From Alphaproteobacteria bacterium (lineage in GTDB: Bacteria > Pseudomonadota > Alphaproteobacteria > Caulobacterales > Maricaulaceae), in NCBI GenBank assembly GCA_018222865.1, contig JAAEZM010000015.1, forward strand, positions 24,372 to 67,141: DNA of 42,770 nucleotides, written 5' to 3'. The notes beneath the pieces were generated by a model. That model saw nothing but the letters and a program-made list of their open reading frames with translations, made no database searches and was not told where the DNA came from. Below are positions 1-42,770 of the stretch, in pieces. A program made the translations under genes and the position numbers. How positions within the stretch are numbered: position 1 is the stretch's first letter; the number at the start of each line of letters is the position of its first letter.

Positions 1-2101
<2,101 letters not shown>

Positions 2102-2109
2102 GCAGCGTC

Positions 2110-2760
2110 TCAGTCGTGCGGATTCATCAAGAGTTCTGCGCCGAATTCTCGCACCTGCAGGCGAACCCGCTCTCCGGCGACCCGGGCCTTGCCGGTACAG
2201 GCCAGCGCAATGCACTGGGGGTAGAGCTGGTGTTCGGCTTCCAGCACACGCGCGGCAAGTGTGTCAGGCGTGTCGCCGTGAAGCACAGGCACTGCCGCCT
2301 GGCCGATAATCGGCCCATCATCCATCTCCGGACGCACGTAGTGCACCGTACAGCCATGCAAGCGTACGCCCGCTTCGAGTGCGCGCTCATGCGTATGCAG
2401 GCCTTTGAACGCAGGCAGGAGGGAAGGGTGGATGTTGATCAGGAGGTCACGCCACTTTTCAGTGAAAAAGGGCGTGAGGATGCGCATGAAACCGGCCAGG
2501 CAGACAATACGTGCGCCATACAGGCGGATCAGCGTATCAAGCGCCTGCTCGAACGCCTCACGCGTATCATAATCGCGGTGGTCGAGGACTTCGGTTTCAA
2601 TCCCGGCCTCTTCCGCAACCTTCAATCCCGGCGCATCAGGCTTATTGGACGCCACGAGCACGATCTCAGCGGGGTAATCCTCCGCCTTGGCCGCCTCGAT
2701 GATAGCTTGCATATTGGAACCGCGCCCGGAAATGAGCACGGCGATCTTAGTCTTCGCCAT
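2110..2760 (-). CDS. purN: Phosphoribosylglycinamide formyltransferase
   Basis: Transfers the formyl group of 10-formyl-tetrahydrofolate to GAR, the third step of purine synthesis; cytoplasmic. The 216 residues match the family length. The phosphate-binding S-G-R-G-S-N lies at residues 11-16. The catalytic N109-x-H111 lies in N-I-H-P-S-L-L-P, and the acidic D147 region lies in M-D-D-G-P. ATG 2760 gives the usual start (M-A-K-T-K-I-A-V-L-I-S-G-R-G); an in-frame extension to 2802 would run into purM. The start is 16 bases after the purM stop, the classic purMN pairing. Confidence 0.97.
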   Translation of the reverse strand: MAKTKIAVLISGRGSNMQAIIEAAKAEDYPAEIVLVASNKPDAPGLKVAEEAGIETEVLDHRDYDTREAFEQALDTLIRLYGARIVCLAGFMRILTPFFTEKWRDLLINIHPSLLPAFKGLHTHERALEAGVRLHGCTVHYVRPEMDDGPIIGQAAVPVLHGDTPDTLAARVLEAEHQLYPQCIALACTGKARVAGERVRLQVREFGAELLMNPHD

Positions 2761-2776
2761 AAAGGTCTGCCCCGGC

Positions 2777-3817
2777 TCAGCCCGCCTGAAGAGTTCCGAC
2801 AATCATGCCGGTCTCGCCAAGCTCTGCAAGTTTCGACAGCACGGTGTCTGCATCGGCGGCGTCGACACAGAGTAACATGCCAATGCCACAGTTAAATGTG
2901 CGGTGCATTTCCGTACGGGCGATCGCTCCGGTTTCTTCCAGCCATTTGAAAACAGGCGGCAGGTCAAAACTGTCGAAATCCATTACCGGATTGAGATGCT
3001 CTGGCGTCATGCGTGGCGGATTTTCGATGAGACCGCCGCCGGTTATGTGGGCGAGCCCTTTGAGCAAACCCGCCTTGATCAGGGGGAGGCAGGATTTCAC
3101 ATAAAGCTGCGTCGGTGCGAGGAGCGCTTCGCCCAGCGTAACGCCATCGGCAAAAGGAGCCGGATCAGTCCAGTCGAGACCGGAGCGTTCCACGACTTTA
3201 CGGACAAGGGAGTAGCCGTTGGAGTGCACACCGGAGGAGGGCAATCCGATCAAGACGTCGCCGGCTGTCATCGCATTGTGATCGGGCAGAAGGCGGCCGC
3301 GTTCCGCAGCGCCGACAACAAAACCGGCCAGATCGAAGTCTTCGCCGTCATACATGCCCGGCATTTCAGCCGTCTCGCCGCCGATCAAGGCGCAGCCACT
3401 TTCACGGCAGCCTGCAGCGATCCCGGAGACGATAGCTTCGCCGCGAGCCGGGTCCAGCTTGCTGGTGGCCAGGTAATCGAGGAAGAAGAGCGGCTCGGCG
3501 CCCTGGGCCAGGATGTCATTGACACACATGGCCACCAGATCGATGCCGACCGTATCGAGCTTGCCGGTCGCGATAGCGAGTTTCAGCTTGGTGCCAACCC
3601 CGTCCGTGCCGGATATGAGAATCGGATCGTCATACCCCGCAGCCTTGAGATCGAAGGCACCGCCAAACCCGCCGAGATCCGCAGCGGCGCCCGGGCGCCG
3701 TGTGGAAGCCGCGAGTGGTTTAATGCGATCAACGAGTGCATCGCCCGCATCAATATCAACGCCGCTGCCTGCATAGGTCAGTCCCTGTTCGGCCTTTTGC
3801 GTGTCGTGATCCGCCAT
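2777..3817 (-). CDS. purM: Phosphoribosylformylglycinamidine cyclo-ligase (AIR synthetase)
   Basis: ATP-dependent ring closure of FGAM to AIR in purine synthesis. The 346 residues carry the family landmarks in order: L-T-Y-A-G-S-G-V-D near the N-terminus, [30 protein letters not shown] and [16 protein letters not shown] 3817 is preferred over the in-frame start at 3874 because it gives the normal family N-terminus and has G-G-G-A just upstream. It is the first gene of a leftward purM-purN-arfB operon, divergent from the DUF2066 gene; the intergenic region 3818-3949 must hold both promoters. Confidence 0.97.
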
Positions 3818-3910
3818 TTCGATTCCCAAGCCCTGTGAAAAAGAGCGCGGAGTACAGTGCAAAGCCGCAATCAAAGCAAGTCACGGGCTTCACGCGGGAC
3901 TGCGTCCGGT

Positions 3911-3916
3911 TATAGT
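3911..3916 (+). promoter_or_regulatory. Candidate -10 box (TATAGT) for the DUF2066-hdaA-ppk series
   Basis: TATAGT matches five of six positions of the sigma70 -10 consensus, with a weak TTCACG 16 bases upstream. Transcription would begin near 3923, almost on the ATG at 3926, which favours the GTG at 3950 as the translation start of the next gene. Confidence 0.4.
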
Positions 3917-3949
3917 GGCGCTCGAATGCCCACGATTGGAGTCCGTGCC

Positions 3950-5047
3950 GTGCGTAATCTGCTTGCTGCCTTCGCTCTTCTTCTGTCCACCCCGGCCATG
4001 GCGCTCGCGGGTGACCCCTACACGGTCTTAGATGTGCGCATTGACGCTACGGCGGGCAATGCGCTGGAGGCGCAAACCGCGGCCATGCGCCAGGGGCAGC
4101 TTGATGCTGCCCGACGGCTGGTTGAACGCATGACCCTTGCCGAAGACCGCGCTGGCACCGTCTTCGCGCTGGAACCCTATTTCAATGAGATGGGGGAGAT
4201 GGTCAACGAGACGGAACTGGACGCCGCGCTGGTTTCGGAAATGATCTCCGGGCTGGAAATCCAGGACGAGCAGCGCTCTGCAACGCGTTATCTCGCCAGT
4301 CTCAATGTCAGTTTCGATCCGGCGACTGTAGAGCGCATTTTAGACTCCTATGGCGTGCCTTTTGTTGAAACACAGGCCCGACCGACGCTGATACTGCCGG
4401 TCTATGATGGCGAAACCGGTTTTCAGCTCTGGGAGAACAATCCTTGGCGTCAGGCCTGGCTGGCCAGCAGCTTTGAAAACGCGCTGACCCCCATGTTTGC
4501 GCCGGGCGATACGCAGGGCGCGCCCTATCTCAGTGCTCGGCAGGCGTTGAGCCTGGATGAGGCTGGCCTGCAACAGGTCGCTTCGATCTATGGCGTCAAT
4601 CGGATTGCCGTCCTGCGCGCACAGGAGCGCGACGGTATTCGCCGGTTTGGCGGTTATCTGATCGAGCTCGATGGTCTTGATGGGCCGGTCATTGAAAGCT
4701 GGGGCCCTGCAACAGTGATCGGCGGATGGTCGAATGCGGCTATGGATTTCATGCTGGATCGTGAGCGGGTCTGGAAAGAGCAATCCGTTGTTCGGGACGG
4801 TGAAATCCGCGAAGTTCGCGTCACCGTGCTCTATTCCGGAATTGAGGAGTGGCGTGGACTGCAGTCCATGCTGACCGGTGCGTCCCTGATCGAAAATGCG
4901 CGCTTGGACGCTCTCTCGCGTGATGGGGCTTTGATGACGGTGAATTATCGCGGTGAACGCGAACAGTTGGTTACAGAGCTGGCCGAACGAGGCGCGGTGC
5001 TGGAAGAGCACCCGGGCCTGGGCTGGGTCGTGCGTCGCGCTTTCTGA
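3950..5047 (+). CDS. DUF2066 domain protein, exported
   Basis: Recognised as a DUF2066-type protein by its overall pattern: early A-R-R-L-V-E-R-M, then L-P-V-Y-D, then N-P-W-R-Q-A-W. No biochemical role is established that I know of. The start is not certain. The GTG at 3950 is preferred because GGAG (3937-3940) lies 9 bases upstream and it gives a compact signal peptide (R-N, hydrophobic L-L-A-A-F-A-L-L-L, then A-M-A cleavage). The ATG at 3926 is in frame but lacks a ribosome site. The mature protein of about 345 residues is probably periplasmic. It precedes hdaA by 22 bases, an arrangement I associate with alphaproteobacteria. Confidence 0.75.
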   Translation: MRNLLAAFALLLSTPAMALAGDPYTVLDVRIDATAGNALEAQTAAMRQGQLDAARRLVERMTLAEDRAGTVFALEPYFNEMGEMVNETELDAALVSEMISGLEIQDEQRSATRYLASLNVSFDPATVERILDSYGVPFVETQARPTLILPVYDGETGFQLWENNPWRQAWLASSFENALTPMFAPGDTQGAPYLSARQALSLDEAGLQQVASIYGVNRIAVLRAQERDGIRRFGGYLIELDGLDGPVIESWGPATVIGGWSNAAMDFMLDRERVWKEQSVVRDGEIREVRVTVLYSGIEEWRGLQSMLTGASLIENARLDALSRDGALMTVNYRGEREQLVTELAERGAVLEEHPGLGWVVRRAF

Positions 5048-5069
5048 TCTGAAAACGGTCTGACACAGA

Positions 5070-5750
5070 ATGATCAAACAGATGGCATTGGATCTGCCTG
5101 TAAAGGCGGATTTCAGTGCGCAAAGCTTTATTCGCGGTGAGGCTAATGACGAGGCCCGAACAGCACTCGGCCAATGGCATCATTGGCCGAAGAATGCATT
5201 TGCGCTGATTGGCCCCGAAGGCGCTGGGAAGTCCCATCTAGGTCACATCTGGGCCGAGGAGACAGGTGCCGACATCATCCGGCCCGACGAGCTGGCTGCC
5301 TCACTGGAACATCTGCGTCATGGTTCCTGCCTTTTGATCGAAGATGCGGACCAGGACAGCGCCGGAAAAGCGATGTTTCATGCATTCAATCGTGCTGCGG
5401 GCGGCGGGATCGCTGGTCTGTTGCTGACTGCGCGCACCAATCCAGCTAGCTGGCCCTGTTCCGTCCCTGATTTGAAGTCCAGGCTGCGGGCCTTGCCGCA
5501 TGTGTCGCTCAAAGAGCCTGATGACGACATGTTGACCCGTCTCATGCGCAAACAATTACACGACCGTCGCGCCCCGATTCAGCCGGGTGTGATAGAATAT
5601 CTCTTACCGCGCATGGAGCGCTCAGTAAGTGCGACGCGGCGGCTCGTTGACTTGCTCGACAAACATGCACTGGTTAAACGCACAGCTATCACGCGTTCAG
5701 TCGCGCGTGAGGTCCTCGACAGCCTGTCGGATATGGGAGAACCAGAATGA
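5070..5750 (+). CDS. hdaA: DnaA regulatory inactivator-type AAA+ protein HdaA
   Basis: Short DnaA-related AAA+ ATPase of 226 residues. Family members act with the beta clamp to promote hydrolysis of DnaA-ATP, limiting re-initiation of replication. The N-terminus reads [10 protein letters not shown], a clamp-binding motif of the Q-x-x-L-x-L-P type; this supports the ATG at 5070 over the one at 5082, which would remove the glutamine. A Walker A (G-P-E-G-A-G-K-S-H, near residue 50), a Walker B-like L-L-I-E-D-A-D (near 90) and a C-terminal arginine-bearing S-A-T-R-R-L-V follow. It lacks the DNA-binding domain of DnaA. Its stop overlaps the ppk start (ATGA), so the two genes are translationally coupled. 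Confidence 0.88.
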
Positions 5751-7915
5751 GTTTGGTGGTGGACGATAATCTCGATATCGAAGCCCTGAAAAGCTCGAAA
5801 GAGCGTTTTCTCAATCGTGAACTTTCTTGGCTGCGCTTTAATATGCGCGTGATTGAGGAAGCGGAAAACCCAAGTCATCCCGTATTCGAGCGGCTGCGTT
5901 TTCTCTCGATTTCCGGCAGTAATCTCGATGAGTTCTACATGGTTCGGGTCGCCGGGCTCAAAGCGCTCGTCCGCAATGGGGTAACCTCCACCAGTATCGA
6001 TGGGCTCACCCCCTCTCAGCAATTGGAGCAGATCCAGCTTCTCGCCGGCGAGTTGATGGGAAAGCAACAGGAGCTGTGGAGCTCGCTTCGGGAGGAGATC
6101 GCGCAACATGGTGTCGCCGTCCTTCAGCCAAGTGATCTGTCCAAGACCGATGAGGCCTGGTTGCGCGGGGATTTCCTGCACCACATCCTGCCAGTGATCA
6201 CGCCCCTGGCGATTGATCCGGCTCATCCTTTCCCCTTTATCCCCAATCTCGGTTTTGCGCTGGCCCTTCATCTGGAAGATGCCCAATCAGGTCATGAAAT
6301 GCATGGCCTTATCCCCATGCCCAGCGGGGTGAAGCGTTTCGTCGAACTCCCCATGGCTGATGGCGGTCATGCCCCGCAGCGCCGCTATATCGCGCTCGAG
6401 CATGTCTTGTCCTTGTTTGCCGAGGAATTATTCCCGGGCCACAAAGTCCTGGGGCAGGGGGCGTTTCGGGTTATCCGCGATAGCGATATCGAAGTCGAGG
6501 AAGAGAGCGAGGATCTGGTTCTCGAATTCGAAAACCTCATCAAACAACGTCGCCGCGGTGTTATTGTGCGTCTGAAGATGGATGCGAGCATGCCCGATGC
6601 TTTGCGCGACTTTATCGTCGCCAATGCGGATTCCGAAACAGAGGATATCGTCCCTGTCTCCGGAGTTCTTGGTCTGGCGCAGGTGAAAGAGCTCATTCCG
6701 AGCGACCGTGCCGACCTTGTCTTCGAACCTTATGAGCCTCGCTATCCTGAACGCGTGCGCGAGCATGGCGGCGATATTTTCGCGGCTATTCGTGAAAAGG
6801 ATATCGTCGTCCATCACCCCTATGAGAGCTTTGACGTTGTGGTCGAGTTCCTGCGCCAGGCTGTCGCGGACCCGGATGTGGTCGCGATCAAGCAGACGCT
6901 CTATCGGACATCCAAGAATTCTCCAATCGTAGCCGCGCTGATTGAGGCGGCCGAACAGGGCAAGAATGTTACGGCTCTGGTCGAACTCAAAGCCCGTTTC
7001 GACGAGGAGAATAACCTGAAATGGGCGCGCGACCTTGAACGCGCAGGGGTCCAGGTGGTCTACGGCTTTATCGAGTACAAGACCCACGCAAAGGTCTCGC
7101 TGGTCGTGCGCCGTGAGGGCACAAGTCTGCGGACCTATGCGCATTTTGGGACGGGCAATTATCATCCCGATACCGCCAAGGTTTACACGGACCTTTCCCT
7201 GTTCACGGCTGATCCTGCCTATGGTCGCGATGCAGGACGGATCTTCAACTTCATCACCGGCTATGCGCGTCCTAAAGGGCTGGAGCATCTCGCGGTTTCT
7301 CCGATCAATCTGAAGGAAACCCTGCTCGACCATCTCCAGACCGAGATTGCGAATGCCAAGGCTGGGAAACCTGCTGCGGTGTGGGTCAAGCTGAACTCGC
7401 TGGTCCATCCAGAGATCATTGATGCGCTTTATGAGGCGAGCCAGGCAGGTGTGAAAATCGAGTTGGTGGTGCGCGGTATTTGTTGTTTGCGTCCGGGCAT
7501 TCCTGGCCTGTCTGAAAACATCCGCGTGAAAAGCATTGTGGGCCGCTTCCTGGAGCACAGTCGGGTGGTCGCTTTCGCAAATGGTGAAGCGATGCCGTCA
7601 CCCAGTGCCAAAGTGTATATCTCTTCGGCCGATTGGATGCCGCGCAATCTTGACCGACGCGTCGAGCATCTTTGCCCGGTTCAAAATGCCACCGTGCACC
7701 GCCAGGTCCTCGATCAAATCATGGTCGCGAATATCAATGACGAAGCCAATAGCTGGTATATGGATGCCTATGGTGGCTATCACCGGGTCGATACCAGCAG
7801 TATCGAGACCCCGTTCAGTGCCCATGGCTATTTCATGACCAATCCAAGCCTTTCAGGGCGTGGTGAGGCCTTGCGCGATGACATGCCGCCAGTCCTCGCC
7901 GGGAATGGCAAATAA
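5747..7915 (+). CDS. ppk: Polyphosphate kinase 1
   Basis: Makes inorganic polyphosphate from ATP (reversible) through a phosphohistidine intermediate. The 722 residues are near family length, with the N-terminal [23 protein letters not shown] and P-A-H-P-F-P-F motifs. The two phospholipase-D-like catalytic domains carry Y-K-T-H-A-K-V and F-L-E-H-S-R-V, the two conserved histidine sites of the family. H-F-G-T-G-N-Y-H and S-S-A-D-W-M-P-R-N are also present. It overlaps hdaA by 4 bases and the likely ppx start by about 11. Co-expression of a replication regulator with polyphosphate synthesis is a plausible stress or cell-cycle link, but that is inference. Confidence 0.97.
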
Positions 7916-9431
7916 GGTGAACGTCTTGAGTGACGGCCTGATTGCGGAGAACGCAGTCCAGCGTGATATCGCGGTCATTGATATTGGCTCGAACTCTGTG
8001 CGTCTCGTCCATTTTCGGCTCGAAGGCCCGGCGCTCTGGCCGGTCTATAATGAGAAAGTCATGGCGGGGCTCGGTCAGGGCGTGCGCCAGACCGGACGTC
8101 TTAATCCTGATGGCGTGGACTTGGCCTTGCGGGCACTCAAACGCTTTCAGCGTCTGCTTGACGCGAAAGCCGTTCATGACCGCCACGTTGTTGCTACCGC
8201 AGCGGTACGCAATGCGGAAGACGGATCAGACTTCATTCTCCGTGTGAAGGCGCTATCCGGATTGGACGTTCATGTCCTGTCCGGCGAGGCAGAGGGCGAA
8301 ATGTCGGCTCAGGGCCTGCTCGCGGGACTTCCCGGTGCTCACGGCATGACGGGCGATCTCGGCGGGTCAAGCCTGGAGCTGACGCAGTTGAACGCCGGAG
8401 AAGCCGGGCAGGGACGGACTTTTGCTCTGGGCCCTCAAGAAGTCATCGGCGCGGAATGGGATTACGCAAAGGCCAAGAAGAAGATCGATAAACGCCTTGC
8501 TGACGCTGACTTTGCACAGTGTTCGGGCGAGACCTTCTATGCTGTGGGCGGCGCCTGGCGGGCCCTGGCGCAAATCGCCTTTGCGCGCGGCGACTACCCG
8601 CTGCGTGTGGTGCATGGCTTTGCAATGGAACAGCGTCAGATCAGACCGCTGACCCGCCTGGTGGCCGGAATGAGTGAGGCCTCCTTATTGGCGACGCCGG
8701 GCGTGTCGCGACGGCGCGCGGCCACCTTGCCCTATGCGGCATTGCTGATGCGCCGGATACTCAAGCACGGGAAGTTTTCACGCGTGGTTTTCTCTGCCTA
8801 TGGCTTGCGAGAGGGCGTCATAATGGCGTCGCTTCCGCGGGAGCTGATTGTGCAGGATCCCCTCATTGCTGGGGCGGAAGCGCTTGCACGGCCCGTTTCA
8901 CCCACACCGGGTTTTGGGCGCGCCCTGGCCAATTGGATCGCGCCCTTGATGAGCGAGATGGAGCCTGTCTTCCCCGGCGCGCGCGATCGAATTCTGCAGG
9001 AATCGGCAGCTCGTCTGGCGGATCTTGGCGGGCGAATGCACCCAGACCATCGGGTCGACTTGGCCCGGGACAGCGTTCTTTACGCACCCTTTGCCGGGAT
9101 ATCTCATCCCGAACGGGCCTTCCTCGCCGCGACGATCCATGTGCGTTATGGCGGATCGCGCTCTCGATTTGAAACGCTGGACGTGGCGCGGCTATTGCGG
9201 ATTGAGCAGCTGGATCGGGCAAAGCTTATCGGCATGGCCTTGCGGCTGGGCGCCAAGCTTTCCGGGCGTTCTGAGCACCTGCTCTCCCGCTTCAAACTAT
9301 CCGCACCGCCCGGCGCGCTTCGCCTGGATATCGATGAAAGCGTCCATGATCTCTATGTCGAGCGATCCGTCTCGCTCCTTGACGAGATGGCGGCTGTGAT
9401 CGGTCGCAAGGCTGAGGTGGCTTACGGCTAG
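7905..9431 (+). CDS. ppx: Exopolyphosphatase / guanosine pentaphosphate phosphohydrolase family
   Basis: Ppx/GppA family enzyme of the ASKHA fold, about 508 residues, which removes terminal phosphates from polyphosphate. The nucleotide-fold phosphate motif is D-I-G-S-N-S-V-R-L; the second glycine-rich loop is [11 protein letters not shown] long C-terminal domain follows. The start is ambiguous: ATG 7905 overlaps the end of ppk, whereas TTG 7926 has AAGGTG at a good distance; the conserved motif begins well downstream of both. Adjacent ppk and ppx in one operon pair polymer synthesis with degradation. Its stop overlaps that of the convergent rnd gene in CTAG at 9428-9431. Confidence 0.92.
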
Positions 9432-10585
9432 GCCTTGAGGTCTTTCGCGACGACTTTGCCGTCTTGTAGCGCCAGCGAGATTTCGCCGCGCTTAAGGCGC
9501 AGGGCCGGTTCGCCGAACACCTCGCGACGCCAGCCCGTCATGGCCTGGATCTTGGCATCATCATCTGCCGCAAGCTTTTCAAGGTCCGGCACGGTCGCGA
9601 TGAGGCGCGATGCAACGCCGGCCTCCTCCGCGACAAGCTTCAGATATACTTTCAAAAGCTCAACCGTCGGACCAATGCCCTGAGGCGGCGGCGCTGGTTT
9701 CTCTACTTTTGGTGCATAGGCCTCCGGGTCCGCCATTGCTGACTTCATGAAGTCATAAAGACGGTCTGCTGGGCGCGAACGTTCAAACCCCTTGGGAACG
9801 CCGCGCAGTCCGGCGATCTGATCTGCAGACACCGGTGCGACTGTTGCGATCTCATAAAGCGCATCATCCTTCATGACGCGCTGACGCGGCATGTCGCGGG
9901 TTTGGGCTTCCGTTTCCCGCCACGCAGCAGCAGCTTTAAGGCCGGCGAGCCATTTCGCGTGGGTTTTGCGCAGTTTCAGGCGTTTCCAGGCATCATCGGG
10001 ATCGAGGCGATAGGTTTCCGCTCGGGTGAGGATGGACATTTCCTCGGACAGCCAGGCGCCGCGATCCTTGCGCTCCAGCTTTTCTCGCATGATCGGGTAG
10101 AGGTCCCGCAAATGAGTGACGTCAGCAAGCGCGTAATCGAGCTGTTTCTGGCTCAACGGGCGACGCGACCAGTCAGTAAAGCGCGGTCCTTTATCAATGG
10201 AGCGCTTTAGCAGTGCTTTGACCAGGCCATCATAGGCAATGCTATCGCCAAGCCCGAGAGCCATGGCCCCGACCTGGGTGTCGAAGAGCGGAGTTGGGAT
10301 GAGATCCTCACCGAGATGATAGAAGATCTCCAAGTCCTGGCGCGCCGCATGAAAAACTTTCATGACCCGATCGTCCGCCATGACTTCCCAGAAGGGTTCC
10401 AGGTCAAGGCCATCGGCCAGCGGGTCGATGATGATCTCTGTTTCGCCACCGGCAGCCTGGATCAGGCATAGCGCCGGCCAGTAGACCGTTTCGCGCATGA
10501 ATTCGGTATCAACAGCAATATAATCGCACTGCAGCAGCGCGTCACAGGCGCTGGTCAACTCTCGCGTCGTCGTAATCATGGTCAT
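9428..10585 (-). CDS. rnd: Ribonuclease D
   Basis: 3'-5' exoribonuclease of the DEDDy family that trims tRNA and other structured RNA ends. The exonuclease motifs appear in order: D26-x-E28 in A-V-D-T-E-F, then H-A-A-R-Q-D-L-E-I-F, then Y-A-L-A-D-V-T-H-L. One HRDC domain follows (around R-D-M-P-R-Q-R-V-M-K-D-D). The 385 residues are typical. The second ATG (10579, giving M-I-T-T-T-R-E-L) resembles the usual family start at least as well as 10585. No Shine-Dalgarno precedes either: a strong stem-loop (10587-10611) ends one base before the first ATG. It follows the MFS gene on the same strand by 42 bases. Confidence 0.95.
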   Translation of the reverse strand: MTMITTTRELTSACDALLQCDYIAVDTEFMRETVYWPALCLIQAAGGETEIIIDPLADGLDLEPFWEVMADDRVMKVFHAARQDLEIFYHLGEDLIPTPLFDTQVGAMALGLGDSIAYDGLVKALLKRSIDKGPRFTDWSRRPLSQKQLDYALADVTHLRDLYPIMREKLERKDRGAWLSEEMSILTRAETYRLDPDDAWKRLKLRKTHAKWLAGLKAAAAWRETEAQTRDMPRQRVMKDDALYEIATVAPVSADQIAGLRGVPKGFERSRPADRLYDFMKSAMADPEAYAPKVEKPAPPPQGIGPTVELLKVYLKLVAEEAGVASRLIATVPDLEKLAADDDAKIQAMTGWRREVFGEPALRLKRGEISLALQDGKVVAKDLKA

Positions 10586-10586
10586 A

Positions 10587-10611
10587 GGGCGGGTGTTAGC
10601 GTGACCCGCCC
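10587..10611 (-). promoter_or_regulatory. Perfect 8-bp stem-loop abutting the rnd start codon
   Basis: GGGCGGGT (10587-10594) and ACCCGCCC (10604-10611) are exact inverted repeats around a 9-base loop. Neither strand has a T run after the stem, so a classic intrinsic terminator is unlikely. On the rnd strand it fills the place where a ribosome binding site would be expected. Confidence 0.6.
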
Positions 10612-10627
10612 AAAATTTCCATCGGCT

Positions 10628-11917
10628 TTAACTGTTGGCGGTCTTGAGATAGCGCATGCTGGCTAAGGCTATGGCCGCTGTGCCCGTCGCAACGACAATG
10701 AAGGCGACGTTGATGGGCAGGCTATAATGCGTGATGGCGAGCAGGCCGAGCTGGCCCATGGATGCACCGAGCGCGTTGAGCAGATTTCCAGCAGCCAGAA
10801 GGCGTGCACGGTTTTCTTCCGGAGCGCGGCGCTGAGCCATAGCCTGCAGCGGAACAATATACACGCCGCCGGCTACCGCGGCGAAGAAGAAGGCGGGCAG
10901 AAGGTGCCAGTGTTCTAGATTCTGTGCGAAGGCGATGGCGCGGACGGGCTGTAGGGCAAACTCCCATGTCGAGATCATCCACGCGATGTCCAGGGCAAAG
11001 AAGGCCAGCGCAAACCCGCCCACGACTGTGAACATGATGGCGTCACGACCTTTGGAGAAAGCACCACAGGAGAGCGATCCGATAGCGGCACCGATGACGA
11101 AGAGCACGGAGAAAAGTGCCACGACGTCCGCGCCTTCACCGAGCACATTGCGAACCAGATTTGGCATCAGCGTAATCAGGCCGGCGGTCACCAGATAGAA
11201 CCAGCCCATGCCCAGAAGTGGTCGGAAGACCCGTGGGTGCCGAGCGGCCTGGATAAGAATGCGTCCGGTCTCCCAGATGAAGTTCCAGCGAATTTTTAGC
11301 TCGGGATTGGCGGCGGGTGAGGGCGGTGTCGGCAGAATGGACACCCAGCCCAGGAGCGCCATGACAATGAGCGTGCCGGCGACAATAATCCGTCCACCCT
11401 CCATCGTTGGCAAAAGCGTGCCGCCTAGCTGGCCCAAAAGCAGGCAAATGAAGAAGACACCGCCGAACAGCGCATTACCGGCCACTAGCTCATCGGGTTT
11501 GAGATAATGCGGCATCGATGCGACGCGTGACGGCGAGTAGAAAGCCGACTGAGCGCCCATCAAAAACAGTGTCAGAAGCAGTATGGGGCCTGAGTTGAGA
11601 ATGAAGCCAAGCGCGGCCACACTCATCAGGATGATCTCGAAGAATTTTGTTCTCCGCATAATCATCGCCCGGTCGTAGCGGTCAGCCAATTGGCCCGCCA
11701 CCGCCGAGAAGAGGAAGAGCGGCAGGGTGAACATTGTCGCGGCCAGAGGAACAACGATCTCAGGTTCAAGATCGGCGACTGTCAGACCGTAAAAAGTGGC
11801 CATGATCACCAGCGCGTTCTTGAACATATTGTCATTGAACGTGCCGAGGGCACTGGCAATGAGGATCGGCGTGAAGCGTTTCGTGCCGACCAGTCCAAAG
11901 GCAGTTTTCAAGCTCAT
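10628..11917 (-). CDS. MFS transporter, LplT-like (lysophospholipid flippase family)
   Basis: Inner-membrane major facilitator of 429 residues with about twelve hydrophobic segments. The N-terminus F-T-P-I-L-I-A-S-A-L-G-T-F-N-D-N-M-F-K resembles LplT-type carriers, and the cytoplasmic loop D-R-Y-D-R-A-M-I-M-R after helix 2 fits MFS motif A. In E. coli LplT flips lysophospholipids for Aas to re-acylate, and in other bacteria the transporter is often fused or adjacent to PlsC domains. Here it overlaps the stop of a PlsC-like gene by 4 bases (ATGA). Lysophospholipid import for acyl repair is therefore the best guess; the real substrate is unproven. Confidence 0.8.
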   Translation of the reverse strand: MSLKTAFGLVGTKRFTPILIASALGTFNDNMFKNALVIMATFYGLTVADLEPEIVVPLAATMFTLPLFLFSAVAGQLADRYDRAMIMRRTKFFEIILMSVAALGFILNSGPILLLTLFLMGAQSAFYSPSRVASMPHYLKPDELVAGNALFGGVFFICLLLGQLGGTLLPTMEGGRIIVAGTLIVMALLGWVSILPTPPSPAANPELKIRWNFIWETGRILIQAARHPRVFRPLLGMGWFYLVTAGLITLMPNLVRNVLGEGADVVALFSVLFVIGAAIGSLSCGAFSKGRDAIMFTVVGGFALAFFALDIAWMISTWEFALQPVRAIAFAQNLEHWHLLPAFFFAAVAGGVYIVPLQAMAQRRAPEENRARLLAAGNLLNALGASMGQLGLLAITHYSLPINVAFIVVATGTAAIALASMRYLKTANS

Positions 11918-12639
11918 GCTTTTTGCTCCTGGAAGGCTTGGCCTTCCGCTTCCAGCTCACGGGTCTTGCTCTCGATTGCCTCCTGCAGGCGTTGCATGAA
12001 GATCTCTCGAGGCAGACCAGAAGGGATGGGGTCAAGGAATTCCACAACGGCAGGACCGGGCGTTTTGTGCCAGTCATCCTGGTTCCAACGCAGTCCCAGA
12101 TTGGTCGCAACAGGTACGACCTCCCGGTCAAGCGTTTGATACATCATGAAAATACCCTTGCGATATCTCTTGGTTTCTCCGATCGCGGCCAAGCCGCCTT
12201 CGGGGTAGATTAGGAGGGGGCGGTCTTCGCCGTGCGAGCGTTTGATCGCGGCCTCCAGGGCGCCAGGGGCTTGGGTGTTGCCCTGGCTGTTGACCATGGT
12301 CGCGCCGGATCGCGCGACGATGCGATTGATCAACGGAAATTTCTCGATCGCATTGCCAATGACGAAATTAATGTCGCCGATAATGGCCATCATCATCGGG
12401 CCATCGGCATAGGATTGGTGCTTGGCCGCGAGAATGACCGGTTGTGCCTTGGGGGCGACGCCGCGCACATCAATTGGTACACCAGCGACATATCGCAGGC
12501 AGAACCGAGCGGAGCGGCAAAACCCGATCATGCAGCTCAGCAGGGGCGCGCGCCAGGGCAGAAAGCTGAGTGCATAGCAGAGCAAGGCAAACAGCGCGGC
12601 CAACCCCCAGAACAGGGCGTTGAAAATAATCGATCGCAT
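11914..12639 (-). CDS. PlsC-like acyltransferase, first in pair next to the MFS gene
   Basis: Membrane-anchored acyltransferase of the PlsC/LPLAT fold, 241 residues. The start is ATG 12639, with GGGGAGG upstream. A hydrophobic N-terminal helix (residues about 5-28) leads to the catalytic H74-x4-D79 in A-K-H-Q-S-Y-A-D. Motif III reads Y-P-E-G-G-L (145-150) rather than the usual F-P-E-G-T-R. The motif II region reads M-V-N-S-Q-G (116-120) rather than the usual F-V-D-R or F-I-K-R. The arginines that normally bind the acceptor phosphate are thus missing, so the acceptor may not be lysophosphatidic acid. It is a clear paralogue of the gene upstream: the motifs sit at nearly identical residue numbers. 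Confidence 0.85.
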   Translation of the reverse strand: MRSIIFNALFWGLAALFALLCYALSFLPWRAPLLSCMIGFCRSARFCLRYVAGVPIDVRGVAPKAQPVILAAKHQSYADGPMMMAIIGDINFVIGNAIEKFPLINRIVARSGATMVNSQGNTQAPGALEAAIKRSHGEDRPLLIYPEGGLAAIGETKRYRKGIFMMYQTLDREVVPVATNLGLRWNQDDWHKTPGPAVVEFLDPIPSGLPREIFMQRLQEAIESKTRELEAEGQAFQEQKA

Positions 12640-12685
12640 GGGCCGAACCTCCCCGTTTGGCCGGGCTGACAAATGCCGGGTGCGT

Positions 12686-13456
12686 CTAGGCGCGCACCTC
12701 GGCAATAGGTTCAGCCGTATGCTGACAGTGCAGTGGTTGGCGTTGATGCGCAAACTCGGCTTCCAGAGTGCGTGACCGGGTCTCAGCGCGCATCTCAAGT
12801 TCAAACAGGAAGGCATCGCGATCGGAACTTGGCTCTATGGGCTCAAGAAACTCGATCACAGCGGTGCCGGCGTGCTTCTCCCAGCGCTGTTGTGGCCAGC
12901 ACTGACCCAGATTGGTAGCGACGGGAACCACCGGGCGATTGAGTTCTTGTGAAAGCCTCCAGGCCCCCGAGCGGTAGCGCAGACCGGTGCCAACTTCCGT
13001 CAGGTGTCCTTCCGGATAGATCAGGACAGGGCGTTCGCAGGCTTCATCCTGAGAGCGTGAAATCCCGTCGCTCAGGCTGGCCTTGGCCTCAGCGCCGCCC
13101 TGGTTATTGACAACAATGGCGCCGGCCTTCTTCAGAACATGGCCAATCAGGGGGAATTTCAGCATGTGGTCGCCACAGACAAAGTTCACATTGCCCGTTT
13201 TGGCCATCATGACGATGCCATCTCCCCAGGATTGATGCTTGGCAGCAATAACGACCGGTTGGTTCTTCGGGGGGGTGCCGCGGACTTCCACTTTGATCCC
13301 CGCGATATGGCGCATGAGCAATACTGTCAGTCGGCAATATGAGCGCAGCCCATGCATTAGGGCCCAGCGTCCCGGCAGAAGCGCGAGCAGGAAACACACT
13401 ACGGCATACACAGCCGAAATGGACCAGTAGGTGATATTGAAGATGAAAGAACGCAT
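12686..13456 (-). CDS. PlsC-like acyltransferase, second in pair after the TetR gene
   Basis: 256-residue membrane-anchored PlsC-fold acyltransferase. It has an N-terminal hydrophobic segment (about 8-30), the catalytic H74-x4-D79 (H-Q-S-W-G-D), V-V-N-N-Q-G at 115-120 in place of the arginine-bearing motif II, and Y-P-E-G-H-L at 147-152 in place of F-P-E-G-T-R. It begins M-R-S-F-I-F-N, nearly the same as its downstream paralogue (M-R-S-I-I-F-N), so the pair looks like a tandem duplication that has since diverged. It lies 42 bases after the TetR stop and 46 before the next gene, in one operon. A role in lysophospholipid acylation or lipid remodelling is inferred from the fold and from the adjacent LplT-like carrier. 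Confidence 0.85.
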   Translation of the reverse strand: MRSFIFNITYWSISAVYAVVCFLLALLPGRWALMHGLRSYCRLTVLLMRHIAGIKVEVRGTPPKNQPVVIAAKHQSWGDGIVMMAKTGNVNFVCGDHMLKFPLIGHVLKKAGAIVVNNQGGAEAKASLSDGISRSQDEACERPVLIYPEGHLTEVGTGLRYRSGAWRLSQELNRPVVPVATNLGQCWPQQRWEKHAGTAVIEFLEPIEPSSDRDAFLFELEMRAETRSRTLEAEFAHQRQPLHCQHTAEPIAEVRA

Positions 13457-13498
13457 GGAGATCTCTCCCTTGCTTTGAATGTCTTCGGGTCTTGGGAA

Positions 13499-14131
13499 TT
13501 AGGATCGCAGCACGGCCATGATGCCGCGGACGAACTCTTCGATATGGTCAGAGAGAGGCAGCTGGATGCGGCCATAAAGGCTGTACTCAGCGACCTGCAT
13601 CACACAGCCCAGTGCCATGCCCGAACGAAACTCAGGGTCGCCCTGGGGGATTTCACCGGCTTGCATGGCAAGTTTCACCGTATCGGACATGAAGTCGGAC
13701 GGGTCAGCACCGCCATCGCCGGACGCTGAGATGAAATGATTGCGGTGCGACAAGTGATAGACGAACTGAGCCGGGTCATGATCGGCCAGATGACAATAGG
13801 CGGTGACGAGCGCGCGGGCCGTATCCTCGAGGCTGGCTTCGGGCTTGAGATGTGTGATCACCAATTCGGTCAGCTTGGCGTGAATGGCTTCAAACATGAG
13901 CCGCGCCAGTTCTTCCTTTGATTTGAAATGGCGATACATGGCGCCATCGGAAATCACGCAAGCTTCAGCGATCTGTTTGATGGAAACGCCATCAATCCCG
14001 TGCCGAGCGAACAATTGAAGTGCGGCGCGTTCAATCCGGGCTTTGGTGGACCCATAGCGTGCTGTGACGCCCTCATTGGCGTCAATGCCGTCGAAAATGT
14101 CTTTGCGCAACATGCCTGTATCCGTGGTCAT
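13499..14131 (-). CDS. TetR-family regulator, probable autorepressor of the acyltransferase operon
   Basis: 210-residue TetR-type repressor with an N-terminal helix-turn-helix at about 49-70 (V-S-I-K-Q-I-A-E-A-C, then D-G-A-M-Y-R-H-F-K-S-K). The C-terminal ligand domain is unlike any family I recognise. The ATG at 14131 has GGAGG 8 bases upstream; an in-frame extension to 14212 would cover the promoter and is rejected. It is the first gene of the operon with two acyltransferases and an MFS carrier. Two 16-bp palindromes flank its promoter (14164-14179 and 14213-14228), so autorepression is likely. The ligand may be a lipid or acyl-CoA; that is inference from the context. Confidence 0.9.
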   Translation of the reverse strand: MTTDTGMLRKDIFDGIDANEGVTARYGSTKARIERAALQLFARHGIDGVSIKQIAEACVISDGAMYRHFKSKEELARLMFEAIHAKLTELVITHLKPEASLEDTARALVTAYCHLADHDPAQFVYHLSHRNHFISASGDGGADPSDFMSDTVKLAMQAGEIPQGDPEFRSGMALGCVMQVAEYSLYGRIQLPLSDHIEEFVRGIMAVLRS

Positions 14132-14147
14132 CGCTATCCTCCATGAT

Positions 14148-14164
14148 CTCTCGAAAAACGAGAG
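14148..14164 (-). repeat. Short inverted repeat in the TetR leader
   Basis: CTCTCG (14148-14153) and CGAGAG (14159-14164) are exact inverted repeats around five A residues. It lies in the untranslated leader, between operator 1 and the ribosome site, and could form a small hairpin in the mRNA. Confidence 0.45.
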
Positions 14165-14179
14165 TGAATGATCATTTAC
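14164..14179. promoter_or_regulatory. Candidate TetR operator 1 (overlaps transcription start)
   Basis: GTGAATGATCATTTAC is a near-perfect 16-bp palindrome. It lies 4 bases downstream of the -10 box, over the expected transcription start. It matches operator 2 at GTGAAT....TTAC positions. Binding here would block RNA polymerase. Confidence 0.65.
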
Positions 14180-14183
14180 AGAT

Positions 14184-14212
14184 TTTATAGTGATGCCTCC
14201 CCTGAGATGCAA
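14184..14212 (-). promoter_or_regulatory. Sigma70-type promoter of the TetR-acyltransferase-MFS operon
   Basis: Read on the minus strand: TTGCAT (-35, 14207-14212), a 17-base spacer, then TATAAA (-10, 14184-14189). It is a near-ideal housekeeping promoter. It lies exactly between the two palindromic operators, and about 50 bases upstream of the TetR start codon. Confidence 0.7.
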
Positions 14213-14228
14213 GTGAATAGTTACTTAC
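14213..14228. promoter_or_regulatory. Candidate TetR operator 2 (abuts the -35 box)
   Basis: GTGAATAGTTACTTAC, a 16-bp imperfect palindrome, is the second copy of operator 1, with starts 49 bases apart (close to five helical turns). It directly abuts the -35 box. Confidence 0.62.
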
Positions 14229-14298
14229 ATTTTCGATTTCTCGCGTAGTGGTTAATTAAGTAATTGATTTAACAACAATTTTGGGGCTGCGAGCGCCG

Positions 14299-15057
14299 CT
14301 ATCTCACATAGCTTGCGCCATTAATATCGATACACGAGCCGGTGGCGCTGTTGCAGGCGCCGGAAGCGAGGAAGGCGCACATGGCGGCAACTTCGTCTGG
14401 TTCAGCCATGCGGCCGATCGGAATCTCATTCTGCGCAGCTGCAAGACCCGCAGCGTTTTGAGGTGCCATGCGCGTATTGATCCAGCCGGGTGCGAGGGCG
14501 AAGGCATGAATGCCAAACTGACCCCATTGGCGGGCTATGGTTTTCGTCAGGGCCAGGACAGCGCCTTTCGACGCCGCATAGCCCATATGATCCTTGTCTT
14601 CACCGCGATAGCCCGCGCGGCTGGCGATATTGATTATCGCTCCGCCACCGGATTCTTTCATTTCCGGAATAGCCGCTCGGCAGATATCGGCGACCGCCAT
14701 GACGTTCAGCTGAAGCGTTCCAGCCCAATTGGCTTCCCAGGTCTCGTCGCTGGCATCCAGCGGCGTATCCCAGTGGATGCCGGCATTATTGACGACGATA
14801 TCGAGCCGCCCGCCGGCAAGGTGCAGGGCGGCGTCATAGAGCTCACGGCCCGCACCAGGCATGAGAAGATCAGCTTGCACTGCACCCAGCGCACGTGGGC
14901 CAATCTCCTGCACAGCCGCGTCTGCGTCGGCCATATTCTGATTGCCATGCAGCACGACTTCCGCGCCTTGCTCAGCAAAGAGAAAAGCGGCGGCTCGGCC
15001 AACCCCGTGGCTTGAGCCGGTGATAAGGGCGCGTTTGCCCGCAAGCGGTCCGCTCAT
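14299..15057 (-). CDS. Short-chain dehydrogenase/reductase
   Basis: Classical SDR oxidoreductase of 252 residues. The NAD(P)-binding T-G-S-S-H-G-V-G (residues 14-21) and N-N-A-G are present, with the catalytic serine in N-I-A-S-R-A-G and Y-x-x-x-K in G-Y-A-A-S-K. The C-terminal P-G-W-I-N-T and G-S-C-I-D-I-N-G motifs fit. The substrate is not evident. It starts 7 bases after the ALDH stop and is the last gene of the hydrolase-GMC-ALDH-SDR operon, so it likely oxidises or reduces an alcohol or keto intermediate of the same pathway. Confidence 0.88.
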   Translation of the reverse strand: MSGPLAGKRALITGSSHGVGRAAAFLFAEQGAEVVLHGNQNMADADAAVQEIGPRALGAVQADLLMPGAGRELYDAALHLAGGRLDIVVNNAGIHWDTPLDASDETWEANWAGTLQLNVMAVADICRAAIPEMKESGGGAIINIASRAGYRGEDKDHMGYAASKGAVLALTKTIARQWGQFGIHAFALAPGWINTRMAPQNAAGLAAAQNEIPIGRMAEPDEVAAMCAFLASGACNSATGSCIDINGASYVR

Positions 15058-15064
15058 GTCTTTC

Positions 15065-16486
15065 CTATTTCATCTGTCGCTGAGAAATACGCTCGGCCAG
15101 CTTGCCATAAGGCGGTGCGAGCAGTCGCGAAGGGTGCCATTTGCCGGTCTCAAAGACCGAGCGCTCATGCGTGAAGGCCTGGAAGCCTGTCTCGCCATGA
15201 TAGGCGCCTTGACCGGAAGCGCCCACGCCGCCAAACGGCAGGTCGGGTACAGATAGATGGAGCAGGTTGATGTTGACACCGGCTCCACCGGAAATCGTGC
15301 CGTCCAACACCCGCTGAGCCTGGCGCTTGTCCGTTGAGTAGACGTAGAGCGCCAGCGGACGCTCGCGATCATTGACGTAATCCAGTGCGCCCTCGAGCTC
15401 GGCATAGCCTTTTACGGGCAGGATCGGACCAAAGATCTCCTCCTGCATCATCGCCAGCTCATCAGAGGGATTGATCACAACGGTAGGCGGAATCTTCCGC
15501 GCGGCCTGGGCAGCCTGGCTGTCATGCTCGGGCTGCAAGACTTCTGCTCCGGACGCTCGAGCTTCCTCAATCATGGCGTTGAGGCGATCATAATGACGAT
15601 CAGACACAATCGAGGTGTAGGCGTCATCGCTCGAGGCTTCGGGGAATTGATGCTGAGCCACATCGATAATCGCCTGGCCCAGCGCACTTTCCCGGCCGTT
15701 CGGCGCGAGCACATAATCCGGCGCGACACAGGTCTGACCGGCGTTGAAAAGCTTGCCCCAGGCAATCGATTTCGCGGCTTGTTCGCTTGGATAGTCGGGC
15801 GTGACGATGGCCGGTGATTTACCACCAAGCTCGAGTGTCACCGGAACCAGATTATCGGCAGCGGCCATGGCGACCAGTCGGCCAATCTGGGTGGAGCCAG
15901 TGTAGAATAGATGGTCCCATTTGAGCTTGGTGAAGGCTTCCCCGACGGCCGGCCCGCCAGTGACGACAGACACGTGATCTTCCTCATAATGCTCCGCGAT
16001 CAGGCGCTTCATGAGTTCCGAGGTTGCCGGTGAGACTTCTGACGGTTTGATCACCGCACGGCAGCCAGCTCCAAGGGCTGCCGCGAGAGGCGCCATCGCA
16101 AGTTGGAAGGGGTAGTTCCAGGGTGAAATAATCCCTGCCACGCCAATCGGCTCCCGGCGGATCACGGCCTTGCCTGGCATCAAGGTCATCGGAACAGCCA
16201 CGCGGCGAGGCCGTGCCCAGCGCGAGAGATGTTTCTTGATATGGGCGGCATCCTGGATCACGAAGGCCAGCTCGGCGATCGTGCTTTCCTGACGCGCGCG
16301 CGTTCCAAAGTCTTCACTGATCGCATCCGTGATGGCATCCGCATTCTTGCGGCACAGATCTGCAAGACGGTCCAGATCGCCCTTGCGCTTGTCGAGCGGT
16401 CGGTGGCGTTCATCGCGGAAAGCGGCCTTCTGGGCGGCCAGAATGGCCTTCATGCGTTCGATTTGCTTGGCTTCGGCTTCGCTCAT
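15065..16486 (-). CDS. Aldehyde dehydrogenase, coniferyl-aldehyde-dehydrogenase type
   Basis: NAD(P)-dependent aldehyde dehydrogenase of 473 residues. The catalytic glutamate is in L-E-L-G-G-K-S-P, and the nucleophile cysteine in N-A-G-Q-T-C-V-A-P-D-Y. The latter is the form seen in the coniferyl-aldehyde / fatty-aldehyde subgroup (ALDH3-like), and the length is also ALDH3-like. P-W-N-Y-P and F-Y-T-G-S-T-Q-I-G support the class. It follows the GMC gene by 9 bases and would oxidise the aldehyde that the GMC enzyme makes. Whether the substrate is aromatic, aliphatic or a polyether cannot be told from sequence. Confidence 0.9.
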   Translation of the reverse strand: MSEAEAKQIERMKAILAAQKAAFRDERHRPLDKRKGDLDRLADLCRKNADAITDAISEDFGTRARQESTIAELAFVIQDAAHIKKHLSRWARPRRVAVPMTLMPGKAVIRREPIGVAGIISPWNYPFQLAMAPLAAALGAGCRAVIKPSEVSPATSELMKRLIAEHYEEDHVSVVTGGPAVGEAFTKLKWDHLFYTGSTQIGRLVAMAAADNLVPVTLELGGKSPAIVTPDYPSEQAAKSIAWGKLFNAGQTCVAPDYVLAPNGRESALGQAIIDVAQHQFPEASSDDAYTSIVSDRHYDRLNAMIEEARASGAEVLQPEHDSQAAQAARKIPPTVVINPSDELAMMQEEIFGPILPVKGYAELEGALDYVNDRERPLALYVYSTDKRQAQRVLDGTISGGAGVNINLLHLSVPDLPFGGVGASGQGAYHGETGFQAFTHERSVFETGKWHPSRLLAPPYGKLAERISQRQMK

Positions 16487-16495
16487 GATTGCCTC

Positions 16496-18100
16496 CTAGG
16501 CATTGTCTTCGGCGATCATCGCCGCGGCACGCGTGGCGATCATAATGGTCGGGGCATTGGTATTGCCACCGACGAGGCGCGGCATGACCGACGCGTCAAT
16601 CACGCGCAGACCCTCCACGCCTTTGACACGGCATCGGCTGTCCGTCACAGACAGATCGCCCGATCCCATCGCGCAGGTCGATGTGGGATGATACAGGGTT
16701 TCGGCCCGGTTGCGTACGTCTTCAAGGAGATCGGCTCGCGATGTGACGTCTGCTGCCGGATATCTTTCGGCCTTGCGATCATAATCGAAGGCAGGTGAGC
16801 GCAGGATATCGGTCACCTTGGAAAGGCCATCCACCATGACATCCGCATCAAACTCTTCCTCCATATAGTTGGGCTGGATGAGCGGATGGTCGTACGGGTC
16901 TGTTGTCTTCAGGCGGATCTCGCCACGGCTCTTGGGATAGAGCTGACAGACGTGCAGCGTCACACCATGGCCCCAGGTCTTTTCAACACCGTGCGGATTG
17001 GAGATTGCTGGGATGAAGACCAGCTGCAGATCCGGGACATCCTCAGCATAGGCGGACCGGATGAAGGCGCCGCCCTGAACCGGATTAACCAGGGCAGGTC
17101 CATCGCCGCGCAGGAAGAGACGACCCATCATGTAGATGTGGTGCGGAATGGTGCGCAGGGAATTACCAATCGAGGTCGCTGATTTGGTCCAGGTCTGCGC
17201 GGTGACATCAAGATGGTCTTGGAGGTTTTTGCCAACGCCAGGGCTGTCACACTCCACGCTGATGCCCATTTCACGCAATTCGTCAGCAGGACCGATGCCG
17301 GAGAGCAGGAGCGTTTGTGGTGAGTTGATCGCACCGCCAGACAGAATGACTTCCTTGCGTGCCTTAAGCTCTGAGCGCGTTCCGTCGATATCCACCTCAA
17401 CACCGGTTGCGCGGCCATTTTCGATCATGATTTTGCGGACCATGGTCTTGATGGAAACGGAGCAATTCTCTCGCTCCAGCGCTGGCCGCAGGAAGGCATC
17501 GGCAGCGCTGCAGCGTTTGCCATTGCGCTGGGTGACCTGATAGGGGCCAAAACCCTCCTGCTCTGGACCGTTGAAATCGGAGTTGCGCTTGTACTGGAGC
17601 AAGTCGCCCGCTTTGAAGAAGGCTTCAGTCAGCGGGTTGAGAGGGGTAATGTCTTCAACGCTCAGCGGGCCACCTGCGCCGTGCAGGTCCGAGGCGCCGC
17701 GGCTCTGGTCCTGGACTTCCTTGAAGGCGGGAAGGGCGTTTTCCCAGCCCCACCCTTCGGCTCCATATGCCTGCTCCCACTCGTCAAAATTCTCCTTCGC
17801 GCCGCGCATGTAATGCATGGCGTTGATAGAGGAGGAGCCGCCGAGGGTCTTGCCGCGTGGCCAGAGCAGTTTGCGGTTATTGAGGTGCTTTTGTTCTTCC
17901 GTCCAATACCCCCAATTGAATTCCTCACCAGTTACGGCGAATTGAAGCAGCATCGGGGTTTTGATGATCGGGCTGTTATCAGACCCACCAGCTTCCAGAA
18001 TCAAAACAGAAACGTCCGGATCACGCGATAAGCGTTCCGCAACAGTGCAACCGGCCGAGCCGGCGCCACAGATGATATAATCGTATTCCTGATCACTCAT
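16496..18100 (-). CDS. GMC-family FAD-dependent alcohol oxidoreductase (choline dehydrogenase-like)
   Basis: 534-residue flavoprotein. The N-terminal FAD fold shows G-A-G-S-A-G-C (residues 12-18), the acidic L-I-L-E-A-G-G, and the GMC signatures W-P-R-G-K-T-L-G-G-S-S-S-I-N and S-G-G-A-I-N-S-P-Q. The C-terminal catalytic histidine and asparagine lie in Y-H-P-T-S-T-C-A-M-G and V-G-G-N-T-N-A-P-T-I. It belongs with the group annotated as choline dehydrogenase, AlkJ or polyethylene glycol dehydrogenase. The start overlaps the hydrolase stop by 8 bases. The ALDH and SDR downstream suggest an alcohol-to-acid route; choline is unlikely because no betaine genes are near. Confidence 0.9.
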   Translation of the reverse strand: MSDQEYDYIICGAGSAGCTVAERLSRDPDVSVLILEAGGSDNSPIIKTPMLLQFAVTGEEFNWGYWTEEQKHLNNRKLLWPRGKTLGGSSSINAMHYMRGAKENFDEWEQAYGAEGWGWENALPAFKEVQDQSRGASDLHGAGGPLSVEDITPLNPLTEAFFKAGDLLQYKRNSDFNGPEQEGFGPYQVTQRNGKRCSAADAFLRPALERENCSVSIKTMVRKIMIENGRATGVEVDIDGTRSELKARKEVILSGGAINSPQTLLLSGIGPADELREMGISVECDSPGVGKNLQDHLDVTAQTWTKSATSIGNSLRTIPHHIYMMGRLFLRGDGPALVNPVQGGAFIRSAYAEDVPDLQLVFIPAISNPHGVEKTWGHGVTLHVCQLYPKSRGEIRLKTTDPYDHPLIQPNYMEEEFDADVMVDGLSKVTDILRSPAFDYDRKAERYPAADVTSRADLLEDVRNRAETLYHPTSTCAMGSGDLSVTDSRCRVKGVEGLRVIDASVMPRLVGGNTNAPTIMIATRAAAMIAEDNA

Positions 18101-19355
18101 TGCCTGTCTCCGTCAGGACTGGATTGTTTTCGCCTTCGCTCGTGTCTGGCTGTGACCCGTAATGCGCGGCCAGGGCGCGGAAAGCGGCAAAGCTCTCCGG
18201 TGTGCGGGCGCCCCACTGGGTGTCAGCAGCTGTGCGAGCGATGACAATATTGCGGGCCTCATCAACCCAGACATACTGACCGTAAACGCCTGCCATGAAC
18301 CACTCATCTTGGTAGTTTTCGGGCACCCAGAAATGCAGGCCATAGCCACGTCCCGGATAGGGCGTCGCGCCGGGTTCCTGGAAGTCAGCGGTCGGCCGGG
18401 TCGCCTCCTGGGCCCAGCCCTCTGGCAATAGGCGCTCGCCGTCCCAAACGCCGTCCTGGAGGTAGAATTGTCCAAAGCGCGCATAGCTCTCCAGCGATGC
18501 GTTCAAACAGCAATAGCCGATCGCCATGCCGTTATCGCCCGGCACGTTCTGATTCCAATAGGCATCTGTGGTCATACCCAGCGGCAGCCAGATTTTTTCT
18601 TCGACGACTGAGGCCAGGGGGCGGTCATAGATCGCTCGGATGACAGCTGAGAGCACATGTGTGTTGGCACTGACATAATGAAGGTCTTCGCCCGGAGCGC
18701 GATCGCGTTCCACTTCAGCAACCAGTGTATCGATATTGCGACCAAAAATATTGGCCCCAAGGAAAAGGCGGCGGATATCAGAGCCTGGCGCGTTATAATC
18801 TTCCTCGAAATCAACGCCGGCAGACATCATCAGAAGATGGCGCAAGCTGGTCTCGCCATAGGGCGTGCCCGCGAATTGTGGTGCGAAGGTTTCCGCGGTC
18901 TGGTCTAGATTATCAATCAGGCCTTCTTCCATTGCGATCGCGATCAGCGTTGCAACGAAGCTCTTTCCGACCGACCAAGACGTGTGAAGTGTGCGTTCAT
19001 TGGCTTCCAGAAGATATTCCTCATGCACGACTTCGCCATTGTGCAAAACCATGAGCCCTGTGGCATCACTGTCGGCATGCCAATCCGAGATTGAACGAAT
19101 CTCTCCGTCAAACTCGAATCTTACATCGTCATTTGTCAGATTTCGGGGCAGGTCGCGGGCCGAATTACGTGCGGAAATTGTTCTATAAGGGAAGACTTCC
19201 CCCATCTCGCGAAAAGTCTCCACAAGGCTTTCATCGCGAGTTGCAGCTTGAATTTCTGCCGGTGAATACTCTGACCAAGGCCTGAAAAACCAACCGGCGG
19301 CAAACAGTGCGAGCAAGCCCAAAAGGCTAGCTAAAGCCATGATTAAGCGAACCAT
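18093..19355 (-). CDS. Membrane-anchored serine hydrolase of the beta-lactamase/EstB class C fold
   Basis: 420-residue protein with an N-terminal hydrophobic anchor (about 4-24) and a beta-lactamase-fold domain. The nucleophile motif is S-V-G-K (in T-S-W-S-V-G-K-S-F), and Y-V-S-A-N-T supplies the likely second active-site tyrosine. The ATG at 19355 has GGGGAG 6 bases upstream; an upstream in-frame start adds only 12 residues. Relatives cleave esters, amides (such as 6-aminohexanoate dimers) or D-amino peptides, so beta-lactam resistance should not be assumed. As first gene of the operon with dehydrogenases, and divergent from a TonB receptor, it may release an alcohol in the periplasm. Confidence 0.82.
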   Translation of the reverse strand: MVRLIMALASLLGLLALFAAGWFFRPWSEYSPAEIQAATRDESLVETFREMGEVFPYRTISARNSARDLPRNLTNDDVRFEFDGEIRSISDWHADSDATGLMVLHNGEVVHEEYLLEANERTLHTSWSVGKSFVATLIAIAMEEGLIDNLDQTAETFAPQFAGTPYGETSLRHLLMMSAGVDFEEDYNAPGSDIRRLFLGANIFGRNIDTLVAEVERDRAPGEDLHYVSANTHVLSAVIRAIYDRPLASVVEEKIWLPLGMTTDAYWNQNVPGDNGMAIGYCCLNASLESYARFGQFYLQDGVWDGERLLPEGWAQEATRPTADFQEPGATPYPGRGYGLHFWVPENYQDEWFMAGVYGQYVWVDEARNIVIARTAADTQWGARTPESFAAFRALAAHYGSQPDTSEGENNPVLTETGNE

Positions 19356-19601
19356 TTTTCTCCCCAATAGCAGCTTATAAACGCTGTTCACTTTTTAGGG
19401 TAGCAGAGTCTCGGCGGAAGAAAAGCGGCTGAGTGGGTGAAGCCCTCAAAAAACAAAGTGGTACATGCATGCATCATGTTCGGCATCTTTTTTGCGAAAT
19501 CGGTAGAAACCGGCTGACACACACGTCGTAGAATGTTCATATAGAGTCATAAGCGCGGACGGTTGGCATGAGTACCGCGTTGTTGAGGGGAGAAAATTCC
19601 A
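19356..19601. promoter_or_regulatory. Divergent intergenic region, hydrolase operon / TonB receptor
   Basis: 246 bases between the two divergent units. Visible elements: an ATGCATGCAT palindrome at 19465-19474, a CGGT-AGAA-ACCG hairpin near 19501-19512, and A/T-rich ends. No convincing -35/-10 pair was found for either direction. A regulator site for coordinated substrate response would be expected here. Confidence 0.45.
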
Positions 19602-22274
19602 ATGAAAATGTTTTCCAAAGCGGCCGTTTTGGGCACGACCGCACTTGTAACCGGACTGTTCGGGGCCGCAAGCGCCTACGCCCAGGTCGAGCAAATCACC
19701 ATTACTGCCCAGAAGCGTGAGCAGACGCTGCAGGAAGTTCCGATCGCTGTTTCCGTGGTCGACGCTGAAGTGCTTCAAGACGCTCAGATCGTTGACATCA
19801 TCGACCTGCAATCGGTCGTTCCGTCTCTGCGCGTCAGTCAGCTTGAGCGTAGCTCGAATGCGACCTTCATTATCCGTGGTCAGGGTAATGGCGCAAACAA
19901 CCCGGGCATCGAGCCTTCGGTTGCTGTTTACATTGACGGCGTCTTCCGCAGCCGCGCCGGTACAGCTCTTTCCGACCTGATGGGCATTGAGCGCGTCGAG
20001 GTCCTGCGTGGCCCGCAGTCGACTCTGTTCGGTAAGAATGCGACCGCTGGCGTGGTGAGCATCATCACCGAAGAGCCGCAGTTCGAGTTCGGTGGTGAAG
20101 CCGAGATCACCCTTGGCAATTTCAACACTGTCATCACGCGCGGCTCTGTTACCGGACCGCTCTCCGACAATGTCGCTTTCTCGCTGAGTGGCAGCGTGAA
20201 CCAGCGCGATGGTTATTATGAGAATGTTGGCGCTGGTGGCGATTTCAACAATCGTGACCGCTGGGCTGTTCGCGGACAGCTGCTCTATACGCCAAGCGAT
20301 AATTTCAACCTGCGTGTGATCGCGGATTACGACGAAATCGACGAGCAATGCTGTGGTACGGACCGAGTTGTTGACGGTGCTGCCGGTGCGGTTCTTCGTG
20401 ACATCCTCGGCGGACAGACCTCTGCTGGCGAAGGTTTCAACTACCAGATCGCTACTGATTTCTCCAATCAGAACACGATTGAGAACTCCGGTATCTCCGT
20501 CCAGGCGGATTGGAGCCTGAGCGACACGTTGACCCTGAGCTCGATCACCTCTTACCGCATGTATGAGGATTTCATCGATTATGAAGGCGACTTCACAACG
20601 CTTGAACTTCTCGGCGAAAACGTTCGTGGTCTCGACGTTGACACGTTCAGCCAGGAATTCCGTCTGACCGGTGACTGGAATGATCGCGCCTTCTTCCTTC
20701 TCGGCGCTTATTATTCCAACGAAGACATGACGGCGCAGGATTCTCGCGTATATGGCGCCGACACGCGCTCTTACCTTGATATCATTGCGGCATCCGGTGT
20801 GGTTCAGGTCGCTCCGGGCGTGTTTATCCCGGATCCGTCGACCAGTGCGGTCACGGCGATTGAAGCTTCAGGCGGGTTCGCGCCGGGCACATTCTTTGCC
20901 GATGGTGCGGGCGTCCGCTTCACCGCGGAGCAGAGTGACGAACAGTTCCAGATCTTCTCTCAGCTTGATTTCAATCTCACGGACCGTCTGGTCCTGACTG
21001 CTGGCCTGGCGTATTTCCAGTCCGAGAAAGAAGTCAACTTCCTCAACGTATCGCGGAACAACCCGTTCTCTGACTTGAACCTGGTCGCAATTGGTGAGCC
21101 GCTCATCCTTTCCGGTCTGATCGGTGCAAACCCGCTCTTCACGGGTACCGATCCGACGGACCCGGCTCAGGTCGGTGCGTTTGCGGTCGCTAACCCGGCT
21201 GTCTTTGCTGCCCTTCAAGGGCTGGCGGCGAGCTCTGCGACGGTCTTCCCGAGCAGTGGTGCAGCTGTGTCTAACCCGCTTCTGGCTCTTCCGCAGCCGC
21301 TTGGCGCTCTGACACCATTCCCGAACTCTGTTGAGGATGGTCGCACATCTGATTCAGACTGGCCGTACACGGTTCGTCTGGCATTTGATGCAACCGACCG
21401 CACCAATGTCTACACCTCCTTCTCGCGCGGCTTTAAAGCGTCGTCCTGGAACCTGACGCCGGACACCCGTCCGAATAGCGCAGATGTTGCAGCGCTGCGT
21501 GCCTCTGGCGAGCTGGCGGCGGATAATGCGTTTGGTGCGCCGACCATCGTCAACACCGCAGAAGCTCTTGGCGTAGCGGGCAATCAGCGCTTCGCTCGTC
21601 CTGAAATCACCGAGACGTTTGAAATCGGCTTCAAGACGCGCTTCAGCTTCGGTTCTCTGGACGTTGCCTACTTTGACCAGACCATCACGGACTTCCAGTC
21701 CTCGGTCTTCCAGGGTGCGGGCTTCGCAGTCATCAATGCGGGTGAACAGTCCGCAACTGGCCTCGAATTCGACAGCGTCATCGCGCCGCCGTCGCTCGAA
21801 GGTCTGACCATTACCCTTTCGGGTATCTGGATGGATGCGCAGTATGACGAATTCCAGGGTGCGCCTGTTGTATCCGGCGGAGCTGTCGACCTTGCTGACG
21901 GCGTCGTGGATGGGATCGGTGACCTTAGCGGTGAGTCCGTTGCGGGCATTCCGGATTTCGCCGGTTCTCTCGGGGTTCAGTACAACCGGGAACTCTCCTT
22001 CGGTGAACTGATGCTCCGTGCGGATTACCAGTACGAATCTGAAGTTCGTCTGCTGGAAAACCTGCCGGAAAACATCACGCGCCAGGTCAGCACTATTAAC
22101 GCGTCTGTGGGGCTGAACCTGAATAATGGTGTCGAAGCGCTTCTGTGGGCTCGCAACCTCAATGAGGACGAGTACTACACGTCTGGCTTCCCAACCACGC
22201 TGCAGACCGGGTCCTTCTCTACGTATCCGAACCAGCCGCGTACTTATGGTGTGACCCTGCGTACGCGCTTCTAA
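19602..22274 (+). CDS. TonB-dependent outer-membrane receptor
   Basis: 890-residue active-transport receptor. The signal peptide is about 28 residues (hydrophobic A-V-L-G-T-T-A-L-V-T-G, cleavage after A-Y-A-Q). A TonB box lies directly after it (Q-I-T-I-T-A-Q-K-R), then the plug domain (V-P-I-A-V-S-V-V, V-E-V-L-R-G-P-Q-S-T-L-F-G-K), then a long beta-barrel ending in aromatic R-T-Y-G-V-T-L-R-T-R-F. It has no siderophore-specific hallmark. Receptors of this large group import sugars, aromatics, vitamins or metals; here it is divergent from a hydrolase and two oxidoreductases, so an organic substrate is favoured. A strong terminator follows. Confidence 0.93.
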   Translation: MKMFSKAAVLGTTALVTGLFGAASAYAQVEQITITAQKREQTLQEVPIAVSVVDAEVLQDAQIVDIIDLQSVVPSLRVSQLERSSNATFIIRGQGNGANNPGIEPSVAVYIDGVFRSRAGTALSDLMGIERVEVLRGPQSTLFGKNATAGVVSIITEEPQFEFGGEAEITLGNFNTVITRGSVTGPLSDNVAFSLSGSVNQRDGYYENVGAGGDFNNRDRWAVRGQLLYTPSDNFNLRVIADYDEIDEQCCGTDRVVDGAAGAVLRDILGGQTSAGEGFNYQIATDFSNQNTIENSGISVQADWSLSDTLTLSSITSYRMYEDFIDYEGDFTTLELLGENVRGLDVDTFSQEFRLTGDWNDRAFFLLGAYYSNEDMTAQDSRVYGADTRSYLDIIAASGVVQVAPGVFIPDPSTSAVTAIEASGGFAPGTFFADGAGVRFTAEQSDEQFQIFSQLDFNLTDRLVLTAGLAYFQSEKEVNFLNVSRNNPFSDLNLVAIGEPLILSGLIGANPLFTGTDPTDPAQVGAFAVANPAVFAALQGLAASSATVFPSSGAAVSNPLLALPQPLGALTPFPNSVEDGRTSDSDWPYTVRLAFDATDRTNVYTSFSRGFKASSWNLTPDTRPNSADVAALRASGELAADNAFGAPTIVNTAEALGVAGNQRFARPEITETFEIGFKTRFSFGSLDVAYFDQTITDFQSSVFQGAGFAVINAGEQSATGLEFDSVIAPPSLEGLTITLSGIWMDAQYDEFQGAPVVSGGAVDLADGVVDGIGDLSGESVAGIPDFAGSLGVQYNRELSFGELMLRADYQYESEVRLLENLPENITRQVSTINASVGLNLNNGVEALLWARNLNEDEYYTSGFPTTLQTGSFSTYPNQPRTYGVTLRTRF

Positions 22275-22313
22275 GGGCGGGCTGAATAAGCCTCCTTGAA
22301 GCCAAGGCAAATG

Positions 22314-22350
22314 AAACGGCGTCGGGTGCTCCCGACGCCGTTTTTCTTTT
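22314..22350 (+). terminator. Strong intrinsic terminator of the TonB receptor gene
   Basis: An 11-bp perfect stem, ACGGCGTCGGG (22316-22326) and CCCGACGCCGT (22331-22341), extends to 13 bp with the flanking AA/TT. The loop is TGCT, and TTTTTCTTTT follows on the plus strand. It separates the receptor from the next operon. Confidence 0.95.
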
Positions 22351-22461
22351 CAGGCTGCAGGGCTTGTCCGCGTGAACCTGGACCGGATTGTGAGGCGGTT
22401 TAGCGGTGTGGGATAGTCACGCCCTGATGTAACCCTCCGCATTCGCGGCTAGTAAACACCG

Positions 22462-22478
22462 TTCAAATCTGATTTGAA
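22462..22478. promoter_or_regulatory. Perfect 17-bp palindrome upstream of the exporter operon
   Basis: TTCAAATC (22462-22469), one central T, GATTTGAA (22471-22478): eight exact base pairs in each arm. It lies 62 bases upstream of the ATG at 22541, where an operator for a dimeric repressor or activator is expected. No regulator gene lies nearby, so the binder would act in trans. Confidence 0.6.
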
Positions 22479-22540
22479 TTGGGGTGAGGGCTGTGAGGTC
22501 CTTACCCTTTTTCGTTCGCTTCAAGATCGGGAGGCGATTA

Positions 22541-22960
22541 ATGCTCCTCATTTGGGTCTTGCTGGGGTCGGTGGCCGGGATCGGTCTGATGATCCTGCTT
22601 AATCATCGGCTTGGCTTGAACACGCCGGCCGAGATCGCATCCATGGATGATGCGTTGAGGCGACTAGATATCGATCAGGTCGGTTTTGAAGCGGGTGATG
22701 CACGCCTGCTCGCCGATGACCGTCGATCGGCGCTGATCGAGGAAAAGGGCTCGGGGCGACTGGGCCTGCTTGCCGCCAGAGGCGATGGAGTGGTCATTCG
22801 CTATCTCGAGCCGGGCAGTGTTAAATCTGCCAAAATGGGGGAGGGGCGCGACATTATGCTGCGTCTTGACGACTTCACATTTGCGCCGCTGACTATTCAA
22901 CTTGAAGATACGCACACTGCCCGTCGCTGGGCGGATCGTTTGAACGCATTACAGGCCTGA
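22541..22960 (+). CDS. Small membrane-anchored protein of unknown function
   Basis: No family recognised. The ATG at 22541 is chosen because GGGAGG lies 6 bases upstream; upstream in-frame GTGs at 22484 and 22493 have weaker sites. This gives 139 residues: an N-terminal transmembrane segment (L-L-I-W-V-L-L-G-S-V-A-G-I-G-L-M-I-L-L), a soluble part with repeated L-L-A patterns, and a C-terminus T-A-R-R-W-A-D-R-L-N. It has the look of a small bitopic protein facing the cytoplasm or periplasm. It ends 2 bases before the ATG of the hydroxylase gene, in a tight operon with the ABC exporter, so a helper role in that system is possible. Confidence 0.7.
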   Translation: MLLIWVLLGSVAGIGLMILLNHRLGLNTPAEIASMDDALRRLDIDQVGFEAGDARLLADDRRSALIEEKGSGRLGLLAARGDGVVIRYLEPGSVKSAKMGEGRDIMLRLDDFTFAPLTIQLEDTHTARRWADRLNALQA

Positions 22961-22962
22961 TC

Positions 22963-23903
22963 ATGGACGCGCCAGAACTGACCAATCCAATCTATTTTGC
23001 GGTATTGCTGTTTGTCGGCCTGACCGTCGCGGAAATGCTGTTCGCTCGCCATGCCGGTGGTGCCACCTTCGAGCCAAAAGACAGTGCCGCCTCGCTCTTG
23101 ATGGGCTTTGGCAATATGATGTGTTCGGGGGGCTGATCGGCGCCTGGTTCATCTTCGTCTACCAGTTCCGGTTTTTTGATATCCCCTTCGCCTGGTGGGC
23201 CTGGATTTTGGCCTTCGTCCTGGATGACTTTGTCTACTACTGGTCCCATCGCTGGGCGCACACTGTGCGCTGGTTCTGGGCGGACCATGTGGTGCATCAC
23301 TCCTCCCAGCACTACAATCTGACCACGGCTCTGCGTCAGCCCTGGTTCGGTGTTCTCACTTTCAAGTGGGTATGGTTGGGCTCCGCCTTGATCCTGTTAG
23401 GATTCCACCCGGTGATGATCGGATTTGTGGGGGGGCTGAACCTGATCTATCAGTTCTGGATCCATACAGAAGTCGTACGTAAATGCCCGGCCTGGTTCGA
23501 AGCGGTAATGAATACGCCGTCTCACCACCGTGTCCATCATGGCATCAATCCGATGTATCTGGACAAGAATTACGCGGGCGTTTTTATCGTCTGGGACAAG
23601 ATGTTCGGCACTTTCCAGCCCGAGCTGGATGATGAGGAAATCCGCTACGGGATCGTCAAAAATCTGGGTACGTATAATCCGGTGAAGATCTCGGTTCATG
23701 AGTGGGTAGGGATTTTCAATGATATGCGGTCTGCCGGGAATTGGCGTGACGCAATGATGTATCTCCTGGCCCCTCCGGGCTGGTCTCCTGACGGTTCCCG
23801 CGCGACCTCCAAAGAGATACATGCGCGCTGGATATCCCGGCAGTCTCGACAACCCGGCGATCACGGCGAGGACAGCGATCGGCAACTCGACCCCGCTGAA
23901 TAG
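22963..23903 (+). pseudogene. AGMO-like fatty acid hydroxylase/sterol desaturase, frame broken near 23121-23136
   Basis: Read from ATG 22963, the frame codes for M-D-A-P-E-L-T-N-P and continues to D-S-A-A-S-L-L-M-G-F-G-N-M-M, then meets TGA at 23134-23136. From 23121 the other frame reads on for 260 codons. That part holds all histidine boxes of the superfamily: H-R-W-A-H, H-V-V-H-H-S-S and H-H-R-V-H-H, plus Y-N-L-T-T-A-L-R-Q as in alkylglycerol monooxygenase (TMEM195). Relatives I recall carry about three more residues at the break, so a deletion of 3n+1 bases is likely. Slippage at the G6 run (23127-23132) or a sequencing error cannot be excluded, nor can a GTG start at 23121. Predicted to be a multi-pass membrane diiron enzyme. 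Confidence 0.72.
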
Positions 23904-23920
23904 ATGAAAGGCGTTTCGAA

Positions 23921-24637
23921 GTGTCCAGCTCGCCTCAATCCTGCTTCGAAACGCGCGGTCTGACCAAAGTCTATGGCGAGGGCGATGCGGCCGTTCATGC
24001 TTTGCGGGGTGTGGACCTGCAAATCCCGGAAGGCGAGCTTGTTGTGTTGCTGGGGCCCTCCGGAAGCGGCAAATCAACGCTCCTGAACATTCTTGGCGGG
24101 CTGGACAGCGCCAGTGGCGGATCCTTCCGCTTCCGCGGCGAAGAGCTGAGCGAGGCGAACACATCGCGCCTGACGCATTATCGGCGAAATCATGTCGGCT
24201 TTGTTTTTCAGTTTTACAATCTGATGCCATCTTTGACGGCTGAGGAGAATGTGGATCTCGTTACCGAGATAGCCCCTGATCCCATGCCGTCCCTTGAGGC
24301 GTTGGATCTGGTTGGACTGGCCGAGCGCTCGCACCACTTCCCGGCCCAATTATCCGGCGGGGAGCAGCAACGCGTCGCCATCGCCCGCGCCATAGCCAAA
24401 CGCCCGGATGTCCTTTTGTGTGATGAGCCGACCGGAGCGCTCGATAGCGCCACGGGTATTCGAGTTCTGCGCGCCTTGCTGGATGCGAATGAGCGCACAG
24501 GATCAACCACGGTGATTATCACGCATAATGCCGGCGTGGCGGATATGGCTGATCGCGTGCTTTTTTTCCGCGATGGAGATCTGCATGAGGAGCGCCGAAA
24601 TGCGCAGCGAGTCCCGCCGGAGTCGCTGACATGGTAG
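23921..24637 (+). CDS. ABC transporter ATP-binding protein (MacB/LolD-type)
   Basis: 238-residue ATPase powering an FtsX-type exporter. It has Walker [10 protein letters not shown] (45-53), a Q-loop in F-V-F-Q-F-Y-N-L, signature L-S-G-G-E-Q-Q, Walker [13 protein letters not shown], and an H-loop histidine in I-I-T-H-N. The start is GTG at 23921 with AAAGG about 9 bases upstream; the first conserved beta strand is well inside it. It follows the hydroxylase by 17 bases and overlaps the permease start by 7, so it is translationally coupled with the latter. Confidence 0.93.
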
Positions 24638-27003
24638 GGCTCAAGGTGCTTGACCGGAAACTATTGCGCAATTTGCGCGGCATGGCCGGCCAGGGACTGG
24701 CTATTGCGCTCGTGATTGCGGGGGGGATATCGCTCTTCCTGCTCATGGCGGGCATGACGGGATCATTATCCGAGACGCGGCGCACCTATTATGAGCGCTA
24801 TGCCTTCGCTGATATCTGGGCGCCTGTCGTGCGCGCGCCGGAGAGCCTGCGCGCGGATATCCGCGCGATCGACGGGGTGAGAGCCCTTGAGACCCGGGTT
24901 CGTGATGCGGCGCTTCTGGACATGCCGGGGATGATTGAACCGGCAACCGCTGAGGTCATCTCCCTACCGGATCATCGCGCGCCACGAGTGAATGATGTTC
25001 ATCTGAGCGAAGGGCGATTGCCGGATCCGGGACATCGTTCAGAAGTGGTTGTGCTCGATGCGTTCGCGCGGGCCCACAGCCTTGCTCCTGGCGATGAGAT
25101 TTCGGCGACATTGCGGGGACGCCGGGTGGAGCTCGAAGTGGTGGGCGTGGCCCTGTCGCCAGAGCACGTTTATGCCATCGCCCCGGGGCAGCTCGTACCA
25201 GATGATCGTTTGTTTGCGGTGCTTTGGATGTCGCGCGATGCTCTCGCGCATGCCACGGACCAGGATGGGGCGTTTAATGAGGCGGTGATTCGCCTGATGC
25301 CTGGGGCGAGCGAAGACGCGGTGATTGATACCCTGGATCGGTTATTGGCGCCTTATGGAGCGCCAGGCGCATATGGTCGAGATCTGCAGTTTTCCGACGT
25401 GTTTTTGTCCAGTGAACTCAACCAGCTGGTGACGATGTCGCGGATTTTGCCGCCAATTTTCCTCTTCGTGGCAGCTTTTCTGGTCAATGTTGTGATCTCC
25501 CGGATCATTGCCGTCGAGCGAGAGCAAATCGGCCTGCTCAAAGCCTTTGGCTATTCAGATCTTGATGTCTTGACGCACTATCTCAAACTGGTGGGCGTGA
25601 TCGGCCTGGTCGGTCTCCTGTTAGGTTCCGGTCTGGGGATAGCGCTCGGACGCTGGATGGCGGCACAATACGCCCAGTATTTCCACTTCCCCTTCCTCAT
25701 TTTCCGAGCGGATCCGACGACATTTCTTCTTGGCGCCCTTATCACGCTGATTGCAGTTCTCGGCGGAGCTGCGATGGCGGCCCGCTCGGCTTTCAGACTC
25801 AGGCCCGCCGTCGCCATGGTGCCGGCACCTCCAGCGGATTATTCCCGAGCTATTGGTGCGAGTATCAGCAAGCTAAGGCTGATCGATCCGCAAAGCCGGA
25901 TGGTGCTGCGCCAGCTTTTTCGTTTTCCATGGCGCGGAGGTCTGACTCTGCTCGGCGTGGCCGCGTCCATCATGTTGCTGGTCTCCACGCTTTTCTTTCT
26001 CGATTCCATGCAGGTCATGATCGACACGCATTTCTACCAAGCCAATCGTTATGATGTCGCCGTCTCGCTGGTCGAGCCACGCGAGAGGCGGGCCTTTCAT
26101 GAGCTCGCCCGCGTTCCCGGCGCTCTAACCGCTGAGCCTTACCGCCATGTCCCCGTGCGTCTTCGCCACGGTCCGCGGGAAGAGACTATTGCGCTGATCG
26201 GTGTCCCGCGCGATGCGATGCTATCGCGAACGCTGAATGCCGAGAATGAACCGGTCGAGGCGCCGCCCGGCGGTTTGGTATTGTCGGCGGATCTGGCGGC
26301 AGACCTGGATGTTGAATTGGGTGAGCAGGTCGAGGTGGAAACAACGCAGGGGCGGCGCATGGTTCGCCAGCTACCGGTTTCCGCGATCATCACCAGCTAT
26401 ATCGGCTCTGTCGCGCAGATGGAGCTACGGGCGCTTAACCGACTTCTGGAAGAGGGAGCGGTTGTGTCCGGTGCCTATCTGGTGGTCGACCCGGCGCAGA
26501 ATCTGGCGCTCTTTGAAGAGTTGAAGGCCGCGCCCGGCGTGGCAGGCGTCGCGCTTCACAGTCTTGCCGCTGAGAACTTCAAGGCGATACTCGATCAGAG
26601 TCTGGGGTGGTCGATCTTCGTCTATGTGCTGTTCTCCGGCATGATCGCACTCGGGGTTATCTATAACTCGGTCCGGATCACCTTTGCCGAACGCGCTCGC
26701 GAGCTCGCCTCCTTGCGCGTGCTCGGGTTCAAACGGGGAGAGGTGGCCTATGTCCTTCTGGGGGAAATCGCACTTCTCACCCTCCTGGCACTTCCGGTCG
26801 GGTGCCTTGGGGGGATCGGTCTGGCTTTCTACCTCTCTGAAGCGATGGCGTCCGACGTTTATCGACTGCCTTTTGTCATTCACATCTCGACCTTCGCCGC
26901 GGCGATTGGCGTTGTGGTGGTGATCGCGATCGGGTCCGGCCTGATCGTTCGCCGCCAGATCGACCGATTGAACCTCGTCGAAGTACTCAAAACGCGGGAG
27001 TAA
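24631..27003 (+). CDS. FtsX-family ABC permease, duplicated-domain type
   Basis: 790-residue inner-membrane permease with two FtsX units in tandem. The first unit has a hydrophobic helix near residues 12-40, a large periplasmic domain, then three helices at about 270-385. The second starts with a helix near 430-455, a second periplasmic domain, then helices at about 685-705, 735-755 and 765-785. FtsX-type exporters act by mechanotransmission on lipids, peptides, toxins or lipoproteins. It overlaps the ATPase by 7 bases and precedes the adaptor by 4. Two FtsX units in one chain supply the whole membrane part of the dimer, so no partner permease is needed. Confidence 0.9.
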
Positions 27004-27007
27004 ACCT

Positions 27008-28216
27008 ATGCCACAGCTGAACTTCAGGCGTGTTTTTTGGGGCGGTGCGGTGCTGATTATCGGTGCCCTGTTTGTCGTGGCGCTTATCCCTCAGCCGGTT
27101 CCGGTTGATCTCGCTGAGATCAGAAATGGTCCGATGGCGGTGAGCATCCGCGATGAAGGCTATTCACGTATTCGCGACGTTTATGCCGTCGCCGCACCGG
27201 TCGGGGGGCGTCTTCTGCGCGTTGAGCGCGAACCGGGTGACCGGGTTGAGCCAGGCGATGTGCTGGCGCGGATCGTTCCTGTCAGTCCGGCCATGCTCGA
27301 TGCCCGCTCTGAACAGGCTGCGCGTGCGGCTCTCTCATCGGCTCAGGCCGCACTGGATTTCGCCAGAGCGGATTTGGAAAGGGCGCGGGCAGAGCGGGGG
27401 CTGGCTGCAACGGAAGCCGATCGTGCCGCGCGATTGCTGGAAAGCGGTACATTGGCTCAAGAAGGGTTTGATCGCGCGAATGTTGCCTTGCGCAGCGCGC
27501 GCGCTGCAGAGCAGACCGCGAGGGCGGCCGTTCGAATGCGCGAGGCGGAGATTGAAGCAGCGCAAGCACAGCTTCTTCGGGTCGAGGAAGGGGAAAACGT
27601 CACTGGCGACCTTCTGGAAGTCAGGGCGCCAGCTGTTGGGCAAGTCCTGCAATTACATCAGGAAAGCGAAACCACCTTGATGGCCGGCACTGCCATTCTT
27701 GATATGGGCGACCCCTATGGTCTGGAGGTCGTAGCGGAGATTCTCTCCGAGGACGCTGTTCAGATCGACGCCGGCGCGCGAGCAATCATCCATGAATGGG
27801 GCGAGGATGATGCAGTGCTTCGCGGTCGGGTCCGTCTGGTCGAACCCTTTGGCTTTGAAGAGGTGTCAGCCCTGGGCGTGCGTGAACAGCGGGTCAATGT
27901 GATTATCGACTTGATGGATGAGGAAGAGGTCTGGCGTGGACTCGGCCATGGTTTCCGAATCGAAGCGGAGATTGTGCTTTGGGAGTCGGAGGATGTACTT
28001 CAAGTCCCGGTCTCCGCTCTTTTCCGGTTTGAGGGGGATTGGGCCTGTTTTGTCGAGGAGCGCGGGCGCGCGCGTCTCCGGCGCGTCGAGATCGGCCGCG
28101 ATAATGGTGTGACGGCTGAAGTCCTTGCTGGGCTGGGTGCTGGTGAACAGGTGATCCTTTATGCCAGCGATGCGGTGAGTGAGGGTGTGAGGTTGGCCGA
28201 GCGCGACCCAGGGTAA
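27008..28216 (+). CDS. Periplasmic adaptor (membrane fusion protein, HlyD/RND-type)
   Basis: 402-residue adaptor. It has an N-terminal transmembrane anchor (about 10-30), then the first lipoyl half (A-P-V-G-G-R-L-L-R-V-E, with G-D-R-V-E-P-G-D-V-L). A long alanine-rich coiled-coil hairpin (about 95-200) and the second lipoyl half (V-R-A-P-A-V-G-Q-V-L) follow, then beta-barrel and C-terminal parts. It links an inner-membrane ABC transporter to an outer-membrane channel of the TolC type, which is not encoded here. It starts 4 bases after the permease stop. ATPase, permease and adaptor make a MacAB-like tripartite exporter; its substrate is unknown. Confidence 0.9.
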   Translation: MPQLNFRRVFWGGAVLIIGALFVVALIPQPVPVDLAEIRNGPMAVSIRDEGYSRIRDVYAVAAPVGGRLLRVEREPGDRVEPGDVLARIVPVSPAMLDARSEQAARAALSSAQAALDFARADLERARAERGLAATEADRAARLLESGTLAQEGFDRANVALRSARAAEQTARAAVRMREAEIEAAQAQLLRVEEGENVTGDLLEVRAPAVGQVLQLHQESETTLMAGTAILDMGDPYGLEVVAEILSEDAVQIDAGARAIIHEWGEDDAVLRGRVRLVEPFGFEEVSALGVREQRVNVIIDLMDEEEVWRGLGHGFRIEAEIVLWESEDVLQVPVSALFRFEGDWACFVEERGRARLRRVEIGRDNGVTAEVLAGLGAGEQVILYASDAVSEGVRLAERDPG

Positions 28217-28284
28217 AGCTTAATCAAGATCACAATTTTTACCTTTGGAGAACTTCCCCTTGCGTAATGTCGATTTTTGAAGCA

Positions 28285-28311
28285 CGGTGAATATGTGAAC
28301 GGCGTTCACCG
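28285..28311. promoter_or_regulatory. Nested palindrome upstream of the diiron protein gene
   Basis: GTGAACG-G-CGTTCAC (28295-28309) has 7-bp exact arms around one base. A wider pair, CGGTGAA (28285-28291) and TTCACCG (28305-28311), overlaps it. The form resembles a TetR-family operator, distinct from the GTGAAT...TTAC sites at 14.2 kb. It lies about 50-75 bases upstream of the ATG. Confidence 0.6.
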
Positions 28312-28361
28312 TCGTTTCGAAGAAGAATAATTGTTGGTCGCACCTGGGGAGGTACAGCGCC

Positions 28362-29453
28362 ATGGGCTCGCTACGCGAACTCTATCCGATGCCGGATATC
28401 GACAAGAGTTGGTCGGTTCCACAGCAATTCGATGCCACGTTTGACTTCGAATATGATGATGGCCGAACCACACTGATGCACCTGTATCAGAAGGGTAAGG
28501 ACATGCAGTGGGATGCGGTGAACCGCATCGACTGGAGTCTTGATCTCGACGAAGAAAACCCGATGCAGCTGCCGGATGAAGGCATTGCGCTGAAGGGCTC
28601 TCCGATTTGGGACAAGATGTCAGAGAAGGAGAAAATCCTCTTCCGACGTCATGCCCAGTCCTGGAATATCTCGCAATTCATGCAGGGCGAGCAGGCGGCG
28701 CTGATCTGTGCGTCCAAGATCGTCCAGCAGGTTCCTGACCTTGATGCAAAATTCTACGCCTCCACCCAGGTGATGGATGAGGCGCGCCATGTCGAAGCCT
28801 ATAAGGGGCTGATGAACAAGTTTGGCGTCTCCTATCCGATGACGCCGCCACTGGCTGCCCTGGTTGATGATGCACTGCGCGACAGCCGCTGGGACTTCAC
28901 CTATCTCGCAATGCAGGTTGTAATTGAAGGGCTCGCCCTGGCGGCCTTTGGTACCATCCGCGATCTGGCGCAGAACCCCTTGGCCAAAATGGTCAATGCC
29001 TATGTCATGGAAGACGAGGCGCGCCATGTGGCCTTTGGCCGCTTGACCCTGCGGGACTATTATCCCGAGCTGACCCAGGCTGAGCGTGATGAGCGCGAGG
29101 AATTCCTGGTTGAGGCCTGCTATCACATGCGCGACCGCTTCCAGGCGCGCGAAGTCTACGAGACTTTGGACCTGCCTGTTGAGGAGTGCGTTGAGTATTC
29201 TGAGAACTCGGAAATGAATAAGCTTTTCCGCACCTTGCTCTTCCAGCGCATTGTTCCTGTCGTGAAAGATATCGGTCTGTGGGGTGATAAGATCCAGAAG
29301 GCCTACACCGATATGGGCGTCATGCATTACGCCGATCAGGACCTCGATCTGCTTGCCAAGCAGGATGAAGAGATTGCGAAAGATCTCGACAAGGTCAATC
29401 ACCAGGATGTGCGCATGGCCTATGTCCATGCCGTTGCTGGCACGGCCGAGTAA
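28362..29453 (+). CDS. Ferritin-like diiron protein, probable oxygenase or desaturase
   Basis: 363 residues with a complete carboxylate-bridged diiron site: E110 (M-Q-G-E-Q-A), E140 and H143 (D-E-A-R-H), E189 (V-I-E-G-L), E219 and H222 (D-E-A-R-H again). The two D-E-A-R-H boxes about 79 residues apart are the hallmark of the ferritin-like/R2-like oxygenase group. It is not a ribonucleotide reductase R2 by the look of it: the neighbourhood has no R1 gene, and I see no clear match to its tyrosyl-radical region. Start ATG 28362 has GGGGAGG upstream. It stands alone, with its own palindrome and terminator. The substrate is unknown; hydroxylation of lipid or aromatic compounds is possible. Confidence 0.85.
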   Translation: MGSLRELYPMPDIDKSWSVPQQFDATFDFEYDDGRTTLMHLYQKGKDMQWDAVNRIDWSLDLDEENPMQLPDEGIALKGSPIWDKMSEKEKILFRRHAQSWNISQFMQGEQAALICASKIVQQVPDLDAKFYASTQVMDEARHVEAYKGLMNKFGVSYPMTPPLAALVDDALRDSRWDFTYLAMQVVIEGLALAAFGTIRDLAQNPLAKMVNAYVMEDEARHVAFGRLTLRDYYPELTQAERDEREEFLVEACYHMRDRFQAREVYETLDLPVEECVEYSENSEMNKLFRTLLFQRIVPVVKDIGLWGDKIQKAYTDMGVMHYADQDLDLLAKQDEEIAKDLDKVNHQDVRMAYVHAVAGTAE

Positions 29454-29477
29454 AACTCGACACGCTAAAACGTGAAG

Positions 29478-29507
29478 AACGGGCGCTCTTAACGGGCGCC
29501 CGTTTTG
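29478..29507 (+). terminator. Intrinsic terminator of the diiron protein gene
   Basis: AACGGGCGC (29478-29486) and GCGCCCGTT (29496-29504) form a 9-bp perfect stem with a 9-base loop, followed by TTTT. It lies 24 bases after the stop. Confidence 0.88.
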
Positions 29508-29640
29508 CTATGTGAGTGTGATTTTGCAGTGCGGCCCCAGCTGCGCTGCGACGCCACTCGATGCAGCCTAAATGCTGCAGAGTAGGCAGGATAGGCAATG
29601 TGTTGCCCAAAAAATACTCAGGACAGCGATATATAAGGCG

Positions 29641-31071
29641 CTAGTCGCTGGAGAAGTTATAGGGAGAGGCGCGCAGGAGGTGCGGGTCTGTGTCGAGCTT
29701 CCTGTTGAGAGGAGGGAAGGCGCGTTGGGCGCAGTCCTCGCGCTCGCAAAGCCGACAGGCGATTCCCACCGGGTCTGGCTTTTCCCCTGTTAATCCGTCG
29801 GCATGCACGATCTTCTCGGCATGGGCCCAGTCGCAGCCAAGCGCAATCGCGCGCACGACCGGCGGCTGGCCATAGGGCGAGGGGCTGATCTGGCCGCGGG
29901 CAATGGATAAATGCTGACGCCCGTCTGGCAATTCAAACATCTGGCTTAATAAGCGCTCTGGAGTGCGCAGAGCCTCATAGAGATTCCATTTCGGGCAGCC
30001 CCCGCCGGATCGAACAAAGGGCATGATGCCACCTCCAAAACGTTTGGAGACATTGCCGGCCTGGTCCACGCGAATCATAAAGAAGGGCAGGCCTCGCGCA
30101 CCAGGGCGCTGGAGCGTTGTTAGGCGATGGCAGACTTGCTCAAAACTGACTTCAAACCGGCGCTGTAGTCGAATGAGATCATAGCGCGAGCTTTCTGCCA
30201 GACGCAGAAACGCCTCATAGGGTGTGTGTAGGGCGGCGGCAAAATAATTGGTGAGACCCAGGCGATAAAGGCGCTTGGATTCAGGATTGTTGAAGTCGGC
30301 CTGATCCGTCAGCGCGTCGAGCGTATCGCCCTGTTCCAGACTGGCCAGGACCACCGCCATGTGGAAGGCCCTTGAGCTTTGCGGCAGGGATTCAGAAAGC
30401 AGGAGGCGCCGACCATGGAAATCCAGCCGGCGACGCGCCCCGGCCATAATATCCTCGTCCAGGACGCGGACGGTGAAGCCATGCGTCTCGCGGAGATAGC
30501 GCGAGAGTGCCTCATGTCGATTGCGGGTGGTCAGCCCGGTCATCTCAATCAGGGCCTCGGCAGCGTTCTCCAGTTCTGGAAAATGGTTCTGCCGCGCGTC
30601 GATAGCATCGCGTACGGTCTCCAGCTGCGTGCCGGGTCCGCCAATGCTCGCCCCGCCACTCATCCGCGATGCCAGGTCTGCAGTCGCGGCAGTAGTCTCA
30701 CGGTAGTTCTGGTAGAGGCGGGCAAAGGCCTCAGCCGCGCGAGGGTGACTATCGGCGAGTTCGTTCAGCTCCATTCGATCCAGTGACAGGTTTGCAAGCA
30801 CCGGATCAGCGGCTGCTTCCTGCAGATCGGCCAGCAATTGCTTGTCCGATTCATTGGCGAATGCTCGCACATCAACGTCAAACCGTTCGGCAAGCGCGAG
30901 CAAAACCCGTGCGGTGACAGGGCGTTGATTGCGTTCCAGCAGGTTTAAATAGCTCGCGGAGACGCCAAGCGCCTGTGCTGTCTCCGCCTGGGTCAGCCCG
31001 CGTTCGCGGCGCAATCGACGCAATCTGGCGCCGGCGAAGAGTTTTTCGAGAGGTTTGCTATCTTCCATCAT
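29641..31071 (-). CDS. ScfR/PrpR/RamB-type XRE regulator of the glyoxylate shunt
   Basis: Transcription factor of about 476 residues. An N-terminal XRE helix-turn-helix (about 15-70, G-L-T-Q-A-E-T-A-Q-A-L-G-V-S) is followed by a degenerate IrrE-like metallopeptidase domain without H-E-x-x-H, then a C-terminal DUF2083 (ScfR) domain. The cysteines of the last domain (G-G-C-P-K-W, A-L-G-C-D-W, C-R-L-C and E-D-C) match the 4Fe-4S-binding group of mycobacterial PrpR. Relatives sense short-chain acyl-CoA and control acetate and propionate genes. Here it is divergent from isocitrate lyase. The exact start is unclear (ATG 31071 or 31068; TTG 31080). Confidence 0.88.
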   Translation of the reverse strand: MMEDSKPLEKLFAGARLRRLRRERGLTQAETAQALGVSASYLNLLERNQRPVTARVLLALAERFDVDVRAFANESDKQLLADLQEAAADPVLANLSLDRMELNELADSHPRAAEAFARLYQNYRETTAATADLASRMSGGASIGGPGTQLETVRDAIDARQNHFPELENAAEALIEMTGLTTRNRHEALSRYLRETHGFTVRVLDEDIMAGARRRLDFHGRRLLLSESLPQSSRAFHMAVVLASLEQGDTLDALTDQADFNNPESKRLYRLGLTNYFAAALHTPYEAFLRLAESSRYDLIRLQRRFEVSFEQVCHRLTTLQRPGARGLPFFMIRVDQAGNVSKRFGGGIMPFVRSGGGCPKWNLYEALRTPERLLSQMFELPDGRQHLSIARGQISPSPYGQPPVVRAIALGCDWAHAEKIVHADGLTGEKPDPVGIACRLCEREDCAQRAFPPLNRKLDTDPHLLRASPYNFSSD

Positions 31072-31080
31072 GTCAATCAA

Positions 31081-31111
31081 TTTACAAAACTACAGAATTA
31101 CAATGTGTAAA
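31081..31111. promoter_or_regulatory. Candidate regulator site between ScfR-type gene and aceA
   Basis: TTTACA (31081-31086) and TGTAAA (31106-31111) are exact inverted repeats 19 bases apart; the second lies within GTGTAAACAC. RamB/PrpR sites I know of are A/T-rich with a TTTGC or TTTAC-like core, so this is a candidate operator. The whole divergent gap is 31072-31213. Confidence 0.45.
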
Positions 31112-31213
31112 CACTACACCAAAACGTCTTTATAAGAAAGGCATTGTCGACACGCACCGTGCACTTTGACAGGTTTGGGGCAGATGAATTGTTCAAGTTA
31201 GGGAGTTGACCCC

Positions 31214-32503
31214 ATGACCACTTTCCAAGACCTCGTTCCAAGCGCTGCTGATGATCGCTTTAACGGAATCGAACGCCCTTACACCCCGGAGGACGTGCTG
31301 CGTCTGCGTGGTTCTGTTCTGGTCCAGCAAACGCTGGCTGAACGCGGTGCCAACAAGCTTTGGGAGTTGCTGAAGACAGAGCCCTTCATCAATGCCCTGG
31401 GCGCCCTGTCCGGCAATCAGGCCATGCAGCAGGTTCGCGCTGGCCTGAAGGCGATCTATCTGTCTGGCTGGCAGGTGGCCGCTGACGCCAACACTGCGGG
31501 CACCATGTATCCCGACCAGTCGCTCTATCCGGCAAACTCCGCTCCGGAGCTGGCCAAGAAAATCAATCGTGCGCTTCAGCGTGCAGATCAGATTGAAGTC
31601 TCTGAAACGGGCGAAGCGACTCGGGACTGGTTCGCTCCGATTGTTGCGGATGCAGAAGCCGGGTTTGGTGGACAGCTGAACTGCTTTGAGATCATGAAGG
31701 CCTTCATCGAAGCCGGTGCTGCGGGTGTCCACTTCGAAGATCAGGTTGCCGCCGAGAAGAAGTGTGGTCACCTGGGCGGTAAAGTGCTCATTCCCACAAG
31801 CCAACACGAACGCAATCTCGCGGCGGCCCGCCTGGCGGCTGATGTCATGGGCGTCCCAACCATCACGGTAGCGCGGACCGATGCTGAATCGGCGACGCTG
31901 ATCAATTCTGACATCGATGAGCGCGACCATGAGTTCATCGATTTCGAAGCCGGTCGTACGCCGGAGGGCTTCTTCCGTCTCAAACAAGGCGTCGGTGTTG
32001 AGCACTGCATCAAGCGTGGCCTGGCTTACGCTAAAGTCGCTGATCTGCTGTGGTGGGAAACGTCCAAGCCGAACCTTGAAGAGGCCAAGCGCTTCGCTGA
32101 GGCGATCCAGAAAGAGTATCCGGGCAAGATGATGGCGTATAACTGCTCGCCGTCTTTCAACTGGGAAGCCAATCTGGATAAGGCGACCATCGAGACCTAT
32201 CAAAAAGAGCTGGGCGCGATGGGCTATAAGTTCCAGTTTGTCACCCTGGCGGGCTTCCACAGCCTCAACCACTCCATGTTCGAACTGGCCCGTGGCTACA
32301 AGGATCGTGGCATGGGGTCTTACTCCGAGCTGCAGCAGGCGGAGTTTGCATCCGAGGCAGATGGTTACACTGCAACGCGTCACCAGCGCGAAGTGGGCAC
32401 CGGCTACTTCGACAAGGTTTCCCTGGCGATCTCCGCGGGCAAGTCCTCCACGACGGCCATGGGTGAATCCACCGAAACCGCTCAGTTCACAGCGGCTGAA
32501 TAA
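31214..32503 (+). CDS. aceA: Isocitrate lyase
   Basis: First enzyme of the glyoxylate shunt: isocitrate to glyoxylate plus succinate, letting cells grow on acetate or fatty acids. The 429 residues are the usual bacterial length. The signature K-K-C-G-H-L-G-G-K has the catalytic C184. The metal and substrate motifs [22 protein letters not shown] and Y-N-C-S-P-S-F-N-W are all present. The ribosome site AGGGAG lies 9 bases before the ATG. It is divergent from the ScfR-type gene and 92 bases before malate synthase, so aceA-aceB is likely one mRNA with a stem-loop between the genes. Confidence 0.98.
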
Positions 32504-32519
32504 GTCCGCTTGTTTGACA

Positions 32520-32571
32520 GGGCGAATTTCGCCCGGCCGGGGGAGCACGCCCTCCAACCTGCTTCCCCGGC
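32520..32571 (+). promoter_or_regulatory. Two stem-loops between aceA and malate synthase
   Basis: First, GGGCG-AATTT-CGCCC (32520-32534), a perfect short palindrome. Second, GCCGGGGGAGCA (32536-32547) pairs with TGCTTCCCCGGC (32560-32571) with one G-T mismatch and a 12-base loop. No T run follows, so an mRNA-processing or stability element is more likely than a full terminator. Confidence 0.6.
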
Positions 32572-32595
32572 TCCTCAGTCTCCAGGAGATGCCCA

Positions 32596-34236
32596 ATGAC
32601 CCATGTTTCACCTAGCGGCGTCGAAGTCCTTGGCCATTTGGAGCCGGGCTATCGCGAGATCCTCAGCCATGAAGCATTGAGCTTCCTCGCTGGGCTGCAC
32701 CGCCGTTTCAATAAGCGCCGTCACTCCCTCCTGCGTTATCGCAAGGAGCGCCAGGCCGAGCTGGATGCCGGTGCAGATCTGCTGTTCCCGCATGAAACCG
32801 CAGATATTCGCGCAGGCGACTGGAAAGTGCGTCCGGCTCCCGCAGATCTTCAAGATCGACGGGTCGAGATCACCGGTCCGGTTGATCGGAAAATGGTCAT
32901 CAATGCCCTGAACTCCGGTGCGAAGTGTTTCATGGCAGACTTCGAGGATGCCTCGGCTCCACAGTGGAAGAATATGGTCGATGGGCAAATTAATCTGCGC
33001 GATGCAAACCGTCGCGAGATTGCCTTCACCGATGAGAAGACGGGCAAGCACTATGATATCGGGGACAACCCGGCTGTGCTCATCGTTCGCCCGCGCGGAC
33101 TGCACTTGGACGAGCGTCATGTGCTCGTAAATGGTCAGGCCCTGTCTGGTTCGCTCTTCGATTTCGGTCTTTATCTCTTCCATAACCACCAGGCGCTGAA
33201 AGAGCGCAAGACCGGCCCGTATTTCTACCTGCCGAAGATGGAAAGTCGTTACGAAGCGCGCTGGTGGAATGTCGTGATCCAGCATGCCGAGGACGAGCTT
33301 GGCCTGGAGCGTGGTACTGTCCGCGCAACTGTCCTGGTCGAGACAATTCCCGCGACTTTTGAGCTTGATGAGATCCTTTATGAGCTCAAAGAGCATATTG
33401 TCGGGCTCAATTGCGGGCGCTGGGATTATATCTTCAGCTATATCAAGCGCCTGCGTTCGCGCCCGGAGTGTGTTCTGCCCGACCGGGCCTCGGTCAGCAT
33501 GACAGTGCCGTTCATGCGCGCTTATGCCCGCCGGGTGATTTCCGTCTGCCATCGTCGCGGCGCGCACGCGATGGGCGGTATGTCAGCCTTCATTCCGGTG
33601 AAGAATGATGCTGCCGCGAACAAGGCTGCGGAAGACAAGGTCTATGAAGACAAGCTCCGTGAAGTCACCGATGGGCATGACGGGACCTGGGTCGCGCATC
33701 CGGCACTTGTACCGATCGCCAAGGCTGTTTTTGACGAGCATATGCCCAATGCCAATCAGCTCGACCGCGAGGACGATAATGTTCTTCCGGTAACAAGCGC
33801 AGCGCTCCTTGAGGCGCCTGTCGGTGATATCACCGATGCGGGTGTGGAGGGCAATATCGACGTTGCGATCCGATATATTGCGTCTTGGCTGAGCGGTCGC
33901 GGTGCAGCTCCGATCCATAATCTCATGGAAGATGCTGCAACGGCAGAGATCGCTCGGGCTCAGCTCTGGCAATGGCGTAAATACGAAAAGTCTACGGCTG
34001 AAGGCAATGCCATCACCGCCGATAGCCTTCAGGCGCAGATCGCGGCCATCGGAAGTGCGATTGCCGCCGAGGTTGAGGAGGGCGGTGTGATGCACCGTTT
34101 GATCGGTCAGGCGGCCGAGCTCCTGGAAACCCTCGTGCTCTCCGACGATTTCGTCGAGTTCCTAACCTTGCCGGCTTATGAGCTGATTACGGCTGATCTC
34201 AAAAAGCCAATGGCTCTGGCCGAGTTTGACGACTGA
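32596..34236 (+). CDS. aceB: Malate synthase A
   Basis: Second enzyme of the glyoxylate shunt: condenses glyoxylate and acetyl-CoA to malate. The 546 residues and the pattern fit the A isoform (AceB), not the larger G isoform (GlcB). Motifs include F-M-A-D-F-E-D-A-S-A-P, G-L-H-L-D-E-R-H, V-L-V-E-T-I-P-A and L-N-C-G-R-W-D-Y-I-F-S. The late loop I-H-N-L-M-E-D-A-A-T-A-E is also typical. The AGGAG ribosome site lies 10 bases before the ATG. It sits after aceA in the same direction. Confidence 0.97.
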   Translation: MTHVSPSGVEVLGHLEPGYREILSHEALSFLAGLHRRFNKRRHSLLRYRKERQAELDAGADLLFPHETADIRAGDWKVRPAPADLQDRRVEITGPVDRKMVINALNSGAKCFMADFEDASAPQWKNMVDGQINLRDANRREIAFTDEKTGKHYDIGDNPAVLIVRPRGLHLDERHVLVNGQALSGSLFDFGLYLFHNHQALKERKTGPYFYLPKMESRYEARWWNVVIQHAEDELGLERGTVRATVLVETIPATFELDEILYELKEHIVGLNCGRWDYIFSYIKRLRSRPECVLPDRASVSMTVPFMRAYARRVISVCHRRGAHAMGGMSAFIPVKNDAAANKAAEDKVYEDKLREVTDGHDGTWVAHPALVPIAKAVFDEHMPNANQLDREDDNVLPVTSAALLEAPVGDITDAGVEGNIDVAIRYIASWLSGRGAAPIHNLMEDAATAEIARAQLWQWRKYEKSTAEGNAITADSLQAQIAAIGSAIAAEVEEGGVMHRLIGQAAELLETLVLSDDFVEFLTLPAYELITADLKKPMALAEFDD

Positions 34237-34260
34237 GCTTGTGCTGGCGAGGGCGGCGAC

Positions 34261-34641
34261 CTATTGGGTCGCTGCCCTTGGCAAGCTGCCCAGCCAGTTC
34301 AGGGCAGCTGAGGGCGACCCAAAACTCTTCTGCCGTCCGCCGACAAGAAAGCTCTTTGTGTCAAAGAGCATGGCGAGATCTTTCTGCGATACCGGATCGA
34401 AGACCAGAGCCATTTGTGTAGCGCTACCAATGGTCTCAAACCATATATCGATCACGGCCATGAACTCTGATGCTGTCATTGCGAGAGCGCAATGGGTCAG
34501 ATCTACCAGGTAAGCCAGGTTTTCGCTGATTTCGGCGGAAAGTTCGCCAATCGCCAACTCGATCTCGGGGCGGTTGAGCTCGCCGGAAAAATCAATACGG
34601 ATAATCCGCTGATCCATCGCGGCGTGAATTCTATACGTCAT
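34261..34641 (-). CDS. Small protein of unknown function, possibly SpoIIAA/STAS-like
   Basis: 126 residues from ATG 34641 (a GTG at 34650 is in frame). It has alternating beta-strand and helix patterns: R-I-I-R-I-D-F-S-G-E-L, then L-A-Y-L-V-D-L-T-H-C-A-L, then Q-M-A-L-V-F-D-P. These resemble the SpoIIAA-like or STAS fold (anti-sigma antagonists and relatives), but I cannot place it in a known family. There is no signal peptide or transmembrane segment. It converges on malate synthase with a 24-base gap. Function unknown. Confidence 0.6.
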   Translation of the reverse strand: MTYRIHAAMDQRIIRIDFSGELNRPEIELAIGELSAEISENLAYLVDLTHCALAMTASEFMAVIDIWFETIGSATQMALVFDPVSQKDLAMLFDTKSFLVGGRQKSFGSPSAALNWLGSLPRAATQ

Positions 34642-34802
34642 AAATAACACTCACTGCACACCCCACCGGCCGCGTCCTAGCAGAGTCATCGAGTAATCGA
34701 ATAACGTAATGCAGCTGCTGTGCAGTTGATGCTTCGTTCATGTTTTGAGATGGGGGCGGAGTGATGCGGACCGCGGGCCCTCTCTTCGGTCCGGCCGGCA
34801 AG

Positions 34803-34825
34803 AAAAAAGGGGACCGAGGCCCCCT
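34803..34825 (-). terminator. Intrinsic terminator of the lipoprotein gene
   Basis: On the minus strand, AGGGG and CCCCT arms (34821-34825 and 34808-34812) enclose an 8-base loop and are followed by a run of six T. It lies 26 bases after the lipoprotein stop codon. Confidence 0.7.
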
Positions 34826-34851
34826 ATAGATCACCAGCTCTAGATCAAGCT

Positions 34852-35352
34852 TTAGCCGGTTATCGTCGCATAGCGTGGCTGGAAATTGCACGCATCGGCA
34901 AGGGCCCAGCCATTGGCCGTTTGTTCAAACCGGCAGCGAAGATAATCGCGATTGCTGACGCCATAGGGCAGCGGAGTGGCGGCGGGATCCGCTGGCAGCA
35001 CCGCATCATAGCGTGATTGCGGATAAACCAGGATTTCCCGCGCGCTTAGGTCGGTCGCCGCAGGATCAGACATGACGCATAGCGGAGGCTGCGTCAGAAG
35101 ACTGACAACGCTCCCGCGTGTCTCTCCGTTCGAGCCCCAGATATGTGCGCGTAACTCGGTATTGCCTGCAGTCAGTTCGTTGCGGGCCATACCCGGCGCC
35201 ATCGCCGCAGCCAGCGCTTCGGGATTGTGGCTGATAATTGCCCGGAATGCCGACATTTCATCAGGCATGGGCGCGCGACAGACTGGAGTGGACGTTGCGC
35301 AGGCCGAAACGGCTGTTGCGATCAGGGCAGTAGCGAGCAAGCGAAGACGCAC
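34852..35352 (-). CDS. Putative lipoprotein of unknown function
   Basis: 166 residues. An N-terminal signal peptide (R-L-R-L-L-A-T-A-L-I-A-T-A) ends in the lipobox A-V-S-A-C, so C18 is the predicted lipidated residue. The mature part has several cysteines (A-T-S-T-P-V-C-R, P-P-L-C-V, R-C-R-F, A-C-N-F) that could form disulfides in the periplasm. No family recognised. The start is GTG with GGAG 7 bases upstream. It stands alone between convergent and same-strand neighbours, with its own terminator. Confidence 0.75.
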   Translation of the reverse strand: MRLRLLATALIATAVSACATSTPVCRAPMPDEMSAFRAIISHNPEALAAAMAPGMARNELTAGNTELRAHIWGSNGETRGSVVSLLTQPPLCVMSDPAATDLSAREILVYPQSRYDAVLPADPAATPLPYGVSNRDYLRCRFEQTANGWALADACNFQPRYATITG

Positions 35353-35476
35353 GGGAAGACTCCAAAACTAGGCTTGTCGAAATCTATAGCCGGAAATGAC
35401 CGGGCACGCGAGAGATTGGCTGTGACAATTCGATGAGCCGGGTATCCCGTCGCTCATGTCTAAAAAGGAATAAAGT

Positions 35477-37258
35477 TTACAGCGGTTTGGACATGCCGTC
35501 GCTAAGTACGCCTTCTGCGCGCAATGTCGTCGCCGGGTCAAGGGTGCGCATTGCTGCATATTGCGAGAGGAAAACCTCGCCGGTCAGTTCTTCGAGAAAA
35601 CCCGCCTCTCCAAGCAGGTCGCTCACCGGTCCTTTGACCTCCGACAGGTGCAGCGTAACCCCAGCATCGTGAAGTCGTTGATTGATGGTGCGCAGGCTGG
35701 CAAGTGCCGATGCGTCGATGAAGTTCACCGCCGGACACATCAGCACGACATCGCGTGTTTCGGCGTGGTCTGCGATGGCATGGGAGAGCAAGTCTTCCAG
35801 GAAGTGAGCGTTGGCAAAGTAGAGCGCGCTATCAACCCGCAGCGCATAGACATGCGGGGATAGTATAACCTCGTGCCGGTTCGGGTTTCGAAAATGATGC
35901 GTCCCTGGTACCTGACCCACCTGAGTCCAATGCGGATGCATGGTGCGTTGCAAAATCGAGCCGATAGAGACGATAACGCCGAGTGTCAGCCCGATCTCTA
36001 CGCCCAAAAACAGAACGCCGAAAAGGGTTAGGAAGGCGGCTGCACCATCTGCCCTTGAATAACGCCAGACATCCCATGCGCCCTTGAAGTCCGCCAATTT
36101 CCAGATGGCAGCAAGAATGGTCGCCGCCAGGGCCGCCTTGGGAAGATCGTGGAATAGCGGTGTCAGGAACATCGCGACGGCCATTATGATCAGTGCAGTC
36201 ATCACGCCGGCAAGCGGCGTTTGGGCCCCCGCCTGCTCATTGACCACCGAACGTGCAAACCCTCCAGTGACCGGGTAACCACCTGTCATGGCGGCCGCAA
36301 GGTTGGCTGCGCCCAGGCCTGCCAGTTCGCGATCCGGTTTGACGCTTTCGCGCCGTTTTGCCGCCAGCGATTGGCCAACGGAGACGCTTTCAACAAAGCC
36401 GACGAGCGAGATCAGCGCTGCGGGTCCAATCAGTGCCCGCCAGACCTCCAGAGGCAAGAGGGGTAACTGGAAGGGCGGCAGGCCGGTGGGAAGTTCCCCG
36501 ACAACCGAGACACCTGCCGTATCCTCCAAATGAAAGACCGCAACGGCGAGCGTCGTTGCGACCACCAGAATGGCTGGTGCAGCTCGGGTTAAACCGCGTA
36601 TCAATCCTGCCGGGACTTTCAGCGCTTCAAGCGCGGGGGCCAGGGCATTTTGAGCAAAGAGCAGGAAGCCGAGGCTTGCCAGGCCGATGAGCAATGTCAT
36701 CAAATTCATCTCGCCTGCAGCCAAGGCCATTGAAACGATCAATTCTGGCAAGGTCGCGCCATGGGCGTCGATGCCAAACATATGCCTTAGCTGGCTGGCG
36801 ATAATCAGAACGGTCGATGCGGTGATGAAGGCGCTAATGACGGGGCGGCTGAGGAAATTGGCGACAAGCCCGAGGCGCAGGGCTCCAAACACGGCGAGAA
36901 ACAGTCCGGATAGCAAGGCAAGCGCGCCGGCGGCGGCGACTTGCTGGCCTGGATCATCGAGCCCCAGATTGCCGATGGCCGCGGCCGTCATCAAGGACAC
37001 TACCGCCACAGGTCCTACAGCGAGGACACGACTAGATCCGAAGAGCGCATAGGCGATCAGCGGCGTGGTTGACGCATAAAGCCCTGCCTGGGCGGGAAGG
37101 CCGGCGAGCAATGCATAGGCCAGGCTTTGCGGGATAAGCAGGATAGCGGTGATCAGGCTGGCGAGAGCATCGTCAGCGAAAACGCGCCCATTATAGCCCC
37201 GCAGCCATTTCAGGCCGGGCAGAAGGCGTTCCATCCAAGAGCGGGCATCGCGGTCCAT
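35477..37258 (-). CDS. SulP-family inorganic anion transporter with C-terminal STAS domain
   Basis: Inner-membrane anion carrier of about 593 residues (611 if the upstream TTG at 37312 is used). Some ten to twelve membrane segments start near L-A-S-L-I-T-A-I-L-L-I-P-Q-S-L-A-Y-A, the signature of the SLC26/SulP family. A cytoplasmic STAS domain follows at about 440-560 (V-L-M-C-P-A-V-N-F-I-D-A-S-A-L-A-S-L). Substrates in the family include sulfate, bicarbonate, chloride and dicarboxylates; nothing here settles which. No cysteine-synthesis or carbonic anhydrase gene is adjacent. The ATG at 37258 is preferred because ATG is the commoner start, but no ribosome site is visible for either. Confidence 0.9.
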   Translation of the reverse strand: MDRDARSWMERLLPGLKWLRGYNGRVFADDALASLITAILLIPQSLAYALLAGLPAQAGLYASTTPLIAYALFGSSRVLAVGPVAVVSLMTAAAIGNLGLDDPGQQVAAAGALALLSGLFLAVFGALRLGLVANFLSRPVISAFITASTVLIIASQLRHMFGIDAHGATLPELIVSMALAAGEMNLMTLLIGLASLGFLLFAQNALAPALEALKVPAGLIRGLTRAAPAILVVATTLAVAVFHLEDTAGVSVVGELPTGLPPFQLPLLPLEVWRALIGPAALISLVGFVESVSVGQSLAAKRRESVKPDRELAGLGAANLAAAMTGGYPVTGGFARSVVNEQAGAQTPLAGVMTALIIMAVAMFLTPLFHDLPKAALAATILAAIWKLADFKGAWDVWRYSRADGAAAFLTLFGVLFLGVEIGLTLGVIVSIGSILQRTMHPHWTQVGQVPGTHHFRNPNRHEVILSPHVYALRVDSALYFANAHFLEDLLSHAIADHAETRDVVLMCPAVNFIDASALASLRTINQRLHDAGVTLHLSEVKGPVSDLLGEAGFLEELTGEVFLSQYAAMRTLDPATTLRAEGVLSDGMSKPL

Positions 37259-37368
37259 GAGCCAGTCATAGCCTGATCCGTCCGAAAGGCCATTGTTTTC
37301 TGAGGGTGACAAATCAGCACGCGATCAATGGATTAGACGGCAATGCAGCGGTATCTGTATCTGTAGGC

Positions 37369-37396
37369 TTGTATTAGCGCGCTAACACGCTATATC
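37369..37396 (+). promoter_or_regulatory. Candidate his operon promoter with internal palindrome
   Basis: TTGTAT (-35, 37369-37374), a 16-base spacer, TATATC (-10, 37391-37396). The perfect 12-bp palindrome TTAGCGCGCTAA (37374-37385) lies in the spacer, a typical place for a repressor operator. The TrpR-like protein encoded 34 bases downstream is the obvious candidate binder. Confidence 0.55.
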
Positions 37397-37429
37397 GACC
37401 GCTTTGAACCACAATATCGAGCAGTCGAG

Positions 37430-37720
37430 ATGTCGGAAATTGATGTGAAAGGGCTCTCTCAAGCCCTGCTAAGCTTGAAGGATGCGACTGAGGTCGAGCG
37501 CTTTCTGCGGGATTTGTTGACGCCGGGGGAGGCGAAATCCCTGTCGGAGCGCTGGCGCGTCGCACGATTGCTCGATGAGGGCGGACATTCCTATCGCGAC
37601 ATCTCGCAGCTCACCGGGGCCAGCACGACGACGGTAACGCGTGTTGCTCGTTTTCTTTCTCAAGAACCTCACCAGGGCTATCGGCTCGTTCTCAATCGAC
37701 TAAAGGAGACACAATCGTGA
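37430..37720 (+). CDS. YerC/YecD family TrpR-like regulator
   Basis: 96-residue protein with a TrpR-type helix-turn-helix (about 50-80: G-G-H-S-Y-R-D-I-S-Q-L-T-G-A-S-T-T-T-V-T-R-V). The upstream part L-L-T-P-G-E-A-K-S-L-S-E-R-W-R-V-A-R-L-L is characteristic of YerC/YecD. Genes of this family often precede his genes; some bind a ligand such as an aromatic amino acid or histidine, but the effector here is unknown. Its stop overlaps the hisG start (GTGA), so it is translationally coupled to hisG and probably controls its own operon. Confidence 0.9.
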   Translation: MSEIDVKGLSQALLSLKDATEVERFLRDLLTPGEAKSLSERWRVARLLDEGGHSYRDISQLTGASTTTVTRVARFLSQEPHQGYRLVLNRLKETQS

Positions 37721-38598
37721 CCCGTTTGCGTCTGGCAGTACAAAGCAAGGGCCGTCTCGCGGAAGGCGGAATGGACTTGTTGAAGAAATGTGGTCTGCAG
37801 TTCGCCTATGGGCGCGACCGTCTGCATCAGCGCGCCGAGAATATGCCGGTGGATATGATGCTGGTGCGCGATGATGATATCCCGAATTTCGTCGCTTCCG
37901 GCGCGTGTGATTACGGCATTGTTGGCGAAAATGTCCTGGTCGAGGAACAGTTTGCGGGACGTCGTGGAAAAGAGCTGGAAATCGCTCTAAGGCTTGGGTT
38001 TGCGAAGTGCACGCTGAAACTGGCTGCACCCAAGGATGGTCCGATCAAAAGCGTTGCCGATCTTGAAGGCAAAGCAATCGCGACATCCTACCCAGCCTTG
38101 ACTAAGGCCTATCTCGAGGAACGCGGGATATCGGCGGAAATCGTCGAAATGAATGGCTCGGTGGAAGTCGCCCCGCGTCTGAATATCGCTGAAGCGATTT
38201 GCGACCTCGTATCGTCTGGGGCCACACTTGAGGCGAACGGGCTCGCGGCGTTTGAAACTGTATTGCGAAGCGAGGCCGTCCTCGTCCGGCGCAAGACGGG
38301 CCGGGAGCCTGAGGCCGATGCCATCGCAGAGATCCTGATGCGCCGCTCGGAGGGCGTGATCAATTCCGCCCAGACGAAATACATCATGCTCAACGCCCCG
38401 GTTGACCGGCTAGAAGCGATCAAATCGCTCTTGCCGGGTTCGGATGCGCCGACCATCGCCCAGATTGTGGGGCGCGATGATGTGGTCGCCCTGCACGCTG
38501 TTTGTCGCGAGCGCGTGTTCTGGGAGACACTGGAAGCGCTCGAGGCTGAAGGCGCCCGGGCCATCCTTGTTCTGCCCATCGAAAAAATGCTGGCCTAG
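37717..38598 (+). CDS. hisG: ATP phosphoribosyltransferase, long form
   Basis: First, committed step of histidine synthesis: ATP plus PRPP to phosphoribosyl-ATP. The 293 residues include the C-terminal regulatory ACT-like domain (from about residue 220), so it is the long, HisZ-independent, histidine-inhibited form. Recognisable motifs: A-V-Q-S-K-G-R-L at the N-terminus, G-I-V-G-E-N-V, and the PRPP-binding-site region E-V-A-P-R-L-N-I-A-E-A-I-C-D-L-V. The start is GTG overlapping the TrpR-like stop. The next gene follows after 11 bases. Confidence 0.97.
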   Translation: MTRLRLAVQSKGRLAEGGMDLLKKCGLQFAYGRDRLHQRAENMPVDMMLVRDDDIPNFVASGACDYGIVGENVLVEEQFAGRRGKELEIALRLGFAKCTLKLAAPKDGPIKSVADLEGKAIATSYPALTKAYLEERGISAEIVEMNGSVEVAPRLNIAEAICDLVSSGATLEANGLAAFETVLRSEAVLVRRKTGREPEADAIAEILMRRSEGVINSAQTKYIMLNAPVDRLEAIKSLLPGSDAPTIAQIVGRDDVVALHAVCRERVFWETLEALEAEGARAILVLPIEKMLA

Positions 38599-38609
38599 GG
38601 ATAAGCGTC

Positions 38610-40505
38610 ATGATGAGGCGATTGGATTGGACAACTGCGGACAGCGCGGCGCGTGAAGCGGCATTGGCGCGTCCGGAGGCGACGAATACGGCGGGTGAGG
38701 CGGCTCAGGCAATCGTCAACGCGATCCGTGATCGTGGCGACGAAGCCGTGCGCGCCTATGCGCAACAGCTTGATGGCTACTCGAGCGAGAGTTTTCGCGT
38801 CCCGGAGGAGTGTCTCTCCGACGCGCGAGAAGCGCTCGAGGCCAGCGATGTTGAAGCCATCAAGGCCGCGGCTGATGCGGTACGGCGCTTCCACGTCAAG
38901 CAGGGCTATAGCGGCTATTCCGTTGAGACTTGGCCAGGGCTGGTCGCCTCGCGCCGTGCGGGTCCGATCGATGTTGCCGGGCTGTATATTCCCGCCGGAA
39001 CGGCGCCTCTTGTCTCCACGCTGATCATGCTGGCCATACCCGCGCAACTGGCCGGAGTGCCGCGCATTGTTGTTGTTGCGCCTCCGGCAGGCGAGGGCGG
39101 TGTGAACCCGGCCTTACTCGCGACCGCCGAAATTCTCGGTATTGATGAGGTCTATGCGATAGGTGGTGCGCAGGCTGTTGCAGCCTTGGCATTCGGCAAG
39201 GGAGGGCTTCCGCGCGCGGACAAGATCTTCGGGCCCGGTAATGCCTATGTTGCGGCAGCCAAATCCTATGTGTCGGGGCTTCCCGGTGGTCCGGCGACGG
39301 ACCTGCCGGCAGGTCCGAGCGAGGTCATGGTCGTCGCAGACGAGAATGCGGATCCGGTTTTTGTCGCCAGCGATCTGCTCAGCCAGGCAGAACATGATGC
39401 GAATGCTCAAGTCGTTCTCGTGACCGATATGTCGGATATTAGCGAGCAGGTCGAGGACGAGCTTGCCAGGCAATTGGCAGAACTGCCACGTGTGGAAATC
39501 GCCACAGCATCGATGAAGAACGCTCGCATTATCCGGTGTGAAACACGCGCGGAAATGGCGGACGCAGCAAATGCTTATGCGGCCGAACATCTTATTCTTC
39601 AGATCTCTGAACCAGACGCGTTCTCTGAGCAAATTCGGCATGCAGGATCGATCTTTATAGGTCCGTGGGCGCCAGAGGCCGCCGGCGATTATGCCGCCGG
39701 ACCGAACCACACCCTGCCAACCGGTGGCGCTGCGAGGGCCTATGGAGGTGTAACGGTCGAGGCATTTCAGAAAACAACGACGGTTCTGCGGGCCAGCCGC
39801 AAGGGGGCGAAAGCGATTGCTCCGACCGTTGAACGATTGGCGGCCCTGGAAGGTCTGGACGCGCATGGTCGCGCCATGTCCGCACGCCGCGTTCGAGCGG
39901 ATGCGCTGGCCGCTCATCAAAAACGCCCCACGGTCCGCGCAGCCTCCAAGCGCCGGAAAACCTCAGAGACGGATGTCGAGGTGTCGATCAACCTGGATCA
40001 GACCGGACCGGTCTCGATCCGCACAGGTGTTGGCTATTTTGATCACATGTTGGAGCAGATTGCCCGCCATGGTGGGATCGCTCTGAGTGTGCGTGTAGAG
40101 GGTGATCTTCACATCGACGCTCACCACACGATTGAGGACGTCTGTTTGACCCTCGGTGAAGCCCTGGGTGAGGCGCTGGGCGACAAGCGCGGCATTGCGC
40201 GTTTCGGCTTCGAACTGCCGATGGATGAGACCCGGGCGGGTGTCTGGATCGACTTGTCGGGGCGACCGTTCGCGAAGTTTGAGGGCGAGATCCCGGGGGA
40301 GAGTGTTGGCGACTTCCCGGTCGAAATGACATCGCACGCCTTCCGCTCGATCGCCGAAAGCCTGAAGGCCGCGATCCACGTGAAAGTCGAGGGCGAAAAC
40401 GCGCACCACATGATTGAGGGCTGTTTCAAAGCCTTCGGCCGCGCCTTGCGGAGCGCCATTCGGATTGAAGGCGATGTTTTGCCATCTACGAAGGGGCAGT
40501 TGTGA
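38610..40505 (+). CDS. hisDB: Fused histidinol dehydrogenase - imidazoleglycerol-phosphate dehydratase (HisD-HisB)
   Basis: One uninterrupted 631-codon reading frame joins two his enzymes. Residues 1 to about 425 are HisD: F-G-P-G-N-A-Y-V-A-A-A-K, the zinc-ligand region Q-A-E-H-D-A-N-A-Q, D-Y-A-A-G-P-N-H-T-L-P-T, and the terminal G-L-D-A-H-G-R. Residues about 449-631 are HisB (dehydratase only): R-K-T-S-E-T-D, the metal motifs F-D-H-M-L-E-Q and H-H-T-I-E-D-V, and the second copy H-H-M-I-E-G-C-F-K-A-F-G-R. The basic linker is about 24 residues. Both halves keep their active-site motifs, so both activities (the last step and the IGP dehydratase step) should be present. An in-frame ATG at 39876 could allow separate HisB, but no ribosome site precedes it. 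It is 11 bases after hisG; the stop overlaps hisH. Confidence 0.93.
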   Translation: MMRRLDWTTADSAAREAALARPEATNTAGEAAQAIVNAIRDRGDEAVRAYAQQLDGYSSESFRVPEECLSDAREALEASDVEAIKAAADAVRRFHVKQGYSGYSVETWPGLVASRRAGPIDVAGLYIPAGTAPLVSTLIMLAIPAQLAGVPRIVVVAPPAGEGGVNPALLATAEILGIDEVYAIGGAQAVAALAFGKGGLPRADKIFGPGNAYVAAAKSYVSGLPGGPATDLPAGPSEVMVVADENADPVFVASDLLSQAEHDANAQVVLVTDMSDISEQVEDELARQLAELPRVEIATASMKNARIIRCETRAEMADAANAYAAEHLILQISEPDAFSEQIRHAGSIFIGPWAPEAAGDYAAGPNHTLPTGGAARAYGGVTVEAFQKTTTVLRASRKGAKAIAPTVERLAALEGLDAHGRAMSARRVRADALAAHQKRPTVRAASKRRKTSETDVEVSINLDQTGPVSIRTGVGYFDHMLEQIARHGGIALSVRVEGDLHIDAHHTIEDVCLTLGEALGEALGDKRGIARFGFELPMDETRAGVWIDLSGRPFAKFEGEIPGESVGDFPVEMTSHAFRSIAESLKAAIHVKVEGENAHHMIEGCFKAFGRALRSAIRIEGDVLPSTKGQL

Positions 40506-41104
40506 TGACGATTGGCCTTATCGATACAGGTTGCGCCAATCTCGCCTCGGTCCGTTTCGCGCTTGAGCGGGCCGGCCATGACTATGTCGTGGCAGCAGGC
40601 CCAAATGCTGCCGAGGATTGTGATCGTCTTATCCTTCCCGGCGTTGGTGCCGCTGCGCCAGCTATGGCTCAGCTCGAACGATCTGGCTGGGCGGATGTAT
40701 TGCGCAAGGACCAGCGCCCATTGATGGGGATTTGTCTGGGTATGCAATTGCTCTTCAACCGCTCGGCGGAGGGGGATGTCGAATGCCTGGGCTTGGTCGA
40801 TGGAATGGTTGAAAAACTCCCTGCCACTTCCGGTCTCGTCTGGCCGCATATGGGGTGGAATACCCTTGATGAGGTCAGTGATGATGAGGTGCTTCTTGGG
40901 GGTATTGAGCGCGGCACACACGTCTATTTCGTACATGGCTTTTATGCGCCGAAGGCAGCGTATACCCGGGCAGCAACCGGATATGGAGCGCCAATCAGCG
41001 CAGTCGTACGCCAGGGGCATGTCTCAGGGTGTCAGTTTCATCCGGAGCGTTCCGCAGGTGCGGGGGCCCAGATATTGAAGAATTTTGCGGAGATGTCGGC
41101 ATGA
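40505..41104 (+). CDS. hisH: Imidazole glycerol phosphate synthase, glutamine amidotransferase subunit
   Basis: Supplies ammonia to HisF. The 199-residue class I amidotransferase has the triad C77 (G-I-C-L-G-M-Q), H179 and E181 (Q-F-H-P-E-R-S). L-P-G-V-G-A forms the oxyanion-hole strand. The ATG at 40505 overlaps the hisDB stop by one base (TGATG), and AAGGGG lies about 9 bases upstream; a GTG at 40502 is also in frame. The stop overlaps the hisA start by 4 bases. Confidence 0.97.
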   Translation: MTIGLIDTGCANLASVRFALERAGHDYVVAAGPNAAEDCDRLILPGVGAAAPAMAQLERSGWADVLRKDQRPLMGICLGMQLLFNRSAEGDVECLGLVDGMVEKLPATSGLVWPHMGWNTLDEVSDDEVLLGGIERGTHVYFVHGFYAPKAAYTRAATGYGAPISAVVRQGHVSGCQFHPERSAGAGAQILKNFAEMSA

Positions 41105-41835
41105 TCCTTTATCCGGCGATTGATCTTTTGGACGGCCGGGTCGTGCGCCTTTTGAAAGGCGAGTTCAACGCGGTGACCGATTACGGCGCGGACCCTGCCG
41201 CCGTAGCGGAAGAATTCAAGGCAGATGGCAGCCCCTGGGTTCATGTCGTTGACCTGGCAGGCGCGCGTGATGGCGAACGTCGTCAAACCCCTGCGATCAA
41301 GGCGGTCAGCGATACCGGCATCAAGGTGCAGTCGGGCGGGGGTATTCGCGGGCGTCGCGATATCGACGCCTTGCTGGCGGCGGGTGTAGAACGTCTTGTC
41401 GTTGGATCTGTTGCGATCAGCGACCCGGACACCGTGCAGACCTGGATGTCTGAGTATGGCGCGGAACGGTTTAATCTGGCGTTCGATGTGCGATATCTAA
41501 ACGGTGCATACCGTCCCGCGATCAAGGGCTGGACGGATGTGCTGACGGTAACGCTTGATGATGTCATTCAAGCCTATGATCAGAGCGCGATCATACACGC
41601 CATGGCCACAGATATTGGCCGCGATGGGGATCTCAGCGGTCCCAATGTCGAGCTTTATGCGGATCTCGTGCGCCGCTATTCAGACATTCAATGGCAGGCT
41701 TCTGGCGGGATCAGCGCCCTGGATGATTTTGCTATCCTGCGTCGAGCGGGCGTCGCAGGCGCGATCAGTGGCCGCGCGCTCTATGAAGGGGAATTTACGC
41801 TCAAGGAGGCTTTGGCATGCTTGCAAGACGCATAG
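41101..41835 (+). CDS. hisA: ProFAR isomerase
   Basis: TIM-barrel isomerase acting on ProFAR (phosphoribosylformimino-AICAR-P), 244 residues. The catalytic D8 is in P-A-I-D-L-L-D-G; the phosphate loops are S-G-G-G-I-R and A-S-G-G-I-S. ATG 41101 is the true start (M-I-L-Y-P-A-I-D); an in-frame GTG at 41029 lies within hisH. It overlaps hisH by 4 bases and hisF by 19, so these three are coupled. Confidence 0.97.
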
Positions 41836-42584
41836 TGCCGTGTCTCGACGTCAAAGATGGCCAGGTCGTAAAGGGCGTAAAGTTTCGTAATCACGAAGTG
41901 GTGGGCGATATTGAAGACCTGGCTCGCCGCTATGCGGATGAAGGCGCAGATGAGCTCGTTTTCTACGATATTGCTGCGAGCGCGCGCGGTGAAACCGTCG
42001 CGCCGGAATGGGTCAGCGCAGTTGCGCAGGTGATCGATATTCCTTTTTGCGTCGCGGGTGGTATCCGGACCGTTGATGATGCGCGGGCGCGACTGTTTGC
42101 CGGTGCGGACAAGATCTCGGTGAATTCGCCGGCACTGGAAAACCCGGATCTTGTTGATGAACTCGCCGCAGAGTTTGGCAGCCAGTGCGTGGTCGTTGGT
42201 ATCGATAGCAAGGTGGTTGATCAGGCTTGGGTGGTTCATCAATATACGGGTGACCCGGACAAGACGCGACTTGCTGGTCGAAAGACACTGGAGTGGATCA
42301 GTGAGGTTGTTGACCGCGGCGCGGGTGAAATCGTGCTCAATTGCATGGACCAGGACGGCGTTCGCGATGGTTATGACATCGACCAACTCCAGGCCGCCCG
42401 GGAATTGTGCTCGACACCGCTAATCGCGTCTGGCGGTGCAGGGCGTATGGATCATTTCAAAACCGTGTTTAATGACGCCAATGTGGATGCGGCACTGGCC
42501 GCGAGCGTTTTTCATAAAGGTCTGATCGGTATAGGCGATTTGAAGGCTTATCTGATCGATGAGGGAGTTTCGATTCGTCCATGA
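41817..42584 (+). CDS. hisF: Imidazole glycerol phosphate synthase, cyclase subunit
   Basis: TIM-barrel synthase subunit of 255 residues, which with HisH makes IGP and AICAR. The catalytic D11 is in [15 protein letters not shown]; the phosphate loops are A-G-G-I-R-T and S-G-G-A-G. Its start lies within the end of hisA, and its stop overlaps the hisI start (ATGA). Confidence 0.98.
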
Positions 42585-42770
42585 TTAAAGTTGAAACGCT
42601 CGACTGGGAGAAGGTGGATGGCCTGATCCCGGCCATTATTCAGGATGTCGCGACGCGTCAGGTTCTGATGATGGGCTATATGAACAAAGAAGCATTGGAA
42701 AAAACCCAGAAGACCGGAAAGGTCCACTTCTACAGTCGAACAAAGCAAAGACTGTGGATGAAGGGCGAGA
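42581..42770 (+). CDS. hisI: Phosphoribosyl-AMP cyclohydrolase, 3' truncated
   Basis: The first 63 codons of HisI, cut by the window end. The motif [16 protein letters not shown] and [14 protein letters not shown] are typical. Whether it is fused with HisE cannot be seen here. It overlaps hisF by 4 bases. Confidence 0.95.

Follow-up and report, generated by a model that had tools for sequence, protein, structure and literature searches.

A HisD-HisB fusion in Maricaulis and its probable origin by in-frame loss of a HisC domain

The hisD::hisB gene and its operon

The stretch of DNA analysed (the window) comprises 42,770 nucleotides of contig JAAEZM010000015.1 from an alphaproteobacterium of the Maricaulaceae. 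Its final part carries a histidine operon in which a single gene encodes both histidinol dehydrogenase (HisD) and imidazoleglycerol-phosphate dehydratase (HisB, or IGPD). The features, in window coordinates, are as follows.

37430-37720, forward strand: TrpR-family regulator (YerC/YecD); Pfam Trp_repressor 78 bits, NCBIfam TIGR02531 69.2 bits, over cut-off
37717-38598, forward strand: hisG, ATP phosphoribosyltransferase (long form); TIGR00070 and TIGR03455 over cut-off
38610-40505, forward strand: hisD::hisB fusion gene, ATG to stop, 631 residues, 66.5 kDa, no internal stops
38610-39920, forward strand: HisD domain, residues 1-437, last helix 417-437; from Pfam/NCBIfam, the predicted model and Foldseek matches 6an0, 1kae and 1k75
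39876-39878, forward strand: in-frame ATG, codon 423 (Met423 of HisD), a position common to several unfused HisD proteins
39921-39938, forward strand: junction, residues 438-443, loose stretch between the domains; pLDDT below 50 at 438-440
39939-40502, forward strand: HisB (IGPD) domain, residues 444-631; from Pfam, NCBIfam, the predicted model and Foldseek
40502-41104, forward strand: hisH, overlapping the fusion stop; TIGR01855 199.2 bits, over cut-off
41101-41835, forward strand: hisA; Pfam His_biosynth 207.9 bits, best NCBIfam model TIGR00007 217.8 bits, below its cut-off of 228.95
41817-42584, forward strand: hisF; TIGR00735 324.9 bits, over cut-off
42581-42770, forward strand: 5' part of hisIE, from the reading frame and named by resemblance to the hisIE of relatives

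The regulator gene and hisG overlap by 4 bases. The hisA start was set at the ATG at 41101, within a listed open reading frame of 41029-41835, and the window ends with the contig, inside hisIE. Among the relatives listed, an open reading frame resembling the TrpR-family regulator sits before hisG. A candidate HisR operator at 37370-37389 was rejected as being at chance level, with 48 of 100 shuffled sequences giving as many matches.

The sequence-only reading of this DNA had placed HisD and HisB in one open frame, and profile searches agree: both domains are present at near-full profile length. Pfam Histidinol_dh scores 485.9 bits over residues 25-426 (profile positions 8-410 of 411, above cut-off) and the NCBIfam hisD model TIGR00069 482 bits over residues 33-426 (2-393 of 393, above cut-off). 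Pfam IGPD covers residues 472-613 with 193 bits (1-144 of 144), and several NCBIfam hisB models match at about 441-631, NF002111 giving 239.8 bits against a cut-off of 231. Of the 15 matched NCBIfam models and the 29 solved sequences with a match at E 1e-20, not one extends over both domains. Neither a HisI or HisE domain nor an aminotransferase was matched in the chain by Pfam or NCBIfam models, leaving HisD and HisB separated by the short junction alone. No phosphatase family was matched at E 0.001, and the PRK05446 model matches through its own HisB part alone (model positions 165-355), below its cut-off.

Active-site residues are retained in both halves, as had been claimed. The metal-binding and catalytic residues of HisD are all present (Q259, H262, E326, H327, D360 and H419), where we take the roles (Zn ligands, catalytic Glu/His) and the numbering to be those of E. 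coli HisD. By motif, HisB has counterparts of eight of eight Mn ligands (H479, H505, H506, E509, H576, H599, H600 and E603), the ligands themselves being named for plant IGPD in the available part of PMC10978614. Single-chain models of the full protein had a mean pLDDT of 88.7 for the best of five and 73.1 for the worst, with both domains confidently predicted. In the model the helix at 417-437 closes HisD, residues 438-443 are loose and the first HisB strand starts at 444. The "short basic linker" described earlier thus needs redrawing: the basic stretch aligns with the start of HisB in unfused relatives and looks like the N-terminus of HisB itself, and in the model only about 438-443 is loose, since the last HisD helix reaches residue 437.

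In the genome from which the window comes (a draft of 31 contigs with a completeness estimate of 100%) the search at E 0.001 gave a single HisD/HisB match, covering residues 1-631, and the separate hisB sought there did not appear as a second match. A HisN-type gene lies elsewhere in the genome (296.7 bits, over cut-off).

Distribution and number of origins

The nearest named relatives of the fused protein are six loci titled Maricaulis, at 71-74% identity, and we read the genus of the window, g1, as Maricaulis. In a survey of 41 genomes (our own plus 40 relatives; 19 of genus g1 and 22 of other genera) the fusion was found in all 19 g1 genomes examined, 18 times at full length and once cut by a contig end (G012). 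The absence of a stop at the junction, for which independent sequence had been asked, is thereby borne out. The HisD-HisB fusion is real, and an assembly or sequencing artefact can be dismissed with near certainty: our genome is a draft, but the open frame recurs throughout g1, including the single-contig genomes G009 and G015, and the junction region shows natural variation in length and sequence among the 18 aligned g1 proteins. In the 22 genomes of other genera no in-frame crossing of the junction was seen; in G034 a weak HisB match extends upstream across a TAG, and HisD is on a different contig. A named collection (80 kept of 217 relatives) held seven loci titled Maricaulis, six of them fused. 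The unfused one, L067 (isolate IN14), pairs with an unnamed alphaproteobacterium (support 100) outside the main Maricaulis clade.

The same architecture, sought in other genomes as the sequence-only reading advised, is not a one-off. In a draw from the order, 119 of 398 genomes matched at E 1e-110 or better. Matches to about the whole query came from 28 of these: 17 of g1, G366 and 10 of genus g31 (f4, a different family of the order). A further g31 genome, G274, has a match that runs across the junction at the edge of a contig, bringing the g31 total to 11; three matching g31 genomes are unfused. The other 90 matches lie over HisD, some running slightly beyond its stop. G366 and L055 (Hyphobacterium sp. 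DHS20C06) share the same junction and are fused.

The named collection also held fused loci of the marine SAR86 lineage, L058 and L069, together with two fused loci under other titles, L064 (Gamma proteobacterium) and L061 (Flavobacteriales). The four form one clade, and L061, which groups with SAR86, was not counted as an origin of its own. We drew the family of the L064 genome, which includes the genomes of L058 and L069. Matches at E 1e-30 were obtained in 45 of 81 genomes and none in 36; in 40 the match covers nearly the whole chain without a stop, whereas the remaining matches are three partial ones across the junction (G1180, G1209 and G1143), one to HisB only (G1166) and one that is broken (G1169). 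No further in-frame fusion was found among 385 genomes of the class (E 1e-105) or 398 of the phylum (E 1e-110). Very divergent fusions would escape these cut-offs, and SAR86 did not appear in the phylum draw.

Several candidates proved unfused. The six Firmicutes-type loci with adjacent hisD and hisB (L066, L106, L109, L111, L112 and L113; four titled Lachnospiraceae) all have stops between the genes. In G800 the two genes share a frame but are separated by one TAA, and in L039, L063, L133 and L140 the open frame of hisB extends upstream in a frame other than that of hisD.

A tree of HisD plus HisB was built from 62 rows, namely 47 of 58 loci, 6 further g1 loci and 9 outgroup loci, by a quick method with SH-aLRT support only; 12 of the 19 g1 genomes are included. 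Left out were the partial L148 and ten loci from the same or near organisms (L049, L050, L053, L054, L055, L062, L065, L068, L070 and L097). On this tree the fused state requires four changes, three of them forced by starred branches. Maricaulis rows and rows with an eroded HisC (see below) form one clade with support 100, g31 is placed among rows with a dead HisC, and the SAR86 rows stand beside a Legionella row (96), at a distance from the operon clade of the alphaproteobacteria (98). A single origin for Maricaulis and g31 was rejected by the AU test (p 3.3e-8), as was one for Maricaulis and SAR86 (p 0.013), the tested groups having been chosen after the tree was seen and defined by the fused state. 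The SAR86 proteins, about 40% identical to that of Maricaulis and off the alphaproteobacterial clade, have an unusual composition and a long branch, a weakness that the AU tests share. The sequences thus support at least three origins of the HisD-HisB fusion, and four are possible. Hyphobacterium DHS20C06 pairs with H. indicum (support 90) and is assigned to genus g17, which has unfused members, but a tree constrained to join it with Maricaulis was better by 11 log units and was not rejected (p 0.71). Branching within the clade near Maricaulis is tentative, monophyly of g1 having a support of only 32 because of G010.

HisC::HisB genes and the probable graded decay of HisC

Of the 22 genomes of other genera, 9 have hisD and hisB together in one operon, and in 13 the two are far apart or on other contigs. 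Within the operon-bearing clade of the order, the gene downstream of hisD is typically a hisC::hisB fusion. Because hisD and hisB are scattered in 13 of 22 genomes, the hisC::hisB gene can be ancestral for no more than the operon-bearing clade. This protein resembles the Maricaulis fusion in its operon position, in its type of HisB and in carrying a partner at the HisB N-terminus. It differs in that the partner is HisC (intact, dead or eroded) and HisD is separate and upstream. We found no name for a HisC::HisB fusion in the literature searched.

We sorted 36 hisC::hisB loci by reading them into three classes; the sorting is our own, and L062 and L137 are the same contig. The intact class (12 loci, from families f1 and f5 plus Marinicaulis L102) has a HisC part of 355-366 residues, and the PLP-lysine motif retains its SK in 12 of 12. 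In the dead class (7 loci, 231-297 residues) the PLP lysine is replaced in every case (by L in five, by Q and by Y in the others), and the domain is still plainly HisC, with E 7.9e-46 to the intact profile. The eroded class (17 loci on 16 contigs, 184-230 residues) lacks the motif and occurs in genera near Maricaulis, where the remnant has 184-215 residues.

The eroded domain matches HisC profiles weakly (E 6e-4 and 28% probability with the intact profile, E 2.7e-4 and 41% with the dead one; L032 by itself, E 0.005 and 7%), and the match is collinear with the C-terminal part of HisC. For the eroded Oceanicaulis locus L060 a fold was predicted with a pLDDT of about 88 over the remnant. Among the best 50 hits of a fold search of the PDB with L060, the first 29 were IGPD chains and ranks 30-50 were all PLP-fold enzymes, the HisC entries 3ly1, 1h1c and 1fg3 among them, at E 1.5e-3 to 1.7e-2 and low TM-scores of 0.19-0.42. 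Together the profile matches and the model indicate that the eroded domain is probably a remnant of HisC.

Substitution rates were compared in hand-chosen pairs (10 dead or eroded, 4 intact). The ratio of dN in the HisC part to dN in HisD was 2.0-3.5 in 8 of the 10 dead or eroded pairs and 0.9-1.45 in the 4 intact pairs. Two pairs of the Hyphobacterium indicum group gave 0.8 and 1.0, no faster than HisD. The dN/dS of the dead or eroded part was 0.15-0.47 in the 9 of 10 pairs for which it could be computed, with many synonymous sites near saturation. Given these values, the part is under relaxed selection and is not free debris; the remnant may be kept folded to spare HisB harm, or may have a structural role. 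In 7 of 12 eroded loci examined the remnant's ATG overlaps the hisD stop as ATGA, and the other five show an overlap of 8-11 bases or a gap of 1-2 bases.

A separate hisC, scored at the TIGR01141 cut-off, accompanies the decayed domain. It was present in all four genomes of the first survey with a dead or eroded HisC part (G021, G022, G026 and G030), whereas three of five genomes with an intact hisC::hisB (G019, G023 and G028) had no other hisC over the cut-off. Among g1 genomes 17 of 19 have a separate hisC over the cut-off; in G006 (90% complete) and G007 (69%) none was found at E 1e-30. All eight further genomes have one (three of the SAR86 family, Hyphobacterium DHS20C06, Oceanicaulis, Woodsholea, Alkalicaulis and Marinicauda). 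In our genome and in G022 the separate hisC adjoins the same two genes, which we take to be glyoxalase-II-like and methyltransferase-like.

Origin, assembly and meaning of the fusion

We consider it likely that the fusion is what was left after in-frame loss of a HisC domain; with less certainty, we propose that its product would act as two independent enzymes on one chain, with a HisB 24-mer and outer HisD dimers. The ancestor, as the comparison of relatives argues well, would have had hisD followed by a hisC::hisB fusion gene. A second, separate hisC would have made the fused HisC dispensable. The HisC part would then have died by loss of its catalytic lysine and shrunk by in-frame changes only, since decay by frameshift or stop was barred by the essential HisB downstream in the same frame. 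One last deletion would have taken out what remained of HisC together with the stop of hisD and the start of hisC, letting hisD read on into hisB. This deletion is deduced from the relatives, there being no recognisable HisC letters in the Maricaulis linker; for SAR86 no HisC intermediates were found. The earlier statement that the locus "does not look like decay" holds for HisD and HisB themselves, but the best reading of the fusion is that it marks the last stage in the decay of a HisC domain between them.

That the fusion was instead selected for a benefit of its own, through channelling, by fixing the stoichiometry of HisB and HisD at 1:1 or by co-localising them, seems unlikely. Support for at least three origins, and the retention of the fusion in many genomes of each lineage, would fit such a benefit. 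However, HisB catalyses step 6 and HisD steps 9-10 of the pathway, with HisC and HisN acting between them (available text of PMC1963479 and PMC8305728) and encoded elsewhere, and direct channelling from HisB to HisD is not expected, since other proteins carry out steps 7 and 8. Moreover, the lineages around Maricaulis and g31 have a HisC in decay between the two genes, and such decay can yield the fusion without any benefit.

Simple loss of the stop codon between adjacent hisD and hisB genes, with no HisC deletion, is a still poorer account. Adjacent unfused pairs do exist, in the six Firmicutes-type loci and in G800, where one TAA intervenes in a shared frame, and this route is possible for SAR86. 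But in the nearest unfused relatives of Maricaulis and g31 the genes are not simply adjacent: an eroded or dead HisC, joined to HisB, lies between them.

It is very unlikely that HisB is made also, or only, as a free protein, whether by initiation within the chain, at the 39876 ATG or at a GTG inside HisB, or by proteolytic cleavage of the junction. The ATG, proposed earlier as an alternative start for HisB, is present in 17 of 18 g1 loci examined and absent in L007, an in-frame GTG within HisB (residue about 458) occurs in 9 of 18, and residues 438-440 are predicted to be loose. (These g1 start-codon and linker alignments cover 18 of 19 loci, L005 having been left out by a motif filter.) The ATG lies inside the HisD coding sequence at a position shared with unfused HisD proteins, and by eye no Shine-Dalgarno-like sequence stands at the usual spacing before it, although some g1 loci have GGAGG about 14 bases upstream. 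We thus rejected free HisB from this ATG as the main product. No start codon in the linker is conserved among the 18 g1 loci, and a start at the GTG would cut the second strand of HisB.

On the favoured reading, in-frame loss of HisC, the predicted product would be an IGP dehydratase and a histidinol dehydrogenase that work independently on one chain, a prediction of lower certainty than the history of the gene. HisC is a dimer, and HisD would take the place that HisC held in the ancestor. HisB would form its usual octahedral 24-mer and HisD would make up 12 dimers on the outside; the computed mass of 24 chains is 1.60 MDa. The structure of IGPD is a 24-mer of 432 symmetry with an external N-terminal sheet (PMC10978614, available part). 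The concern that two assemblies must be reconciled is smaller than had been stated, given that external sheet and the fact that the HisB N-terminus already bears HisN or HisC in other proteins.

A broader and more tentative idea, one we hold to be possible rather than probable, is that the HisB 24-mer offers its outward-facing N-terminus as a docking site, with partner enzymes swapped in evolution and dimers on two-fold axes of a megadalton particle of the histidine pathway. The partners would be HisN in enterobacteria, HisC or a dead HisC retained as a folded cap in relatives within the order, and HisD in Maricaulis, another genus and SAR86. If so, HisC or HisD dimers could sit on the octahedral two-fold axes and the Maricaulis protein would be one version of the particle.

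Several known systems bear comparison. In fungi, HIS4 (HisIE::HisD) likewise has HisD within a multi-enzyme chain but joins it to HisIE, whereas here HisD is N-terminal, HisB follows and hisIE is a separate gene from 42581. The available part of PMC1963479 counts five his fusions (hisA/hisF, hisIE, hisHF, hisNB and hisIED) and mentions an unnamed alphaproteobacterium with hisNB. Enterobacterial HisNB also has a second his enzyme at the HisB N-terminus and a compact his operon (same source), but its partner is a DDDD-type phosphatase, whereas that in Maricaulis is HisD and no phosphatase domain was found. The heptafunctional Acanthamoeba protein has HisD in a multifunctional chain unlike earlier fusions, but with seven activities including an isomerase, HisIE, HisD and ATP phosphoribosyltransferase; the IGPD of that organism was amplified with its own primers and compared as HisB (PMC6029752, available part). 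In Clostridium acetobutylicum hisD and hisB are separate neighbours (PMC3828012, in part). The available text of PMC10138114, PMC8305728, PMC11237513 and PMC6029752 mentions neither a HisD-HisB nor a HisC-HisB fusion, and no paper describing either fusion was found in the accessible open-licence PMC literature. The impression that this fusion is not among the standard ones is in keeping with these sources: it is real and absent from their lists, and an earlier notice of it is possible.

The surprise lies less in the pairing of HisD with HisB than in the route. Fusions of pathway enzymes are often taken as a sign of channelling or interaction. The graded HisC series suggests another route, in which a redundant middle enzyme dies in frame, erodes and is finally removed, leaving its two neighbours joined although several steps separate their reactions. 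Such fusions call for caution in inferring interaction. The architecture recurs independently, including in SAR86, and it makes a specific prediction for its assembly, that of a 24-mer core that would carry 12 outer dimers.

Regulator gene ahead of hisG

37430-37720, + strand: TrpR-family regulator gene (YerC/YecD), just before hisG of the his operon

HisR, which belongs to the family of this gene product, has been described in Caulobacterales and is reported as the first gene of the his operon in most Proteobacteria possessing it (PMC9413887). A near-palindrome lying 40 bases upstream of the gene has three mismatches to the proteobacterial HisR motif, but matches of this quality are no commoner over the window than chance would give.

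Individual his loci

The his locus L067, from a metagenome-assembled genome titled Maricaulis sp. IN14, contains an eroded HisC and clusters with an unnamed alphaproteobacterium in the HisD plus HisB tree; the Maricaulis title is probably wrong at the genus level. A metagenome contig titled Flavobacteriales (L061) carries a SAR86-like his operon and is likely mis-binned. In L161 (genome G485, family f90 of the class), hisD is followed after a gap of 659 bases by an eroded-HisC::HisB fusion. Genome classification placed G485 outside the order, and its operon may have been acquired by transfer. In L160 (G800) a single TAA separates hisD from hisB, both genes being in the same frame.

HisC::HisB fusions with and without the PLP lysine

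The PLP lysine is intact in the HisC::HisB fusions of L033-L037, L102, and L141-L146, five of which were measured and are 545-555 residues long. The operon-bearing clade probably began with this arrangement, and literature searches of open-licence PMC papers found no description of it. In L038, L039, L147, L133-L135, and L081 the lysine is absent from the HisC part, where the motif reads RSLSLAYGLAG or similar, and fusion to HisB is retained. Judged by sequence, this lysine-less HisC part is a pseudoenzyme domain retained in families f3 and f4.
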